Origin: Planococcus rifietoensis
GTDB taxonomy: Bacteria > Bacillota > Bacilli > Bacillales_A > Planococcaceae
Reading direction: 5' to 3'
DNA: 64,000 bases
Assembly (NCBI RefSeq): GCF_001465795.2
Contig: NZ_CP013659.2
Span: 2,312,501 to 2,376,500, forward strand
Shown piece after piece: positions 1 to 64,000 of the stretch. Under the pieces are notes generated by a model. That model did no database searches and was not told the origin of the DNA. It saw nothing but the letters and a program-made list of their open reading frames with translations. Position 1 is the stretch's first letter. Each line of letters opens with the position of its first letter. The translations under genes and the position numbers were made by a program.

Positions 1-123
1 CAAAAAAATGGAAGAAAGATGTCGATTTCATCCTTCTTCCTCCGTTGATTTATTGTAGAATTGCGGGTGGTGCTGATAAGTCCTCACATACATAGTTCTT
101 TCTCTTTTTAACAAGCATTTCCA

Positions 124-576
124 TTACTTTAAAATCGGATTTGCCGAAAATTCAATGATTGGAAATTCCGGATTTGCCAAGCCTTCATAATAATCCATGA
201 CCGCTTTTTCTTCCCTTGTCAACTTAGTCTTTGAGTTCTTCATGTTTTGAATAGCTGTGTGATCCTGCATATAAACTCCATACCAGTCTTCCTGATCTTC
301 ATCATCCAATTCGATTGATACTGTCCTGTATTCTTCTTTCAACAAAGCAAAAGAATCTGCAATTGATTTCTTCGCCGCTTCTTCCCCTGAGCCTTGTGTC
401 ATCAGTTTGACTGCAATTAAGCTCTTATTAGCGCCTTCCTGTCTTTCCGTTTCAGTAAAGGCAGGGATGTTGTTTTCGTCTACCCCCATTTCGTCATAAA
501 CTGAATTACTGCAGGCAGATAAAAACAGCACAGCTACAAATGAAATAGTAATTAAGCTTTTCTTTTGAATAAACAT
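124..576 (-). CDS. small lipoprotein, function unknown
   Basis: A 150-residue secreted lipoprotein. The N-terminus has a basic start, a hydrophobic stretch and a lipobox ending LSAC (lipidated Cys near residue 22), so the mature protein should be anchored on the outer face of the membrane. The rest is charged and acidic with no recognised domain. A GGGGGAG ribosome site lies just before the ATG. A truncated second copy of its C-terminal end lies at 1000-1140, so the gene once had a tandem paralogue. Lipoprotein status is well supported; function is not known. Confidence 0.8.
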   Translation of the reverse strand: MFIQKKSLITISFVAVLFLSACSNSVYDEMGVDENNIPAFTETERQEGANKSLIAVKLMTQGSGEEAAKKSIADSFALLKEEYRTVSIELDDEDQEDWYGVYMQDHTAIQNMKNSKTKLTREEKAVMDYYEGLANPEFPIIEFSANPILK

Positions 577-670
577 TAATTCTCCCCCGCACTCTCTAAA
601 CTAAAAGCCTTGAAACTGTTCATTAGAACTTTGGCTTTTTCCGTTCTGTTGCTATGCCTTTCTTTTTTAC

Positions 671-871
671 CTACCTTTTTGTGTATATATGATAAACCGT
701 ACTAAACCCACTACCGCCTCCATATCCACCTCCGAAATTTAAAGCCTTGGTTTTAAAATCAATTCTGCGATTTCTAAGCTCTTCTAACATAGAAAAGTGT
801 TGATCGACATTTGCCGTTGTATGGTACAACTCCCATTTTGAGAACCAATTAGTAAATATAAATTTCTTCAT
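671..871 (-). CDS. 66-residue hypothetical protein
   Basis: A short cytoplasmic protein beginning MKKFIFTNWF with a Gly-rich turn (GGGYGGGSG) followed by STVYHIYTKR at the C-terminus. It resembles, from memory of the pattern only, small Bacillus proteins in which an N-terminal strand is followed by a helix and a C-terminal 'YxIYVKK' strand. A GGAGG site sits about 7 nt before the ATG, which supports real translation. It lies about 95 nt upstream of the lipoprotein gene on the same strand. Function unknown. Confidence 0.65.
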   Translation of the reverse strand: MKKFIFTNWFSKWELYHTTANVDQHFSMLEELRNRRIDFKTKALNFGGGYGGGSGFSTVYHIYTKR

Positions 872-999
872 GGACCTGCCTCCATTCTAGTTTTATAAAC
901 CAATTACCCAAAAATTACTTACTCTTATTTTAACAAACAATCTTGTCTCCCTAACACTCGATATGTAGAACAATATATTGCCAGTATGCAGTACTTCAA

Positions 1000-1140
1000 T
1001 TATTGCAATATCGGATTTGTCGAAAACTCGATGAGGTTAAATTTCGGACTTCCCAAGCTTTCACAATAATTCATGACCGCTTTTTCTTCCCTCGTTAACT
1101 CAGTCGTTAAATTCCTTAAATTTTGAATAGCTATATCATT
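1000..1140 (-). pseudogene. remnant of a second copy of the lipoprotein gene at 124-576
   Basis: The minus strand encodes about 46 codons ending in TAA that match the C-terminal end of the 150-residue lipoprotein. LTREEKAV is identical, and IEFS.NPIL matches near the end. No lipobox, start codon or ribosome site precedes it; the frame meets a TAG just upstream. It is therefore a decayed or truncated tandem paralogue. A separate short open stretch at about 1141-1222 (minus, ATG AAA GAT...TGA) may be debris of another gene. Confidence 0.7.
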
Positions 1141-1434
1141 TAGCCTCTTCTTTAGAAAAAAAATCTATATTCCCCTCCGCTACCCACTGTCTATGGCCTC
1201 TAGCCCACACAAGATCTTTCATTTAAATTACGGGTACGGATCGACTTTACTGATAAGGTAGGTATCAATTTCATCCTATAAAAATAAGATTGAATCCTTT
1301 TGCTATCTTTTTCATCGCATCCATGTTACCTTTAGTAAGAGTTATTTTTGTTCGGTTCAGATTGAGAATAAATTTTGTTTTTCGTCTAAGGTATTTGAGC
1401 AAGGATAGTAACACATTGTGTGGAGATCCACACT

Positions 1435-1440
1435 AGGAGG
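1435..1440 (+). promoter_or_regulatory. ribosome binding site of the cold-shock gene
   Basis: A perfect AGGAGG lies 8 nt before the ATG at 1449. The 200 nt upstream contain no open frame and may hold the long 5' leader typical of csp genes. I could not resolve a cold box or a convincing promoter by eye. Confidence 0.8.
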
Positions 1441-1448
1441 CAACAATT

Positions 1449-1649
1449 ATGGAACAAGGTACAGTGAAATGGTTTAATGCAGAAAAAGGTTTTGGTTTTA
1501 TCGAGCGTGAAGCAGGAGATGACGTATTCGTACATTTCTCAGCTATCCAAAGCGACGGTTTCAAATCTTTAGACGAAGGTCAAACCGTAACATTTGATAT
1601 CGAAGAAGGACAACGTGGCCTACAAGCTACAAACGTTACAAAAGCTTAA
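1449..1649 (+). CDS. cold-shock protein, CspA/CspB family
   Basis: A 66-residue single cold-shock domain, the normal length for Bacillus CspB/C/D. RNP1 (KGFGFIE) and RNP2 (VFVHFSAI) are both intact, as is the WFN motif near the N-terminus. The family binds single-stranded RNA and DNA and acts as an RNA chaperone. It is monocistronic: own ribosome site, and an intrinsic terminator 14 nt after the stop. Which csp paralogue it is cannot be decided from sequence alone. Confidence 0.97.
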
Positions 1650-1662
1650 TAATAGCTTGAAA

Positions 1663-1695
1663 AGAGATCCTATACTGTATAGGGTCTCTTTTTTT
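1663..1695 (+). terminator. intrinsic terminator of the cold-shock gene
   Basis: A stem AGAGATCCTATAC / GTATAGGGTCTCT with one mismatch and a two-base loop, followed directly by seven T. It lies 14 nt past the stop codon. Confidence 0.9.
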
Positions 1696-1724
1696 GTCCT
1701 TAAAAACTATCAGAGGGAATCCAT

Positions 1725-2003
1725 TCAAATGCTGCTTCGCCGAGAGCGTAAAATATTGAGTCCCACCATAGCTATCACCGCAAAGCAAAGTAGTAGGCCG
1801 ATAAAAGTATTCACATAGATTTGAAAAAACAGCCCTAAGACAAGGTTGGTCAGCATTATACTAAATAGCGACCAAAATAATTGCTCATTTCTTTTCATAA
1901 AGAAAGTAATAGCTCCAATTGCCAGAGACAGCACAACAATAACCCATATAATCAGATGTCCGATAAAAATCCCCCGCTTCGTATTAGTGACATGCAGAAT
2001 CAA
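1725..2003 (-). CDS. small integral membrane protein
   Basis: A 92-residue protein with three predicted hydrophobic segments (about residues 13-33, 42-62 and 66-85) and a basic tail (RSRRSS). No conserved domain recognised. It is followed on the same strand, 35 nt upstream, by another small membrane protein, so the two may form a unit. Function unknown. Confidence 0.6.
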   Translation of the reverse strand: MILHVTNTKRGIFIGHLIIWVIVVLSLAIGAITFFMKRNEQLFWSLFSIMLTNLVLGLFFQIYVNTFIGLLLCFAVIAMVGLNILRSRRSSI

Positions 2004-2038
2004 TTAATCCTCATTTATTGACCTGTCTCACCCGACAT

Positions 2039-2317
2039 TTAAGTTAAGAGAGAACCGAAAATCAGTACCAAAGCAATAATCATGGTATTGAGTACAGTAA
2101 TCACAAAAGCACTTATAGAAACGAGATTGCGTTTGATTTTGTTTAAAATAAACAGAATTGAAAAAACCAAAGTGATGGCTGCTCCAAATAAAATGACATA
2201 GATCAGCAAACCGGCTACAACTTCTGACGATGCGTTTGCAATTGGGTCTAGGAAAATCATTAGCAAAGAAACGAGTATGCTTAAAATAAGATAGATAGTA
2301 TTTACAGTATTTTTAAT
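2039..2317 (-). CDS. small membrane protein with a probable ATT start
   Basis: The shortest reading starts at TTG 2266 (75 residues), but the frame is open upstream through 17 more codons that encode a strongly hydrophobic segment (reading IKNTVNTIYLILSILVS). An AGGGGG site at 2325-2330 stands exactly 7 nt before an ATT codon at 2317 and far from the TTG. No ATG, GTG or TTG exists in the extension. I therefore place the start at ATT 2317, giving 92 residues with about three membrane segments. ATT is a rare but accepted start. A point change from ATG is the alternative explanation. Function unknown. Confidence 0.55.
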   Translation of the reverse strand: MKNTVNTIYLILSILVSLLMIFLDPIANASSEVVAGLLIYVILFGAAITLVFSILFILNKIKRNLVSISAFVITVLNTMIIALVLIFGSLLT

Positions 2318-2450
2318 CTCAATTCCCCCTCGAATTTTCGAGCTTCGTTGTTATCTGCATTATACATTTCTTCCAATTAAAAACATATGATTTCTCAAAT
2401 TTTTAAAGGAGCTTGAATTTGATCGATTCTAGAAGCGGCAAAATAAGTTC

Positions 2451-3374
2451 TTAATTACAAATGATATTGATTATTTTCTGTTGGGCATCTTCAGCTTCAG
2501 GAACAGGCATAACGACAAACACATGATTCATTTTAGGATACACAAAGGTTTGGATTTCAATTCCTTGCTCCGTTAGTTTTTCGTCCAATTTAACTGCGTC
2601 GGGATATATGAGTTCATGTGTTCCGACAAATTGATTAATCTTGCCGAGCCCCGTTAAATCTCCATAAATCGGGCTAATCAAGGGATCTTCTAAACTTTTA
2701 TCATCAGACCAAATATTAGTGATTACGTCCATTCCCCCGGCCGATAACATCGGATCCTTTTTTTCGTATTTGGGAATAAGGGGATTATCAAGGGTTAGAT
2801 CGACGGCTGGCGACAACAAAATGATATCCTTCGGTTGAGGCAAATCATCTATCTTTAACAGTTGGGCCAGCCCAAGCGCGATATTTCCTCCGGCTGAATC
2901 CCCCATAATTGTTAATTGCTTAGCACTCTCAATTGTCCGAAGCGTCTCTTTGTACAGGCTTAACAATTTCGGATATGTATGCTTGTAATTAAAATGGGGC
3001 ACTTTGGGATAAATAGGCGCGATGATCTTTGCACCCACTGCCTGTGCAATCTTATCCATCAGCTTCCAATGGAAAGACAAAGGCTGGTTCGTCCACGCTC
3101 CGCCGTGCAAATACAGCACCACTTTCTGTTCCCGGGAATTCTGGTCGTTTAAGGTGAACACCTGTATGTCTTCATACATCTCCTCTTTCAACGAGTTGGA
3201 AAAGCTCATATTTTCAATCACATACGGTTTGATATTTTCAGTTCCTCTTTGCTGAACGAACTTTGTGGTGTTTTCTACACTGGAAAACCCCTTTTTCGTA
3301 CCTCGCAAAATTAGGTATTTCTCGAGGATCCGACTCCTTACAGACCGTTTTTCTCCATAAGTTTGGATAACCAT
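2451..3374 (-). CDS. alpha/beta hydrolase, HSL-type esterase/lipase
   Basis: A 307-residue carboxylesterase of the hormone-sensitive-lipase type. The oxyanion motif reads LHGGAW, the nucleophile elbow GDSAGGN, the acid lies in the 'EKLTEQGIEI' region context and the catalytic His in KMNHVF near the C-terminus. It has no signal peptide, so it is cytoplasmic; such enzymes hydrolyse short-chain acyl esters or deacylate small molecules. It is transcribed alone. Substrate cannot be told from sequence. Confidence 0.88.
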   Translation of the reverse strand: MVIQTYGEKRSVRSRILEKYLILRGTKKGFSSVENTTKFVQQRGTENIKPYVIENMSFSNSLKEEMYEDIQVFTLNDQNSREQKVVLYLHGGAWTNQPLSFHWKLMDKIAQAVGAKIIAPIYPKVPHFNYKHTYPKLLSLYKETLRTIESAKQLTIMGDSAGGNIALGLAQLLKIDDLPQPKDIILLSPAVDLTLDNPLIPKYEKKDPMLSAGGMDVITNIWSDDKSLEDPLISPIYGDLTGLGKINQFVGTHELIYPDAVKLDEKLTEQGIEIQTFVYPKMNHVFVVMPVPEAEDAQQKIINIICN

Positions 3375-3464
3375 TTACTAGCCCCTCTCTACACTGCTTG
3401 ATGACTCGCTAATATGCTCTTTACTTTCTGCTTCCTGAATCTATAAATAGTCAATCTTGATAAG

Positions 3465-3908
3465 TTATTCTACCTCTATCAAGAAAGCATAATTTCCATC
3501 ACCCTGATTCCAGTCAGCTATTACATGGTATACATATACGCCACTTTCATTTGGCACTTTAATTCTTTTATTATTTACCTCAACCATTTTCGAATTATGT
3601 TCATCGAGCCATTGCTCTAATCTTAGATTTTCCGGTTGGTACCCTATCGGAAATTCAATTTCAATTTCGTCATTTTTGGACACTATAGATGGGGCATGTG
3701 ATTCTGTCATGTCGATTGGAGAAGTATGAATGGTATCTACACACTGCGCAAGCAACATGGCATCCCAGCAATATGACCCTTGTGTTGTAGGAATTCCCCT
3801 CTCTCCTACTGAAATTTTCGGAGTCGGCGGTTCTAAACGAAATGGTTTAACAATAACTATTGCTATGATTAGAATCCCAACAACTATAAACACTGACCTT
3901 TTTTTCAT
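3465..3908 (-). CDS. membrane-anchored extracytoplasmic protein with GSYCW motif
   Basis: A 147-residue protein with one N-terminal membrane segment (about residues 6-23) and an extracytoplasmic domain carrying two cysteines in GSYCW...CVDT, which could form a disulfide. The start at ATG 3908 (MKKRSVF) is chosen because AAAGGGGG lies 9 nt upstream; a start 24 nt earlier has no site. The domain looks beta-rich. Not assigned to a family with confidence; function unknown. Confidence 0.7.
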   Translation of the reverse strand: MKKRSVFIVVGILIIAIVIVKPFRLEPPTPKISVGERGIPTTQGSYCWDAMLLAQCVDTIHTSPIDMTESHAPSIVSKNDEIEIEFPIGYQPENLRLEQWLDEHNSKMVEVNNKRIKVPNESGVYVYHVIADWNQGDGNYAFLIEVE

Positions 3909-4187
3909 ATATCTCGTCCCCCTTTTGTACAATAATAGACGTTTATATTTTTACAAAGTAGCAGCATTCACTTTAACTTGAAAATTTCACCATCGACAAA
4001 ACCGTTCTTATAACTACACGTTCCTAGTTGAAAAGGGATAGAAGTTATTGAACCAATCTTATTTTCTATCTGTTTTCATTTAAGAACTTTTGATGATTCC
4101 TCAACTGTAAATTCTGTTTGTAATATTTTCCTGATTCAAGCCTAACAAGGTATTTCAAAAAAGTTGAACATAATTTTTCACACTGGC

Positions 4188-4218
4188 AAAAGGACTCCCA
4201 ATCATTTGGAAGTCCTTT
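4188..4218. terminator. bidirectional terminator-like hairpin
   Basis: AAAGGACT...AGTCCTTT stem with TGG/CCA extension. It lies 30 nt past the stop of the 4250-4525 gene and serves that minus-strand gene; a T-rich stretch also follows on the plus strand. Confidence 0.65.
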
Positions 4219-4249
4219 GTGCTCTTTTTAATACTTTCACCGTTGATAC

Positions 4250-4525
4250 TTACATTTCTCCACTAAATATAAAAGATAGGCAAAGAATATATAAAATACC
4301 TAATGGAACAGATAATAAAGAAATATATTTAATGAACCCTTTTTCTTTTTTAACGAAAGCAATTATTCCAAGTACTACACCTGCTATATAAATAGCGAAA
4401 CCAATGGGTATGGCTAGCATCGACCACTTCCCAAAAGTCATATTGATAGGTGGAAAAATCATGTATGCAATAAAGATTCCTATGACCACTAAAAAGAGTG
4501 AATACTTGCTGTATTTTCTATTCAT
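4250..4525 (-). CDS. small integral membrane protein
   Basis: 91 residues with three hydrophobic segments (about 9-26, 33-57, 66-86) separated by short basic loops (KKEKGF). A GAGG site precedes the ATG. It stands alone and ends in a hairpin terminator. No family recognised; function unknown. Confidence 0.6.
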   Translation of the reverse strand: MNRKYSKYSLFLVVIGIFIAYMIFPPINMTFGKWSMLAIPIGFAIYIAGVVLGIIAFVKKEKGFIKYISLLSVPLGILYILCLSFIFSGEM

Positions 4526-4719
4526 TTTTATGTCCTCATTCCGTCAGTAAAATAACAAATATGCTTATTCTACGAACCTAAAAAACTTTGTCTTGTCATA
4601 GGATACGTTCAAATATTCGTGGAAGTATCTTTTAATAAATAAAGGAAAGGAAGAAACACATAGCTAAAGCCCTTCCAATAAGTAGTCATATATAAACTGA
4701 GAAGGAGATTCAAAACCGG

Positions 4720-6393
4720 CTAGATTGCATTCAACTCTTTCCATTCGCGAATGTCCGTGAAATGTTCAGCCAAGCGGTTCGCTTGGTCTGTGACACTTTC
4801 GGGATAACCCAGAATTTCCAATAGCTTAATAGCGTTCCTTGTTTCAGAAGATCCTTCATGGATTTTATAATCGAACAGCACTTCACCATTCTCGATCGAC
4901 TCCCTGAAATGATAATTGGTATACACATTCCCCGCAATTTCCGTCAATTCAATATCGTGCGAAGCAATAATGTTCATGCCTTTATTGACCGACAGCCATT
5001 CCATGATAGCTGCTGATGCGGAAATTCGTTCAACTGTATTAGTTCCTTTTAGAATCTCATCAACGAAAGAAATAACAGGTTTCTTTGCCTTACACAACTG
5101 GACAATTCGTTTCAGCGACTTTATTTCTGCAATAAAATAACTGTCCCCATCCAGTACGTTGTCTTGGATCGCCATCGAGGTCACGATATAACTAGGTTTC
5201 ATGGTCCAATTTTTAGCCAATACCGTATGTATTGTTTGTGCCAAAATCGCATTGATGGCAACCGCTTTGATATAGGTCGATTTTCCGGAAGCGTTAGATC
5301 CTGTAATCAATACGGTCTTACCTATTGTAGAAGAATTCGTTACCGGTTTATCTAGAAGTGGGTGGGCCATGTCTTCAAACGACAACTCTTCTTTGTCGAC
5401 AAACTGAGGCAAGGTATAAAAAGAAAGTGACTTTCGATAAAAAGCGATCGCAATCGCGGCATCCAGTTCGCCAATCGATTCCCATAATTGTCGATAGGCG
5501 TTCTGATGCGTGACGATCGCTTTCACGATTTGATTATAGGAAATAAAGTCGAGTAAAAAAACAATCCGGAAGTATTCAAAGAAAACATCAAAATCGCCAC
5601 CGGTATTTGTTCCAATGGATAAGACCTTGCCAAAGAAAGAAACTTTTTTCAGACCTTTCCCTTCTTTTTTAAAAATATCACCAAACACCGAAAATCGAGG
5701 ATGACGTATCGAAGTCAAACTCCTCCCTGTATTCACGATGGCAGCTACGTATGTAATAGAATGCAAATCATTTTCCAGCATCTTTTTATTACGGTAATAG
5801 ATCACAGCGTTTATAACTAGCGAGCTTGCCAAACTGACGATTCCCACCTTTAAACTAAAGGACATCAACAGCACTGAGAAAATGGGCAAACATGCAAGAA
5901 GCACGTACATGTATGCGAACTTGATTTTGTGGTCGCTGAAATTGTAAAAGTAGGAGGAAGTGTCCGCATAATTGCGTTTTCCAAGACTGGATAAAATAAG
6001 AAGGACTTTTTCTCTTAATCCATCATCCTTCGCCATGAGAGTATAAAGTTCTTCTTTGGACTGAAGGCCATCAAGCTTCGGATCAATGTCCCGTAATTGG
6101 TTGAATAAATATTCTGAGCCCACACTGGTTTGGGTGTAATTCATCTTATTAAACACCTGATCCATCCCTAAGTCGTCCCAGGTGATTTGATCGACCCCTG
6201 CATAAAATTCTGAACGCTCTTTATTGTTTCTCCAATAGGATGACACGGATTGAACATCTTCTTTTATCGCAATATATGTTTCAGTTTCCCACTCTTGCCG
6301 GATTTTCTTAAGTTTCCGCCGATTTCTCGTTAAAAGTTGATAAGTAATGAGACAGACGACAAATAACCCCATTAATATAAACGGACTTTCCAT
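4720..6393 (-). CDS. membrane-anchored MutS-family ATPase
   Basis: A 557-residue MutS-like protein without the mismatch-recognition domains I-II. It opens with a membrane segment (residues 5-22) and has another hydrophobic pair near 160-200. The C-terminal ATPase has Walker A GSNASGKST, Walker B ISFVDEIL, the signature GTNTVERISAS and the switch ASHDIEL. The family is common in Firmicutes and is usually annotated as DNA mismatch repair protein; the membrane anchor makes a role in canonical mismatch repair unlikely. It is monocistronic, with AGAGG before the ATG. Confidence 0.88.
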   Translation of the reverse strand: MESPFILMGLFVVCLITYQLLTRNRRKLKKIRQEWETETYIAIKEDVQSVSSYWRNNKERSEFYAGVDQITWDDLGMDQVFNKMNYTQTSVGSEYLFNQLRDIDPKLDGLQSKEELYTLMAKDDGLREKVLLILSSLGKRNYADTSSYFYNFSDHKIKFAYMYVLLACLPIFSVLLMSFSLKVGIVSLASSLVINAVIYYRNKKMLENDLHSITYVAAIVNTGRSLTSIRHPRFSVFGDIFKKEGKGLKKVSFFGKVLSIGTNTGGDFDVFFEYFRIVFLLDFISYNQIVKAIVTHQNAYRQLWESIGELDAAIAIAFYRKSLSFYTLPQFVDKEELSFEDMAHPLLDKPVTNSSTIGKTVLITGSNASGKSTYIKAVAINAILAQTIHTVLAKNWTMKPSYIVTSMAIQDNVLDGDSYFIAEIKSLKRIVQLCKAKKPVISFVDEILKGTNTVERISASAAIMEWLSVNKGMNIIASHDIELTEIAGNVYTNYHFRESIENGEVLFDYKIHEGSSETRNAIKLLEILGYPESVTDQANRLAEHFTDIREWKELNAI

Positions 6394-6528
6394 TTCAGCA
6401 CCTCTTCCTCCTAATTTATACGGCTTTTCTTCCAGAAAGTTTCAATAGGAGAGGTATAAATTTCCATAATTCATCCATATTCATGCAGTAGTAAGAATCT
6501 TTCATAAAAGTACACTGAAAACAAAAAA

Positions 6529-6557
6529 GAGAAGGTGCTCATGGCCAGCACCTTCTC
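6529..6557 (-). terminator. strong intrinsic terminator with no gene upstream
   Basis: A perfect 11-bp stem GAGAAGGTGCT / AGCACCTTCTC with a run of U on the minus strand. The only gene immediately upstream in that direction is on the opposite strand, so this terminator is orphaned and may mark a lost gene. The rest of 6394-6827 holds one 34-bp palindrome and otherwise nothing I can identify. Confidence 0.75.
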
Positions 6558-6683
6558 AAACGTTCTTAAATTTAGTTTTGTGGACTTCCGTTTAATCCAA
6601 AGTATAACCTTCCGATGACCGTGTGATATGTAAACTCCTACCCATTCAGAAATACGATCTCAAAACCTTAGATTATAGCCTTT

Positions 6684-6717
6684 TGAATGTAACTTAATTG
6701 CCATTAAATTTCATTCA
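6684..6717. repeat. 34-bp palindrome, copy 1 of 4
   Basis: Arms TGAATGTAACTTAAT and ATTAAATTTCATTCA (two mismatches) with a 4-base centre TGCC. It lies 110 nt before the start of the 6828-7256 gene. It is the most diverged copy. Confidence 0.85.
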
Positions 6718-6827
6718 GAATTAAGAAAGAGCTTTCACTAAATCCCTCTTTTTTGAAAAAATGAAACTTTAAAGGAAGTTGATTAGTATAGTTAGTGTAA
6801 CTAATTGAACAATAAGGAGGCGACTTC

Positions 6828-7256
6828 ATGTATGGTGTTGAATCTTCTTTTTCGCTAGCTTTACTTCTCATAGTTGCCATTTTCCTCGTAATGCTAGCCT
6901 TATTTAATGCCATCATGCGAAAGTGGTTAAGAGTCGAAAAACCAAAAGCATTCTCCAATAACCATGTAAATGATAAGCACAAGAAAATCGATTGGAGCAT
7001 CCGAATTTTCGGTATCACTATGATGGTAGCAGGATATTTTATTAATGTGACGAGGCTTCCTCAAGAACCTTACTTGCTCCTGGAACCATGGTTTTTGTTG
7101 TTGGTATTCCTCTTTGCCACCGAAATCGTAAGAGCAATCATGGAACGCAAATATGCGAAGAATCCTAATGCCTATCTTTATACAATCAGCCAACTGGTTT
7201 TTCTACTTATATTTCTCGTCTCATTATTTACAACTGATTTTTTTGGTTTTTTATAA
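6828..7256 (+). CDS. integral membrane protein, DUF4181-like
   Basis: 142 residues with four hydrophobic segments (about 6-30, 58-76, 85-103, 115-136). The central motif NDKHKKIDW and EIVRAIMERKYAKN...YTISQLVF match my recollection of the DUF4181 family of small Bacillus membrane proteins, whose function is unknown. AGGAGG lies just before the ATG. It is the only gene between palindrome copies 1 and 2, and copy 2 begins 30 nt past its stop. Confidence 0.75.
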   Translation: MYGVESSFSLALLLIVAIFLVMLALFNAIMRKWLRVEKPKAFSNNHVNDKHKKIDWSIRIFGITMMVAGYFINVTRLPQEPYLLLEPWFLLLVFLFATEIVRAIMERKYAKNPNAYLYTISQLVFLLIFLVSLFTTDFFGFL

Positions 7257-7286
7257 CCAATATAACTAACCCTTCTACTGGAATGC

Positions 7287-7318
7287 GAATGTAACTTAAT
7301 TGCTATTAAGTTATATTC
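7287..7318. repeat. 34-bp palindrome, copy 2 of 4
   Basis: GAATGTAACTTAAT, four bases TGCT, then ATTAAGTTATATTC; one mismatch between arms. It begins 30 nt after the stop of the preceding plus-strand gene, and no T-run follows. Confidence 0.9.
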
Positions 7319-7456
7319 AAACTGAGCAGAAGAACTCCTTAGGATTTTTTTAGAGAAATGAAATTTGTATGGAGAAAAAAGGTATATGTAATACTGAGTG
7401 AAATATTAAAAATTAAACTACATAAAATTTCATAATTGGATTAAGGAGATTAAAAA

Positions 7457-7618
7457 ATGAAAAGTTACTTAATCTATATTTTTCTAATAATCGTAATTAC
7501 TATAGCTGCCATTGATACCTAAGGGCAGACCGACAAAACTATCATGTACGGCATAGCTCTTGTAAGCACAATAGTTTTAATAATTATAAAAGCAACAGAG
7601 AAAGAAGAAGGAGAGTAG
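7457..7618 (+). pseudogene. small membrane protein gene interrupted by an in-frame TAA
   Basis: A good AAGGAG site precedes ATG 7457. The frame encodes 21 residues beginning MKSYLIYIFLIIV, then TAA at 7520-7522, then 31 more codons in the same frame (a second hydrophobic segment and a KEEGE tail) to TAG 7618, which sits inside a terminator. Together they would make a two-segment membrane protein of about 53 residues. The single stop suggests recent inactivation, or that only the 21-residue peptide is made. Confidence 0.6.
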
Positions 7619-7640
7619 CAATTGCTACTTTCCTTCTTTT
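7607..7640 (+). terminator. intrinsic terminator overlapping the stop of the broken small gene
   Basis: A 15-bp stem with one mismatch (GAAGGA...GCAA / TTGC...TCCTTC) followed by TTTT. The TAG at 7616 lies within the 5' arm. Confidence 0.85.
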
Positions 7641-7670
7641 AAATAATCAACTATCCATAGTTGATTATTT
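7641..7670. repeat. perfect 30-bp palindrome
   Basis: Two perfect 14-base arms (AAATAATCAACTAT and its reverse complement) around CC, directly after the terminator at 7607-7640. Its sequence is unrelated to the 34-bp palindromes. It could be a second terminator or an operator. Confidence 0.8.
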
Positions 7671-7732
7671 CCTTGCTTAATTCTAAGCGGTTAATGAAAA
7701 AGACAAACAAGAGAATCTCTTATCTACTCTTT

Positions 7733-7766
7733 TGAATGTAACTTAATTCACATTAAGTTACATTCA
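7733..7766. repeat. 34-bp palindrome, copy 3 of 4
   Basis: Perfect 15-base arms TGAATGTAACTTAAT and its reverse complement, with centre TCAC. It lies 15 nt past the stop of the minus-strand gene 7782-8003. Confidence 0.95.
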
Positions 7767-7781
7767 CATTAGATGAAAACC

Positions 7782-8003
7782 TTAATCAAGATAATAAGAA
7801 TCCAAGATATTGTAGAAGATAGGAATTAAAAAAGCACCTGCAATACAAATAAGGGCCGCTATTTTCGCTTGTTTTCGCAGGCGATCCTCATCGCTTTTTA
7901 AGTACTCGAAAAAGTTAAAAGTAAAATAAAAGCCAATAATAAGCAAAACCACTGATAAAATTTCCAACCACCTCTGTGTTTCTAGTAATCCTAAATTAAA
8001 CAA
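7782..8003 (-). CDS. small membrane protein
   Basis: 73 residues with two hydrophobic segments (about 13-31 and 47-65) separated by a charged loop (KSDEDRLRKQAK). It starts at TTG with AAGAGG 8 nt upstream. It is bracketed by palindrome copies 3 and 4. No family recognised. Confidence 0.6.
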   Translation of the reverse strand: MFNLGLLETQRWLEILSVVLLIIGFYFTFNFFEYLKSDEDRLRKQAKIAALICIAGAFLIPIFYNILDSYYLD

Positions 8004-8052
8004 TTAAATTTCCTCTTTTCACTTTTAGATTTAATTTTTATTTTAGCTAAAT

Positions 8053-8086
8053 TGAATGTAACTTAACTGCACTTAAGTTACATTCA
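8053..8086. repeat. 34-bp palindrome, copy 4 of 4
   Basis: Perfect 14-base arms TGAATGTAACTTAA and its reverse complement, with a 6-base centre CTGCAC. It lies 18 nt past the stop of the minus-strand gene 8105-8437 and 49 nt before the start of the next gene. Confidence 0.95.
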
Positions 8087-8104
8087 CACCCTCAACTTTA
8101 TTGT

Positions 8105-8437
8105 CTATTTCCCAACTAACTCCGCTGTCCACTCTTTGAACCAATCGGGTGGTAATTTCAATTTGGTGAGGTCCATTTTCATAAGCTGTTCACGTGAATA
8201 AAACTCGTACCAATATAAATCCCATTGTGCTTCAATATCCCGTGCAATACCAAAAGCTACTTGATCCTGGTCGTCTAAATCTTCTTCATCCCAAGCCATC
8301 GTTAAATTATCGCACCACATAAAAAAATCAACTTGAGGAAATTTGTTTTCTTTCTTGCAAATCGTATCTAAAAGAGTCTTAAGATTTTCATATGAATAGG
8401 GACGATTGATGCTGGTCTTATTCAAATTCCACTCCAC
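8105..8437 (-). CDS. acidic cytoplasmic hypothetical protein
   Basis: 110 residues, soluble, rich in Trp and acidic residues (MAWDEEDLDDQDQ). It starts at GTG with GAGGAGG about 9 nt upstream. Small acidic proteins of this kind are sometimes immunity proteins, but no toxin gene is adjacent and I do not assign that role. Palindrome copy 4 follows its stop. Confidence 0.65.
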   Translation of the reverse strand: MEWNLNKTSINRPYSYENLKTLLDTICKKENKFPQVDFFMWCDNLTMAWDEEDLDDQDQVAFGIARDIEAQWDLYWYEFYSREQLMKMDLTKLKLPPDWFKEWTAELVGK

Positions 8438-8560
8438 AACAAAGTCCTCCTCTTTTAATACGGTTCATCAGCAGAAATTTTAATGATTTTCATTTTTTAC
8501 TAATAATACCATATTGGAAAGTGGAGAATTATAATCGAAAGAAAATTTATCAGAAAATAA

Positions 8561-8590
8561 CCGTTCGTAAAAGTACACCTTTACGAACGG
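8561..8590 (-). terminator. hairpin downstream of the 8654-9556 lipoprotein gene
   Basis: A perfect 11-bp stem CCGTTCGTAAA / TTTACGAACGG. On the minus strand it is followed by TTATTTT, 63 nt past the lipoprotein stop. Confidence 0.75.
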
Positions 8591-8653
8591 CCTTGAATTT
8601 TCTTATATTTTTTTGAACACTTATGACTCTCCGCTATTCTACAGTTTAGCAAC

Positions 8654-9556
8654 TTATTTTAGCTTGAAATCCAAGCGGCTGTGGCCGAGAAGTTTTCCCC
8701 CGTCCCGCCATAAGTATTGAATTGAGTATTGGTTTCCAAGGTCTTGTTCGGCAACTTCAATGGTTATTGAAGAACTGTCAGATGAGACAATTTCTTCACT
8801 TACTTCTTCTTCGCCGCTGTCTAACTCAATCAACCTAACTTCGCTCGGCTTCGGCTCCATCATTTCCCAGTCGATTACAATGCTGTCGCCCACTTCTGCA
8901 TCTCCAGAATGAACGTCAGACACCTCATAGCCCCTATCAGGAGTGCAATTGTTCCAACATACTTGAGAATAGGCGTGATCGAACGTCTCACCATTTGACT
9001 CAGCGGAACCTATTTTTGTAATCGAAGGCATTTCCATATATGTGTACTTTGGCAGCTGTCCGGCATTCTGTCCTGGTGCTTCTTCGATAACGATATTCCC
9101 TACATATTGAGCTTCATCAGCTCGATTGATGAACTCCACTTCTAAAACATAATTCCCTTCGTTTTGCGGAAAGCGAAATTCTCTCGAATCGTTAAGTTCA
9201 AGCTTCATTTCTTCTCCGTCTTTCCATAAGGCCGCCGTAATTGTCGGATCGGTCCAAATGTCTCCGCCGTTCTCTTCATTCTCCTTGAAATCAAAAGAAG
9301 CCGGCTGGTTTGGCGAGACCGTAGTGACTTCCTGGGATAAACCAAAATCTTCGATATCATCTATCGTTTCCGTGACTTCTCCAGTCGATGAACTCCAACT
9401 GATATTGGCTTGTGTTAAAGACATAGGTTGTCCCCGCAAACTATCATCTGCCAGTAAATAGGCTCTTGGAACACCAACGTCATAATCCTCGGCTAAACAT
9501 CCTGCCAGCATAAGAATTGACAGCAGTACAGAAACGAGTATCAACACTTTTTTCAC
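8654..9556 (-). CDS. large lipoprotein, function unknown
   Basis: A 300-residue lipoprotein with signal peptide and lipobox LAGC (Cys near residue 20). The mature part is acidic and looks like several beta-sandwich segments; a cysteine pair occurs in VCWNNCTPDRGYE. The segment after about residue 60 (SWSSSTGEVTETIDD) has no family I recognise. It starts at GTG after GGAGTGG, is transcribed alone and ends in a hairpin terminator. Confidence 0.75.
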   Translation of the reverse strand: MKKVLILVSVLLSILMLAGCLAEDYDVGVPRAYLLADDSLRGQPMSLTQANISWSSSTGEVTETIDDIEDFGLSQEVTTVSPNQPASFDFKENEENGGDIWTDPTITAALWKDGEEMKLELNDSREFRFPQNEGNYVLEVEFINRADEAQYVGNIVIEEAPGQNAGQLPKYTYMEMPSITKIGSAESNGETFDHAYSQVCWNNCTPDRGYEVSDVHSGDAEVGDSIVIDWEMMEPKPSEVRLIELDSGEEEVSEEIVSSDSSSITIEVAEQDLGNQYSIQYLWRDGGKLLGHSRLDFKLK

Positions 9557-9675
9557 ATAAAGCCACTCCTTGCATGGTTTGAACTGACAATCTCCCTGTC
9601 TCTCGGTTATGAAGAATTGAATAATGAATGAGCCTATGCACTACAGGTTTTCGCATGGCTAAAATTTTGAGCTCT

Positions 9676-10059
9676 TCAACGATTTAAAAATTCTTCCTTA
9701 ACGATTTGTTTGAAATACGGTTTAAAATCCACTTGGACACTGATCACCGTTTCTTCATTTTCCGTAATCAGCAAAACGCTTGAGCGATCATTTTGGTCAG
9801 CGAGAATTTTGAATTTATTGACTTTCTTCAAGTCCAATAAAGAAAGCATTTTCCCTGAATCGCTTTTGCTCACTTGAATAAGAACCTCTTCCGAAGCTGG
9901 AGAAATATGCACTACAAAATCCTCTTCCCCGTTAGTGAATCGGTAGACCGCTTCTTTGTAATACATCGGCATTTCTTCCGTATCATCAGACAGCACCGGC
10001 TCACTTTCGAATAAAGACAGCAGTTCCAGTTCAGTTGGAAAATCCGACATATTATTCAT
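9676..10059 (-). CDS. soluble hypothetical protein translationally coupled to a GNAT gene
   Basis: 127 residues, soluble, mixed alpha/beta, acidic N-terminus (ELELLSLFESEPVLSDDTEE). Its ATG overlaps the stop of the upstream acetyltransferase gene (ATGAATAA, 8 bp), a classic coupling arrangement. No domain recognised. It is the last gene of the three-gene unit 11069 to 9676. Confidence 0.65.
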   Translation of the reverse strand: MNNMSDFPTELELLSLFESEPVLSDDTEEMPMYYKEAVYRFTNGEEDFVVHISPASEEVLIQVSKSDSGKMLSLLDLKKVNKFKILADQNDRSSVLLITENEETVISVQVDFKPYFKQIVKEEFLNR

Positions 10060-10573
10060 CTCTATTCACTATCCGGTCGATATCTACCCATTCGTAAGCA
10101 AGTTCGGGTATTTGTTTGCCGGCGATTTTTATGTGTTTTTCGTCGATGACTTTGCCGCCCAACTTTTCATAAAAGCCGCTGGATTGATTCTCCTTGAGCA
10201 CCCAAACAAGCATGGACTGAATGTCACGGTCCAACAACTCCTTGCTTATTGCCTGCATCAGCAGTTTTCCGACACCTTGTCCTTGATAGGCTTTCAGGAT
10301 ATAGATGGAATACACTTCTCCTTCTATGTCCGGGTAGTCACCGGACCGTTCCTTGCCGCCGTCTGCAAAGCCGATGACTTCTCCCGCTTCATTTTCTGCA
10401 ACGAACGCTGTGGAATGCTGCAAGTTGCGCTCCCATTGCTTCTCTCTTTCAAGGTATTTCAGCCCATCCAAATATTCATCTGGGACAATATTGCGGTAAG
10501 TGGTAATCCAACTGTCTACATGGACTTTTGCAATTCCTTGGGCGTCCGAAACTCTCGCTCTTCTAATCATCAT
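10052..10573 (-). CDS. GNAT-family N-acetyltransferase
   Basis: 173 residues with a complete GNAT fold. The N-terminus MIRRARVSDAQGIAKVHVDSW is typical of single-domain members; motif A reads YILKAYQGQGVGKLLM with the QGQGVG acetyl-CoA loop; motif B follows in SGFYEKLGGK. The acceptor substrate is not predictable. It begins 4 nt after the upstream membrane protein gene and overlaps the next gene by 8 bp, so the three are one operon. Confidence 0.9.
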   Translation of the reverse strand: MMIRRARVSDAQGIAKVHVDSWITTYRNIVPDEYLDGLKYLEREKQWERNLQHSTAFVAENEAGEVIGFADGGKERSGDYPDIEGEVYSIYILKAYQGQGVGKLLMQAISKELLDRDIQSMLVWVLKENQSSGFYEKLGGKVIDEKHIKIAGKQIPELAYEWVDIDRIVNRDE

Positions 10574-10577
10574 CCAC

Positions 10578-11069
10578 TCACCCTTTCGGCGTAAACTTCA
10601 TCACTGCGTTGAACAGGTCGGAAGTCGATTCCTGGAATCCCCGCTCCTCGCTCTTGAAGCTGTCGAGTAATGTATAGCCGAAGACAAGACCGGCGATGGT
10701 TTGTGCTGTGGTGCTGCTAAAAAGAAGCGTGTTAATTTGAACATATATTTCATCAGAAAAAATTAGGTTTTCGATAGGCAATAAAGGCAAAATGGATAAA
10801 GCTAATACAATGAATGCCGGCACGCCAACCGCCAAGAATTTACTCCAATCGAATCCACCAATCCGGCTTTCTTTTCTTTCCAGCATGAATTTGGGCGTAC
10901 GTAATAATAAGCCGATGATGATTGGAAAAATAACTATGTAAATCCAAAGTGGCCTTGGCTCAAATTCTGAAGCTGCCTTTTCACTCAATAGTTGTTGAAG
11001 CTGTAATCCTGCATACACAATAAAGATGATGGCGATGCTCCAGATGAAGTAATAGAAAAATCTTTTCAT
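10578..11069 (-). CDS. integral membrane protein
   Basis: 163 residues with about four membrane segments (near 6-24, 43-59, 79-97, 121-138). No recognised domain. It is the first gene of an operon with the GNAT gene and the small coupled gene, separated from the former by 4 nt. Function unknown. Confidence 0.65.
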   Translation of the reverse strand: MKRFFYYFIWSIAIIFIVYAGLQLQQLLSEKAASEFEPRPLWIYIVIFPIIIGLLLRTPKFMLERKESRIGGFDWSKFLAVGVPAFIVLALSILPLLPIENLIFSDEIYVQINTLLFSSTTAQTIAGLVFGYTLLDSFKSEERGFQESTSDLFNAVMKFTPKG

Positions 11070-11144
11070 TTTCTTTTCCTCCTTAAATTAATTAGTTGGT
11101 ATATATACTGTTAAAAATGGAAAAGCGTTTCGTTTTATTTCTAA

Positions 11145-11432
11145 TCAAATGAATGCCAGCATAAAAATAAAAATGACAGCAATCGGAAAAATAATGAACA
11201 GCCAGTTCAACGCCTGGAGAATCCATACACCTGATGGTTTCGGGCCTTCCGTCTTTCGGATATAGAGAAATGAAACGAGTCCAAAAACCGGCGTCATTAA
11301 TTGCATGCCGCCGCCATAATTCGGGGGCGATGCGTCTAGTAACTCTTCCATCAGAAAAGAAAACAGCACGAGGTTGATGGCGAGCAACACGAGTGGAATC
11401 GACAGATGAAATTGTTTCGTAGTGTTCTTCAT
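11145..11432 (-). CDS. small membrane protein
   Basis: 95 residues with three hydrophobic segments (about 11-28, 42-58, 72-93). The loop PPNYGGG resembles nothing I can name. It lies 75 nt upstream of the three-gene operon on the same strand, so it may be cotranscribed. GGAGG-type site before the ATG. Confidence 0.6.
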   Translation of the reverse strand: MKNTTKQFHLSIPLVLLAINLVLFSFLMEELLDASPPNYGGGMQLMTPVFGLVSFLYIRKTEGPKPSGVWILQALNWLFIIFPIAVIFIFMLAFI

Positions 11433-11544
11433 TCTCTTCCTCCTTTAAACGATTCCTTACTTAAATATATCTATCCGACTAATAATTCCCATATTTTCAC
11501 TCTAACACACTAAGCTTTTGCAGCGGTTCGTTTTTTACAGAGAA

Positions 11545-11579
11545 AAACAGCGGGTATCCCTAGGGATTATCCGCTGTTT
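11545..11579 (-). terminator. terminator of the 1353-residue surface protein gene
   Basis: A stem AAACAGCGG.TA...GATTA.CCGCTGTTT centred on CCCTAGGG, directly after the gene's stop on the minus strand. Confidence 0.8.
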
Positions 11580-11584
11580 GGCTT

Positions 11585-14500
11585 TTAATTCTTCAATTGC
11601 TGGTCCAATTGTTCCCGTACAATCTCGCCGACTGCACCGGTGCCGCCAAAAATTGAGTACGCTTCATAAGCATTCAATTGTTCGGCTGTCGCATCTGGAA
11701 TCACTTGTTCTTTTACCAACAAAATCGGCGCATCGTTTTTCGCTGCCAGAACCGATCCTGCCAGTGCATCCGGGAAATTCGATCCCGTTGCGATAAAGGC
11801 TTTTTCTGTGCCCATCATAAGTTTGTTATTTACTTCTAATCCTGTTTCATAACGGTTCTTGCCCCCGTAGCGAACAGGATTTGGCAATGAATTGAATACT
11901 GCTTCTGCCACGGCACCGGTGCTGCCGATGACATGCGTTTTCGACGTCGACTTGAGTGCAGCTGCCGTTTCAGCAGGTAGTTTATCTGTACGTGTCAGTA
12001 AGATAGGAATACCGTTTTTCGCTGCATATGCCGATACAGACAATACGTCAGGGAAGTTCAATCCATAGGCAATCACTGCTTCTGCAGAATCAAGGCGTTC
12101 GGCAATCAAAGCGGCCGTATCAAAACGGTTTTTGCCGCCAATTCGCTCTGTGATAATGCCCATTTGTTTCACTTCTTCTTCAACCTCTAAAGAAACTGCG
12201 CCTTTGCTGCCAAGGATAATTACCTTTTTAGCGCCAAGCCGTTTAATTTCTGCTTTCGTTTCATCTGTTAAATTTCCTGTACGCGTCAATAGGATCGGAG
12301 CATCTTCTTGGAATGCCAATGGCCCGCCCGCTAATGCATCCGGGAAATCACCCGCAGTTGCAAGTACGACGGTATCAGCTGTTTCCCAACCTTCTTTGGA
12401 AATGGCGATGGCTGTGCCATAACGGCTCTTCCCGGAAATTCGCGTCGTTTCTTCCGGTGCAGCTTTCTCTACTAGTACGCTCGCTTTTCCACTTATATTT
12501 CCTGCTTGATCTGCTACGGTCACTTCCAGTTTCGTATCGACTGGTTGTGGATCGATCGCAATTCGGTAAGTCCCCTCTTCCGTAGCTATTCCGCTCGCAA
12601 TAACTTTTGAATCTTTCGATACCGACACTTTGCCGAGTGCTTCTGCAGAACCTGTAATTTCAGTTGTCTTATGCGTCACTGGGTTTACAGATGGGATTTC
12701 AGGAGCGGTTACGTCTGAAATTATTATTTCTGTCGCTTCACTTGTATTTCCGGCTGTATCAGTCGCCGTGATTATCAACTTAGTTCCTGCTTTTTGTTTT
12801 GCAATGCTTACTTCGAAATTTCCCTCTTTGTCTGTAATACTCTTGGCAAGTTCTTTTGATCCAGTTTTCACCGAAACATTCGACCCTGCTTCTGCAGTTC
12901 CAGACACAGTAGTTGATTTGTCAGTGACCTCTTCTACTGAAGGGGCAGATGGAGCAGTGCCATCCTGAACTGTTACCATCGTTGCTTCACTTACGTTTCC
13001 TGCTTTATCAGTGGCGGTTACGTTCAACTCTGTTCCAGCCGTCTGTTTAGCAATAGAGACCGCATAATTTCCTTGTGCATCAGCTGTAGCTGTCCCGATT
13101 TCCGCCGATCCTTGATTTACGCTAATTGAAGATCCTGCTTCTACAGTTCCTTTTACTGAAACCATTTTATCCGTTACTTTTTCTACAGTTGGCGCTTTGG
13201 GAGCAGTCATATCAACAACAGTAATGCTGAGTGCTTCACTAGCGTTTCCAGCTGCATCTGTGGCGATGACCGTTAGCTTATCGCCTGCTTGCTGTTTTGT
13301 TATCGCTATGGAGAAGTTTCCTGATTCATCAGCTGAGCCTTCTCCAATTGTGTTGTCCCCGAGTTTAATTGCGATTGCAGCACCCGCTTCTGCTGTTCCA
13401 TTGATCATCGTGTCTTTATCGGAAACCGTTTCTGCCTTTGGCGTTTCAGGAGCTGTTTTGTCTTCGACTGTGATGATGGCCTTTTCGCTGACAATACCTG
13501 CTTCATTGCTTGTGGATATCGATAATTCAGTACCCGCTTTTTGAGCTGGGATTTCAATCGCGAAGTTACCATCTGAACTCACTTTGCCTGAAGCGATTTC
13601 TTCCTCGCCTGCGGCAATCAAAATAGTAGTGCCTACAGCCGCTTGTCCGGTTACAGAAGTCGATTTATCATTAATCGGCTCTACTACCGGTTTCGAAAGC
13701 AAAGTGGTGCCGCTAGCTTTAACGGTCTCGCCGACATTGTCATTGAAATCAGCCGCTGCGATGGCAACATCATATGACGTACCTTCTTCAAGCCCAATGA
13801 ACGTATAGTCAAGCGTATCGGCAGAGACTGCTTCTACGAATTCACCGTTCAAATAGAGTTCATATCCGTTAAGGTCTTGCTCGGAGTTCGCATTCCATGA
13901 TACTTGGAGTTCAGTCGCTGTTGTTTTTGAAACGGAGAAGTTTTGAACTTCCGCTGGTGCTACAACATCTGTCACTGAGATTTGCTTTTTCATATTATTT
14001 CCGAAAACATCCCGCAAATTGAAGCTGATTCCGTCGGAAGTTACCGGATCTGCAGTGGCCGTGAACGAACCATCCGCTTCAAGCGACACTGGGTTTCCTT
14101 GCATCGTCACATCCAAGAACGGCAAAGTTTTCCCTTTAATTACGGCTGTATCCATGTCGTTCGTCAGATCTTCGCTGTGGATATCAAAAGGAACCGGGTA
14201 CGCTTGGTTCGATACACTAGTCGAGCGAATCGAGTTCACCCCACCAATGACTCTTACTGCTCCAGGAGCTGCATAGGAAGTCGAACCATACGTCACGGTT
14301 TTCGCATTCAACGTGCCGCCGATGCTGAGACCGCCGTGCGTGATAAGCGTCCCGTAAACATACACATCTCCTGTGATGGTCACATCATCCGCAATCGTAA
14401 TTGTCGAATTTGGACCGATGTAGAGATCTTTATCGATGGTTTTGTTGATCCATGCTTCATTTTTTGTAGTTACTGCATATGGGAGTGCAGGATCGTTGAT

Positions 14501-15646
14501 TGATGGGTTTTCTAGGTCGCTTTCACCACGTTTTACTATAAAGTTTAAGTTTTCACTTACTCCTATGAAATCTTGTGTATAGTACAATTCTAGATTCGAT
14601 GCATTGTCATGTGCGGCAATGTAATGGAAGGTCCATTGACCGACCTCATCGTTAAATTCAATTTGATAGGAACCTTCGAATAAACCAGTTTCTGGGTTGA
14701 GGTTTAAGTCAATACTTATATTTCGATTGGCTGACGGAGAATTGAACCTTGCACTTACACGCCTTACTCCCGAAATATCGTCTACTACCGAAGCCTTTAC
14801 CATCACTTCTTCCCCAATAGAAACCTCTTTTGAACTAACCTCTAAAAATTCTACTTTGGGAGGTGTCCCGTCCCCGTCTTCATTTAACACTGTATAATCT
14901 AAGGAATTCTGAAAACTTCCCGAGTAGTACAACTCCAAGTTAGAGGCATTATCATGTGCGGCAATATAATGGAAAATCCATTGACCACCTTCATCGTTCT
15001 CCTGAATTTGATATGACCCTTCAAACAAGCCTGTTGTTGGGTTTTCAGTTAAATCGATGCTAATACTCCGATTATCTGATGGAGAATTAAACCTCGCACT
15101 GACACGTCTAATCCCAGAAATATCATCAACTACCTCAGCACTTACCTTTATTTTCTCTCCAACGTTCACTTCCTTCGGACTTACCTCCATAGAAACTACT
15201 TTTGGAGGTGTTCCATCTCCGCCTGCATTTAGCACTATGTAATCTAAGGAATTCTGAAAGCTACTCGAGTAGTACAACTCCAAGTTAGAGGCATTATCAT
15301 GTGCGGCAATATAATGGAAAGTCCATTGACCACCTTCATCGTTCTCCTGAATTTGATATGACCCTTCAAACAAGCCTGTTATTGGGTTTTCAGCTAAATC
15401 GATGCTAATACTCCGATTATCTGATGGAGAATTAAACCTTGCACTGACACGTCTAACCCCAGAAATGTCATCAACTACCTCAGCGCTTACCTTTATTTTC
15501 TCTCCGACGTTCACTTCTTTTGGACTTACATCTATAGAAACTACCTTAGGTGGAAGTCCATCGCCGCCATCCGCAAACACCGGAACCATCCCAGAAACTA
15601 ACTGGAACATCATTAAAATCACTGTAAATATTACTGCTCTCTTCAT
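11585..15646 (-). CDS. secreted multi-repeat surface protein with CW_binding_2 repeats
   Basis: A wall-associated protein of 1353 residues. From the N-terminus: signal peptide (1-26, MKRAVIFT...VFA); three tandem 115-residue beta domains (each with PKEV..GE and DDISGVRRVSARFNSPS); a linker that may fold as a beta helix; a fibronectin-III-like domain near 560-650; six Ig-like repeats of about 82 residues (motif TAPxxPxVxxVTDK); and three CW_binding_2 repeats over about the last 290 residues (RISGKSRYGTAIAIS, RIGGKNRFDTAALIA, RYGGKNRYETGLEV). CW_binding_2 holds proteins to the wall non-covalently. No catalytic domain is visible, so an adhesin or stalk role is inferred. The start at ATG 15646 fits AAGAAGG 9 nt upstream better than an ATG 21 nt earlier. 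Confidence 0.9.
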   Translation of the reverse strand: MKRAVIFTVILMMFQLVSGMVPVFADGGDGLPPKVVSIDVSPKEVNVGEKIKVSAEVVDDISGVRRVSARFNSPSDNRSISIDLAENPITGLFEGSYQIQENDEGGQWTFHYIAAHDNASNLELYYSSSFQNSLDYIVLNAGGDGTPPKVVSMEVSPKEVNVGEKIKVSAEVVDDISGIRRVSARFNSPSDNRSISIDLTENPTTGLFEGSYQIQENDEGGQWIFHYIAAHDNASNLELYYSGSFQNSLDYTVLNEDGDGTPPKVEFLEVSSKEVSIGEEVMVKASVVDDISGVRRVSARFNSPSANRNISIDLNLNPETGLFEGSYQIEFNDEVGQWTFHYIAAHDNASNLELYYTQDFIGVSENLNFIVKRGESDLENPSINDPALPYAVTTKNEAWINKTIDKDLYIGPNSTITIADDVTITGDVYVYGTLITHGGLSIGGTLNAKTVTYGSTSYAAPGAVRVIGGVNSIRSTSVSNQAYPVPFDIHSEDLTNDMDTAVIKGKTLPFLDVTMQGNPVSLEADGSFTATADPVTSDGISFNLRDVFGNNMKKQISVTDVVAPAEVQNFSVSKTTATELQVSWNANSEQDLNGYELYLNGEFVEAVSADTLDYTFIGLEEGTSYDVAIAAADFNDNVGETVKASGTTLLSKPVVEPINDKSTSVTGQAAVGTTILIAAGEEEIASGKVSSDGNFAIEIPAQKAGTELSISTSNEAGIVSEKAIITVEDKTAPETPKAETVSDKDTMINGTAEAGAAIAIKLGDNTIGEGSADESGNFSIAITKQQAGDKLTVIATDAAGNASEALSITVVDMTAPKAPTVEKVTDKMVSVKGTVEAGSSISVNQGSAEIGTATADAQGNYAVSIAKQTAGTELNVTATDKAGNVSEATMVTVQDGTAPSAPSVEEVTDKSTTVSGTAEAGSNVSVKTGSKELAKSITDKEGNFEVSIAKQKAGTKLIITATDTAGNTSEATEIIISDVTAPEIPSVNPVTHKTTEITGSAEALGKVSVSKDSKVIASGIATEEGTYRIAIDPQPVDTKLEVTVADQAGNISGKASVLVEKAAPEETTRISGKSRYGTAIAISKEGWETADTVVLATAGDFPDALAGGPLAFQEDAPILLTRTGNLTDETKAEIKRLGAKKVIILGSKGAVSLEVEEEVKQMGIITERIGGKNRFDTAALIAERLDSAEAVIAYGLNFPDVLSVSAYAAKNGIPILLTRTDKLPAETAAALKSTSKTHVIGSTGAVAEAVFNSLPNPVRYGGKNRYETGLEVNNKLMMGTEKAFIATGSNFPDALAGSVLAAKNDAPILLVKEQVIPDATAEQLNAYEAYSIFGGTGAVGEIVREQLDQQLKN
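14560..15600 (-). repeat. three tandem 345-bp coding repeats
   Basis: The three N-terminal domains of the surface protein repeat with a period of exactly 345 bp (115 codons). The first two copies, at about 14890-15235 and 15236-15580, are nearly identical at DNA level including third codon positions; the third (about 14545-14890) is diverged. This indicates a recent in-frame duplication and a locus able to change copy number. Confidence 0.85.
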
Positions 15647-15849
15647 CAAACTAGACCTTCTTACCATTAATTGTTGACCACCAATCCTATGTATTTAGAT
15701 ATGTACCACAGTCCATTATATAACGTACTGAGTGTGTGTATACAAAAAATCACTAATTATGTAAATTTTTTATATATAATTTTTCAATCAACCTTAAACA
15801 TTAATGATTCAGATTACACAGTAGAAAATTTATAATTACTAAACAAAAA

Positions 15850-15893
15850 GAACCCCAAATGCGCGCCGTCTTACTGGCACTCATTTGGGGTTC
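15850..15893 (-). terminator. terminator of the ribose-phosphate pyrophosphokinase gene
   Basis: A 12-bp stem GAACCCCAAATG / CATTTGGGGTTC with a U-rich run (TTTTTGTTT) on the minus strand, 18 nt past the stop. Confidence 0.88.
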
Positions 15894-15910
15894 GCTGCAT
15901 GTCTCTATTA

Positions 15911-16861
15911 TCATCCTTCAAACAAAGGACTGACTGGCTTTTCATTGTGCACGTGCTCGATTGCTTCTGCAAGCAATGGCGCGATAGATAGGATAGTGAT
16001 TTTCGGGATGCGTTTTTCTTTCGGCACATGGATTGTGTTAGTGACCACGAGTTCCGTCAACGCGGAGTTTTGGATGCGTTGAACGGAATCGCCGGACAAC
16101 ACGGCATGCGTACAGCAAGCGTAGACAGCTTTCGCGCCATTTTCCACGAGTAGGTTCGCTGCGTCTGAAATAGTCTTCGCTGTATCGACGATGTCGACGA
16201 TGATAACTGCGTTTTTGCCTTTGATGTCTCCGACGATGTTCATCGTCTCAGCTTCGCCTGGCATTTTGCGCTTGTCGATAAAGCCGATTGGGACGTCCAA
16301 GCGATCCGCAAGTCTGCGCGCTCTGGTCAATCCGCCATTGTCCGGTGCTACGACAATGGCATCTTCGAGGTTTTTATTGATGAAATGCTGCGATAACTCG
16401 GTAATGCCGAGCAGTTGGTCAACCGGGATATTGAAGAAGCCTTGTACTTGCGGTGCGTGGAAATCCATCGTGATAACGTGGTCCACACCCGCTTTTACCA
16501 GCATGTTCGCCACGAGTTTCGCCGTGATCGGTTCACGTGAACTCGCTTTCCGGTCTTGACGCGCGTAGCCGTAATATGGAATGACCGCTGTGATGGAGTC
16601 TGCCGATGCCCGCTTCAAGGCGTCGATCATGATCAATAATTCCATGACGTGTTCGTGTCCTGGCTGCGAAGTCGATTGGACGACATAAACTTCCGCACCA
16701 CGCACGCTTTCTTCGATATGGATTTGAATTTCCCCATCGCTAAAATGGGTGATGGAGTTCTTGCCCAGCTCACAGCCGAGATGATCCGCGATCTCCTGAG
16801 CCAGTTCCTGATTTGAATTCAACGAAAATAGCTTGAAATTGTCTCTTAATTGATAAGCCAC
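15911..16861 (-). CDS. prs: ribose-phosphate pyrophosphokinase, probably a divergent paralogue
   Basis: A 316-residue PRPP synthetase (ribose 5-phosphate + ATP to PRPP + AMP), the usual length. The catalytic flexible loop reads [18 protein letters not shown] and the [13 protein letters not shown] segment is conserved. Two sites differ from the Bacillus housekeeping enzyme as I know it: the loop usually containing SPDHGG reads APDNGG, and the ribose-phosphate loop, usually DDIIDTAGT, reads VDIVDTAKT. It lies alone rather than beside glmU/gmk-type neighbours. I infer a second Prs copy, possibly specialised. GTG start after AAAGGGGAG. Confidence 0.88.
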
Positions 16862-17013
16862 CGTTCAACTCCCCTTTCAGCAAATTATAAATTCGTAAAT
16901 TGATAGCTGACTGTTTCCCATGAAATTTCTGTTCATGCGGCTTGTATCAGTTGATTTCATGATAGCTCTTTCTCGGCGCAAATGCCACCAAAGATGGAGA
17001 ATCGCGCCCTTGT

Positions 17014-17331
17014 TCACAGGCTTAGTAGAAAATCTGCCACAATATCGAGATTCCAAATTAAAAGGATCAATCCGATTAAAGAAGCTGCCATCAGCAAGCT
17101 GCTCAAACGAAAAGCGGCGAGTTGCAATCTTTCCGAGAAAAATTTCTCGCTGCACCAAAACAGGAAACTGAACAAGAACCCTACAACGAAAAAAGGGCCA
17201 TCTCCATACGAAAACACTTCTTTCAACTCTTGTTTCTCCCTATTTTTTATCGGCTTAATGGCCACATATATATTTTGAATTGCGATGCCGCCCAGTAAAA
17301 TTGTCAGTATATAAACGGCCCATTGCGGCAA
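17014..17331 (-). CDS. small membrane protein
   Basis: 105 residues with three hydrophobic segments. TTG 17331 (reading MPQWAVYI) is chosen as start because AAGGGGG lies 7 nt upstream; an earlier TTG at 17355 lies ahead of that site. The C-terminal stretch is very hydrophobic (LMAASLIGLILLIWNLD). No family recognised. Confidence 0.55.
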   Translation of the reverse strand: MPQWAVYILTILLGGIAIQNIYVAIKPIKNREKQELKEVFSYGDGPFFVVGFLFSFLFWCSEKFFSERLQLAAFRLSSLLMAASLIGLILLIWNLDIVADFLLSL

Positions 17332-17392
17332 GTTCAGTCCCCCTTGTTTATTCAAATTGATGGCACATATTTTGACGGCCTTGATATTCTCT

Positions 17393-17860
17393 TCAACTTT
17401 CGATCAGTATAGCTGCCAACCCCTGTTCAATTCTCTCCAAAACGTCTACATATCCGATTGTTAAAAGTAGAAAAGGGACAAAGAAAACCAAAGCAATGCT
17501 CAAGATTCTTAGCGTCTTGCTTATTTTCAAAAAGTCGAGGCGCTTGTGCTCGAGCAAGAAGAATATGCTCATTGGGATGAGTGCCGAAAACAGCGTTAAG
17601 AAGCTTTGCAGCTTGCGAATATTGGCTTGCAACAAGCTCATTAGCAGCCAATCACTTGTTTCATAATCCTCAACATTTACGGTCACCGAACTTTTCTCCA
17701 AACTCCCTTGTGTGACTACTATCCCTTCGCTCTTCTCTTCATAACTGACCGCTCCTGGAAAGATATTCAGGTAAGCAATCAAATAGAAAGAAATACCGAT
17801 CAATAAGAAGTACGCCAGTAATGTAACAGTGTCTTTTTCTTTCGAATTGTGTTGAGCCAT
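17393..17860 (-). CDS. integral membrane protein
   Basis: 155 residues: a membrane segment at about 15-31, an extracytoplasmic stretch (30-80, EEKSEGIVVTQGSLEKSS), then two membrane segments (about 83-102 and 118-140). GGAGGG lies just before the ATG. It is 61 nt upstream of the preceding small membrane gene on the same strand. Function unknown. Confidence 0.6.
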   Translation of the reverse strand: MAQHNSKEKDTVTLLAYFLLIGISFYLIAYLNIFPGAVSYEEKSEGIVVTQGSLEKSSVTVNVEDYETSDWLLMSLLQANIRKLQSFLTLFSALIPMSIFFLLEHKRLDFLKISKTLRILSIALVFFVPFLLLTIGYVDVLERIEQGLAAILIES

Positions 17861-18024
17861 ATGCCCTCCTATTGTTTCTGATTAGTAACCTATAATCCAT
17901 TTTTGAAGATTGATTTATTATACAGTGCTTGAATATTCTGCTTGTTTGAAACCATTTCCCCATTATACCGTACAGTATGTTAAAGGAATTAACATTTTTT
18001 TCAAAAAACCACTTGGAGGTTCTT

Positions 18025-18348
18025 ATGAAAAACATACTCACCGTCTCATTTACCATGCTGGTACTCGTACTTGGCAATTGGCTTGTAAGCTTTTTCATGC
18101 CGCTCGGGTTTTTGGACATCGCCATCCCGTTCGCAGGGCTCGCGGTCGTCATCGTGTTCTTTTTTAAATCGAGAGGCGGGATGGCCAGCCGCCAGTTGGA
18201 CATGTCGATTCAAGGAGCGACCGGCATCCGGATGGAGCAGAGCGCGCCTGTCTCCAATCGTTCCTATATTTTGATCGGCTCGATTTTGTATTTGGTGCTG
18301 ATGGTCGGGATTACGTTTTTCGCCTACCGTGACTATTTTTTTAACTAA
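18025..18348 (+). CDS. small membrane protein upstream of the fused permease
   Basis: 107 residues with three hydrophobic segments (about 5-20, 22-38, 83-100). ATG 18025 is chosen because GGAGG lies 5 nt upstream; an ATG 48 nt earlier has no site. It is 37 nt before the DppB-DppC fusion on the same strand and probably cotranscribed. No family recognised. Confidence 0.6.
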   Translation: MKNILTVSFTMLVLVLGNWLVSFFMPLGFLDIAIPFAGLAVVIVFFFKSRGGMASRQLDMSIQGATGIRMEQSAPVSNRSYILIGSILYLVLMVGITFFAYRDYFFN

Positions 18349-18385
18349 GTGCGGCTCATTATCATGTTGATTAAGGGGGGCGAAT

Positions 18386-20362
18386 ATGAAAAGGCTTTGG
18401 ACGATTTTGACGAAATTTCTATTTGGCGTGATCGGCATTATTTTAATCAGTGCGGCTCCAGCTTTATTTAATGGTAGTTCTTTTTTGGATTTCCGTTCTT
18501 ACGGAAATGCTTTGCAACTGATCTTCACCGGGTTTACGACTCCTTCTGAGTGGACCTTGAGTTACCGCATTCCGGGTTCTCTTGAGACGATTCCGGTATC
18601 CTTCGAGAAGTTCTTAAGCGGCCCTTATATGTATTCAATGTCCATTTTCCTCATGGCACTGGCATTAGCTTTCGTTTCAGCCTTTATTCTTTCCTTTGCC
18701 GTGTTGTTGTCGAAAGGCGCCTTGAAGCGCTCGATGCTGGAAATCATTAAGGTCCTTCAGTCTTTCCCTGATTTTGCCTACATATTCTTGATCCAAATTG
18801 GCGTCATCGCCATTTTTCAACAGACCGGTTTTTTGCTTCTGAGCTTTTACAGCCTAGGCGGCGAGGAGATTTACTTGGCGCCCGTCGTGTGTTTATCGGT
18901 CGTGCCCGCGGTATTGTTTTTGAAGCTGTTTATTTTATTGTACGAAGAAGAACAGCGATACCCTTATGTGGAACTCGCACGTTCCAAAGGGCTGAGCCAT
19001 TTTGAGGTTCTATGGAAGCATTGCACGTCCAATGTATTGAGAAGCGTGTTCTATCAATCCAAATCGATTGTATGGCTGGCGCTTTCTGCACTATTGATCA
19101 TCGAGCATTTATTCGGAGTCGAAGGCATTCTGTATTATTTGCGCAATGATTTCAGCGCGAAAGGCATTGCGTTCATTTTATTGAGCGTATTCATTCCGTT
19201 CTTCATTTTCTATGCGCTAGTGGAATTATGGCTCGGGAAATACGAGATCGAGCGAAATGCGGTATTTAGCAAATTCAATTTGCGCCTCTTCGACTTAAAT
19301 GAAATCCAGGCTAGCCTTCGCTCGCTTTTTGCAAAACAACAATCTGCTTCGATGCGCACAGCATCTTATAAGAATCCGCGTATCTTCATTCCTGCATTTA
19401 TTGTGCTCGGCCTGTTAACGGCGAGCATCCTTTATGGCGTATTCACAGGCGATGCCATCGCACAAACGAATTATGTGTACGACGAAGAAGGCAGCATTGA
19501 AAGCAGCGCGCCGCATTCACCTTCCGCAGAGATCCTGTTCGGTACAGACCCATACGGCTATTCGATCGCCCAGCAATTAATGGTCGGCATGAAATACACC
19601 ATTGTCTTGAGTCTATTGATTGCCAGCTTGCGCATCGTCTTCGGCTATCTACTCGGCCTGGTCTACACCTTTTTCTTTACCGACAAGCTGCGGCATTTCG
19701 TTAATTCGATCGCAGAAGGCATGCATTTTTTGCCGCTGACGTTAATGACTTATATTTTATTGCTGCCAGTCCTGATCAGTTACGGACAATGGGAGCTGAG
19801 TTTAACGGAGCGTCTGCTCTTCCAAGTGTTGATCATGTCACTCGTCGTCTTGCCGATCACGACAAGCGCCATCGGGAATGAAATGAACGACACCTTGAAA
19901 AAAGAGTATGTCATCAGTTCGGTCTTGATGGGCGGGTCGATGAGCTGGATCCTCTCGAAGCATATCCAGCCGGAGCTATGGCCGAAACTCGTGTTGATGT
20001 GGGTGCAGCACATCATTCAAGTACTGCAGATGTTCGTTCACCTTGGCATCTTGAACATCTTTGTCGGCGGCGCTCTTGCCCAACCCGATTCGCCGCGGCT
20101 TGTTCCGGAAATTTACGAACTCTCGGGGATGATCGCTATTTCCCGGGAAGTTTTCTCCACGAATCAAGTCTGGATGATCCTCCCGCCTTTAGCTGTGTTC
20201 ATGATTTTGATCTATTGCTTTATCACGATCGCTGAAGGGCTTACGCAGAAACAATTACCTGTTGTGCAGCCGGAAGTAGAAGATGCACGGGATTCTGTGA
20301 AGAACTTAGACACGAGACCTTCTTTTACACGCATTCGCTATGCAGAAGCCAATAAAGAATGA
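18386..20362 (+). CDS. fused DppB-DppC-type ABC transporter permease
   Basis: A 658-residue permease that reads as two peptide/nickel-type permeases in one chain. The N-half (about 1-290) has five to six membrane segments and a good EAA-type coupling loop, ELARSKGLSHFEVLWKH. The C-half (about 330-620) begins with the DppC hallmark FGTDPYGYSIAQQLMVGMKYTI-like segment and has a weaker EAA loop around VISSVLMGGSMSW. Normally these are separate proteins working with two ATPases and a binding lipoprotein; none of those genes is nearby, so the ATPase must be encoded elsewhere. GGGGGG-type site before ATG. Confidence 0.82.
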   Translation: MKRLWTILTKFLFGVIGIILISAAPALFNGSSFLDFRSYGNALQLIFTGFTTPSEWTLSYRIPGSLETIPVSFEKFLSGPYMYSMSIFLMALALAFVSAFILSFAVLLSKGALKRSMLEIIKVLQSFPDFAYIFLIQIGVIAIFQQTGFLLLSFYSLGGEEIYLAPVVCLSVVPAVLFLKLFILLYEEEQRYPYVELARSKGLSHFEVLWKHCTSNVLRSVFYQSKSIVWLALSALLIIEHLFGVEGILYYLRNDFSAKGIAFILLSVFIPFFIFYALVELWLGKYEIERNAVFSKFNLRLFDLNEIQASLRSLFAKQQSASMRTASYKNPRIFIPAFIVLGLLTASILYGVFTGDAIAQTNYVYDEEGSIESSAPHSPSAEILFGTDPYGYSIAQQLMVGMKYTIVLSLLIASLRIVFGYLLGLVYTFFFTDKLRHFVNSIAEGMHFLPLTLMTYILLLPVLISYGQWELSLTERLLFQVLIMSLVVLPITTSAIGNEMNDTLKKEYVISSVLMGGSMSWILSKHIQPELWPKLVLMWVQHIIQVLQMFVHLGILNIFVGGALAQPDSPRLVPEIYELSGMIAISREVFSTNQVWMILPPLAVFMILIYCFITIAEGLTQKQLPVVQPEVEDARDSVKNLDTRPSFTRIRYAEANKE

Positions 20363-20393
20363 ACGGTTTACTTCATCGATAAAGGAGAATTGG

Positions 20394-20891
20394 ATGCTAT
20401 TTTCAAAATGGACTGTTTACCAAGCGGCCGCTTTGGCAGGCTTGATCGCACTCGCTGTTGTGGCCGAACTTTATTCACTGGATATCGGAAACGCGCTCGC
20501 TTCCGGTGCCATCAGCTCGATGCTGATCGTGCTGACATTCATCTTGCTGAGCACGAGCTTGATTCATTTATTTTTCATCTTCCACAGCAAAAAAAGCGAG
20601 CGCTTCTTGTCGCATCCTTTGTGGAACAAGATGAACGTGCTGTCAGGCCTTTTGCTCGCGGTTTTCGTCGTCATGTTCATTTCAGCGGCGGTGTTCACTC
20701 CTCTAAATGACTGGATCATGGATGGACGCTGGATTTTATACGGAATCCTTTATTTCTTCCTGTTTCTCTATAGCCTGTTCGTGCTGTCAGTCGTGCACAA
20801 AGTGAAGCAGGGCAGCGCGAAAGAAACGAAAATCGAAATCTCATTCGGTGCGACTGTCGTGAGCTTATGTGTGTTGCTATTCCTGCTATAA
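20394..20891 (+). CDS. integral membrane protein downstream of the fused permease
   Basis: 165 residues with five hydrophobic segments. ATG 20394 is chosen because AAGGAG lies 6 nt upstream; longer readings overlap the permease gene without a site. It begins 31 nt after the permease stop and ends at a strong terminator, so it is the last gene of the 18025-20891 operon. Function unknown; it may be an accessory subunit of the permease. Confidence 0.65.
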   Translation: MLFSKWTVYQAAALAGLIALAVVAELYSLDIGNALASGAISSMLIVLTFILLSTSLIHLFFIFHSKKSERFLSHPLWNKMNVLSGLLLAVFVVMFISAAVFTPLNDWIMDGRWILYGILYFFLFLYSLFVLSVVHKVKQGSAKETKIEISFGATVVSLCVLLFLL

Positions 20892-20897
20892 ATTTAA

Positions 20898-20946
20898 AAA
20901 CAGCCTTCGGTTTTGGCCATTCTATGGCTTAAACCGAAGGCTGTTT
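20898..20946. terminator. bidirectional terminator between convergent genes
   Basis: A 16-bp perfect stem AAACAGCCTTCGGTTT and its complement with an inner CCAT/ATGG pair. It serves the plus operon ending 20891 and overlaps the 3' end of the minus gene 20922-21293. Confidence 0.92.
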
Positions 20947-21293
20947 AATTTGAAGGAGGGCAGTTCTTTAGGACCTTGCCGTTTTGGCATGATTCCGAGT
21001 TCAGCAACGAACATCATCAACAAGCAGTAGAACGCAGTCAAGCTAGCGGCATTGGCTGTACTAGCGGGTTGAGGAAACGAATAATTATAGACGGCTAAAT
21101 TGACGATCAAGGCCACGACGAATCCTGCATAGGACAAAGTAAACAAGTGACTTCCAACGATTATTCGTTTATCGTTTGTCGAATCCCATGGCACCGACTT
21201 TGCAACAGCAATGGATTGTTTGATTTGCCCAAATGCGCCGTAAGCAAACCCTGCGATGATTAGAATCGGAACGAGATCCACCAACCATTCCAT
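20922..21293 (-). CDS. integral membrane protein
   Basis: 123 residues with three hydrophobic segments (about 5-22, 50-70, 82-98). Its last eight codons lie within the bidirectional terminator, so the C-terminus (NSLRFKP) is encoded by the hairpin. AGGTG before the ATG. It is 25 nt downstream of the next gene on the same strand and likely cotranscribed with it. Function unknown. Confidence 0.6.
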   Translation of the reverse strand: MEWLVDLVPILIIAGFAYGAFGQIKQSIAVAKSVPWDSTNDKRIIVGSHLFTLSYAGFVVALIVNLAVYNYSFPQPASTANAASLTAFYCLLMMFVAELGIMPKRQGPKELPSFKLNSLRFKP

Positions 21294-21318
21294 TTGAACA
21301 CCTCCAAATTAAGAATTT

Positions 21319-21804
21319 TTAGTTTGTCCGTTGGGCTGCCCTGCGCAGCCATTTTTGGTTATTGCGGTACAGGATTAGAAGTAGGGTCAAAAGCCCTGAC
21401 AGCCCGAAGAAACCGGAGAACAAAGTGAGCCCAATCGTTGGCGAATTGAGCAACATCGCGCTCATCAATAGTAAGCCTACCGCCATCAGCGACAGGAAAA
21501 TGATGTGCGTCGTTTTACGGTCTTTCAACAGCCAAGCCGATAGCTGGAAGATGATGAACAGGAGTGAAGCCGCCATCAATAACGGAAACAGCGGCTCGAA
21601 TTTCGCCGCGTAGACGAAATGGTCAATCGCCAAAATATCGCTCGCCTCATTCACGGGCCCGTTTAGCCAAGTAGAAAATACGGCTGAGTATTTCCATTCC
21701 CATGAAATATCGCGCAGTTGCCCGCCTTCATACCAACTGGCAAGTGTCGAAAAGATAAATACGAGAGAAGCGCCGATCAGGTAAATGATGTGTTTGAATT
21801 TCAT
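21319..21804 (-). CDS. membrane protein, DUF4306/YjdJ-like
   Basis: 161 residues with four membrane segments. After the first segment the motif STLASWYEGGQL...WEWKYSAVFS matches my recollection of the YjdJ/DUF4306 family of Bacillus membrane proteins; this is a recognition by pattern and is not certain. AAAGGGG precedes the ATG. First gene of a probable pair with 20922-21293. Function unknown. Confidence 0.65.
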   Translation of the reverse strand: MKFKHIIYLIGASLVFIFSTLASWYEGGQLRDISWEWKYSAVFSTWLNGPVNEASDILAIDHFVYAAKFEPLFPLLMAASLLFIIFQLSAWLLKDRKTTHIIFLSLMAVGLLLMSAMLLNSPTIGLTLFSGFFGLSGLLTLLLILYRNNQKWLRRAAQRTN

Positions 21805-21983
21805 GCAATTCCCCTTTCATTTTCTAAGTCTTAATTCCGTTAACCTTGTTGCTTTTACTATACTAATAAGGCTCTGGAATTTCTACATAATTCTGGAAGA
21901 AACTAAATGAACTACTCCATCCCTTTTATTCAATCAGTGATAAATAAGTTGAATGGATGGAGGATGTAAATTTCCATCCATAG

Positions 21984-21995
21984 GGACATATGTCC
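21984..21995. promoter_or_regulatory. candidate operator upstream of the YdcZ/Crp-like operon
   Basis: A perfect 12-bp dyad GGACATATGTCC, flanked by a looser GGATGTAAATTTCCATCC dyad at about 21962-21979. It lies 56 nt upstream of the first gene of an operon that encodes a Crp/Fnr-type regulator, which makes autoregulation plausible. Confidence 0.4.
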
Positions 21996-22050
21996 TTCCA
22001 TCCTTTTACTATGCCCATTATCCTTAAGTTAACGAAAGGCGGTGGACCGG

Positions 22051-22476
22051 ATGAAAGGAATTTTATTTGCTTTAGCGGGAGGGTTTTTCCTGACCTTCCA
22101 AAGCGTGGCGAACGCGACGATCAGCGACCAGATCGGCACGTGGCAAGCAGCGGCAATGACCCAACTGACGGGCTTTGTACTTGCGATCTTGATCGTTTTG
22201 GCGCTAAGAGATACATCGATTAAACACTTGAAAAAAGTTTCTCCTCTATATGTCTCAGGCGGTTTGCTTGCGGCGTTCATCTTGTTCAGCAATATGACCG
22301 CCATCCACCGCATGGGCGTGACACTGACGATTAGCCTGTTCCTGATCGCGCAGCTGATCGCGGCGATCGTCATTGACGGCAAAGGCTGGTTCCATATGGC
22401 GAAGAAGAACGTCGGAAAGACACAGATTGCTGGAGTGGTGCTGATGATTGCGGGCATTCTCATCTTGAAATGGTAA
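22051..22476 (+). CDS. YdcZ-type (DUF606) small DMT membrane protein 1
   Basis: 141 residues, five membrane segments, of the YdcZ family (PF04657) in the drug/metabolite transporter clan. The N-terminus ILFALAGGFFLTFQSVANA and the C-terminal end GVVLMIAGILILKW are typical. The family has single five-segment units that often occur as gene pairs. ATG 22051 is preferred over GTG 22042 on ribosome-site spacing. It lies 12 nt before a Crp-like regulator gene, which is followed by a second YdcZ gene. Confidence 0.85.
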   Translation: MKGILFALAGGFFLTFQSVANATISDQIGTWQAAAMTQLTGFVLAILIVLALRDTSIKHLKKVSPLYVSGGLLAAFILFSNMTAIHRMGVTLTISLFLIAQLIAAIVIDGKGWFHMAKKNVGKTQIAGVVLMIAGILILKW

Positions 22477-22488
22477 GGAGGAAAAACT

Positions 22489-23151
22489 TTGCAGCCAATT
22501 AACGAGTATCTTCAACAGTATGGGTTGGCGGATTTGTTCCCCGCTGCCGTCGTCGATTCGATGCAGATTGACCGTTTTGCGACAGGACATCGATTATTCT
22601 CACAAGGTGATACTGCGGATATGCTGTATTTACTCGTCGAGGGCAAATTGAAGATTTCCATGTTGTCGCCAGAAGGCAAACGGCTGATTTTGGCATTCAA
22701 AACGCCTTTCGATATCGTCGGCGACATCGAATACGTGCAGAAATGCCCGTTCATCAATACGGTCGAAGCTGTCACCGATTTAGTATTGCTCCGCGTCCCG
22801 CACAAAGCCCTGGATCATGAAATGAGCGGCAACGCCCTCTTCCAGCAATTTTTATTGGAAACGATCACGCGCAAGTTTGTGACGAAAGCACAGGAATTGA
22901 ATTTCAATTTGCTGTATGCCGTCGATGTGCGCGTGGCGAGTTATTTGCTCTCCATGACGCCGAATAAGCCGAGGCTCGATTCTCCTTCGCTTGTCGATAT
23001 GGCGGATTTGATCGGCACGAGTTATCGCCACTTGAACCGTGTACTTCAAAAATTTGAGCAGTCGGGGTGGATTAAACGCAACAACGGCAAAATCGATTTG
23101 CTCGACCGGGACGCGTTATTGGATCAGGCGGGCCATAATATTTACGAATAG
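22489..23151 (+). CDS. Crp/Fnr-family regulator, YeiL-like
   Basis: 220 residues. The N-terminal cyclic-nucleotide-binding-like beta roll (about 20-120) contains GHRLFSQGDTADMLYLLVEGKLK; the C-terminal winged helix (about 145-215) has MADLIGTSYRHLNRVLQKFEQSGWIKR. The N-terminus PINEYLQQYGL resembles E. coli YeiL as I recall it. No Cys cluster for an iron-sulfur centre is seen, so the ligand is unknown. TTG start with AAGGAGG 6-7 nt upstream. It is the middle gene of a three-gene operon and probably controls it. Confidence 0.87.
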   Translation: MQPINEYLQQYGLADLFPAAVVDSMQIDRFATGHRLFSQGDTADMLYLLVEGKLKISMLSPEGKRLILAFKTPFDIVGDIEYVQKCPFINTVEAVTDLVLLRVPHKALDHEMSGNALFQQFLLETITRKFVTKAQELNFNLLYAVDVRVASYLLSMTPNKPRLDSPSLVDMADLIGTSYRHLNRVLQKFEQSGWIKRNNGKIDLLDRDALLDQAGHNIYE

Positions 23152-23162
23152 GAGGAACTCTC

Positions 23163-23645
23163 ATGGTTGTTGGCATCATACTGGCACTTTCAGGCGGTGT
23201 CTTTGTTTGCCTGCAAAATATATTCAACGCGAATGTGAAACAACACGTCAGCGTCTGGGCAACGACGGCACTGGTGTTGTTACTTGGATTTATCGCCTCT
23301 TTTATCGCAGGCTTTGCTGTGAACGGCATGGGATTGTTTCACTTCGAAGCAGAGCCGTGGTTTTGGTTCAGCGGCGTGCTTGGTGTCGGGGTCGTCGTCT
23401 GCGTCACGCAAGGCGTCCAGACATTGGGCCCGAGCCGCGCAATCTCGATTGTCATGGTGTCGCAAATTTTCTTCGGCTTGATGTGGGACACGGCGGGCTG
23501 GTTCGGGCTCGAGCAAGTTCCGTTCACATGGCAATCACTGCTTGGCGTGCTTTTGATCAGCGCGGGTATCTTGTTATTCCAACTGGGTCCTATATTGGAA
23601 CGAAAACCGTTTGTCCAAAAACAAAAAGCTCAGAATGAAGTTTAA
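23163..23645 (+). CDS. YdcZ-type (DUF606) small DMT membrane protein 2
   Basis: 160 residues, five membrane segments, again of the YdcZ family: ALSGGVFVCLQNIFNANV at the N-terminus and LLGVLLISAGILLFQLG at the C-terminus. It starts 11 nt after the regulator gene, with AGGAGG before the ATG. With the first YdcZ protein it probably forms a heterodimeric exporter or importer, like paired small multidrug-resistance proteins. The substrate is unknown. Confidence 0.85.
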   Translation: MVVGIILALSGGVFVCLQNIFNANVKQHVSVWATTALVLLLGFIASFIAGFAVNGMGLFHFEAEPWFWFSGVLGVGVVVCVTQGVQTLGPSRAISIVMVSQIFFGLMWDTAGWFGLEQVPFTWQSLLGVLLISAGILLFQLGPILERKPFVQKQKAQNEV

Positions 23646-23715
23646 TTTTATAGTAGATTTTCTCCACCGCTAAAATTTGTCTTCAATTCGAACATCGGAC
23701 TCCGTGCATATTTTT

Positions 23716-23743
23716 TTCAACTGCTATATCATGTATGTATAAT
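23716..23743 (+). promoter_or_regulatory. candidate sigma-A promoter of the RsbR-like gene
   Basis: TTCAAC, 16 bases, then a consensus TATAAT at 23738-23743, about 84 nt before the start. The -35 is weak; the -10 is perfect. Confidence 0.45.
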
Positions 23744-23826
23744 ACTGTTAGTTTGAAATCATACTATTTTATTTCATGCATGATTTTTCACCGAAGAATG
23801 ATTGTGCAATTGAGGAGAAGAAGCGA

Positions 23827-24675
23827 ATGTTCAAAAATATTGAGTTGCAGGATTTTCTGCTTGAGAGAACCAAGGGATTGACTGAACAATGGTATGAAAC
23901 GCTCGATAAAAGTGCGGGTGGCGTCTATGGCGAAACCGAACCGCAGGCAATCGAGAAGCTGAAACAGCAAAATTACGAGTTCCACGAGTTGTTCTGTTCG
24001 GCTTTCAGCAAAGATAAAAGCGATTGCATCGAGATTTTCAAGGAATGGATCATGCGCGTTGCCAATGACGAAGCACATTTGTCGACACCGTTCAACTCGG
24101 TCATCAAGGAATTCTTCCGCACGCAAAAGCAATACTTGGAGCTGATCGAAGAATTCGCAGTATTGCAGGAAGAAACCATTTCGCATGCGCAGTTGAATGC
24201 GTGGAACCAAGCCGTGGTCGACACGACGAATGCCATCATTCTGGAGTTTATCGACCAGAACACGAAAGCGGCTGAACGCCGTTTGAATGCCCAACAGGAA
24301 ATGATCGTCGAAATGAGCGCACCGGTCATCTTGCTTTCGAAAGACAGTGGATTGCTTCCATTGATCGGCGAGATCAATACATACCGTGCAAAAATCGTCT
24401 TCGAAAAAGTATTGCAGCAATGCCATGAGAAATCGATCGAGCGTTTGTTCATCGATCTTTCCGGTGTACCGATCATCGATACGATGGTCGCCCACCAGAT
24501 CTTCCAGCTGATCGAAGGCTTGAAAATCATCGGTGTGCGCACCGCACTCGCCGGCATCAGCCCGGAAATCGCACAGACCGCGATTCAATTAGGCGTCAAC
24601 TTCGGCGAAATCGATGTCTACAATAAATTAGACCAGGCCTTGCGTTATCACAAATTGGAATTTACGAAAAACTAA
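23827..24675 (+). CDS. RsbR-family stressosome protein
   Basis: 282 residues with an N-terminal RsbR-type globin-fold-like sensor (about 1-140) and a C-terminal STAS domain (about 160-275). The STAS part keeps both threonine sites known to be phosphorylated in B. subtilis RsbR proteins: GEINTYRAK and IIDTMVAHQI. The family builds the cytoplasmic stressosome that controls sigma-B. Here it is alone, without RsbS, RsbT or RsbX, as for the dispersed RsbRB-D paralogues. ATG 23827 is chosen for the GAGGAG site; an ATG 51 nt upstream has none. Confidence 0.9.
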   Translation: MFKNIELQDFLLERTKGLTEQWYETLDKSAGGVYGETEPQAIEKLKQQNYEFHELFCSAFSKDKSDCIEIFKEWIMRVANDEAHLSTPFNSVIKEFFRTQKQYLELIEEFAVLQEETISHAQLNAWNQAVVDTTNAIILEFIDQNTKAAERRLNAQQEMIVEMSAPVILLSKDSGLLPLIGEINTYRAKIVFEKVLQQCHEKSIERLFIDLSGVPIIDTMVAHQIFQLIEGLKIIGVRTALAGISPEIAQTAIQLGVNFGEIDVYNKLDQALRYHKLEFTKN

Positions 24676-24687
24676 ATTTCTCCATAA

Positions 24688-24725
24688 AAAAATCCATCCG
24701 CGGCATATATGCGGATGGATTTTTT
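24688..24725. terminator. bidirectional terminator
   Basis: A 14-bp stem AAAAATCCATCCGC / GCGGATGGATTTTT between the convergent RsbR-like gene and the SRPBCC gene; A and T runs flank it on both sides. Confidence 0.93.
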
Positions 24726-24729
24726 ATGC

Positions 24730-25182
24730 TTATTGGGTTTCTGCGATGCGTTTTAATTCGGCCGCGCGCGTCGACAGGAATTTTTCCATATGGCGTTCGA
24801 GAAATAATTTATCGGCCAGTTTTCCGATGACCCCAAACGGCGCACGGTAGACAAACCAGTCTTTCATCAGCGTGCCGCTTCCGCTTTCGGTGAATTCATG
24901 CGTGTGGTGGAAAGAATGAAAAGCGCCTTTTACCATAGCATCGCTGAATCGATACGGACGCTCCAGTTCAGTGATTTTCGATGTAAGTTTTTGGCGGACA
25001 CCGAGATGCGTCGCTTTCCACGTCACCCAGTCGCCTAGTTCCATCAAACCGCTTGTCGTCCCGGCAATGGCACGTTCGTTGGTGTTCGAGACAGTTTCGA
25101 TATGCACTTCGATGCTTCTGGCCAAGTCGAATACGCACTCGATTGGTGCTTCAATATAGGTTTCGTGATAGATCATGGGCAT
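24730..25182 (-). CDS. SRPBCC-family (START/Bet v1-like) protein
   Basis: 150 residues. The opening IYHETYIEAPIECVFDLARSIEVH and the FVYRAPFGVIGKLADKLFLERHMEKFL end are typical of the polyketide-cyclase/SRPBCC ligand-binding fold, a helix-grip cavity for hydrophobic ligands. Members of this subfamily are usually uncharacterised. GAGGAAA site before the ATG. Monocistronic. Confidence 0.85.
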   Translation of the reverse strand: MPMIYHETYIEAPIECVFDLARSIEVHIETVSNTNERAIAGTTSGLMELGDWVTWKATHLGVRQKLTSKITELERPYRFSDAMVKGAFHSFHHTHEFTESGSGTLMKDWFVYRAPFGVIGKLADKLFLERHMEKFLSTRAAELKRIAETQ

Positions 25183-25325
25183 GTGATTTCCTCATTCCTC
25201 GCGTTGGCTATCTGTCTTTCTCTATCTTTACCCTTAACGCGCTTTTGTTATTCGCTGCTGCTTTATTTGGCAAGCAGGAGATTCTTTCACTTCTCGAGAA
25301 TGATTAAAAGACAGGAGGAGTTTAA

Positions 25326-26078
25326 GTGAATATAGACATACTGAAACAAAACCGCTCGAGCTGGAACACGGTCGCCGACCATTTTAACGGCGTCGATGCG
25401 CTGCCTGGCTACGGGCCATTCACGCAAAGCGAGAACGAATTGCGGTTACTCGATTCAATTGAAGGCAAAAACGTGCTCGATATCGGCTGCGGCAGCGGCC
25501 ATTCCTTGCTTTACGTGAACAAACAAGGCGCTAAAGATATGTGGGGCGTCGATTTATCCGATAAGCAAATCGAACGGGCAACAGAGATGTTAAATGGTTT
25601 GGATGCACAGCTCTATTGCGCTGCGATGGAAGAAGATATTGGCCTCCCGGAAGCCTATTTCGATATTGTCTATTCGATTTATGCGATTGGCTGGACAGTG
25701 GATCTCGACCAGACGTTCAGATTGATCTATTCGTATTTAAAGCCTGGCGGGTCGTTCGTTTTCAGTTGGGACCATCCGCTTTATGTGCATTTAAAAAGCG
25801 AAGATGGGCTTGTTTCACTGAACGGATCTTACCAGGATGAAGGCAGCGTGCATTATGCCAATTTTAAAGGCGAAGATGCCCCGATGACCATACCGAAGCG
25901 CAAGTTCAGCACGTATTTGAACGCCTTGGTGAAAGCCGGATTTTCCATCGAGCAAGTCGTCGAACCGGATGTGCCGCATGACTTGAAGGATGCAGAGCCG
26001 GTAGTGTCTGATCGTTATTACTCGCTCTATAAAGCGCAGAAATTCCCGACGAGCTTTATTATCAAGGCAAGGAAATAA
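25326..26078 (+). CDS. class I SAM-dependent methyltransferase
   Basis: 250 residues. The SAM-binding motif I reads VLDIGCGSGHSLLY, followed by the acidic loop GVDLSDKQIERA and motif IV DIVYSIYAIGW. The fold is a standard seven-strand methyltransferase; the C-terminal part (KRKFSTYLNALVKAGF) resembles small-molecule methyltransferases of Bacillus. The acceptor is unknown. GTG start with AGGAGG upstream; ends in its own terminator. Confidence 0.9.
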   Translation: MNIDILKQNRSSWNTVADHFNGVDALPGYGPFTQSENELRLLDSIEGKNVLDIGCGSGHSLLYVNKQGAKDMWGVDLSDKQIERATEMLNGLDAQLYCAAMEEDIGLPEAYFDIVYSIYAIGWTVDLDQTFRLIYSYLKPGGSFVFSWDHPLYVHLKSEDGLVSLNGSYQDEGSVHYANFKGEDAPMTIPKRKFSTYLNALVKAGFSIEQVVEPDVPHDLKDAEPVVSDRYYSLYKAQKFPTSFIIKARK

Positions 26079-26117
26079 AAAAGACCGTGTCTGCGCTTTC
26101 GCGTAAACACGGTCTTT
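26079..26117. terminator. bidirectional terminator
   Basis: AAAAGACCGTGT / ACACGGTCTTTT stem with a CTGCGCTTTCGCG inner hairpin, between the convergent methyltransferase and GNAT genes. Confidence 0.92.
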
Positions 26118-26133
26118 TATAATGATTCTTTCG

Positions 26134-26676
26134 TTAGCGGATCCGCCCCATCACTACGGTATCGTAATAGTTTCCATCCGCTAAGCGCTTGTCCATTTTC
26201 AATATGCCTTCTACTCTAAAGCCACAATTTTTATACAGTTCAATCGCTTTTTCATTTTTTTCAAGTACTTTTAAATTCATCTTCTTGATTTCTTGTGCAT
26301 CCGCCCAGTGGATCGATGACTCCAAGAGCTTGCGGCCGATACGATAGCCCCAATACTTCTTGAGCACCCCGACGCCAAACTCCACTTGATGCTCAGTCCG
26401 CCTCAGTGCGTTTCCTTCACATCTGGAAAACCCGGCGAGCTGTCCGTCCACTTCGGCCACCAAAAATAAATTCCGGCCGCTTGTCGCATCTTCTTCGATG
26501 AGACGTATGAAGGCCGCTGCATCCAAATAAGCTTCTCCCCGCTTGCGGTCCATATTTTCCGTCTCACCGTCGATCTGCAAACGGACTTTCTCCAATTGCG
26601 CTGCGTCTTGGATCTCCGCACTTCGAATGCAATAATCCAAGCCTTTCACTTGAAACAGCTGCTTCGCTAATTGCAT
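26134..26676 (-). CDS. GNAT-family N-acetyltransferase
   Basis: 180 residues. Core motif GVGVLKKYWGYRIGRKLLESSIHWA (acetyl-CoA loop region around WGYRIG) and the C-terminal NEKAIELYKNCGFRVEG are typical of RimI/SpeG-like GNATs. It begins 29 nt after the MATE gene on the same strand and is probably the second gene of that operon, so it falls under the same TetR control. Confidence 0.9.
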   Translation of the reverse strand: MQLAKQLFQVKGLDYCIRSAEIQDAAQLEKVRLQIDGETENMDRKRGEAYLDAAAFIRLIEEDATSGRNLFLVAEVDGQLAGFSRCEGNALRRTEHQVEFGVGVLKKYWGYRIGRKLLESSIHWADAQEIKKMNLKVLEKNEKAIELYKNCGFRVEGILKMDKRLADGNYYDTVVMGRIR

Positions 26677-26705
26677 CTCATCTTCCCCTGACCTGTTGGA
26701 ATCGG

Positions 26706-28070
26706 TTATTTAAATTGCGCCGTCATATCCTCAGTGAACTGAAGTTTCTTTTTCTGTCTCATTTGATAATAAACGATCGTCAATAAGACAATCAATTCCG
26801 AAAGCGGAATCGCAAGCCACGCGCCCGTTACGCCGAAAAACACGGGCAAGATGCTCAGCAAAATCAACAGCACGACAATTTCACGCGCTGCGGTGATCCA
26901 TGTCGCCATACGGATTTCGCCCGTTGATTGATAATAAGTCATCATGACGAAATTGGTGCCCATGAACAGATAGGCAATAAAGAACAGTTGGATGCCGGAA
27001 GTCGCGAGATTCATCACGGCGTCTGGGAAATCGCCGAAAACGCTGGCGATGGTGGCGGCAAAGAATTGCCCGAAGATAAAGAACAGCAAGCCTGCCACAA
27101 ACGCCGTGCCGATCGCCAATTGCAGCGTCTTCTTGATCTTCGCCTGGTCTTTCGCCCCGCTGTAATAACTGACCAGCGGCTGAATGGCCGAACCCATCCC
27201 AAGGAATGCGAGCAGCATAACGCTGTGAACATAATTGAGAATCGCAAATGCGGCAACGCCTTCTGTTCCTGCCAGGCGTTCAAAGACATTATTATGCGAA
27301 ATCGTGAACACCGACATGCCGACTTCCGCTAAGAAACTTGGAAAGCCGATGACGAGAATCAACAGCAGCAATTTTCGGTTCGGCTTGAACCGGACAAAGC
27401 GCAATTGATTGTCTTTTTTAAAGAAATGCGTGCACAAGACGAGCATGCCGACAAATGCAGCGAGCAAAGTCGCAGCGGCCGCGCCTTTGACGCCGAAATC
27501 TAATACGAACAAGAACACGTAATTCAAGCCGATGTTCAGAAGAGAAGTCGTGATAAGCGACACCATCGCCAAGTTCGGGCTGCCGTCATTACGCACCATG
27601 ATGCTGAGGGCATTTTCCATCGTGAAGACGAAGCCGAATAACAGCATCAAGTATAAGTAATCGGAGACGTATGGATAGGTTTCCGCGTTCGCCCCAAGCA
27701 AATAAGCGAGTTCTGTGCGAAACGGAAATGCCAATAGCCCAATGAGGAGCGTCACCGCAAAAATTGACGCCATCGCGTGCGAAAAGACGACGCGTGCTTC
27801 CGTTGTCCGCTTCGCCCCCATGAGAGCAGAAAACCTCGTGGCGCCGCCGATGCCGATCCAGAGCGACATCGCGACGAATAAGGTATAGACCGGTGCCGCA
27901 ATCCCGACACCACCCAGTGCGACCGGCCCGAGACGGTTGCCGACCATGATGCCATCTGCGACGATATTGATTGCCATCAGCAGCATGCCGATAGTCGAGG
28001 GTACTAAATAACGGATGAATGCCTTGCCGACCGATTCGTTATCGAGACGGTGAATAGATTGTTGTGCCAT
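26706..28070 (-). CDS. MATE-family efflux transporter
   Basis: 454 residues with twelve membrane segments in two pseudo-repeats, the usual MATE size. MLLMAINIVADGIMVGNRLG at the first helices and LGMGSAIQPLVSYYSGA in the second half are hallmark segments (VGN..G and QP..SYY.GA). MATE proteins export cationic drugs or metabolites against Na+ or H+. AGGAGG precedes the ATG. Its promoter region carries the same 26-bp dyad as the neighbouring TetR gene. Confidence 0.92.
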   Translation of the reverse strand: MAQQSIHRLDNESVGKAFIRYLVPSTIGMLLMAINIVADGIMVGNRLGPVALGGVGIAAPVYTLFVAMSLWIGIGGATRFSALMGAKRTTEARVVFSHAMASIFAVTLLIGLLAFPFRTELAYLLGANAETYPYVSDYLYLMLLFGFVFTMENALSIMVRNDGSPNLAMVSLITTSLLNIGLNYVFLFVLDFGVKGAAAATLLAAFVGMLVLCTHFFKKDNQLRFVRFKPNRKLLLLILVIGFPSFLAEVGMSVFTISHNNVFERLAGTEGVAAFAILNYVHSVMLLAFLGMGSAIQPLVSYYSGAKDQAKIKKTLQLAIGTAFVAGLLFFIFGQFFAATIASVFGDFPDAVMNLATSGIQLFFIAYLFMGTNFVMMTYYQSTGEIRMATWITAAREIVVLLILLSILPVFFGVTGAWLAIPLSELIVLLTIVYYQMRQKKKLQFTEDMTAQFK

Positions 28071-28102
28071 ATTGTATTGCCTCCTAGCTTTCTAAAACAC
28101 TG

Positions 28103-28128
28103 AAAACTATATTTGTTTTTTTAGTTTT
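28103..28128. promoter_or_regulatory. TetR operator candidate upstream of the MATE gene
   Basis: AAAACTA, twelve bases, TAGTTTT. The same 7-12-7 dyad occurs upstream of the TetR gene at 28745. It lies 33 nt upstream of the MATE ATG and overlaps a TATAGT -10-like hexamer on the minus strand. Confidence 0.7.
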
Positions 28129-28146
28129 TTTAGACCGAAGAAATAC

Positions 28147-28170
28147 TGGCTTTGGTTAGCCAGCATTTTT
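28147..28170 (-). terminator. hairpin just after the TetR gene
   Basis: CTGGCT...AGCCAG stem with flanking A/T runs, directly after the regulator's stop; it separates the regulator transcript from the MATE promoter. Confidence 0.7.
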
Positions 28171-28171
28171 T

Positions 28172-28726
28172 CTATTCGTTTTTGACGAACCCGTCCAATA
28201 ATAATTCACTCATCGTTTCAACAGCTTCCTTGATGGAAATGCTTTGTTCCGAGAAGAACTGCTGATCCAAGGAAATATTGACGACGTTCAAAATCATTTT
28301 CATTAACAGATCGATGTTTTGTTGTTTGATCAGGCCAGTTTCCATGCCTTCTTCAAGCAATTGCTTCAAGTCATCCCACTGGTTCATTTCCCGATCGACA
28401 CGCTGCCATTGCTCTGGGTAATAACGCTTCAACTGCTCCAATACGCGCAAATCGAAAAAGTCATTATGGTTCGGAATCATGACAATCAATCGGTGGATCT
28501 TTTCCTGCAAGTCGAGGGTTTCGTCTTCTCGGATGATGCGGGCCCGCTGTTCGTACTCTGAAAAGGCCTGGTCGATGATCGTTTCCAGAATTTCCAGCTT
28601 GGATGAGAAGTTCTCATACAAGGTGCGCTTGCTGATGCCCAGCCGTTTAGCCAAATCATCCATCGTAAATTTGATGCCGTTGTTTCTCGTTTCTTCGATA
28701 AACGCCTGTATAATCCGATTTTTCAC
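28172..28726 (-). CDS. TetR/AcrR-family transcriptional regulator
   Basis: 184 residues. The N-terminal helix-turn-helix (about 1-48) reads FTMDDLAKRLGISKRTLYENFSSK, a canonical TetR recognition helix (KRTLYENF). The C-terminal ligand domain resembles TetR_C regulators of efflux pumps. GTG start with AAGGGGG 8 nt upstream. It is followed by the MATE and GNAT genes; the shared dyad argues that it represses itself and the pump. Confidence 0.92.
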   Translation of the reverse strand: MKNRIIQAFIEETRNNGIKFTMDDLAKRLGISKRTLYENFSSKLEILETIIDQAFSEYEQRARIIREDETLDLQEKIHRLIVMIPNHNDFFDLRVLEQLKRYYPEQWQRVDREMNQWDDLKQLLEEGMETGLIKQQNIDLLMKMILNVVNISLDQQFFSEQSISIKEAVETMSELLLDGFVKNE

Positions 28727-28744
28727 AGCTGAACCCCCTTCGTT

Positions 28745-28770
28745 AAAACTAATAATACTATAATAGTTTT
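28745..28770. promoter_or_regulatory. TetR operator candidate overlapping its own promoter
   Basis: AAAACTA, twelve bases, TAGTTTT, identical in arms and spacing to the site at 28103. It lies between and over the -35/-10 elements of the regulator's promoter. Confidence 0.72.
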
Positions 28771-28780
28771 CTTAGTTCAA
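28752..28780 (-). promoter_or_regulatory. sigma-A promoter of the TetR gene
   Basis: Minus strand: TTGAAC (28780-28775), 17 bases, TATTAT (28757-28752). The start codon is 26 nt downstream of the -10. Confidence 0.7.
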
Positions 28781-28801
28781 GTAGAAGGATTTGATGACGT
28801 A

Positions 28802-28832
28802 AATAAGGATCGGCTTTATGAGCCAATCCTTA
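28802..28832. terminator. hairpin between thi operon and TetR gene
   Basis: AATAAGGATCGGCT / AGCCAATCCTTAT stem with one mismatch. It would end minus-strand transcripts leaving the thi operon about 300 nt upstream. Confidence 0.6.
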
Positions 28833-28979
28833 TCAGAGTGTTGAAGAAATTTATTAATCAGTTATAAATTAAAAGGGGAACATCTTTTCGACATTAAAGA
28901 ATCAATGACCTATCTGAGTATTTGGAGAAGCGTTCGCTCGTAAACCCTTCTGCTCAATAATGCTGCGCATTACTTTCGC

Positions 28980-29110
28980 AAAGATAAGGTCTCCCGTAGG
29001 TCGACCTTATCTTTCCTGTGGATCAGCGAGACGACCGAGACCCCGCAAGGCGCAAAGCGACTGAGGAGGCTTGGGCGCGAGCCCACGGAAAGCGAGCGAT
29101 AAGCTTCGGA
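28980..29110. repeat. structured intergenic repeat, type C
   Basis: A perfect 11-bp hairpin (AAAGATAAGGT / ACCTTATCTTT, 28980-29014) followed by a G+C-rich stretch containing GAGACCCCGCAAGGCGCAAA and GGAGGCTTGGGCGCGAGCCC. That wording resembles a dispersed intergenic repeat I know from Bacillaceae genomes. It is related in style (GAGAC, GGGC) but not clearly homologous to family B of this window. The rest of 28833-29135 shows nothing else. Confidence 0.55.
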
Positions 29111-29135
29111 AAATGCGGTTTTCTAACTCTTTCTT

Positions 29136-29624
29136 TTACGCCAATAATTTACTGCTTTTCGTTTTCTCCAAACGGTACACTAACACCACGCCAAGCACCG
29201 CACCGCTGATGCTCGATACGAGAAATGGCGGCATGAAGAACAAGGCGCCGACTTCGGTTCCCATCAGGACACGTGCGTATGGCACCGCGACTAGTGAGGC
29301 GATGATGCCGGTTCCGAGGATTTCACCGACTGCCGCAAAACCGATCCGTCCGCTGTAGCGATAAAAGACACCAGCAAGCAAGGCACCGATCATGCCTCCG
29401 GGAAAAGCGAGCAGCGAGCCGGTCCCCGTTAAAACGCGAACCGCACCGGTCAATAAGGCGATGACGACTGCAGGCCCTGGCCCGAAGACGACAGCTGCGA
29501 TGACATTGATGGCATGCTGTACCGGATAGGCGCGGGCGATGCCGGCTGGGAACCAGACGAACGCGGATCCGGCGACGGCGAGTGCGACGAACATCGCCAT
29601 GAGTACGAGTTTTTTTGTATTCAT
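29136..29624 (-). CDS. thiW: ECF transporter S component ThiW
   Basis: 162 residues with five to six membrane segments. The opening LVLMAMFVALAVAGSAFVWFPAGIARAYPVQHAINVI contains the ThiW-type motif around ARAYPVQHAIN. It is a substrate-binding subunit of an energy-coupling-factor transporter, believed to import the thiazole precursor of thiamine; it needs EcfA/A'/T encoded elsewhere. It overlaps thiE by 4 bp and is the last gene of the TPP-riboswitch operon. Confidence 0.9.
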   Translation of the reverse strand: MNTKKLVLMAMFVALAVAGSAFVWFPAGIARAYPVQHAINVIAAVVFGPGPAVVIALLTGAVRVLTGTGSLLAFPGGMIGALLAGVFYRYSGRIGFAAVGEILGTGIIASLVAVPYARVLMGTEVGALFFMPPFLVSSISGAVLGVVLVYRLEKTKSSKLLA

Positions 29625-30268
29625 CCGACACGCCTCCCCGGAATCGATTGTTTAAACCGTTCGATTTGTCCCGCGACATCTTGTGCCCCTGCAATAGAGG
29701 AAATAACGGCGATGCCCGAAACGCCTGCCCGCCAGACCATTTCGGCGTTGCCCGGTTCGATGCCTCCGATGCCAATGACCGGTACGTGCGGATATTGGGT
29801 TTTCACTTTAATGATTTCAGCAACACCCGCCGGCGGTTTCGCATCGCTTTTTGTGCGTGTGCCAAATACCGGTCCCATGCCGAGATACGTGGCGCCGCAC
29901 GTCAGCGCTTCATTCGCTTCTTTGACTGAATGTACCGAAACGCCAAGAGCCATCGACGCGCCGATTTGTTTTCTCACTTGTCCGCAGTCCATATCGTCCT
30001 GGCCGATATGGATGCCGTCCGCTTCGATCGTGCAAGCCAGTTCGACATCGTCATTGATGAAGATCGGAACACCGTATTCACGGCATAGGCCCTTGCACTC
30101 TGCGGCGAACTCTGCAAGCGCATCGCCCGTCAATGCCCCGCGCCCTTTTTCGCGCAGCTGAAAATGGGTGATGCCGCCTTGAAGCGCTTCTTCGAGCAAC
30201 GCGAGCGGCTCTTTAGTACCGGCGTTTGTCGTACCCATTAGAAAATAAATCGCTGGATTCCCGAACAA
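29621..30268 (-). CDS. thiE: thiamine-phosphate synthase
   Basis: 215 residues; joins HMP-PP and thiazole phosphate to form thiamine phosphate. Recognisable motifs: FQLREKGRGALTG, FINDDVELA, DGIHIGQDD, YLGMGPVFGT and IGIGGI. I place the start at TTG 30268 ([12 protein letters not shown]) because AAAAGGAAG lies 9 nt upstream and it matches the B. subtilis ThiE N-terminus; a longer reading to 30331 lacks a site. It overlaps the end of thiD by 56 nt, an unusually long coupling overlap. Confidence 0.94.
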   Translation of the reverse strand: MFGNPAIYFLMGTTNAGTKEPLALLEEALQGGITHFQLREKGRGALTGDALAEFAAECKGLCREYGVPIFINDDVELACTIEADGIHIGQDDMDCGQVRKQIGASMALGVSVHSVKEANEALTCGATYLGMGPVFGTRTKSDAKPPAGVAEIIKVKTQYPHVPVIGIGGIEPGNAEMVWRAGVSGIAVISSIAGAQDVAGQIERFKQSIPGRRVG

Positions 30269-31091
30269 GATGAACCACTTCCTTTTCGATAGATTCTTTG
30301 TACGCCGCATGGTGTGTCGGACCGTGGCCATGCCCGATGTGAAGCGGATACGCGAGTGCTGCCTGGATGAATTCCTTGGCGGTGAACAAGGCTTCTTCGA
30401 CTGAATTGCCTTTGCCGAGTTCAGCTGTCAATGCCGCTGAAAACGTACAGCCCGTACCATGGGTCTGTTGCGTTTGGAGACGCTCCGAACGCAGCAAGAT
30501 CACCGTGCCTTGCTGATCTAGATAAAAGTCTTCCGCAACGTCAGGGTCAGTGCTATGGCCGCCTTTGATGACTACCGCTTCGGCACCGAGCGATAAAATC
30601 GCTTCCGCCGCATTTCTGCGTGAGGCATCGTCTGTGATTTCTATGCCACTCAATACTTCCGCTTCCGGGATGTTCGGCGTGATGATGGCAGCGAGCGGGA
30701 CGAGCAAGGTTTTAATTGCTTCGACCGCTTCTTGCTGCAACAAGGAAGCGCCCCCTTTTGCGATCATGACAGGGTCGATGACGAGCCTGTCCCAGCCGTA
30801 GCGTTTGATGCCTTGCGCCGTTTCTTCGATGATGCCGGCGTCAAACAGCATGCCGGTCTTGAGCGCACGGATATCGAAGTCGGTTCCGATCGCATCGAGT
30901 TGTTGTTTGACCGCTTGCCGGTCCATCGGGTAAATACCGTGAACGCCCTGCGTGTTTTGGGCGGTCACCGCCGTTATCGCCGAACAGCCAAAAGTGCCAA
31001 GTTCCTGGAACGTTTTCAAATCCGCCTGTATCCCCGCTCCGCCGCCTGAATCAGATCCGGCGATCGTCAATACTTGCGCTTTAGCGTCCAT
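30213..31091 (-). CDS. thiD: hydroxymethylpyrimidine (phosphate) kinase
   Basis: 292 residues; phosphorylates HMP and HMP-P. The N-terminus [21 protein letters not shown] is the family signature; [21 protein letters not shown] and the C-terminal [11 protein letters not shown] anion-hole motif are intact. It overlaps thiM by 11 nt and thiE by 56 nt. The chain is about 20 residues longer than usual because of the overlap with thiE. Confidence 0.95.
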
Positions 31092-31842
31092 AAAGTGCTG
31101 CCTCCTGTCGTTTGGATAGTTCGTCCAAAAAGGCCATCTGGAAAGTTCCCGGATTCAAGGCGATTTTCGAGGCACGGCTTCCTGCATTCGCATACATCTG
31201 CAAACCATAAGCAAGCGCATCTATCGGGGTAGATTCTTCGTCCGTCAAAAAGGCGGCAAGCACCGCACTGAGCAAACAACCCATCCCCGTGACCGACGCC
31301 ATCAACGGGTCTCCGCCTGTGATGTGCTCGGTCCGGTCACCATCTGTCACTAAATCGCTTGTGCCTGTTACCGCGACAATTGTTTGGTATTCATCCACCA
31401 CTTGTTTAGCGATAGCTTCCAAATCGCCTTGTCCTTCTCCGGCATCGACACCGCGCGCTTGCCAGTCCGCTCCTGCAATGGCCGCGAGTTCACCTGCATT
31501 GCAGCGGAGTAGCGTGATATCGAGTTCCGTCAGCAATCGCTTCACGGCCTGCAAGCGATAAGCTGTGGCCCCGGCACCGACCGGATCCAACACAATCGGT
31601 ATACCTTTTTTCATTGCGGCGCGTCCCGCAATGAGCATGCTTTCAAAAGAGCGCTCCGTGATCGTGCCAATATTGAGCGATAAGGCATCGGCGTGTCCTG
31701 TGAGTTCCGCGACTTCCTGTTGTTCATCGCCCATGACCGGCGAGACGCCGAGCGCGAGCAAGCCATTTGCCTGAAAGTTCGAGACGACGTGATTGGTGAT
31801 GCAATGAATCAAGGGTTTTCGTGCGCGCAATTCTCTAAGCAT
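31081..31842 (-). CDS. thiM: hydroxyethylthiazole kinase
   Basis: 253 residues; phosphorylates the thiazole alcohol for salvage. Family motifs [29 protein letters not shown], and GMGCLLSA are present. The start at ATG 31842 is chosen because AAAAAGGAGAG lies 9 nt upstream; longer readings have no site. The ATG overlaps the end of tenA by 8 nt, so tenA and thiM are translationally coupled. Confidence 0.95.
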
Positions 31843-32524
31843 GGCGGACACTCTCCTTTTTCGCGGGCAGCTCCCAAGTTTCCATCGTCCACGCTTGCTG
31901 CCAGAACTGCCATTCATAATAACTGCTTCTCATAAAGCGCTTTTTCAATTCCTTGCGCCGCTCTTCTGGCAAGCCATCCGCTAAGCAGTCCATTCGTTCG
32001 ATTTGTTCATTCACCAGTTCCCCGAACCATTCGGAACCGTATGTGCCGATCCATTTTTGGAAAATCGGTTCTTCCGGTGTTGCCGTCTTCAAACGTTCGC
32101 CAATTTCGTAATAAAGCCAATAACACGGAAGCAAGGCCGCGAGTACATCTGCCAAGTCGCCTTCTGCGGAGCGGTACATATGCGAAACATAAGCATAGGC
32201 GTGGGGAGACGGTTCAAATAGCTTCCAATCTTCCTCACTTACTCCAAGCAATTCCATAAACGATTCATGGAGCGCGAGTTCCGCGGCACAGGTCTGTTCT
32301 GCGTGATGCGCAAATGATTGCGTCGTTTTCAAATCTTTCGCTTTCACTGCCCCCAGTGACTGCACTTTTGCGAAATGGGTCAGGTAATAAGCGTCTTGCA
32401 TGACGTAGAATTTGAAGACATCGAGCGGCAAATCGCCTTTCGCGATGCCTTTTACAAACGGGTGTTCAAAACTGGCGTCCCATAAATCTGCGCATTCCAA
32501 CCGGACTTCTTTACAAAATGTCAT
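31835..32524 (-). CDS. tenA: aminopyrimidine aminohydrolase / thiaminase II (TenA)
   Basis: 229 residues; hydrolyses aminomethyl-HMP derived from degraded thiamine, for pyrimidine salvage. Family features: HPFVKGIAKGDLPLDVFKFYVMQDAYYL and LLPCYWLYYEIGERL (the active-site Cys in LLPCYW). Start ATG 32524 follows AAAGGAGAGAG. First gene after the TPP riboswitch. Confidence 0.95.
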   Translation of the reverse strand: MTFCKEVRLECADLWDASFEHPFVKGIAKGDLPLDVFKFYVMQDAYYLTHFAKVQSLGAVKAKDLKTTQSFAHHAEQTCAAELALHESFMELLGVSEEDWKLFEPSPHAYAYVSHMYRSAEGDLADVLAALLPCYWLYYEIGERLKTATPEEPIFQKWIGTYGSEWFGELVNEQIERMDCLADGLPEERRKELKKRFMRSSYYEWQFWQQAWTMETWELPAKKESVRHA

Positions 32525-32555
32525 GTGGCTCTCTCCTTTTTTGGGCAAAATAAAA

Positions 32556-32582
32556 CACCGCTTCCCAGGTAAGGAAGCGGCG
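32556..32582 (-). terminator. expression-platform terminator of the TPP riboswitch
   Basis: CCGCTTCC / GG-AAGCGG stem with a TTTTATTTT run on the minus strand, between the aptamer and tenA. It is positioned to stop transcription when TPP is bound. Confidence 0.85.
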
Positions 32583-32624
32583 ATAAAGGTCAGCTGAAGA
32601 AATTGGAGAAAGGCTCACAATTCG

Positions 32625-32710
32625 CCCACTTCCCTACGCTGGTATAATCCAGATCAGGTTCAAAGGGTCCGGACTCTTGTCCGTCTCAGCCAACATGGCT
32701 CCCCTAGTGG
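32625..32710 (-). promoter_or_regulatory. TPP riboswitch aptamer
   Basis: The minus strand reads the THI-box core: AGGGGAGCC, GGCTGAGAC, then GACCCTTTGAACCTGATCTG, ACCAGCGTAGGGAAG, closed by P1 CCACT/AGTGG. It lies about 100 nt upstream of tenA and controls tenA-thiM-thiD-thiE-thiW. Recognition is from conserved primary sequence and is very secure. Confidence 0.98.
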
Positions 32711-32845
32711 AATAGCGATATTTTTTTATTGTCGGCAATAGAATACCATAGCTGGCTTGCGAATTCAAAACTTTTTGAATTTGGAATAGCAAGAGTCTAA
32801 TTGTTTAATTAGAATTAGCTTGCCCGGTTCGTCTGCCAGCTATCC

Positions 32846-32931
32846 GCAGCCCGCTTGGGGTTGGCCTCCCGCAATAAGCCAAGAAGATCACTTGTCTTAT
32901 TGCTTCGGCTCACCCTTAAGCGCGTGGCTGC
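32846..32931. repeat. structured repeat A, copy A1
   Basis: Nested hairpin read on the plus strand: outer stem GCAGCC/GGCTGC, GGGTT/ACCC, GCAATAAG/CTTATTGC and inner CAAG/CTTG. With A2 and A3 it forms the A-I subfamily, where the outer stem is GCAGCC rather than GCCGCC. The region 32711-33642 holds only these repeats and no gene. Confidence 0.8.
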
Positions 32932-33091
32932 TTTTAGATTTGGTTGAATTGGATTGAGAACATGGGACTGGGTTCGTATATGTCATCCACTTTGGTTCAT
33001 TCGCATAGCGCGGCTAGCTAGTCGTAGGAAAATAGCTAGAGTTTTGGTGTTTAGTTTTGATGGTATTCACTGCAGTTTCTGCTGGTTCTTC

Positions 33092-33280
33092 GCAGCCACG
33101 CTTGGGGTTGAGCTTTCACAATGAGCCAATTAATTGGCGAAAGGCAGTTGAGCCGCTTCATTTGCGACGCATCTGCTTTTGCAGATGTGGGAGCAAAGTT
33201 ATACGTTGATTTCCCAATCTAGTGGAGTATGCGAAGTTTATCATTTTCCGGCTTCGCTTCACCCTTAAGCGCGTGGCTGC
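33092..33280. repeat. structured repeat A, copy A2 (long form)
   Basis: Outer stem GCAGCCACGC/GCGTGGCTGC, a perfect 10 bp, with a different, longer interior (GCCAATTAATTGGC hairpin flanked by TTTC/GAAA, then GCATCTGCTTTTGCAGATG). The ends match A1 and A3, so the interior was replaced or extended. Confidence 0.75.
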
Positions 33281-33440
33281 TTTTAGATTTCGCTGGATTG
33301 GCAAGAGAACAAGTGAATAAGTTTATAAATGTCATTCGCTTTAATTCATTTACTTAGCTGGGCTAGCTAATGGAATCAAGATAGCTGTAATTTTGATGTT
33401 TACTTGGAATAGTACTTATCAATTCTGGTTCTAGTTATCC

Positions 33441-33526
33441 GCAGCACGCTTGGGGTTGGCCTCCCGCAATAAGCCAAGAAGGTCACTTGTCTTATTGCTT
33501 CGGCTCACCCTTAAGCGCGTGGCTGC
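33441..33526. repeat. structured repeat A, copy A3
   Basis: Nearly identical to A1 over the 86-nt core (CAAG/CTTG tip, GCAATAAG/CTTATTGC stem, GCAGC outer stem with one bulge). Same orientation as all other copies. Confidence 0.8.
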
Positions 33527-33642
33527 TTTTAGAGTTCATTGAAATTTAAAATGTGTAAGCAAGTGGCTGTGCAATTTTCATCTACTTTGGTTCGATTGCT
33601 TAATTGGAATGGCGAGGTCTAGCTTGTGTATAGGCAAAGGCT

Positions 33643-34227
33643 TCAGTCAGAGTCAAGATTTGTCCGGTTCAAGACTTCCTTAAAGTATTGCTGCATTTCC
33701 CCTTCACCTTGGAATGCCGCCGGCAATAAACGGCTAACTTCATGGCACAGTTCCCTGTATGCGTGATTGCTTTTTCTATTAGGCTTGCTGTCGATGTGCA
33801 TTAGCTGGATGATTTTATCTTCAGGTTTTAGGCTGCGGGCTTTTCCGATCATTCTTTCTCCGATCCTGTATATATCCGAACCGTATTCTCCGCAAATTTC
33901 AAGAGCGGACAAATCGAAGTAGTCCGGAAATAAAGAAATCATGTAGCCATAACTCGATAGAAAGTCTGGCTCTTCAGGGAACGTTATTTGACCGAAATGA
34001 GCCAGTTCCGAAAATAACTTTCCGCATTCATCGATTCCAATTGCGTCCAACCCATTATCACCAAGTACATCTGCTTCTACGGTTACATACCAGCAAAGAA
34101 AGCCTAATCGGTTGGCCACTTTCAAATCTTCGGGATTCTTTTCCCATTCAATGACCATCAACGTCAACGCTTCTATGTACTTCTCCTGTGCTTCCAGCGC
34201 ATCGATTACATCCCAGCGATAATCCAT
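33643..34227 (-). CDS. hypothetical cytoplasmic protein, helical
   Basis: 194 residues, soluble, mostly helical and acidic. The N-terminal part (VIDALEAQEKYIEALTLMVIEWEKNP) could form a TPR-like pair. The start ATG 34227 is preferred for AAGAGG 7 nt upstream. No family recognised. It sits between the A1-A3 repeat block and the AI-2E-type gene. Confidence 0.65.
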   Translation of the reverse strand: MDYRWDVIDALEAQEKYIEALTLMVIEWEKNPEDLKVANRLGFLCWYVTVEADVLGDNGLDAIGIDECGKLFSELAHFGQITFPEEPDFLSSYGYMISLFPDYFDLSALEICGEYGSDIYRIGERMIGKARSLKPEDKIIQLMHIDSKPNRKSNHAYRELCHEVSRLLPAAFQGEGEMQQYFKEVLNRTNLDSD

Positions 34228-34327
34228 CAGTTTTCCTCTTTTCATTTAAAACGGCGTCATTGCAGGCCTTTTTTGAGTTTGAATCTCTTTTAAACATCCG
34301 CGTTGCCATTTAGATCTTTTTTCAATG

Positions 34328-34360
34328 AAAAGCAACTTGGCCTTTTGCCAAGCTGCTTTT
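34328..34360. terminator. terminator of the AI-2E-type gene
   Basis: AAAAGCAACTTGGC / GCCAAGCTGCTTTT stem with one mismatch, 59 nt past the stop of the minus-strand permease gene. Confidence 0.8.
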
Positions 34361-34418
34361 TTAAATAGCAGACCCAGTCTTTCTTGCCAAAATCAAGCGG
34401 TTAATTCCCACATTCTTC

Positions 34419-35501
34419 CTATCTCATCGCCGGGTAACGCAGGCGGATGAGACGGTAAAGGTTTTGGACGACGGCTTTTCCTACAGCGTAAGTTGGGATG
34501 ACCAAGATCATGCCGATAAGTCCAGCTAGGTTGCCTCCGATATACAACAGGAAAATGATGGTTACCGGATGCACCGATAGTTTCTTGCCCATGATATTGG
34601 GCGAGATGAGATTACTTTCGACTTGCTGGATGATAATAATGGCGATCAGCACCCATAAGCCGAGAATCGGTTCCTGGAAAAAAGCTACGACAATGGCCGG
34701 AACGGCTCCAATAATCGGGCCGACAAACGGGATGACGTTTGTGAATGTCGCGACCAATGCCAAGATGATGGCATAATCTACGCCGAGTATCAGGTACGTG
34801 ATATAGCTCAGCCCCCCGACGAATAAACTGACCGTCGCCTGTCCTTGAATATAGGCACTGAGGTTTTCGTCCATATCATGAAGGATTTTGGCGCCTTCTG
34901 CCCGCGAATCCTGCGGCAACAACTTAAGGAAGCTGGCCGGCAATTTGTCGCCGTCTTTCAATAAAAAGAATAGGACAAACGGCACGACGACCAGTGAAGT
35001 CAAGGCGCTGACGAGCACACCGGTAAAACTCAGGATATTCGAACCGATGCCTGTCAGTGCGTTCCGGAAATTCGCGGCTATAGCGTCCGGATTCAAGCCA
35101 GGCAGAAAATCCTGTTCTTGAATATAGCTCCACCATTGACTCGACAAGGCCCTGTTCGATTGATTTTGAACTTCTCTCACGATCGACGGAAAGTTTTCGA
35201 TCAAGGATTGGATCTGCCTGAAAATCAGCGGGCCAATCCATAAGGAAAAGCCGACGAGCAGCGCCAGGAACACAACGAAAATCACCAGAATGGCCACGAC
35301 ACGGGGCATCTTCTTAGATAATAGCTTGACGATTGGCCTAAAGATATAAAACAGAATCCCGCCGATGATGATAATCGGCATCAAGGTAGAAAACGCAACG
35401 CGGACCGGGTAAAACACAAAAGGCACACGCACTGCCAAGTTGATGATGGCAAAGATCAATAGCGTGCTGAGCAAGAAACGAAACCATTTGGTCTTGGGCA
35501 T
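34419..35501 (-). CDS. AI-2E family (UPF0118) membrane protein
   Basis: 360 residues with about eight membrane segments: two near the N-terminus, a soluble stretch (about 85-150), then a C-terminal block with GLIGMILVIPTYAVGKAVVQ. The family includes TqsA and YtvI-like permeases and some Na+/H+ antiporters, so the name autoinducer exporter should not be taken literally. Start ATG 35501 follows AAAGGGG by 7 nt. Monocistronic. Confidence 0.9.
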   Translation of the reverse strand: MPKTKWFRFLLSTLLIFAIINLAVRVPFVFYPVRVAFSTLMPIIIIGGILFYIFRPIVKLLSKKMPRVVAILVIFVVFLALLVGFSLWIGPLIFRQIQSLIENFPSIVREVQNQSNRALSSQWWSYIQEQDFLPGLNPDAIAANFRNALTGIGSNILSFTGVLVSALTSLVVVPFVLFFLLKDGDKLPASFLKLLPQDSRAEGAKILHDMDENLSAYIQGQATVSLFVGGLSYITYLILGVDYAIILALVATFTNVIPFVGPIIGAVPAIVVAFFQEPILGLWVLIAIIIIQQVESNLISPNIMGKKLSVHPVTIIFLLYIGGNLAGLIGMILVIPTYAVGKAVVQNLYRLIRLRYPAMR

Positions 35502-35643
35502 GTTCATTCCCCTTTCGTCTGTCTGAGCCATAGTTTTGTGCTGGCAGCTGCTTCACTTACCGTAGATCTGAGGGTTGAAATTGTTTGCGGTTCCATCTAT
35601 TGATTTCCATTTAAAGCGCAACGCTGCAATTTCTCGATTTCAA

Positions 35644-35670
35644 AAAAGAGCCTTCAACAGAAGGCCCTTT
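35644..35670 (-). terminator. terminator overlapping the stop of the HtrA-like gene
   Basis: AAAGAGCCTTC / GAAGGCCCTTT stem with AACA loop and a T-rich run on the minus strand; the stop codon lies in the stem. Confidence 0.85.
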
Positions 35671-36781
35671 ATCGTTCTTCCACATATTCAATCTGATAAT
35701 CCCCGTACTCATCAATCACGACGGTGTAGAGTCGCCGGTGGTCGATTGTTCCGGTCTCGCCGTTTGCTTCGTGGTAATTGAATACAGCGCCGGCTTCGAC
35801 GTATGCGCGGTCGCCTTCAATTTCCACAGAACTGACTTCCGGCACGACTGAATCGAATACGCGGCCCTCTTCGGAATACTCCTGGATGACACTGTCAACC
35901 GCTTCAACCGCCTGGCTTCCCGGCACTAAATAGGAAGAGTAATAATTCAGCTCCTCGTCATTCATCGAATACGGCAGCAAGTCGTAATAGGCTTCGATGA
36001 AACTCGATAATAGCGCTTCTTCAAAATACGCATCCTTCACGGACGGTTCCACCAATTGCGAATCGGGCAGCGGATCTGGGTTATTCGCCCAGCCATCCAA
36101 CATTTCCTTTTTTAAATAAAGCGGGATTGCATAGCCGATTTCGGGATTGTCTTCAAGCATGACCGAATTGATGCCGAGCACGCGGCCGGTGCTTGCGTCT
36201 AGAAGCGGCCCACCGCTTGAGCCCTGCTTGATCAAGGCATTCATTTCATAGAGGTCCGTATAGACGAAGACTTCCGAGAAATCGACGCCAGTGTCGGTGA
36301 TTTCCCCTTCGGTCGCAGTATTTGCTGCATTTTCAGGGCTGCCGATGGCGATAACCGGCGTGCCGATATCGACCGGTTCCATTTCCTGCTCAAGCGGCTC
36401 TTTTCCTGCGAGGTCTTCAACACGGACAAGCGCCAAATCCTCATCGAGCGACATGCCGATCACTTTGCCGGCGAATTCCTGCCCGTCGCTATTGACGAGT
36501 GAAATAAACGTGGCATCTCGTACGACATGGGCGTTCGTCAAAATGTCGCCCTTGTTATTGAATAAAAATCCGGATCCTTGCTCGAAATCGGTATAGATTG
36601 TGTAGACGTGCGTCTTGGCATTCGCCATCATTACGGCTTTTTCCTGAGCGGCCGTATCGACCGGCGAATCCGTCTGCTCTGTTTCAGCTTCCGGCGGCGC
36701 CTCTGTCCCCGTACTTCCGCAAGCCGCAAGAATCATCGCCGACAGGAAAACCATCAGCCATTGCATCATCCGTTTTTCCAT
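35669..36781 (-). CDS. HtrA-like trypsin-fold serine protease, lipoprotein
   Basis: 370 residues. Signal peptide with lipobox LAAC (Cys21), an acidic Glu/Thr linker, then a trypsin-like domain (about 60-235) with catalytic His85 (TNAHVV), Asp115 (DEDLALV) and Ser189 (QGSSGGP). Unlike DegP/HtrA it is lipid-anchored and has no PDZ domain. The C-terminal 120 residues (FIEAYYDLL...RRLYTVVIDEYGDYQI) look like an NTF2-like fold of the TcaA/YvbJ type. It should act outside the membrane in envelope protein quality control. Confidence 0.87.
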   Translation of the reverse strand: MEKRMMQWLMVFLSAMILAACGSTGTEAPPEAETEQTDSPVDTAAQEKAVMMANAKTHVYTIYTDFEQGSGFLFNNKGDILTNAHVVRDATFISLVNSDGQEFAGKVIGMSLDEDLALVRVEDLAGKEPLEQEMEPVDIGTPVIAIGSPENAANTATEGEITDTGVDFSEVFVYTDLYEMNALIKQGSSGGPLLDASTGRVLGINSVMLEDNPEIGYAIPLYLKKEMLDGWANNPDPLPDSQLVEPSVKDAYFEEALLSSFIEAYYDLLPYSMNDEELNYYSSYLVPGSQAVEAVDSVIQEYSEEGRVFDSVVPEVSSVEIEGDRAYVEAGAVFNYHEANGETGTIDHRRLYTVVIDEYGDYQIEYVEER

Positions 36782-36901
36782 AGTCTCAACCCGCTTCCGT
36801 TAATGTGAGTTCATTATAGCAAGCCAGAATTGAAAAAGGAATGGCGAAGGGACATCGTTTTGATCGGCGCTTCAGCATGGCAAGTCGATCCATTTTTTGA
36901 C

Positions 36902-36949
36902 GAATAGAAAAAGCTGAGGAATGAATTCTTCCCCAGCCTTTTTCTATTC
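36902..36949 (-). terminator. terminator of the secreted nuclease gene
   Basis: GAATAGAAAAAGCTG.GG / CC.CAGC.CTTTTTCTATTC stem, 3 nt after the gene's stop. Confidence 0.88.
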
Positions 36950-36951
36950 AT

Positions 36952-39900
36952 TTATCTTCTGTTTTTCACCAATTGCCCTTTGTTCGTAACGACTGTGTAA
37001 TGGCCGAGTTCGTTGACTTCCAATGTGAAAGTCGAACCGTTTTTGCTGCCTTGGATGATTTTCCATTTACCTTTAGCGTCTTCACGTGCACCGAACTGGA
37101 CTTTGATGCCTGGATCCGTTTCGAAACTCAATTCTACAGCTTCTGTGAATTTCAGGTTAAGTTGTTCGCCTTCTGCATCCAGCACGGCGATATCGAGCTG
37201 GCCTGTCATGGTAGGGCGGTTGTTGACTTGAGCATCATCTCCAGCTTCAAGTGCAAGCGTCATGCCATCTCCAGCTGATTGTGCCAATTGCTGCAAATTG
37301 GCTGGCGTGAATCTCAAACTGGCATCGTCCAGTTGGATTAGCAAAGCTTTGCCGCTTTCAAGCAATTCATCGATTGTGCCTTCCGTAAATGTGATATCAA
37401 GGGTACCGTCTTCATCAAATTCTCCAGCTTCAACTACTGCTGAAAAACCTGAGAAATCCGGATCCGCTTGCTGTTCACCAGGCACTTGCGGTTTGTCGAA
37501 AGTGATTTGTGCAAGTAATGGATCATGGTCCGATGCGCGTCCCTGTTCTTCCATGAACATCGAGTTGATGTGGACCATATCAAGTTCTGTATTGTCCGCC
37601 AAGTTGTTTGTCACCAACAAGTGATCGAGCACTTGCGAGTTGCCTTGGTAGTAATAAGAGAAACGGTCTTCTTCAGGAACATCGTTGACTTTGTTCGTCA
37701 AGATATCCCCTTCTAGTGCTTCAAGTGCTGGCGTGAATTCGAAATCGTTCATATCGCCAGTAACGACGACATTCAGTTCCGGATTGATTTCCAGGCCTTC
37801 TGCAATGAATCCGTTGATGGCTTTCGCCAATTCAATGCGTTCGATTTCAGACGTGAACTGCGGCGGCTGGTTCTGTCCGAACAAGCTTTGGTCCCCGCCT
37901 TTTGAGTTCAAGTGAGTGGCGATAACGACGATTTCTTCGCCTTGGAATTCAAATTGTGCTGCTAGTGGCTTGCGTGTGTTCGGCATTGCAATTGGCTGAA
38001 CGCGTCCAGGGTTCAATTCAAGGTCGCCTTCCGGTGTCCACGAGTTGTCCTGTGTCGCTGTTCCTTTTTCACCTTCAGACAACTCAACGCGGTCCGGGTT
38101 GTACAAGAAGCCAACGCGGATGTTGCCGCCTGGCTGTCCGCCATCCTGGTTGTATTCCGGTGCGATGTCTGTCCAAGCGTATTCAGGTCCGCCTGCAGCT
38201 TGGATGTCTTCGATGAGGCGCTCATAAGAAGCGGTCGCATCGGAGTTTCCAGAAGCAATCGGCCCATCGCTGTCTTGGACTTCGATCATCGAGATAACAT
38301 CTGGTGAATTCAAGTCATTCACAAACGATTCTGCGATGCGTCGTGCTTTCTCATCTGATGTGTGGGTCGGATCTGCTGAGAAGTTTTCAACATTATAAGC
38401 TGCAACTGTCAATTTATCGTCTGCGTTCTCGATCCATGTCTGTTCCGGCTGTACTCCGCCGTCTACGATTTCTGGCAATTCATCAGTTTCTGTCCAGATT
38501 TGGTAGTTGCCGAATCCGTAGCCAAGAACACCGACTGGCGCTTCAGCGAATGTGTCGCCCGCTTTCGCGATAACATCTTCACCTGTTGTGACGGTGATAC
38601 GTTCCGGGTTGAAATCGTCTTCTTCAAGAAGAATTCCGTTTTGCTTGTGGAACTCGTTGTTTGTCGCATTTTTCGATACGACAAATACTTCGCCGTAATT
38701 TTGCGGTCCGACGATTTGTGCATCAGCTACGCTGACACGCATCAATTCCAGTGACTCCCAGAAATCAATACCGTCTTCTTCCGGCTGGAATTCCGTCAAG
38801 CCATCATTTTCAATATTTTGAGTCGGCGGGAAGACATCTTCACCGATCACGATCGGTTCAGGCAGTTCTGCAGTTGCTGTTTTCACAACGTCCGTTGAAC
38901 GAATGCGTGTTACCGGTAGATCGTTGTCGCGCATATCGGAATAGCCTTTATAGAACCATTCTTCGACCGTACCTGCGACTGTTACGACATCCCCAACTGC
39001 AAAGTCGCTTGATGCGGATGAGCGGTTGACGATGATCGCTTCTGATGTTTTCCAGTCGCCGTCACCTTCTGTATCTTGGATGACGAAGTTTGCGCCGTTA
39101 TAGAAATGCGTGATGACGCCTGTCACTTCATTGACAGCTACATCTTCATATTTTGAATAATGGCCTTGCCCTTGGATGTCGCGGATTTTCAAGTCCTCTG
39201 ATTTCAGGACCGTGTAATCAAATGAAAATACTTCCGATGTTTCGCCTGTCACTGCAATCGCTTTGATCACTGTATCTTGCGTCAGGACGATCGGCGCAGT
39301 GTAAACTTCACTTTCTGCAGTCGGTGTTGAACCGTCTGTCGTGTAATGGATTGTTGCATTGTCCAAGCCGCTTGCGAGCGTGATTTCAGTTCCTTCCGAG
39401 ACGACGCCCGGGAAGATGTCTGTGTACACAGCCGGCTTGTTGACGAGCTCGAAGCTGTCGAAGCCGAGCGTTTTCACTTGGTACATATCGTTATATTTCG
39501 AAGCGATGCCTGAAAGATAGATCAAGTCGCCTTCTTTGTATTCTTTTGTGAAATCTTCGAACGTCAAGCCATTGCGGTTGTCGTTGCGGACGACGACTTG
39601 CTCGCCATTTTCCGCCACTGCCGTGAACTCGAACGTTCCATATGTGTTAACGGCTTTCAAGTTAGTGATTTCGACGCGTTCGATCGAAATGCGTTCGCCT
39701 TGAGTCTCTTCATTGACGCCTGCCGGTGAAATCAACTGTGCTTCCGGCAATTCATTTCCAGAAGACACGACTTCTACTGTGTTCGGCTGCAATTGAAGCT
39801 CGCCGCTGTATTCAGACATAGTACCTTCCAAACGGACGATATCCCCTGCCGTTACAGTTGCGCTCGATGTGTAGACATAAATGCCCGCTGTTTCATCCTG

Positions 39901-40452
39901 TACGTAAAAAGCGTTGCCGCCCCAGAAGCCTGTTTCGGTCGTCACAGTTGCTTCGACGGAAATCAATCCTTCAGAGTCGCGTGCTTCCTGAACACTGTCT
40001 ACAGGTGTCGCGGTCGGCGGTGCTTCGCCTTCAGACAGGATTGTGAATGCTGAAGCTGAACGTAAACCAGGAACTGTGAAATAAGCTCCAAGCGTTCCAC
40101 TGATCGTTACTTCTGCTTTGAAATTAGTAGGGTTATCGACCAAGTTCAAACCAGCACGCACGGATCCTGATGGTAATTGAACCGGCAGGATTTTCGCCGG
40201 GTCAGTTTCATCCGGGGAATCCGCCAAACCAACATTGGTTGCTGCTGTGAAAGGTGCTTCCTGATCATAGCTGGTTCCACTATTTGCAGTTCCAACGATA
40301 AACCCTTTCACCGTTGCTGTTCCTGTATTGTTTTCAATGGCTTCTGCAACTGAAATGGTTTCTGCTGCTTCGGCTGTCGCCATATATGGCAAGGCAGCTG
40401 ATAAAGCCAATAGGAGACTCAAAAAGATCTTGCTGAACGCGCTTTTTGTCAC
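36952..40452 (-). CDS. secreted multidomain nuclease, endonuclease/exonuclease/phosphatase family
   Basis: 1166 residues with signal peptide (to about residue 29). N-terminal OB-fold-like domains (about 30-130 and 150-330; VKGFIVGTANSG, FYVQDETAGIYVYT) as in Bacillus YhcR-type nucleases; a chitobiase-type beta domain (about 345-415, TIHYTTDGSTPT); another OB domain near 430-540; the EEP domain (about 690-1010) with NVENFSADP, MIEVQD, ATHLNSKGGD, TGDMNDFE and ASDHDPLL, all catalytic motifs intact; and a C-terminal beta domain. No LPXTG or CW_binding_2, so it is probably released. It degrades extracellular DNA or RNA. GTG start after GAGGAG. Confidence 0.9.
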   Translation of the reverse strand: MTKSAFSKIFLSLLLALSAALPYMATAEAAETISVAEAIENNTGTATVKGFIVGTANSGTSYDQEAPFTAATNVGLADSPDETDPAKILPVQLPSGSVRAGLNLVDNPTNFKAEVTISGTLGAYFTVPGLRSASAFTILSEGEAPPTATPVDSVQEARDSEGLISVEATVTTETGFWGGNAFYVQDETAGIYVYTSSATVTAGDIVRLEGTMSEYSGELQLQPNTVEVVSSGNELPEAQLISPAGVNEETQGERISIERVEITNLKAVNTYGTFEFTAVAENGEQVVVRNDNRNGLTFEDFTKEYKEGDLIYLSGIASKYNDMYQVKTLGFDSFELVNKPAVYTDIFPGVVSEGTEITLASGLDNATIHYTTDGSTPTAESEVYTAPIVLTQDTVIKAIAVTGETSEVFSFDYTVLKSEDLKIRDIQGQGHYSKYEDVAVNEVTGVITHFYNGANFVIQDTEGDGDWKTSEAIIVNRSSASSDFAVGDVVTVAGTVEEWFYKGYSDMRDNDLPVTRIRSTDVVKTATAELPEPIVIGEDVFPPTQNIENDGLTEFQPEEDGIDFWESLELMRVSVADAQIVGPQNYGEVFVVSKNATNNEFHKQNGILLEEDDFNPERITVTTGEDVIAKAGDTFAEAPVGVLGYGFGNYQIWTETDELPEIVDGGVQPEQTWIENADDKLTVAAYNVENFSADPTHTSDEKARRIAESFVNDLNSPDVISMIEVQDSDGPIASGNSDATASYERLIEDIQAAGGPEYAWTDIAPEYNQDGGQPGGNIRVGFLYNPDRVELSEGEKGTATQDNSWTPEGDLELNPGRVQPIAMPNTRKPLAAQFEFQGEEIVVIATHLNSKGGDQSLFGQNQPPQFTSEIERIELAKAINGFIAEGLEINPELNVVVTGDMNDFEFTPALEALEGDILTNKVNDVPEEDRFSYYYQGNSQVLDHLLVTNNLADNTELDMVHINSMFMEEQGRASDHDPLLAQITFDKPQVPGEQQADPDFSGFSAVVEAGEFDEDGTLDITFTEGTIDELLESGKALLIQLDDASLRFTPANLQQLAQSAGDGMTLALEAGDDAQVNNRPTMTGQLDIAVLDAEGEQLNLKFTEAVELSFETDPGIKVQFGAREDAKGKWKIIQGSKNGSTFTLEVNELGHYTVVTNKGQLVKNRR

Positions 40453-40492
40453 AAACCTTCACTCCTCTAATAATTTATTGTCATACTGATTT

Positions 40493-40521
40493 AGTATACT
40501 CGACAAATGTAAACGCTTTAT
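40493..40521 (-). promoter_or_regulatory. promoter -10 and cre-like CcpA site of the nuclease gene
   Basis: TATACT at 40498-40493 on the minus strand and TGTAAACGCTTTAT at 40508-40521, which fits the cre consensus TGWAARCGYTWNCW at 13 of 14 positions. The cre overlaps the -35 region, the usual position for carbon catabolite repression. The remaining 40522-40819 holds no gene. Confidence 0.55.
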
Positions 40522-40819
40522 TGAATATTTGTAAATTTCTTTTATTTTTGACCAAATTATTTATAATATTTCCTTTTTTATCCTGTATATTAGGAGCAAG
40601 AGAAAGCTATTTTCTAATTTTGCACATTGAATAATTCATTAGTCCTGCAAGCTTGTCAGTTGTGAATTTTTCCGCAACATAATCGCCCGAGATACGTCTA
40701 AACTAGAGGTTTCGTGATAAGATAGGGAAATGGAATTGGGAGATTATTGCTCCTATATATAAGGAAAGAATTTGGTTTTGTTTTACCGCTTAACCATTTG
40801 AAGAAAGTAGGATTTTGTT

Positions 40820-42346
40820 TTGGGCAGAAAACTCGCTATCACCGGCATTTTGTTTGTCATTGCGTCGCTGTTTTTGAAAGTTTCCGGGCTTCTCCGGGAT
40901 ATGGTTATTGCCTATCAATTTGGGGATTCCTATCAATCAGCTGCATATTTCGCTGCATTCGCTATGGCCAATACCTTTATTTTATTCTTCACTACCGGCA
41001 TGAAGAACGCTTTCGTGCCAAGTTTCATCCATGCACAAGCGGATGGCAAGGGCCATCATCATTTTTCGCAAATCATCCGCGGGACGATGGTGCTCGGATT
41101 GATTGTTTCCGCTCTCGGTGCATTGGTATCACCGTTGCTACTACCTTTGCTATTTCAATTCCCTAACCTTCAGCCCGATGTGCGAGCTGATGCGATTGAA
41201 TTGAGTGTTGCTTTAGCTATTATCTTCTTTATAGCTGTCTTTCTCGTGTCATTGAACTCGGTCTATGAGGCCTATCTTGATGCAGAAAACAAATTTTCAT
41301 TGTCGGTCATTTCACAGATCATCGTCATCGGCAGCACCATTCTCAGTACTTTATTGTTTGCAGATGAGATCGGCGCCTACTCTATGGCGTTTGGTTATTT
41401 GGCCGGTGCGTTATTATCGTATATCGCTAAACGGCTTTGGTTCGTCCCTAAAGGCAGCCATAAAGTAATCGGCAAGCTCGATTGGGAGGAAATCAAGCCC
41501 TTTTCGATCATTTTCATCCCGGTCGCTATTACGGTTATGGTCGGCCAAGTCAATTTGACCATCGACAATATCTTTGCGAGTTCGTTCAGTGATTCAGCGG
41601 TCAACTACGTTAACTACGCCAAGAACATCGTCCACTTCCCACAAGCGATTATTGGCGTAACCATCGGGACGATTATTTTCCCGATTTTGTCGAAAGCCAT
41701 CGCGAATGCCAATGAAAAAAGCTTCAAACAAGGAATCGAATACGGCTTGATGTTGACGCTTTTGGTTTTGCTGCCTGCTGTTGCGGGAATGATGTGGCTG
41801 ATGCAAGATCTCATCACGATCGTCTATGAACGCGGCGCCTTTACAGCGGACGCGACGGCAGCCACTGCAAATGTCGGCTACCTTTACCTGGGATCGGTAT
41901 TATTCTTCAGTTTGCAAAACATCTTGAACAAAGCTTTCTACTCAAAAAAGCAAGGCCATGTCATTTTGCGCATTTCCTTATTCTCCATCGCGCTCAATGT
42001 CGCATTGAACTTCCTGTTCATCGCATTGCTTGACTCGTATTTGGCGATTCCACTTGCTTCGTCCGTCATGGCGCTCGTTTACTTTGCGCTCAACTGGGTT
42101 GTTTTTAACCGGACGCAAGGCAAGCTCAACTCGCACTTTATTGTAAAAGACGCGGCCAAGATTTTTGCAGCGACCGCTGTGATGCTATTGGCTTTATGGC
42201 TCGCTTCAGGAATTCTCGAGGATCTCAATATCTATATCCGCTTCGGCCTGACCGCGATCATCGGCGCCATTGTCTACGTCATCGCGGCGCTCGCCTTGAA
42301 AACGGAGATCGCGCGCTTTCTCATCAGCAAGCTTAGAAAATCATAA
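40820..42346 (+). CDS. MurJ-type lipid flippase
   Basis: 508 residues, about fourteen membrane segments, of the MurJ/MviN branch of the MOP flippases. Features: LLRDMVIAYQFG near the N-terminus, NAFVPSFI, and VLLPAVAGMMWL. It may be the genome's MurJ or a paralogue for another lipid-linked polymer; its location with an O-antigen-ligase-like gene favours the latter. TTG start with a weak AGTAGG site. First gene of a four-gene plus-strand operon. Confidence 0.88.
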   Translation: MGRKLAITGILFVIASLFLKVSGLLRDMVIAYQFGDSYQSAAYFAAFAMANTFILFFTTGMKNAFVPSFIHAQADGKGHHHFSQIIRGTMVLGLIVSALGALVSPLLLPLLFQFPNLQPDVRADAIELSVALAIIFFIAVFLVSLNSVYEAYLDAENKFSLSVISQIIVIGSTILSTLLFADEIGAYSMAFGYLAGALLSYIAKRLWFVPKGSHKVIGKLDWEEIKPFSIIFIPVAITVMVGQVNLTIDNIFASSFSDSAVNYVNYAKNIVHFPQAIIGVTIGTIIFPILSKAIANANEKSFKQGIEYGLMLTLLVLLPAVAGMMWLMQDLITIVYERGAFTADATAATANVGYLYLGSVLFFSLQNILNKAFYSKKQGHVILRISLFSIALNVALNFLFIALLDSYLAIPLASSVMALVYFALNWVVFNRTQGKLNSHFIVKDAAKIFAATAVMLLALWLASGILEDLNIYIRFGLTAIIGAIVYVIAALALKTEIARFLISKLRKS

Positions 42347-42361
42347 GGAGTTTTTTGCATT

Positions 42362-43240
42362 ATGAAACAAGCATTAATGAAAAACGCTGCGCCGGTGCTG
42401 AATCCGGCGATCAAAGCTTCCTTGAAACGCTTTTACAAAGCCGACAAGCCGCTCACTCCACTTGAACCGGCACAGCGCGTGCTGGTCTTTGCGCCCCATA
42501 TCGATGACGAAACGATCGGGCTCGGCGGAACCATCCGCCGTTATGCCGATGCCGGTGCGCAAGTCACCATCGCCATTATCACCGATGGCAAGAACAGCAA
42601 CGCCGCACCGGTAGAAGCCGATGCCTTGGCTGAAACCCGTAAACAGGAATTGCGGTCGATCCAAGACTTGCTCGGCTTTACAGATGTCCGTTATTTGGAT
42701 TATCCCGACAGCAAGATCAAGCATGTCGCTTCGAGCGAACGCTTTGTGGAGCTGATCGACGAAATCCGACCGGATACGATCTATACGACGAGCTTGATCG
42801 ACGCCCATCCGGATCATGTGTATAGCGCCCACTTGGTGGCGGATGCCTTGAAGCATACGGCTTATCAGCCAAAAGTCGTCCGCGAATATGAGATCAATTG
42901 CCCTGTACCACCGGAAGCGATCAATTGTATCATGGACATTACCGATCAATTCCCGCTCAAACAACGGGCGACCGAGGCATTCAAAAGCCAAGTCATCGCG
43001 TTCGATGGATTCTTGGTGCTCGCTGAGGTCAAAGCTGCACAGACAAACGATGCACACGCACGCTACGTAGAAACCTTCATCGAAAACACACCGCAACAAT
43101 TTGTCCAGGCGGCCGATCATTTAAAGACGCAAGACCGCCAGTACGAAAAGCATTTCAAGCAAGCGAACCGCACCGTCACATTGTGGTGGGCAATCTTTAA
43201 GAATTTGAAGTTGAAAAAGGCGATTTATCAAAGCCGCTAA
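42362..43240 (+). CDS. PIG-L/LmbE family deacetylase
   Basis: 292 residues. The zinc-binding motif APHIDDETIGLGG and the distal AHPDH are intact. The family removes N-acetyl groups from GlcNAc-containing substrates (BshB, MshB, PIG-L). The extra N-terminal 35 residues (NPAIKASLKRFYKADKPLTP) differ from BshB. In this operon it probably trims a sugar of an envelope polymer. Starts 15 nt after the flippase gene. Confidence 0.9.
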   Translation: MKQALMKNAAPVLNPAIKASLKRFYKADKPLTPLEPAQRVLVFAPHIDDETIGLGGTIRRYADAGAQVTIAIITDGKNSNAAPVEADALAETRKQELRSIQDLLGFTDVRYLDYPDSKIKHVASSERFVELIDEIRPDTIYTTSLIDAHPDHVYSAHLVADALKHTAYQPKVVREYEINCPVPPEAINCIMDITDQFPLKQRATEAFKSQVIAFDGFLVLAEVKAAQTNDAHARYVETFIENTPQQFVQAADHLKTQDRQYEKHFKQANRTVTLWWAIFKNLKLKKAIYQSR

Positions 43241-43264
43241 TTATAAATGCATTTGGAGGATATT

Positions 43265-44728
43265 ATGAACTTTTTTAAGAACGATAACGAAAAATGGTTT
43301 TGGCTCATTGCCTTGATCGCCATCATGCTAATAGGTTACTCAGAGCTTGCCATCATCGGCTACGCGTTGACTGCCGTGTTGTTCGCCTATGCGTTCATCA
43401 ATCCGAAGCACGGCATCCTGCTGCTGTTCGTCTACATCCCAGTCCGTGAATTTGTTACCCAGTACAATCCGGGACTCAGCTATTTAACCGAAGCCATCGT
43501 ATTCGGTGCGCTGTTCCAAGTGTTCTGGATGAACCGCAAAACGATCGGGAAGTTATTCCATTTCAAGAATTTCGAATATGCCTATTTCGCCTTTCTGATC
43601 ATCGGTTCAATTTCTGCACTTATCATGGGCATCAGCCCAATCTTGATTGCTATGCAATTGCGCCAGTTCCTGCTCTTTTACTTGGTCTATTACATCGTCT
43701 ACCGCCTTGGGATCACGCGTAAAGACCTCGTCAACCTCGTGTGGATTTTCATCTGGACGGCGATCTTGGTCATTATCCAGGCAATCACTGAAAAACTGTC
43801 CATCCGCAACATGTTCCTGCCAGAATCATGGGAAGCCATGGCGCTGTCGGCAAAAAACCGCGTGCGCATCTATGGCATGCTCGGCAACCCGAACGTGCTC
43901 GGCATTTACTTGATGTTCGCATTCATCGCCTTCTATTACGCGAAGAATAAATTGAAGGAATTCAACCCGCGTTATATGGATATCTTGAATGTCTTGTTGG
44001 TCGGCATCCTAGTACTGACATACTCACGCGGCACGTGGGGCGGGTTCTTGATCGCCGCTATCGCCTTCTTGATCATGACAAGGAAAATGAGCGTGCTGAT
44101 CGACTTCGTCAAATACACGGCAATTGCTCTCGTACTTGTGGTCTTGCCGCTGAATCTATTGACTAATTACTTTGAGAGCACCGACATCGGTTCTGAAAAA
44201 GTCACCAACATCCAACAATTCGATGTTGGCGGCGAGTCTGGTTTCCGCGACCGCATCGGCAGCACATTCAGCGAAGATACGGTCACCGGCAGCCAAAGTT
44301 CCGGCCGCTTGTTCATCGTCAAAACCGGCTTTGAAGTATTCAAAGACTACCCGATCATCGGGACCGGATTTGCCACATTCGGCGATTCCACTACCCTTTC
44401 GAACGGTTCGCCGATTTATGATGAATACGAAATCGGCCATAAGTTCTATTCCGATAACCAATACATCCAAATCATTGTCCAAACCGGCGTACTCGGTGTA
44501 ATCGCCTTTGCCGCCTTCTTGTTAACGATGTTTTGGCGTTACGCAAAAAAGCACAAAGAAAGCTATTTGTATTCACTGACTGCGAGCATCTTGCTCGGCG
44601 CGTATTTCATGGGTCTTGTCTACAACCTATGGGAATCTGATATTTTCGGGCTCGCGTTCTTCGCACTTCTAGCTGCGGCATCTCGCCGGGAAGATTTCGG
44701 ATTCCGGGATGATGGTGACACTTTATGA
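43265..44728 (+). CDS. O-antigen ligase / polymerase-like membrane protein
   Basis: 487 residues with about twelve membrane segments. The extracytoplasmic loop between later helices contains the Wzy_C-like motif GTGFATFGDSTTLSNG and GFRDRIGSTF, and TYSRGTWGGF is the typical 'SRG' segment. The family joins or polymerises lipid-linked glycans outside the membrane. ATG 43265 follows GGAGG; an ATG 18 nt earlier has no site. Confidence 0.88.
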   Translation: MNFFKNDNEKWFWLIALIAIMLIGYSELAIIGYALTAVLFAYAFINPKHGILLLFVYIPVREFVTQYNPGLSYLTEAIVFGALFQVFWMNRKTIGKLFHFKNFEYAYFAFLIIGSISALIMGISPILIAMQLRQFLLFYLVYYIVYRLGITRKDLVNLVWIFIWTAILVIIQAITEKLSIRNMFLPESWEAMALSAKNRVRIYGMLGNPNVLGIYLMFAFIAFYYAKNKLKEFNPRYMDILNVLLVGILVLTYSRGTWGGFLIAAIAFLIMTRKMSVLIDFVKYTAIALVLVVLPLNLLTNYFESTDIGSEKVTNIQQFDVGGESGFRDRIGSTFSEDTVTGSQSSGRLFIVKTGFEVFKDYPIIGTGFATFGDSTTLSNGSPIYDEYEIGHKFYSDNQYIQIIVQTGVLGVIAFAAFLLTMFWRYAKKHKESYLYSLTASILLGAYFMGLVYNLWESDIFGLAFFALLAAASRREDFGFRDDGDTL

Positions 44729-45729
44729 TCCGCCTTTACCAGCCAGGCGATGAGATCGGTATCAATGCCCTGTATGAAAAAGTCTTTGGCAAACAGCGAT
44801 CACTCGCTGAATGGCAATGGAAATTCGAAACCTTTCCAGAAAGTTCGACGATTGTCGTTTCAGAAGACGATGGCCACATTAACGGCCATGCTGCTTTCCT
44901 GAAACTGACGGCGCGCCAGCAAGGCACGGAACTCTCGCTTGGTGAACGGGTCGACATCATGGTCGATCCAGACTTCCAAGGCCGGGGCATCTACAAGCAA
45001 ATCGTTTCCCGCATGATTGAGGAATGTGAAACGGAAGAGCTCGACATCCTCTATGGCTTCCCTGCTGAAACCGCGAAGCAAGTGTTCATGAAAGTGGCAG
45101 GCGGCAAAGACCTTGGGAATGTTCCCCGCTTTCTTGCCGTCAATAAGCCAGGCGCTTTGCTTGCGGCAAAGGTCGGCAAGCTAAAAGCGATCCAGTCGCC
45201 GCTCGACAAAGTGTTTTCTATGAGCATCCCTAAAAAGAGCAGACATCAACTGCGTGAACTCGGCGATCGCCTTGCCGTAGTCGATATGCTGTATGGGCGT
45301 TTTGAAAATCAATACCCGCTTCATGCCAAACGCAGCGGAAGCTACATCCAGCGCCGTTTTCTTGATCATCCGACAAAGCCCTATCAAGTGTATACCTTGG
45401 AGCAGAACGGCTACGCTGAAGGTTATTGCGTGCTGCACGAGGAAACGAAAGAAAATGGCGTGAGCTTCGCGACGATTGTAGATTTGTTCGGTCCGAACGA
45501 TGAAGCGATCATTGCGGATCAACTGAAGGCGATCCGCCGGTTCACTAAAGCAGATGTGCTCAATTGCTGGGCCGTGCCTGATAGCCCGCGCTACCGCGCA
45601 TTGAAGAAAGCCGGCTTTTTCCATATCAATAGCCCGATGCCGTTCGTCATCAAGGATTTCACTGGCACGGGTTCTTATGACGAGCTGGCTGATTGGCATT
45701 TGTCGCAGTCAGATGTTGATTCGTATTAA
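44725..45729 (+). CDS. GNAT acetyltransferase, long form
   Basis: 334 residues; N-terminal GNAT domain with MVDPDFQGRGIYKQIVSRM as the acetyl-CoA loop (QGRGIY), and a C-terminal second GNAT-like half (about 190-330). Two-domain GNATs of this type are found in polysaccharide clusters. Its ATG overlaps the TGA of the ligase gene (ATGA), so the two are translationally coupled. Last gene of the operon. Confidence 0.88.
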   Translation: MIRLYQPGDEIGINALYEKVFGKQRSLAEWQWKFETFPESSTIVVSEDDGHINGHAAFLKLTARQQGTELSLGERVDIMVDPDFQGRGIYKQIVSRMIEECETEELDILYGFPAETAKQVFMKVAGGKDLGNVPRFLAVNKPGALLAAKVGKLKAIQSPLDKVFSMSIPKKSRHQLRELGDRLAVVDMLYGRFENQYPLHAKRSGSYIQRRFLDHPTKPYQVYTLEQNGYAEGYCVLHEETKENGVSFATIVDLFGPNDEAIIADQLKAIRRFTKADVLNCWAVPDSPRYRALKKAGFFHINSPMPFVIKDFTGTGSYDELADWHLSQSDVDSY

Positions 45730-45734
45730 TGCTT

Positions 45735-45770
45735 GCCCTTCTTCCGGGATTCCGGGAGAAGGGCTTTTTT
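45735..45770 (+). terminator. terminator of the envelope-polymer operon
   Basis: GCCCTTCTTCCGG / CCGGGAGAAGGGC stem with one mismatch, then six T. Confidence 0.93.
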
Positions 45771-45867
45771 ATGCGTTGGGGACTTAGTGTGAAGGTGTAT
45801 AAGGAGATAGTAAGGGATTGGTTGTGGAATTGTTGCGAGGCTCTATTTTTTCTTCTTGGTAATATTC

Positions 45868-46010
45868 GCCGCCTTGCTTTGGGTTGGCCTTTGGCACTAA
45901 GCCAATGAAATGGCGAAAGGAAGTTGAGTCATTTCATTGCAAACTGACTGTTTAAGTAGATCTGCTTCTGTATGGAGTTGCCAGCTAGTGGAGGAATCGC
46001 TTCCTGGGAC
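45868..46010. repeat. structured repeat A, copy A4 (partial)
   Basis: Starts with GCCGCC...GGGTTGGCC like the other copies but carries the GCCAATGAAATGGC type of inner hairpin as in A2, and lacks the GGCGGC outer arm. The 3' tail (GATCTGCTTCTGTAT, GGAATCGCTTCC) matches A5-A9. Confidence 0.7.
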
Positions 46011-46082
46011 AAGTTTGGGATAGATAGCGAGGATTTGTTGTTTGTGGACCTATTACGATGTTTGATTTCAGCTTCATTCTAA

Positions 46083-46260
46083 TAGTCGCCGCCTTGCTTT
46101 GGGTTGGCCTCTCGCAATAAGCCAGGAAGAACACCTGTCTTATTGCTTCGGCTCACCCTGGGCGCTAGTCGGCTTAGAGATTTCATTGCAAGTTGACTGT
46201 TTAAGTAGATCTGCTTCTTTATGCAGTTGCCGGCTAGTGGGGGAATCGCTTCCCAAGACA
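46083..46260. repeat. structured repeat A, copy A5
   Basis: Full copy: GCCGCC/GTCGGC outer stem, GCAATAAG (46114-46121)/CTTATTGC (46139-46146), CAGG/CCTG tip, then a tail with CTGCTTCTTTATGCAG and GGGAATCGCTTCCC hairpins. It follows A4 in tandem. Confidence 0.8.
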
Positions 46261-46422
46261 CTTCATCTGGCACATGGCTGCTTACTTTTAAATTATGCGG
46301 ATAGATCCGAATTAATTTGCACATTCTTAAAAATAAGATGACTCAAGATACAAAACATGACGCACTTTCACGTAAAAGAAATTAGTAGGTTGAAGAAAAT
46401 ACCTCCCACTCTAAATATAGAG

Positions 46423-46671
46423 ACGGAGTGGAAGGGGGCTGACTCCTGTGGGACTGCGCGGGCTGGCGAGACAAACGTGCCGCACTCTTTGGCACGTTGG
46501 CTCAACACCCGCCCCACGGCAAGCAGCCCCCTGCAACGTAGTCGAAAAGCGGAAGCTTTTCAAATCTCTTCTTTCTATCTAACAGTTTTCGTCGCATCAG
46601 CTGCATGACTCGCATCCTGCGAGCCTCAAGCAGTCCCCTGCAACGCAGTCAAAAAGCGGAAGCTTTTCCTC
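46423..46671. repeat. structured repeat B, copy B1
   Basis: Closing stem GGGGGCTG (46434)/CAGCCCCC (46531), inner hairpin AACGTGCC/GGCACGTT with the motif GGCTGGCGAGACAAACGTGC, then CAACG.AGTCGAAAAGCGGA and AAAAGCGGAAGCTTTT. A second tail module (GTCGCATCAGCTGCATGACT) follows at about 46590-46671. Same order A then B as at two other loci. Confidence 0.8.
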
Positions 46672-46709
46672 TCTCCTTTTTTTAATCCCTACCTCCTATC
46701 CCCATCAAA

Positions 46710-46747
46710 AAAACAGGCATCCCTCCATTGCGAAGGGTGCCTGTTTT
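46710..46747 (-). terminator. terminator of the short 5'-nucleotidase gene
   Basis: AAAACAGGCA.CCCT / AGGG.TGCCTGTTTT stem just after the stop. Confidence 0.9.
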
Positions 46748-46751
46748 GTGT

Positions 46752-47876
46752 TCACTTGATAAACGCTTCATATGTATCCAGCTCGCCGGCTTTGATGACA
46801 TGTCCAATAAAGTCTTCGTAGCTGATGATGCCGAGTGCAGTGGCTTCATCGAACAGTTCCTGCACGCGTGCTGTGTCTGGATGGATTTCTGCGTTTTTGG
46901 TCGGGTGCAATTTGCCGGAATGGTCGACGATCTTGCCTGCTTCGTCGAAAACGACGTTCAGTTCACCGAGGTTGGTGTCGTATTCGCCGGTCTGTACGAC
47001 TAGCGTATCCCCGATATGGTTCGGTGGGTTGGTCGTAACATGCGAGTGGCCGCCGATAATAACGTCGATGCCTGCCACTTCTTTCGCCAATGTCCGATCA
47101 TGCCCGACGCCGATATGGGTCAACGCCACGATTTTATCGATGCCGATCGATTCGAAATGGGCGACCGCTTGTTTGGCCGCTTCGGTATAATCTGCGAATG
47201 AAACATCGCCAGGAACGGTCACGACTTCCTTGTAATGCGTGATGCCAAATATGCCGATTTGTTCATCGCCCACCGTTTGCACAAAACCTTTATTGATGCG
47301 GCCATCTACTGGCGCGTCCGTATAGCTATAGTCTGCATAGGGCTCAAGGAATTGATCTTGCGAGAAGTCGACATTGGCGCCAAGCACTGGATGCGCGGCG
47401 TTTTTAACGTAAGTGCTGAGCGGGCCATGGTCAACAACTCCTTCCCCGAGGTCGAACTCGTGGTTGCCGAGCACCATCCCATCATAATCGAGGTGGTTCA
47501 TGAACACGGCATTAGCCAGTGAATCCTGCGCTTTTCGCCCAATTTCCCAAGACGTTACATCCCCTGCCGATAATAAAAGATGATGGGTGCTGGCTCCGCG
47601 GATTTCTTCAATCAGTGAGGCGCGCCGTGCGATATTGTCCATCACGGTATGGGTATCGTTTGTGTGGATTAAGGTCAGTTCAAACGGTTCAGGTTCGACA
47701 GGTTCGGATTCCGGCGAGTCGTCTGGTGTGGCGTCTGTTGAAGCCGTTTCGTTTGGATCCGGTGTTTCTGCATCGCCAAATCCTTCGCTTTGGTCTTTCT
47801 GCGGCCAAATGAGGAAGGCGGTGAAAGCCACCATAATCGCCGCTAAGAATGTTACGATTTTCTGCATCGTTGTCAC
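46752..47876 (-). CDS. membrane-anchored metallophosphoesterase, short 5'-nucleotidase form
   Basis: 374 residues: N-terminal membrane anchor (about 5-24), an acidic Pro/Glu/Thr linker (30-65), then the calcineurin-type domain of UshA/YfkN-like enzymes with THTNDTH-type metal ligands (LIHTNDTHTV), GDVTSWEIG, GNHEFD, and GGHSHV. The usual C-terminal 5'-nucleotidase substrate domain is missing: the chain ends soon after the metal-site domain. It may hydrolyse nucleotides or cyclic phosphodiesters with relaxed specificity. Neighbour of a full-length paralogue. Confidence 0.85.
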   Translation of the reverse strand: MTTMQKIVTFLAAIMVAFTAFLIWPQKDQSEGFGDAETPDPNETASTDATPDDSPESEPVEPEPFELTLIHTNDTHTVMDNIARRASLIEEIRGASTHHLLLSAGDVTSWEIGRKAQDSLANAVFMNHLDYDGMVLGNHEFDLGEGVVDHGPLSTYVKNAAHPVLGANVDFSQDQFLEPYADYSYTDAPVDGRINKGFVQTVGDEQIGIFGITHYKEVVTVPGDVSFADYTEAAKQAVAHFESIGIDKIVALTHIGVGHDRTLAKEVAGIDVIIGGHSHVTTNPPNHIGDTLVVQTGEYDTNLGELNVVFDEAGKIVDHSGKLHPTKNAEIHPDTARVQELFDEATALGIISYEDFIGHVIKAGELDTYEAFIK

Positions 47877-48010
47877 GTCCGTTTCTCTACATAATCTCTA
47901 TAGATAGTCTACTATAAAATATGGAAAAAATACGGAATCTCACGGATTCTTAACCAAGTCTTAATGCTTTTCTCAATCTCTTTACGAATAGAAGTCTCAA
48001 AGGCAAAAAA

Positions 48011-48038
48011 ATACCCGGCTGCCTGAGCAGCCGGGTAT
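48011..48038 (-). terminator. terminator of the wall-bound 5'-nucleotidase gene
   Basis: Perfect 11-bp stem ATACCCGGCTG / CAGCCGGGTAT with loop CCTGAG, 12 nt past the stop. Confidence 0.9.
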
Positions 48039-48049
48039 TAGTATTTCGA

Positions 48050-50515
48050 TCAATCGTGCAATGCTTTGATGACTTCTGGAGAAACGACTTGCGTTCCGCC
48101 TGAAGTGAAGACTGTGCCATAGTAATGCGCACGGTTTTCAACAACGGAGTTGACGCTGTCTTTCTTCACAAGAAGCATCGGTGCTTCATAAGCTGCTGCA
48201 AGAGCGTTTCCAGTCAAAGCATCCGGGAAGTTCTGGCCGTTTGCAGCCAAGCCTTCAACTGCGCCGTCGAACAAGAGATCTGCAACTGCTGCAGAAGTTA
48301 GGTAACGGTCTGCGCCGCTGACACGATCAGCGTTCGGCAATTCATCCGCTACGCCTTCAGAAACAGCTTGCGATCCGCCGATGATTGTCGTTGTGTCATA
48401 GTTTTCGAGTTCGTCTGCAATGACAGCCGGAATGCGGTCAGGACGCGTCAACAGGATTGGCTTGTCGTTGACTGCTGCATAAGAACCAGCGGACAAAGCA
48501 TCCGGGAAGTTCAAACCGCTTACGACAACTGCATCAGTTGCTGCTGTTTCAAGTTCATTCGCGATGGCAACAGCTGTGTCATAGCGTGTTTCGCCGCCGA
48601 TGCGTTGAACATCAAGGTCAAGTTCTTCAAGTTCAGCTACCACATCAGCTGAAACGGCTTTTGTGCCGCCAAGTACGATGGCATTTGTTGCGCCAAGGCG
48701 TGCGATTTCTTCAGCGACGCCAGAAGCCAATGCGCCAGAGCGAGTCAATAGGATTGGAGCTTCGTTTTGGTCAGCTAGTGGAGCTGCTGTCAAAGCGTCC
48801 GCATATTGGTCGCCGCGAGCGATGACTACAGTATCAGCTGATTCCCAGCCTTGTTTCGAAACGGCGATTGCTGTTTCGTAACGGTTTTCACCAGACAAGC
48901 GCACTTGGTTGATACGGCGTTCTTCGTATGGCTCTACACCTTCATCAGCGAAGGATTGTGCATGCTCTTCGAACATTTCCCAGTCTGTGAAGCCAGGCTC
49001 AGTAACACGTCCCTCTTCATAAGCTTTACCAAATGAGTCAAAACCGTCGCCGCCTTTAGCAGTGAACGAGTTCGTTGCGACTGTATACGTTTCTTCCAAA
49101 TTCAATTCGTCGTAAGTTTCCCCACCTGTGTCAACAAAGACAGACAAGACGCGTTCGCCTACTGGTGCTTTGCCGTCATAGTTGAAGAACATGCCAGATA
49201 CGTGAAGGAATCCGCCGTTTTCTTTCGGGTATTCACGGACACTGTGCTCAAGAGCATCTTTGAGTTCCTGGCCAGTGACTTCCATAATTGCCAAAGCATT
49301 GCCGAATGGCAAGACTGTCAATACTTCACCATAAGTGATTGGTCCTGGCTCGATGGAAGCACGGATGCCTCCGCCGTTTTGAAGGGCGATCGTTGTATCA
49401 GGATTGATTTGCTGCGCTTTTGCGAGCATGCCATCCGTGATGAAGTTTCCAAGGTTCGTCTCGCTTGCACGAATTCCGAACTCCCCGCGCGTGCCGTTCA
49501 AGAAGACATTTGCTTCAACACCGATTTCCGTTTCTTTCAATTCTTCCACTTCTTCTTTAAATGGCGCAAGGATTTCTGCCGCTTCTGCATCTTCTTCAGC
49601 AAGCGCAACTTCGTGGTGCTCACCGACAAAGTTTGTTACATTTCCAGCTTCATCGAAAGTGACGTCCAATTGGCCAAGAAACTTATTATATTCGTTCGCT
49701 TGGACGATGACTGTATCTTCAACTTGTACTGGTGGCAATAGTTTTGTATGTGTATGTCCGCCGACGATTACATCGATTCCATCTACTTCTGCAGCGAGCG
49801 TACGGTCGTTATCGACTGCTGCGTTATCGTCATAGCCGATGTGCGTCAAAGCAACAATTTTATTGACTTCTTGTCCTTCAAACCATTCAACTGCTTCATT
49901 TGCTGCGTCGATATAATCAGTGAAAAGGATATCTTCCGGGCTTGAAATGTCAGCTGTTTCAGCAGTTGTTAAGCCAAAGATCCCAACTTCCTCACCGTTC
50001 ACTTCTTTCACAACGCCGCTGTAGATTTGTCCGTTAGCAGCCGTTTTCGTAAACGCTTCGCCTGCTACCAGCGGTGACATATTCGCATCGCCTGAGAAAT
50101 CAACGTTAGCCCCGACCAACGGGAAGTCTGCTCCGCCAACGAATTCAGCTAGTGAAGCGTGGCCTTCTTCGCTCGAACCAAGGTCGAACTCATGGTTACC
50201 GAACGTCATGGCGTCATACTGCATATAATTCATCAACGCCAAATCCGCTTGCCCTTCGAAGATGTTGAAATACAATGAGCCTGAGAAAACGTCGCCTGCA
50301 TCAAGCAATAGGTTGTTCGTATTCTCCGCACGAAGCTGCTTGATCAAAGTTGCGCGTTTCGGCGCGTTGTCCAGGTTCGCGTGCGTGTCATTCGTGTGCA
50401 TGATCGTTAACTCGAAATCGCCTTCAGCTGCCTCCGCTTTTTGCGAATCGTAGATCCCGACGACTGTCAAAGCCAGTGTCGTCGCCATTACAGAAGTGAA
50501 AATCTTTTTCGGCAT
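48050..50515 (-). CDS. cell-wall-bound 5'-nucleotidase with CW_binding_2 repeats
   Basis: 821 residues: signal peptide (to about 30, ending KAEAAE); metallophosphatase (about 35-290; IMHTNDTHANLD, GDVFSGS, GNHEFD, GGHTHTK); 5_nucleotid_C domain (about 345-500; ALQNGGGIRASI, TVATNSFTAKGGDGF); and three CW_binding_2 repeats (about 545-821; RLSGENRYETAIAVS, RIGGETRYDTAVAIA, RVSGADRYLTSAAVA). It should release phosphate from extracellular nucleotides at the wall. Monocistronic. Confidence 0.93.
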   Translation of the reverse strand: MPKKIFTSVMATTLALTVVGIYDSQKAEAAEGDFELTIMHTNDTHANLDNAPKRATLIKQLRAENTNNLLLDAGDVFSGSLYFNIFEGQADLALMNYMQYDAMTFGNHEFDLGSSEEGHASLAEFVGGADFPLVGANVDFSGDANMSPLVAGEAFTKTAANGQIYSGVVKEVNGEEVGIFGLTTAETADISSPEDILFTDYIDAANEAVEWFEGQEVNKIVALTHIGYDDNAAVDNDRTLAAEVDGIDVIVGGHTHTKLLPPVQVEDTVIVQANEYNKFLGQLDVTFDEAGNVTNFVGEHHEVALAEEDAEAAEILAPFKEEVEELKETEIGVEANVFLNGTRGEFGIRASETNLGNFITDGMLAKAQQINPDTTIALQNGGGIRASIEPGPITYGEVLTVLPFGNALAIMEVTGQELKDALEHSVREYPKENGGFLHVSGMFFNYDGKAPVGERVLSVFVDTGGETYDELNLEETYTVATNSFTAKGGDGFDSFGKAYEEGRVTEPGFTDWEMFEEHAQSFADEGVEPYEERRINQVRLSGENRYETAIAVSKQGWESADTVVIARGDQYADALTAAPLADQNEAPILLTRSGALASGVAEEIARLGATNAIVLGGTKAVSADVVAELEELDLDVQRIGGETRYDTAVAIANELETAATDAVVVSGLNFPDALSAGSYAAVNDKPILLTRPDRIPAVIADELENYDTTTIIGGSQAVSEGVADELPNADRVSGADRYLTSAAVADLLFDGAVEGLAANGQNFPDALTGNALAAAYEAPMLLVKKDSVNSVVENRAHYYGTVFTSGGTQVVSPEVIKALHD

Positions 50516-50605
50516 TTCTACACCATCCTATCAATTTTTTTTGACGAACGTCTCTCAGGGCTGTATCTTTCTGACTATGTATGAAGACGTTTGTCCCTAT
50601 TACCC

Positions 50606-50668
50606 ATAATACTACAAAAGATTTCGAAGGTAAGTAAAATTTTGATAAATATTTCGAAAACGTTTACA
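50606..50668 (-). promoter_or_regulatory. candidate -10 and cre-like site of the wall 5'-nucleotidase gene
   Basis: Minus strand TATTAT at 50611-50606, and at 50668-50655 TGTAAACGTTTTCG, 13 of 14 to the cre consensus. The cre is centred about 55 nt upstream of the -10, so CcpA could act from upstream. The rest of 50669-50834 is A+T-rich with nothing else seen. Confidence 0.45.
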
Positions 50669-50834
50669 TTTTTTCTGTTTGTAATAAATGATTTGAATAA
50701 ATTCCATATAAAGGGATTTATACGGAGTTCTTTTCACCTTATAAATTGGTTATCACTTCATTTTAAGTTCGTCTCACTGATGAGTTTCTACTATTATAAT
50801 AGCGACTTCAATCAGATTTGAAATAGAGCATTAA

Positions 50835-50864
50835 AAAGCGGAGCGCCCGAGGGCACTCCGCTTT
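50835..50864 (-). terminator. terminator of the giant subtilase gene
   Basis: AAAGCGGAG.GCCC / GGGC.CTCCGCTTT stem, 8 nt past the stop. Confidence 0.9.
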
Positions 50865-50872
50865 CATAAGTC

Positions 50873-53800
50873 TTACTTATTGTTCAAGTACTCGTCCAAT
50901 TGCTTCAAGATGTCATCGGATACGGCTTGTGATCCACCGATCACTTTCACGTATTCAACGCCATTCTTCTGCAAGTGTTCGCCAAGTTCTGCTGGTACGG
51001 ATTTTCCTACCAAGTAGACGCCAGTATCATCTTTCGCTGCCAGCGCGCCGCCTGCTAGAGCATCCGCATAAGATTTGCCTGTTGCTACGTAAACTGTATC
51101 AGTTGGGTTGCCGAAGTATTTCGCCACTTCAAGTGAAGTTTTGTAACGGTCAGCACCGCTGATACGGAATGAGTTAGGAAGCTCGGAAGCTGCCTTCTCG
51201 CTGATAGCGCCAGTTCCACCGATGATCAAGCTGTTTTCCACGCCCAATTTCACCAATGCCGCTTTTGTTGCGTTCGGCACTGAATCTGTACGGGAAAGCA
51301 AGATCGGTGTGCCTTCAGATCCAGCATAGCTAGCTACGCTTAGAGCATCCGGGAAGTTCGTGCCGCTGACGACGATTGCAGATTCGGATTTACCGAATTT
51401 CTCAGCAATTTTCGCTGCAGTTTCGAAACGGTCTGCGCCACTGATGCGTTCTACTGTGATGCCGTCAGATTTCAATTGCTTCACGACAGCGTCAGAGATC
51501 GCGCCAGTTCCACCAAGGACGTGAACTGTTTTAGCGCCAAGGCGTTTGATTTCTTCATAAGTGTCTGCAGGCAATTTCGCTGTGCGGGACAATAGAAGCG
51601 GTGCGTCATGTTTCTTCGCAAGTGGTACGCCTGCTAGAGCATCAGCATAGTTATCGCCGCGTGCAAGGACGACTGTATCGGAAGATTCCCAGCCTTCTTG
51701 GCTCAGCTCAACTGCTGTGATGTAGCGGTCTGCACCGGAAATGCGCTCTGCGCGAAGCTCGGAATCAGAACGGTCGATCTTCACTTCTTTTTCGATCTTG
51801 TTGCCAGCTCCGTCTTCTGCAACTACCATGAACGTGTTAACGCCAGGCGCCAAGTCGACTTTCGCTGTTACTGTTTTGCTGACTGGATTAGCCAACGTGA
51901 TTTCATCAAAGACGTCCTGGTTGTAAAGAACATCTCCATCAAGTGATAGTTTCACCATGTTGAAGTTGTCTTTTACCGTGATGTCGAATTCCACTGATTC
52001 CTCGTCTTGGTCAACAACGCCAGGAGCGTCGATTGCAAGCGTCGGGTTCACTGTATCCACATAAACTGGGCGGATGATCGAAGACGTGTTGCCGTTGTAA
52101 TCCGTCGCTTCGAACTTCACATCGTGGCGTCCAGTTTCAAGCTCGATTGTTGTATCGAACGCAAAGCCTTTGTCTGTTTCAGTGAATTTCACTTCTTTGC
52201 CGTTCACTGTCAAAGTTTTCAAGTTTTCTTCCACTACATATCCTTTAAGCGGTACAGTGCTTGTTCCGTAAAGACCAAGTGCTGCTGGGCCGTTATCGTC
52301 TACGTAGATGACTGGTTTAACTGTGTCATCTGCATTCGAGATGGCATAACCCAAGTTGTATGCATGGTCATAAACTACGACTTCGATCAAGTCAGCTTCT
52401 GATGCATCCAAGCCGAATTCATCAAGATCAACAACTTTTTCGTCTGCTCCGAAGTAACCTTCAACCGGCAAGCGTTCGCCATCAACATTGACGGAGAATT
52501 GCTTGACGCCTACACCTTCATCGGACAAGGAAACTTCCAATGTGTTGTCTTCTTCATTTACAGTAACAGAAGCTTCCGGTGCAGTTGTATCGATGTAAAC
52601 TGGCAATGATTTGCTCTGCCAATCTGCTTCTTCGTAGTCAACTTTCGCTTTGTACTCATATTCGTACAAGCCGTCTGCTGCCACTTCACCTTTCACTTTG
52701 CCGTCCCAAGCGCGCGCGTTCACGTAGCTAAGGAACGTGCCAGTTCCACCGTTAAAGTAGTTTTTACGGACGTCTTTTTCGATGTTGACTGTACGGACTT
52801 TCTCGCCCGCTTCGTTCAAGATGTTTGTTTGCAATTCATCCGCATTACGGAGAAGCGTGATGTTTCCGTTGATCTTATCGTGCAAGCCATCGCCATTTGG
52901 TGATACTGGATAAACCCATTCGCCATCGACTTCTACTAGGTCATAGTAGTAAGCTTCGCCGTCATAGTCCACTCCATCGTCAGCATCTTTGACTCCTAAC
53001 AAGTCATAATACTGCTGGTAAAAATGCGGCTCGTCTTTTTCTTCAACTCCGAAGGAATCAATGATATCTGGACGGTCCCATTCGCCGTAGAAGCTGATAT
53101 ATGGCAAGACCAAATCAGGATTTGACGATCCTTCTTCAGCTGTCAATTTCACAAAGCCTTCGACAAAGACATCTTCTTCAAGCGCTTTTGTGATGGCGTT
53201 GCCGTCTTTATCAAGCCCTGGCACTTTGCCTTCGCTGATATCGACTGTCACTTTCACATCAACTGTTCCGTTAGCCGGTACAGTCACTGTTTCAGGAGCA
53301 GAAACTTTCGCTCCTTCAAGAGCGCCTGATTGAAGCAAGTTGGAAGTTACTGCGCCTTCTTCTTGGAACATATCAACTAACACTGAAGTGTCAACCGAAT
53401 ACGTTGCTGCTTCATTAGACAAGTTTTCAGCTTTCAACGTGAACGTGAAGGAATCTCCTGTGAAGTCTTTGACATTCACTTTCGCTTCGTTCGTCGATTT
53501 TTCAGTCATAATAACTGGCGTAGTGACAGCGCCGTTAAGCTGCATCATCCCAGCGCCTTGGCGGCGAGGTGAGATCGTGTCGCCTGATTTACCGTGCGTG
53601 ATGTCCGCAGTGTTTAGCAGTAATACTTTTGCAAGGCGAGTACGTTCTTCTAATGAAAGGTTTTTGAACTCGTCATGGTTTTTCAAGTATTGCTGAACAA
53701 GTGCTGCGCCGCCCGCAACGTGTGGAGCTGCCATAGACGTTCCGCTCATTACGCCGTATTTGTCGTTTTCAAGCGTCGACAAGATATTTCCGCCTGGTGC

Positions 53801-55558
53801 AGACAATTCAGGTTTGAACTCAAGGTCCGGTGTTACGCCCCATGACGTGAAGTCTGTTGCACGGCCCACTTCAGGTCCTAGCTCTTTTCCTGTTTGTTCA
53901 ATATCTGCGCCAAGTTCGCCGTCTTCAGCAAGTGCTGCTTCAAGCTCCAAACCTTGTGCTCTTGTAATCTTCATGAATGGGATATCCCAGCCGCCTTGGT
54001 CTTTGTAGAATATTGGGCTATCGGAGTTATAAACGATGATTCCTGCTGCTCCAGCTGCTGCTGCCCAGTTCGTTTTATCAACGAATGTGTGTGCACCACG
54101 TTCGACAACAACGACTTTTCCTTCTACATCGATGCCTTCATAGTCTGATGCAGCACCCAATGCGTCTGATTTCCCTGTCAATTCTTTCAAGGATACAACT
54201 TCAATGTCGTCGCCTTCTACTTCGAAGTCAGTCCAATCATCAACACCAAATCCTTCTACAGTGAAACCATCGAACTCAACATCATGCGTGAAGTGATTTA
54301 CTACGTTTCCAGTAGCTGCGACTTGGATTGTATCCTTGTTAAGTCCTGGAGATCCAACCAAACCGTAATCCGGGTTGTCGTAATGCGGGTTATCGTAGCC
54401 GTAGCCGATATGCCCTGAGTTACCAGCTGATACAGCTGAAACGATTCCGTTGTTTACAGCGTTTGTGATGGCTTTGTCTTCTGCGCTATCAGCGTCATAG
54501 AACGAAGAAGTTGAACCTAGGCTCATGTTCAATACATCAGCGCCAAGCTTAACAGCATCGTCGATTGCCGCTAAATAAATATCAGAGAAAGTTGATGGGA
54601 AGTTGACGTCATTCGAGAATACTTTCATCCCTAGGATTTGGGATTCTGGAGCTACCCCTTTTAGGCCGCCTTCGCTTTCGTCTCCGTTAGCTCCGACTGT
54701 TCCTGCAACGTGCATGCCGTGCATGGAAGCGTCTGGACCATCGTCTTGGATTTCGGCGTTTTTATCATAATAGTTATAAGCATAAGGAACTTTAACGTTT
54801 TGATAAGCACCTTTCAAGCCGTCTTTTGAGATAAGTCCTTCAACATCGGATTTCGTCAAATCAACTTTTGAGTCGTCAGAGATGTTGAAATCTTTATGGT
54901 CAGGATCAATTCCTGTATCGATTACAGCAACGACCATGCCTTCACCTTGGAATTTGCTGTCAGCCCATACTTGACGCGACTGAATGAAATCATGGCTCGT
55001 CGTCATATCTGGCTTAGCTTCTGGTCTTTCATATTCGTTTGCAATATATACGTTCTTAACGTTCGGCAATTCTTTGATTTTCTCAACGTCGCTGAATTTA
55101 ACTACGCCACTGAAACCATTGAATGCCGTCGTATATTCATATTGGGAGTTTAGCTCGACGCCTTTGGAAGAAATGGATTTCTTCACGGTTGAATGCGTTT
55201 GCATTAACTGAGTTTCAATCTGCTCTTTTTCAGCTTTAGCAAGCGTCTTGTATTGAACGCCTTTTGCAGATGCCACTTCAACTGCTGATTGGCCTTCAAT
55301 TTCAACAATGACGCGAACTTCTTCGTTCGGGTCTAATGCATCTTTTTGTACCATATCATTTTTCTCTTGTTTCTTAAGCTGCTTGATCAGCTCTGCTTTT
55401 TCGTTGGAAAGAACGTTGATTGCCTGCAAATCTTTATCACTGGCTTTCTCTTTGTCGCCAGATGTAGCACTTGCAGTCATAACACCGTTACTTGCAACTA
55501 AACCTGCGATCATAGCAACAGATACAAACTTTTTCCAAGTCTTTGAACCGTTTTGCAC
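50873..55558 (-). CDS. wall-bound S8 subtilisin-like protease with CW_binding_2 repeats
   Basis: 1561 residues: signal peptide (to about 32); I9-type propeptide (about 75-165); subtilase domain with catalytic Asp (AVIDTGIDPDHKD), His (HGMHVAGTVGA) and Ser (GTSMAAPHVAGG), interrupted by a PA domain (about 430-540); Fn3-like and several Ig-like beta domains to about 1270 (PEASVTVNEEDNT, NPTLAIDAPG); and three CW_binding_2 repeats at the C-terminus (RISGADRYITAVELS, RISGADRFETAAKIA, RISGADRYKTSLEVA). Architecture recalls Vpr and C5a-peptidase-like enzymes. It should degrade extracellular proteins at the wall. GTG start after GGGGAGG. Confidence 0.94.
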   Translation of the reverse strand: MQNGSKTWKKFVSVAMIAGLVASNGVMTASATSGDKEKASDKDLQAINVLSNEKAELIKQLKKQEKNDMVQKDALDPNEEVRVIVEIEGQSAVEVASAKGVQYKTLAKAEKEQIETQLMQTHSTVKKSISSKGVELNSQYEYTTAFNGFSGVVKFSDVEKIKELPNVKNVYIANEYERPEAKPDMTTSHDFIQSRQVWADSKFQGEGMVVAVIDTGIDPDHKDFNISDDSKVDLTKSDVEGLISKDGLKGAYQNVKVPYAYNYYDKNAEIQDDGPDASMHGMHVAGTVGANGDESEGGLKGVAPESQILGMKVFSNDVNFPSTFSDIYLAAIDDAVKLGADVLNMSLGSTSSFYDADSAEDKAITNAVNNGIVSAVSAGNSGHIGYGYDNPHYDNPDYGLVGSPGLNKDTIQVAATGNVVNHFTHDVEFDGFTVEGFGVDDWTDFEVEGDDIEVVSLKELTGKSDALGAASDYEGIDVEGKVVVVERGAHTFVDKTNWAAAAGAAGIIVYNSDSPIFYKDQGGWDIPFMKITRAQGLELEAALAEDGELGADIEQTGKELGPEVGRATDFTSWGVTPDLEFKPELSAPGGNILSTLENDKYGVMSGTSMAAPHVAGGAALVQQYLKNHDEFKNLSLEERTRLAKVLLLNTADITHGKSGDTISPRRQGAGMMQLNGAVTTPVIMTEKSTNEAKVNVKDFTGDSFTFTLKAENLSNEAATYSVDTSVLVDMFQEEGAVTSNLLQSGALEGAKVSAPETVTVPANGTVDVKVTVDISEGKVPGLDKDGNAITKALEEDVFVEGFVKLTAEEGSSNPDLVLPYISFYGEWDRPDIIDSFGVEEKDEPHFYQQYYDLLGVKDADDGVDYDGEAYYYDLVEVDGEWVYPVSPNGDGLHDKINGNITLLRNADELQTNILNEAGEKVRTVNIEKDVRKNYFNGGTGTFLSYVNARAWDGKVKGEVAADGLYEYEYKAKVDYEEADWQSKSLPVYIDTTAPEASVTVNEEDNTLEVSLSDEGVGVKQFSVNVDGERLPVEGYFGADEKVVDLDEFGLDASEADLIEVVVYDHAYNLGYAISNADDTVKPVIYVDDNGPAALGLYGTSTVPLKGYVVEENLKTLTVNGKEVKFTETDKGFAFDTTIELETGRHDVKFEATDYNGNTSSIIRPVYVDTVNPTLAIDAPGVVDQDEESVEFDITVKDNFNMVKLSLDGDVLYNQDVFDEITLANPVSKTVTAKVDLAPGVNTFMVVAEDGAGNKIEKEVKIDRSDSELRAERISGADRYITAVELSQEGWESSDTVVLARGDNYADALAGVPLAKKHDAPLLLSRTAKLPADTYEEIKRLGAKTVHVLGGTGAISDAVVKQLKSDGITVERISGADRFETAAKIAEKFGKSESAIVVSGTNFPDALSVASYAGSEGTPILLSRTDSVPNATKAALVKLGVENSLIIGGTGAISEKAASELPNSFRISGADRYKTSLEVAKYFGNPTDTVYVATGKSYADALAGGALAAKDDTGVYLVGKSVPAELGEHLQKNGVEYVKVIGGSQAVSDDILKQLDEYLNNK

Positions 55559-55641
55559 AATGTAGCCTCCCCTAATGTTTTTTCGAGGAAATTCACCCTA
55601 TGTATAATACCCACTTATGTACGCATTTCCTCACAGATAAA

Positions 55642-55671
55642 ATAGTAACAATAGTCATACAATTATGTCAA
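55642..55671 (-). promoter_or_regulatory. sigma-A-like promoter of the subtilase gene
   Basis: Minus strand consensus TTGACA (55671-55666), 18 bases, TACTAT (55647-55642), about 84 nt before the start codon. The -35 is perfect; the -10 matches four of six. Confidence 0.5.
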
Positions 55672-56116
55672 TATGTTATTTGAATATTCTTGTGAATTGA
55701 ATTACTGGAATTTAATAGAAATCATTTAAGCATAAAAGATGACTAAACGGACAATATATTCCTGCAAAACGCATGTGCTTAAGGAACCTTTTCGCAAAAA
55801 TAAATTTTCGAGTATCGAATTATAAAGGGTATTTTAGCCTATTATTATTACGTTTTTTCTCTTCAAGTTGGATTTTCTAAAAATACTGGGTATAAATAAT
55901 ACTTGTCCCGACAGATCTGAGCTTCAGAAAAAAATATGTATTTTTTTCTAGTATTTTTTTATTTTTTGCTAGTTTTCTTGCCATGCTTTTCTTTTGGAGA
56001 GCTTATTTCTGGGAACTCTAAGAGAGATGACCGGAAATGAGGCTTTGGATAAAGAGCAGATAGTAAGTTTTTTAATGTAGAGAAGTTTCGACATTTGATT
56101 TGTGTTACATGTTGGT

Positions 56117-56305
56117 AGTCGCCGCCTTGCTTTGGGTTGGCCTTTGGCAATAAGCCAGAAAGAACGCCTGTCTTACTGCGTCGGCTCATCCTTGGCGCCG
56201 GGCGGCTGAGAGATTTCGTTGATTCGGGTGCGTTTAATCAGATCTGCTTCTGTATGCAGTTGCCGGCTAGTGGGGGAATCGCTTCCCGGGATACAGCATC
56301 TGGCA
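56117..56305. repeat. structured repeat A, copy A6
   Basis: Core 56121-56206: GCCGCCT/GGGCGGC outer stem (with one T.G pair), GCAATAAG/CTTACTGC, CAG/CTG tip; then tail with CTGCTTCTGTATGCAG and GGGAATCGCTTCCC. Same orientation as the others. Between the subtilase promoter and this repeat (55680-56110) is A+T-rich DNA with no gene. Confidence 0.8.
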
Positions 56306-56451
56306 TATTATATGCTTGAGTTAAAAACCTTGTTGGAGTATGAGAAAGGACCAGACTCTCTGTATCAAAGATGATTTAAGCCACAACGCATGAAGCATTT
56401 CTACATTTTCTGTCGAGTGAACAGAAGAAATTTCCTTCCCCTTTTAAAAAG

Positions 56452-56760
56452 AGAGACGGAGTGGAAGGGGGCTGACGCCTGTGGGACCGCGCGGGCTGGC
56501 GAGACAAACGTGCCGCGCTATTTGGCACGTTGGCTCAACACCCGCCCCTATCCCCGGGCAGCTGAAAGCGCGACGTCCTGTCGCATCAGCTGCATGACCC
56601 GCCTCCTGCAGGCCCCAAGCAGCTCCCTGCAACGAAGTCGCAAAGCGGATGCTTTTCCTATCACTTCTTTATTCATTTCGCAGTTTAAGTCGCATCAGCT
56701 GCATAACTCTTATCCTATGAACCCAAAGCCTGCGCCTGCAACGCAGTTGAACAAATAAAG
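56452..56760. repeat. structured repeat B, copy B2
   Basis: GGGGGCTG start, AACGTGCC/GGCACGTT hairpin, CAGCTG...CAGCTG enclosing GCGAC/GTCGC, and a repeated tail module (TCGCATCAGCTGCAT twice). The 110 bp linking A6 to B2 are also conserved at 63000-63110 (CGAGTGAACAGAAGAAA). Confidence 0.8.
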
Positions 56761-56814
56761 CTTTTCCAATCACTCCTCTATCACCTCCCTAGCTCAATTG
56801 CATTTCCACAAAAA

Positions 56815-56845
56815 AAGAACCATCCGCCAGAGGCAGATGGTTCTT
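56815..56845 (-). terminator. terminator of the amidase-lipoprotein operon
   Basis: AAGAACCATC / GATGGTTCTT stem with GCC/GGC inner pair, just past the lipoprotein stop. Confidence 0.88.
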
Positions 56846-56850
56846 CGTTT

Positions 56851-57564
56851 TTATTCGTAGCTCACCAATTCCACAACAGATTCCTGTTTGTCGTCTCCAT
56901 TTGCCACTACTGTTTTTTCCTGGATGAATCCAAGATCAGGAGCGAAATAGCGTGTCATGGTCGTTACTTGATCGGATGATTCGGATTTCAGGACTTGCTC
57001 GACGACCAAGACGTCTTCGAATGTTCCTGCTTGTGTTTCAAGCGTTTCATCATTCGATGTGACGATCCATTCGCCTTCTGTGCTATTGGCTTCATCGATC
57101 ATGACGACCGGCGCGTTCATCGGCACCAATCCTTCGATCGAAATGTCGCGCTCGCCTTCGAGTTCAGATGTTTCGATCAGCATGTTCATGGACGACTCTG
57201 TCCACTCCGTCACTTCAATCGTAGCAGCTTCGCCGAATGTAATTTCTTCGAGCACTTGGTTGCCGGATACTTCTAGTACTTCACGCGTCAATTCGAAGTC
57301 TTCCACTTGGAACTTCTTGACGAGTCCGAGTTCAGGCATGTAAAGCTGCAAGCCTGTTGGGTCTGTCACTTCGATTGGTGCGTCTTCAGGAGCTTCTTCG
57401 GTTGCTTCCACTTCTGTTTCAGTTGTTTCTGTTTCCGTGGCTTCGGTTTCGGTTGTTTCTGTGCCGCCTGTGCCGTTATTAGCGTCTTCCGCAGAATCGG
57501 TCACAGCGGTGCCACAGCCGCCAAGCAGGACGGCTGAAAGCAAAAGACCACTGAATTTCTTCAT
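56851..57564 (-). CDS. lipoprotein cotranscribed with the amidase
   Basis: 237 residues with signal peptide and lipobox LLGGC, a Thr/Glu-rich linker (about 25-65), then a folded beta-rich domain (VTDPTGLQLYMPELGLVKKF...TRYFAPDLGFIQEK). ATG 57564 (MKKFSG) is chosen for AAGGTGG upstream. It begins 16 nt after the amidase gene, so it is in the same operon; position recalls LytA, the lipoprotein of the B. subtilis lytABC operon, though the sequence is not recognisably homologous. Confidence 0.82.
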   Translation of the reverse strand: MKKFSGLLLSAVLLGGCGTAVTDSAEDANNGTGGTETTETEATETETTETEVEATEEAPEDAPIEVTDPTGLQLYMPELGLVKKFQVEDFELTREVLEVSGNQVLEEITFGEAATIEVTEWTESSMNMLIETSELEGERDISIEGLVPMNAPVVMIDEANSTEGEWIVTSNDETLETQAGTFEDVLVVEQVLKSESSDQVTTMTRYFAPDLGFIQEKTVVANGDDKQESVVELVSYE

Positions 57565-57580
57565 GTATATAACCACCTTA

Positions 57581-59842
57581 TCATTTTTGCATTGCGTTGA
57601 TCGTTGTTTTCACAGATGGGTTGATGGCGCCGCCGATATAGTACGTGCGGTTGATCAATTTCTCTGTGCTGTGTTGAGTCAATGATGTTGTTAAATCTGA
57701 TGGCATTGCGTCATCCGGCACTAGGAATAGCGGCGCGTTGTAACGGGCAGACACTGCCGAAGATACGAGCGCATCCGGATAGTTTGTACCAGTTGAAACG
57801 ATCAAGCGGTTGGACATGAAATCATCTGCGAAGAAATCGATCGCAGCTGTTCCAGTTTCGTAACGTGTTTTACCGGATAGGCGGCGGACGCCGTCAGCAC
57901 CGATTTCACGTTTAACTGCTGTTTCCAATGAAGCTGGCACTGCAGATGTTCCACCGATGATGACGACTTCGTCACCGAAAGCTGTTTTCAAGCTGTTCGG
58001 CACAGGCAATCCTTCACGGACCAGCACGATCGGCCAGTTTTTCACGACGGCAACACTCGCTGCAGTCAAAGCATCTGGGTAGTTATCACCAGCTGTGACG
58101 AAGACGCCATCAGCAGAAGGCAGTTTTGCGTTGATTTTTTCGTTTGTTTCATAGCGTGTTGAACCGGACAGGCGCTCTGTGCTCATGCCCATGCTCTTCA
58201 GCTTGCTTTCGACTGAAGTCGAGAGTGCAGCTGTTCCGCCGACCATAATGACGTGTTTCGCTTTCAAGCGTTTCAATTCTTGCTCAACTTCTGCCGGCAA
58301 AGCGCCTGCTCTGCTCAAAAGAATCGGTGCGTTGCCGTAATGTGCGGCAAGCGGACCAGCTGACAAGGCATCCGCGTATTGCGCAGATGTCGCAAGAACT
58401 ACTGTCTTTTGCGCTTTTGTAGAAGCAAAGCCGTTCGGGTAAAGCAATTTCGAAACCGCGACAGCCGTTTTCAAGCGGTCAGAGCCTTCGATGTTTTGCG
58501 GTGTGTAGGAATACTTTGTTTTGTCTGTGTTCGTAAAGATGACTTTCTTTGCCCACACATCATACAATTCGGAGTTTGGCCAGTTGCGCGCATAGTCGCG
58601 GGCTTCCTCACGGTTGTAAAGGTGGACCATCTCGCCTTTGTCTTTCGAACGGACGATGAAGTTTTTGCGTTTAAAGTTCGACCAGACGGTGTCGTCTTCA
58701 AGCGTCGACTCATCGATTACGGATGCTTGCGATAATTTGCCAGCTCGGGCAATCGCCGCTTCTTCCTGATAGAAACGCTCCACTTCTTTATCACTGCCGT
58801 CTAGGACTACGTATTTCTTCGGCAAATAATTGGACCAAAGCACAATGCCGGTTGTCGTATGGACAACGCGTGTGTTCTTCCATTTTTTCGCTTCGTTGAT
58901 CGCTTCTTGTTCTGTACCGAATAGATTATCTTTCATTTTTACGGATGGATGATAAATGCCATAGACTAATGGGCGTTCAACCGGTTCCGGATCTGGCTTT
59001 GTTGCGCCGTCTACTTTTCCGGTTTTCTTATGGATCACATAACTGCCTGAAACAGTTTTCGAGTAATTCAATGCATCGGTTTTCGATGTATAGTGTTTGA
59101 TTGCTTTGCCGTTTTTGTCGTTGACGACATAAACGTTGAAGAAATCATCTACGCCTTTTGCAACATTCGCTGCAACTTTCTGTTGGAACCAAGCTTGCTT
59201 AATCATCGCTTCTTCTGTCGGGTTGGACATATACCCAACTTCAAGCAGCACAGCTGGCACGTTTGATGTACGTGTTACGTAAAGGCTGTTTGCGACGATG
59301 CCGCGGCCTTCCTTAACGCCTGAATTGATGACTGCGCGGTGCGTGTTTGTTGCCAAACGTCCGCTTTCCGGCGAGTAATGGCGTTGCAAGACGGATGGTG
59401 GATACGACGAACTCGCATATCGATTGTCGAAGTAATACGTTTCGTATCCGCCGTATGTAGGTGAACTCGTCGCATTGTGGTGAACGGACATGAACACGGT
59501 ATTGTCATTATTCCCGCTTGCAATCATGCCGTTTGCGACTTTCATCCGCTCGACGAGATCCGCACTGGATGAAATGCGTGAAAACTGGACATCGGATGTT
59601 CTGGTCATGTGAACGACAAATCCTCTTTTCTCTAGTTCGGATTTCAATCGCTTCGACACTTCCATATTGGCGTGTTTCTCGTAATAGCCGGTTCGGTTTC
59701 CTGAGTAACCGGCCGTTCCGCCATATGCTCCTCCGTGTCCCGGATCTAAAATAACAGTTGGTTTACCGGCTGCCGAAGCAGTTCCGGTTCCCATTCCAAT
59801 GGCTAGCAGCAGCAACAGCACGAACAAAAGTTTCTTTTTCAA
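57581..59842 (-). CDS. N-acetylmuramoyl-L-alanine amidase with CW_binding_2 repeats
   Basis: 753 residues: signal peptide (to about 25); Amidase_3 domain (about 28-240) with zinc ligands in LDPGHGG, the Glu after GYYEKHAN, and MSVHHNA, plus LLEVGYMSNP; a linker with three related approximately 60-residue units (YVVLDGSDKEVERF, FIVRSKDKGEMVHLY); and three CW_binding_2 repeats (about 465-753; IEGSDRLKTAVAVS, RLSGSTRYETNEKI, RLSGKTRYETGTAA). Cuts the amide bond between MurNAc and the peptide. Functional analogue of LytC, the major vegetative autolysin, but with the repeats C-terminal. TTG start after GAGGGG. Confidence 0.94.
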   Translation of the reverse strand: MKKKLLFVLLLLLAIGMGTGTASAAGKPTVILDPGHGGAYGGTAGYSGNRTGYYEKHANMEVSKRLKSELEKRGFVVHMTRTSDVQFSRISSSADLVERMKVANGMIASGNNDNTVFMSVHHNATSSPTYGGYETYYFDNRYASSSYPPSVLQRHYSPESGRLATNTHRAVINSGVKEGRGIVANSLYVTRTSNVPAVLLEVGYMSNPTEEAMIKQAWFQQKVAANVAKGVDDFFNVYVVNDKNGKAIKHYTSKTDALNYSKTVSGSYVIHKKTGKVDGATKPDPEPVERPLVYGIYHPSVKMKDNLFGTEQEAINEAKKWKNTRVVHTTTGIVLWSNYLPKKYVVLDGSDKEVERFYQEEAAIARAGKLSQASVIDESTLEDDTVWSNFKRKNFIVRSKDKGEMVHLYNREEARDYARNWPNSELYDVWAKKVIFTNTDKTKYSYTPQNIEGSDRLKTAVAVSKLLYPNGFASTKAQKTVVLATSAQYADALSAGPLAAHYGNAPILLSRAGALPAEVEQELKRLKAKHVIMVGGTAALSTSVESKLKSMGMSTERLSGSTRYETNEKINAKLPSADGVFVTAGDNYPDALTAASVAVVKNWPIVLVREGLPVPNSLKTAFGDEVVIIGGTSAVPASLETAVKREIGADGVRRLSGKTRYETGTAAIDFFADDFMSNRLIVSTGTNYPDALVSSAVSARYNAPLFLVPDDAMPSDLTTSLTQHSTEKLINRTYYIGGAINPSVKTTINAMQK

Positions 59843-60102
59843 TGCTACATTCCCCTCTTTCTGACCTAATAGTACGGGGGAAAATTAGGAGAAACAAGAG
59901 AATTTTACAATATTTTCTTAAAATGATTCTTTATACAGCGTTTAAAAGTGAATTTTTCAGACGTAAAGATAATAGTCCTATGTAAATTACGAAAAACCCT
60001 CTAATTGTATACACAATTTAGGTATTTATAACCAATATCTTTTTATTGATTATGCAATAAATTTGCATTATCATTCGTAAATTTGAATTAACAAAAAAAA
60101 CC

Positions 60103-60126
60103 AGAGAAGAGTTAACTCTCTTCTCC
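60103..60126 (-). terminator. terminator overlapping the end of the LTA synthase-like gene
   Basis: GAGAAGAG.TTAA.CTCT.TTCTC hairpin with a long U run on the minus strand (CCAGAG...TTTTTTTT), covering the stop codon. The 59843-60102 stretch is otherwise A+T-rich without a gene. Confidence 0.8.
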
Positions 60127-61986
60127 GGTCTCTGTTTCTTCGTCGTCATCCAGGAAATTGCTCAGTAATGCATCGGAATGGTTTAAGATTTTCAACGCTC
60201 TTTCCTGCTGCGCTTCAATGATTTCAGCCTCCGGTTCGATCCGCTCCATCGTCTCGAAGTCGTAATAACGTTCCGGATACCGTGCGTTCTCCCCTAAGTA
60301 CATATGGTCTCCCGTAATGTAAGAACCACCTGGGAGATAATAGCGCACTGCAAGCAGGTTATTCTCATATTGCAGCATATTATGCCCGACCATCGGCGCT
60401 TGCGGTTCGATGCCCATCAAATTCATGATGGTTGGCATCATGTCCACTTGTCCGCCAAAATTCGAATTCACTTCCGACTCTAATGCTCCAGGGGCTGCGA
60501 CAATGAACGGCAAAAGAAAACGATCTTTCAATGAATAAGTATGCCCGAGCAAGTCGGCCATCAGCTCGTTGTCCTCTTTTGTCATTGGCCGGCCATGAAG
60601 CCCTGAGTGGTCGCCGTTGACGACAATTAGGGAATCTTCATAAATGCCTTCCGCTTTTAGGAAATCGATGAATTCCCCTACTGCTTCATCGGCGTACCGG
60701 ATGGATTGCAGGTAATTTCCTGTGTAGGTATCTACGTATTCTTCCGGCAACTCCAAATACTTGTCTTGTTCACGCACTTCAAAAGGCGTATGGCTCGTTA
60801 CGGTCATCAAGTTTGCATAGATTTTTTTCCCAGAGGCGATTTGCTCTTGTATTTCACCTTCTGCAAACTCGAACATCGTCCGGTCGGATGGCCATAACCC
60901 AATCATGTCTTCATTCGGAATCTCATCGCTCGAATACGCATAATCAAATCCAAGCGATGGGTACAATTCCGCGCGGTTCCAATACTCCAGCTTGTCCGCA
61001 TGGTAAGTCGTCGTATAATAATCACGCTCATTGAGCATATTGACAAGCGATGGCAACGGGCTGCCGTTCAAATAATTGACCGTCGGATCCAAGCCTCTCG
61101 TCAACAGTGACATATGCAATAGCCACTCGGCATCGGATGTGTTGCCTGCACCGATCTGTTGGAACATGCGGTCAAAATACAGGCTGTCGCCAAGCAGTTC
61201 GTTGAGATTCGGCGTCAACTCCTGCCCATCGATCGATTGGTTGATAGCGAAGTTCTGCAGGGATTCGACTTGGATGATGAACAAGTGGCGATCTTTTGCG
61301 ATGCCGAAGCGATCGTGTTCCGTATAAGGCACAAACTCGTTGCCTTTCAGCTTAGCCAGCTCCTCATCCGAAATTAAATGCATTTGGGCTGACGCGCTAT
61401 TTTGCTGTGCCGCCTGGACCAATTGAGTCTGGACAAAGCCTTGTTCCTTGGCGAATAAAGTCATATCCAAAATCGGCTTTTGCAAAGCAACTACAGTTGT
61501 CGCTACACTCAGCACCACCAAAACAATTGCTGCAACGCTTATTTTTTTACGGTTTTTCATTGCCAACGGCCGCTTCCAATACAGGACGAACAATGCGATA
61601 TAGACCACAATATCCGCAAAGAACAGGAAGTCAAGCGGCGCATACAATAAGCTCACCGTTTCTATAACCGATCCGGCTTGATCGCCTTGCTGCAAATCAA
61701 AATAGCTCGGCACGGTCTGGAAATAGCGCTCATACCAGACGATCGAAACAAGAAGCGCCGAAACGAACAGATTGTAGATTAACGCAACGAGCGGGCTGAT
61801 CCGGCGCAGCACGACAAACAGCAATACCGGCAAGAGCATGAATACCGGAAAGTCGATCGCCACGAGCCGTAGCCAGGATACTTCACCATAGACTAGGGTT
61901 CGGAATACCCCCAGCTTAATGAGCAAAATGACGGATAAAATCACTAATACCAGCAGCGGGGAATTAAGTTTTTTTGTCTTTTTCAT
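60112..61986 (-). CDS. LTA synthase-family sulfatase-fold protein
   Basis: 624 residues: five N-terminal membrane segments (to about 180) and an extracellular sulfatase-fold domain (about 215-600). IIQVESLQNFAINQ and GAGNTSDAEW correspond to the metal site and catalytic Thr region of LtaS; HSGLHGRPM and TVTSHTPFE are further sulfatase/LtaS motifs. It transfers glycerol phosphate from phosphatidylglycerol to make lipoteichoic acid, or primes that (YvgJ-like). ATG 61986 is chosen for GAGGTG 6 nt upstream. Monocistronic. Confidence 0.92.
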   Translation of the reverse strand: MKKTKKLNSPLLVLVILSVILLIKLGVFRTLVYGEVSWLRLVAIDFPVFMLLPVLLFVVLRRISPLVALIYNLFVSALLVSIVWYERYFQTVPSYFDLQQGDQAGSVIETVSLLYAPLDFLFFADIVVYIALFVLYWKRPLAMKNRKKISVAAIVLVVLSVATTVVALQKPILDMTLFAKEQGFVQTQLVQAAQQNSASAQMHLISDEELAKLKGNEFVPYTEHDRFGIAKDRHLFIIQVESLQNFAINQSIDGQELTPNLNELLGDSLYFDRMFQQIGAGNTSDAEWLLHMSLLTRGLDPTVNYLNGSPLPSLVNMLNERDYYTTTYHADKLEYWNRAELYPSLGFDYAYSSDEIPNEDMIGLWPSDRTMFEFAEGEIQEQIASGKKIYANLMTVTSHTPFEVREQDKYLELPEEYVDTYTGNYLQSIRYADEAVGEFIDFLKAEGIYEDSLIVVNGDHSGLHGRPMTKEDNELMADLLGHTYSLKDRFLLPFIVAAPGALESEVNSNFGGQVDMMPTIMNLMGIEPQAPMVGHNMLQYENNLLAVRYYLPGGSYITGDHMYLGENARYPERYYDFETMERIEPEAEIIEAQQERALKILNHSDALLSNFLDDDEETETGEES

Positions 61987-62306
61987 AATAAACACCTCGT
62001 AATCAATGAATCCATCATAGCATTATTATTACAATTATTACAATAGAGCTAATATTAGGTAAAGACGCACGACCATAGGAAAGGGTTCCCTAATAGCCCC
62101 TCATCCCTTGAGTGGCAAGGTATGGCGCTTATTTTTGATGTATTGTGATTTTACGAAAAATTAATGAGGGAGATTGGGCTGCTATATTCTTCATGGAGTT
62201 TCAGACTAATTCAGCACGGCTTTTTTATAGCATGTGTAGGAAGTAGAAATTGAAGGGTTGTGTGTAACATTATTTCGATGTTCGATTTGGCTTCACGTTG
62301 CTAGTC

Positions 62307-62393
62307 GCCGCCGAGCTTTGGGTTGGCCTCTTGCCATAAGCCAGGAAAAGCACCTGTCTTACGGCATCGGCTCACCCTTTTACGCTCGGCGGC
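62307..62393. repeat. structured repeat A, copy A7
   Basis: Perfect 10-bp outer stem GCCGCCGAGC/GCTCGGCGGC; TGCCATAAG/CTTACGGCA (one mismatch); CAGG/CCTG tip. First unit of a tandem array with a period of about 249 bp. Confidence 0.85.
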
Positions 62394-62555
62394 TTGGAGA
62401 TTTCGTTGATACGAATTCGTTTAGTCAGATCTGCTTCTGTAACTCTTTGCCGGCTAGTGGGGGAATCGCTTCCTGAGTCGAGCGCATGTTGAGGCTTGCG
62501 AGGGTTTGCTTGTGAAATTGTTTCTGTGCTCTGTTCGAACTTCACTTGAATAGTC

Positions 62556-62641
62556 GCCGCCGGGCTTTGGGTTGGCCTCTTGCCATAAGCCAAGAAGACC
62601 ACTTGTCTGACGGCATCGGCTCACCCTTGGCGCTAGGCGGC
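62556..62641. repeat. structured repeat A, copy A8
   Basis: GCCGCCGGGC/GCTAGGCGGC outer stem with one mismatch and one wobble; CAAG/CTTG tip instead of CAGG/CCTG (compensatory). Confidence 0.82.
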
Positions 62642-62803
62642 TGAGAGATTTCGTTGATTCGGGTGTGTTTAGTCAGATCTGCTTCTTTATTCAGTTGCCG
62701 GCTAGTGGGGGAATCGCTTCCTGAGTCGAGCGCATGTTGAGGCTTGCGAGGGTTTGCTTGTGAAATTGTCTCTGTGCTCTGTTCGAACTTCACTTGAATA
62801 GTC

Positions 62804-62890
62804 GCCGCCCTGCTTTGGGTTGGCCTCTTGCCATAAGCCAAGAAGACCGCTTGTCTTACTGCATCGGCTCACCCCTTTACGCTGGGCGGC
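62804..62890. repeat. structured repeat A, copy A9
   Basis: GCCGCCC/GGGCGGC outer stem; position 7 is C-G here, G-C in A7 and A-T in A2. CAAG/CTTG tip. Confidence 0.82.
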
Positions 62891-63061
62891 TATGAGATTT
62901 CTTTGATTCGGGTGTGTTTAATCAGATCTGCTTCTTTATTCAGTTGCCGGCTAGCAGGGGAATCACTTCCTGCGATGCAGCATCTGGCATGTTGGTGCTT
63001 CAGTCGAAATGTTTAGTCAGAACTAACTAGTCTCTCTACACCAAAGATGACTTGAGCTAAA

Positions 63062-63330
63062 AACATGAAGCATTCCCACATTTTACGTCGAGTGAACAGA
63101 AGAAAATTTCTTCCCCTCTAAAACTAGAGACGGAGTGAAAGGGGGCTGACGCCTGTGGGACCGCGCGGGCTGGCGAGACAAACGTGCCACGTTCTTCGGC
63201 ACGTTGGCCGGGCACCCGCCCCATCCCCGGGCAGCTGAAAACGCGACGTCCTGTCGCATCAGCTGCATGACTCGCATCCTGCGAGCCCCAAGCAGCCCCC
63301 TGCAACGCAGTCGAAAAGCCGAAGCTTTTC
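63062..63330. repeat. structured repeat B, copy B3
   Basis: GGGGGCTG (63140)...CAGCCCCC (about 63292-63299) closing stem; AACGTGCC/GGCACGTT hairpin; CAGCTG/CAGCTG enclosing GCGAC/GTCGC; CTCGCA/TGCGAG; ends in AAAAGC..GAAGCTTTT. Preceded by the same linker as B2. Confidence 0.85.
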
Positions 63331-63371
63331 CAATCCCTTTTTTCAATCACTTCATTATTAATTCTCACACA

Positions 63372-63399
63372 AAAAGCCGCCCTGGTGAGGACGGCTTTT
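63372..63399 (-). terminator. terminator of the SpoIID/LytB-like gene
   Basis: AAAAGCCG.CC / GG.CGGCTTTT stem, 20 nt past the stop. Confidence 0.9.
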
Positions 63400-63418
63400 G
63401 GTAGATCATCGATACTAT

Positions 63419-64000
63419 TTATTTCACAAATTGGGAAGTGTGTTCGATGGATACGTTCTGGTAATAGAAATTCAAGATTTGTTCGGCGCTGTGGCCGGCT
63501 TTGGAGCGATTATAGGATCCCCACTGGCTCATGCCGATACCGTGGCCGAAGCCGCTGCCGTCCATGACGAAACGGTCTGCTGTGTCCACGACGTCAAAGT
63601 CGACGCTCTTCAAGTTCGCCCCGCCCATCAATGTACGGAAGGCGGTCATGTTTGGTGAGCTGCCTGCTTTGTATGTGATGATGGCTTGGTGCTTTTTCAA
63701 TGATGAACCGATGTATTCGTTGCTTGCTGTTTTCAAGGCAGCTGGAATGACCGATTCGCCGCCAAGATAATAAGCTTGGTCTTTTGTCAGTTTGCTGATT
63801 TGTTCCATATGTTCAGCCGGTAAACGCTCCGGATCTGGGTGCAGCATCAGAATTGGCGAGTTCGTTTTCGCTGCAAGCACAGATCCTGCGAGGGCATCGA
63901 CAAATGAATGCGCGTTGCCGACCACTAGGTTTTTGCCGTTCATCGGTAACAGTCGATTGATTTCCAGGCTGGTTTCGACGCGGTCTTTTCCGCTGATGCG
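63419..64000 (-). CDS. SpoIID/LytB-domain protein with CW_binding_2 repeat, partial (5' end outside window)
   Basis: The last 193 codons of a larger gene. The frame is open to the window edge, upstream of an internal ATG at 63943: it reads RISGKDRVETSLEINRLLP, the start of a CW_binding_2 repeat, and continues NAHSFVDALAGSVLAAKTNSPIL. The final third is the C-terminal part of a SpoIID/LytB domain with the signature GFGHGIGMSQWG. B. subtilis LytB (amidase modifier) has the same two domains. It may stimulate or direct the amidase encoded at 57581. SpoIID itself is a lytic transglycosylase. Confidence 0.88.
   Translation of the reverse strand, partial: RISGKDRVETSLEINRLLPMNGKNLVVGNAHSFVDALAGSVLAAKTNSPILMLHPDPERLPAEHMEQISKLTKDQAYYLGGESVIPAALKTASNEYIGSSLKKHQAIITYKAGSSPNMTAFRTLMGGANLKSVDFDVVDTADRFVMDGSGFGHGIGMSQWGSYNRSKAGHSAEQILNFYYQNVSIEHTSQFVK

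Follow-up and report, generated by a model that had tools for sequence, protein, structure and literature searches.

According to the parts of each source available to us, several described repeats and RNAs offer comparisons for the element reported here. BOX of Streptococcus pneumoniae is a composite, oriented intergenic repeat whose tandem module varies in number and for which an RNA fold is predicted; its present-day insertion is slow (PMC3049150). Messenger RNA of Bacillus cereus contained 84 of 165 and 62 of 155 copies of intergenic repeats, and a role as RNA elements was suggested for bcr10 and bcr18, whose folds are conserved (PMC3446304). REPs are 20–40 bp long (PMC3733652) and alternate in orientation within BIMEs (PMC2817692). 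A survey of stem-loop families deals with other repeats of Bacillus species (PMC2267715), and Bacillaceae-1 RNA is tabulated in Weinberg 2010 (PMC2864571). The repeat that we call A is not described in the accessible parts of PMC3049150, PMC3446304, PMC2817692, PMC2267715 and PMC2864571, and no description of it was found in the open-access literature searched. Short intergenic repeats are often filed as selfish leftovers.

The window, a stretch of 64,000 nt (NZ_CP013659.2, 2312501–2376500), holds nine A copies in one orientation, at 32.8–33.6, 45.8–46.3, 56.1–56.3 and 62.3–63.0 kb, as had been read from the sequence alone (Table 1). With BOX, A arrays share ordered modules and a variable tandem number, one to six A units being accompanied by a second repeat, B, on one side in 27 of 37 arrays; they differ in a tandem unit of ~248 nt, in lacking, by eye, boxA/boxC-like ends, and in belonging to other bacteria. 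boxB is far shorter than 248 nt. Like bcr1–bcr18 of the Bacillus cereus group, A is an intergenic repeat of Bacilli, but it forms tandem arrays of fixed period, which the accessible part of PMC3446304 does not mention for bcr. High copy number, extragenic position, a hairpin and, in genus g27, alternating arrays are likenesses to REPs and BIMEs, whereas the A hairpin is ~93 nt long with internal loops, and the presence of Y1_Tnp does not go with A copy number. Bacillaceae-1 RNA (RF01690) lies in the neighbouring B repeat, on the window's plus strand, but it is a different sequence, ~340–350 nt from the nearest A hairpin.

No published family had been recognized in A by the sequence-only reading, and this stands, since no family in Rfam 15 matches the hairpin. 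The window gave three Rfam matches at gathering score, none over A, and 10 loci of the source genome and nine of other genera, searched at E ≤ 1, gave nothing over the hairpin; the nearest match, Leu_leader at 24.4 bits (50 needed), touches one end in a single locus (L008). On the window and these 19 loci, an Rfam identity was rejected. A TPP riboswitch (RF00059, 85.7 bits) lies on the minus strand at 32614–32715, ~125 nt from A1.

Table 1. Features of the A and B repeats, in window coordinates
Feature	Position	Strand	Remarks
A1 nested hairpin	32841..32934	-	nhmmer; cmsearch R1 93.9 bits; in alignment
A2, base and middle stems kept, ~100-nt alternative apical domain	33090..33288	-	aligned with seven other long-apex copies
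A3 nested hairpin	33436..33529	-	cmsearch R1 90.4 bits
A4 truncated	45866..46011	-	5' arm (plus reading) and piece of apical insert; other arm lost, tail kept
A5 nested hairpin	46084..46176	-	cmsearch R1 110.5 bits
A5 tail hairpin	46241..46254	-	GGGAA-GCGA-TTCCC, GNRA loop
B repeat beside A4-A5	46392..46686	+	no Rfam match at gathering score
A6 nested hairpin, single-unit locus	56117..56209	-	cmsearch R1 99.7 bits
A6 tail hairpin	56274..56287	-	GNRA loop
B repeat beside A6	56389..56784	+	Bacillaceae-1 at 56557-56612 (+)
A7 nested hairpin	62303..62396	-	cmsearch R1 108.9 bits
A7 tail hairpin	62461..62474	-	GNRA loop
Full ~248-nt array unit (hairpin, tail, spacer)	62544..62791	-	search query; at least 80 genome matches
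A8 nested hairpin	62552..62644	-	cmsearch R1 103.4 bits
A8 tail hairpin	62709..62722	-	GNRA loop
A9 nested hairpin	62800..62893	-	cmsearch R1 102.7 bits
A9 tail hairpin	62958..62971	-	loop GTGA (GNRA)
B repeat beside A7-A9 array	63064..63360	+	contains Rfam Bacillaceae-1 at 63230-63285 (+)

With the 248-nt unit as query, at least 80 matches were found in the source genome (G000; 3.505 Mb, one contig; 40 of 51 candidates scored). A unit profile applied to stretches extracted from this genome returned 86 hits, some of them pieces, which fall into at least 37 arrays of one to six units each, a lower bound because only 40 of the 51 candidates in the whole-genome match list were scored. Each of the 37 arrays keeps a single orientation. 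Successive units lie 238–249 nt apart in 30 cases and ~215–230 nt apart in a diverged subfamily with a ~217-nt unit; in the window array neighbouring units are 91% and 83% identical without gaps, yet the spacing is kept. For the analysis of pairing, 72 of the 86 nhmmer hits were aligned, 13 split or partial hits and the truncated copy A4 (u17_0) being dropped and the ends of five rows reset by hand.

Read on the minus strand, the hairpin comprises an outer stem, an internal loop, middle stems of GGGT/ACCC and GCC/GGC, an 8-bp inner stem, an A×G mismatch and a 4-bp tip, with 28 pairs in all. A nested hairpin of ~86 nt had been claimed for all nine copies in the window; seven are intact, at ~93 nt, whereas A2 carries an alternative apex and A4 has lost its 3' arm. 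The paired stem changes that had been quoted are legible by eye: outer position 3 is C-G in A5–A9 and A-T in A1–A3, outer position 7 is G-C, C-G, A-T or T·G, and inner position 3 is A-T or C-G. The tip is CAGG/CCTG or CAAG/CTTG, a rule that fails for A6 (CAGA/CCTG). In A2 and seven other copies an alternative apical domain of ~100 nt occupies the same insertion point. A ~100-nt module with a CATCTGC..GCAGATG hairpin forms the alternative apex of some A hairpins (window 33090–33288; L169 12663–12693), and the apical module of long-apex copies is also seen by eye inside a B repeat (L163 1065–1354), as if apical domains had been exchanged.

Pairing exceeds that of shuffles. In the 72 units, 94.0% of pair cells are standard as compared with 87.9% (s.d. 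0.3) after shuffling, and 133 cells have changed on both sides as compared with 42.0, values reached by none of 500 shuffles. Fifteen of the 28 pairs vary on both sides, and pairing falls to 26–45% when the partner is shifted by one to three columns. For 57 distinct units from four other genera the corresponding figures were 88.9% against 75.2% shuffled, with 230 double changes against 73.1, and for 137 distinct mixed units 91.5% against 79.0%, with 425 against 158.7; both of these alignments, having been fitted to the model, lean towards the proposed structure. One whole 248-nt unit folded no better than its shuffles on either strand.

A stricter test, a G-test with APC, was run against a null simulated with IQ-TREE AliSim on a tree built from the same columns. 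In the 72 units, one of the 28 pairs reached E < 0.05 over all 4186 column pairs, and eight of the 18 top-scoring column pairs were structure pairs. The 136 family sequences (136 of the 137 distinct rows kept) likewise gave one significant pair of the 28 in the all-pairs test. In both sets, every significant pair belongs to the structure. All-pairs significance is therefore modest. When the proposed pairs were tested by themselves, eight of the 28 passed in the family set; significant covariation had been named earlier as the check to make. The hairpin shows covariation of the kind expected of a structured non-coding RNA.

Compensation can also be followed in place between orthologous loci. 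Stretches compared between G000 and a close relative, G004, are mostly ~88–95% identical. Among 15 unit pairs (413 stem pairs), matched by position, which is uncertain inside arrays, 15 double changes keep pairing and three do not, as compared with 3.5 of any kind expected from per-site divergence; single changes keep pairing in 16 cases, break or make it in 21 and fall on non-pairs in three. For two loci that are single-unit in G000 (2.703 and 2.732 Mb), the flanking gene was traced through the genus and the adjoining unit compared, some of the species having two or three units. At 2.703 Mb, pair 20 is AT, GT or GC among six species, a seventh having been excluded for its long apex. At 2.732 Mb, pair 19 is CG, TG or TA and pair 28 is GC, GT or AT among five species, and two close species gave no A match. 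With all species pairs taken together, the two loci show 18 and 23 double changes in which pairing is kept and six and three in which it is not, with 4.0 and 8.75 expected. Outer-stem pairs are frequently broken between orthologues, both between G000 and G004 and at the two single-unit loci.

The counts in three alignments, together with orthologous pairs that change together in place, support the earlier proposal that folding is selected, which left RNA or DNA open and named a non-coding RNA, a mobile hairpin element or a protein site as candidates. That copies keep their pairing in place suggests use at the site, and not only at the time of spread. The arms might instead be made to agree without selection, by template switching between them during replication (quasi-palindrome correction) or by conversion between units; unit numbers in arrays do change, and several double changes occur together in some position-matched pairs (u17_1, u30_0). 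Template switching would, however, heal the internal loops and the apical-stem A×G mismatch, which stay unpaired in nearly all 72 units. Furthermore, loci with one unit in G000 show G·U intermediates in place, and an artefact of this kind would make G·U and A·C equally frequent in the inner stem. We consider it highly improbable.

Counted per locus and pair on the minus strand, G·U to A·C ratios in the inner stem are 20:3, 10:1 and 57:5 in three sets, numbers that are inflated in that orthologous loci were counted separately. The outer stem shows no strand bias (16:14, 8:10 and 38:32); the middle stems give 5:5, 2:2 and 8:1, and the tip 5:2, 2:10 and 20:7, where the 2:10 may come from misregister of a longer tip. 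Whole-structure totals in the other-genus set (30 G·U, 34 A·C) do not decide the strand, nor does single-sequence folding, in which minus is better in 39 of 72 and 35 of 57 units. RNAalifold, applied to 73 units, returned −26.2 for minus as compared with −12.6 for plus; given this and the minus preference of the inner stem, we rejected plus as the folding strand. The minus strand, opposite to the one chosen by the sequence-only reading, is the better supported. The inner stem's much greater tolerance of G·U than of A·C on one strand favours a strand-specific fold rather than a DNA cruciform, which would be symmetric, although the outer stem lacks this asymmetry. The asymmetry picks a strand rather than RNA over single-stranded DNA, since G·T is milder than A·C in DNA as well.

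A tail of the GGGAATCGCTTCCC type, which had been thought to accompany the hairpin generally, is present in A4–A9 and not in A1–A3. On the minus strand the tail hairpin reads GGGAA-GNRA-TTCCC and was found in 61 of the 65 examined hits that reach into the tail, with the loop GCGA in 54, GTGA in six and GTAA in one; the other profile hits of the 86 stop short of the tail, and most units of the ~217-nt subfamily are among them. A pseudoknot between AGAAGCA of the tail and the hairpin loop found no support by eye. The one-strand behaviour of the inner stem, the GNRA tail and the conserved internal loops together suggest RNA. Our best reading is that A is a structured single strand, likeliest RNA, kept by selection in place within a repeat that formerly spread as BOX or bcr elements did.

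The genomic setting of the arrays bears on what such a strand might do. Among gaps of 100 nt or longer, those with an A array are convergent in 16 cases, codirectional in 20 and divergent in one (n = 37), while gaps without A in the same stretches number seven, 52 and 27. Convergent gaps are enriched and divergent gaps avoided (Fisher p = 1.5e-5 and 2.8e-4), with gene orientation taken from long ORFs rather than annotation and background gaps from stretches picked around arrays. Of the 20 codirectional arrays, 13 have the minus-sense strand running with both genes and seven have it running against them. The convergent share (16 of 37 gaps with A as compared with seven of 86 without) favours a device at transcript ends, in which arrays would be roadblocks or RNA stabilizers between 3' ends and stem sequence would be free as long as it paired; in the pneumococcus, SPRITE is strongly enriched near 3' ends of convergent genes, according to the accessible part of PMC3049150. 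Nevertheless, 20 of the 37 arrays lie between codirectional genes, and the conserved internal loops, the GNRA tail and the fixed period exceed the needs of a plain roadblock. Between 61900 and 63450, around A7–A9, a single weak terminator-like site (plus strand, inside A8, 62626–62645) was found as compared with 2.3 in shuffles. We regard this alternative as improbable.

The same count led us to reject an intrinsic terminator (GC stem and U-tract), and promoter-like sites around A7–A9 also showed no excess over shuffles. A promoter in the A–B junction was considered and set aside; the junction is conserved, yet no sigma-A site is seen there by eye.

Covariance models were run against genomes inside and outside the family. 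Model R1 matched 36 of 36 same-genus genomes (G000 included) and none of 24 genomes of other families; within the family it matched 32 of 151 genomes in five of 19 genera at E ≤ 1e-6. The family model R2 matched 98 of 261 genomes of the order, in six of 19 genera, all 98 belonging to the family of the window. A pattern scan of named genomes yielded 66 stretches from Planococcus, Sporosarcina, Filibacter and one MAG labelled Massilimicrobiota, the stretch from the latter (L096) giving no model match. In genus g29, six of the seven genomes read (L276, L278, L279, L280, L282, L283) have a single degenerate A-like copy, at a site that they share; it is probably an old insertion in decay. No parental RNA gene of single copy emerged from 14 low-copy genomes, of which 14 loci were read, and the flanks of four loci have no common neighbour. 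A phage carrier was also rejected, as no phage record matched at E ≤ 1e-5. One 7-kb Planococcus plasmid record has three A places, among genes that look chromosomal.

Between G000 and G004 most arrays keep their place. Eighteen of 21 compared arrays occupy the orthologous place in G004, where the 33-kb array is represented by no more than a partial unit; eight of these 18 differ in the number of units. Three of the 21 (window 56 kb, 2.66 Mb and 2.77 Mb) are absent from G004, so single copies can be lost. At the 56-kb locus, G000 and G011 have an A–B block and G009 has A alone; G004, G013 and G020 gave no match to either repeat, though a B-like remnant is visible by eye in G004.

The main rival to a structured RNA is a non-autonomous element of the REP/BIME type, its single-stranded DNA hairpin being recognized in trans by a Y1 (HUH) transposase so that only foldable copies spread. 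Dispersal fits, two g27 genomes, which we take from the pattern scan to be Sporosarcina, having more than 100 model matches each (G172, 108; G177, 103). So does array form: in g27 (L075, L080, L084; genomes G172, G177, G097), where eight or nine hairpins occur in ~3 kb, L075 alternates strictly and L080 nearly so, resembling BIMEs, while L084 consists of near-identical 208-nt direct repeats. A recognizer of single-stranded DNA would likewise yield strand asymmetry, and DNA tolerates G·T pairs and GNNA-type loops. However, the Y1_Tnp gene does not track copy number. Searches of 22 same-genus genomes found PF01797 in 14 of them and in none of G004, G008, G016, G017 and G018, which have 22–68 model matches (68 in G004, 49 in G017, 33 in G018); an extinct or other transposase may lie behind the spread. 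In 19 G004 stretches A was absent from places without an array in G000. Terminal inverted repeats and target duplications at empty sites would mark a MITE; at the one locus read in six genomes, inspection by eye showed neither a clean empty site nor a target duplication. Compensation also continues where G000 has a single unit, which selection at transposition alone would not give. We find the REP-like alternative doubtful.

Taken as a whole, the explanation that we favour, with a probability of about 0.52, is a ~248-nt repeat that carries a minus-strand structured RNA module in intergenic arrays, most of them at gene 3' ends and usually with B alongside. The minus strand would fold, most likely as RNA, into the long nested hairpin and the short GNRA-capped hairpin. 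Minus-sense transcription of the arrays would come from read-through of the gene on that side or start at a promoter of a type not recognized here, and each hairpin would act as a structured RNA module, probably binding a protein or shaping an RNA end, its repetition in arrays setting the dose. Planococcus, Sporosarcina and relatives would have inherited the family from an ancestor in which it spread; in the comparison of two close species, the change lies mainly in units gained and lost within fixed arrays. From the evidence in hand we infer that the minus strand is RNA rather than single-stranded DNA, that it is transcribed and bound by protein, and that the host benefits. A more specific proposal, tentative and rather unlikely as it stands, is a multi-copy structured RNA of Planococcaceae that serves the host and is expressed from tens of loci in each genome, tandem hairpins with interchangeable apices titrating or scaffolding one RNA-binding protein and array length acting as dose. 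Since pairs in place change in step, with G·U intermediates on one strand, service to the host can be tested locus by locus, and natural array-length variants are usable for dose-effect tests. The analysis also yields covariance models for an element of several genera that has no match in the Rfam families tested.

The B repeat adjoins 27 of the 37 arrays, always on the same side and 38–294 nt distant, and a search of 700 nt on the opposite flank of the 37 gave no B. It has 54 matches of its own in the genome, some without an adjoining array. The B/Bacillaceae-1 alignment gave no consensus fold. The Bacillaceae-1 matches in B (63230–63285 and 56557–56612) lie on the plus strand with UCCU-type loops; the reverse strand of 63230–63285 reads GACAGGACGTC and CGCAGGATGCG, which we take to resemble CsrA-type hairpin sites.

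Other repeats occur in the window. At 6680–8103 a 55-nt element that contains a GAATGTAACTTAATT...AAGTTACATTC-type palindrome is present four times, and a 150-nt direct repeat (114–263 and 990–1139; 78% identity) has its copies 876 nt apart. Three 300-nt direct repeats with a 345-nt period, at 14580–15569, lie inside a minus-strand ORF of 1360 aa and are probably repeated protein domains.
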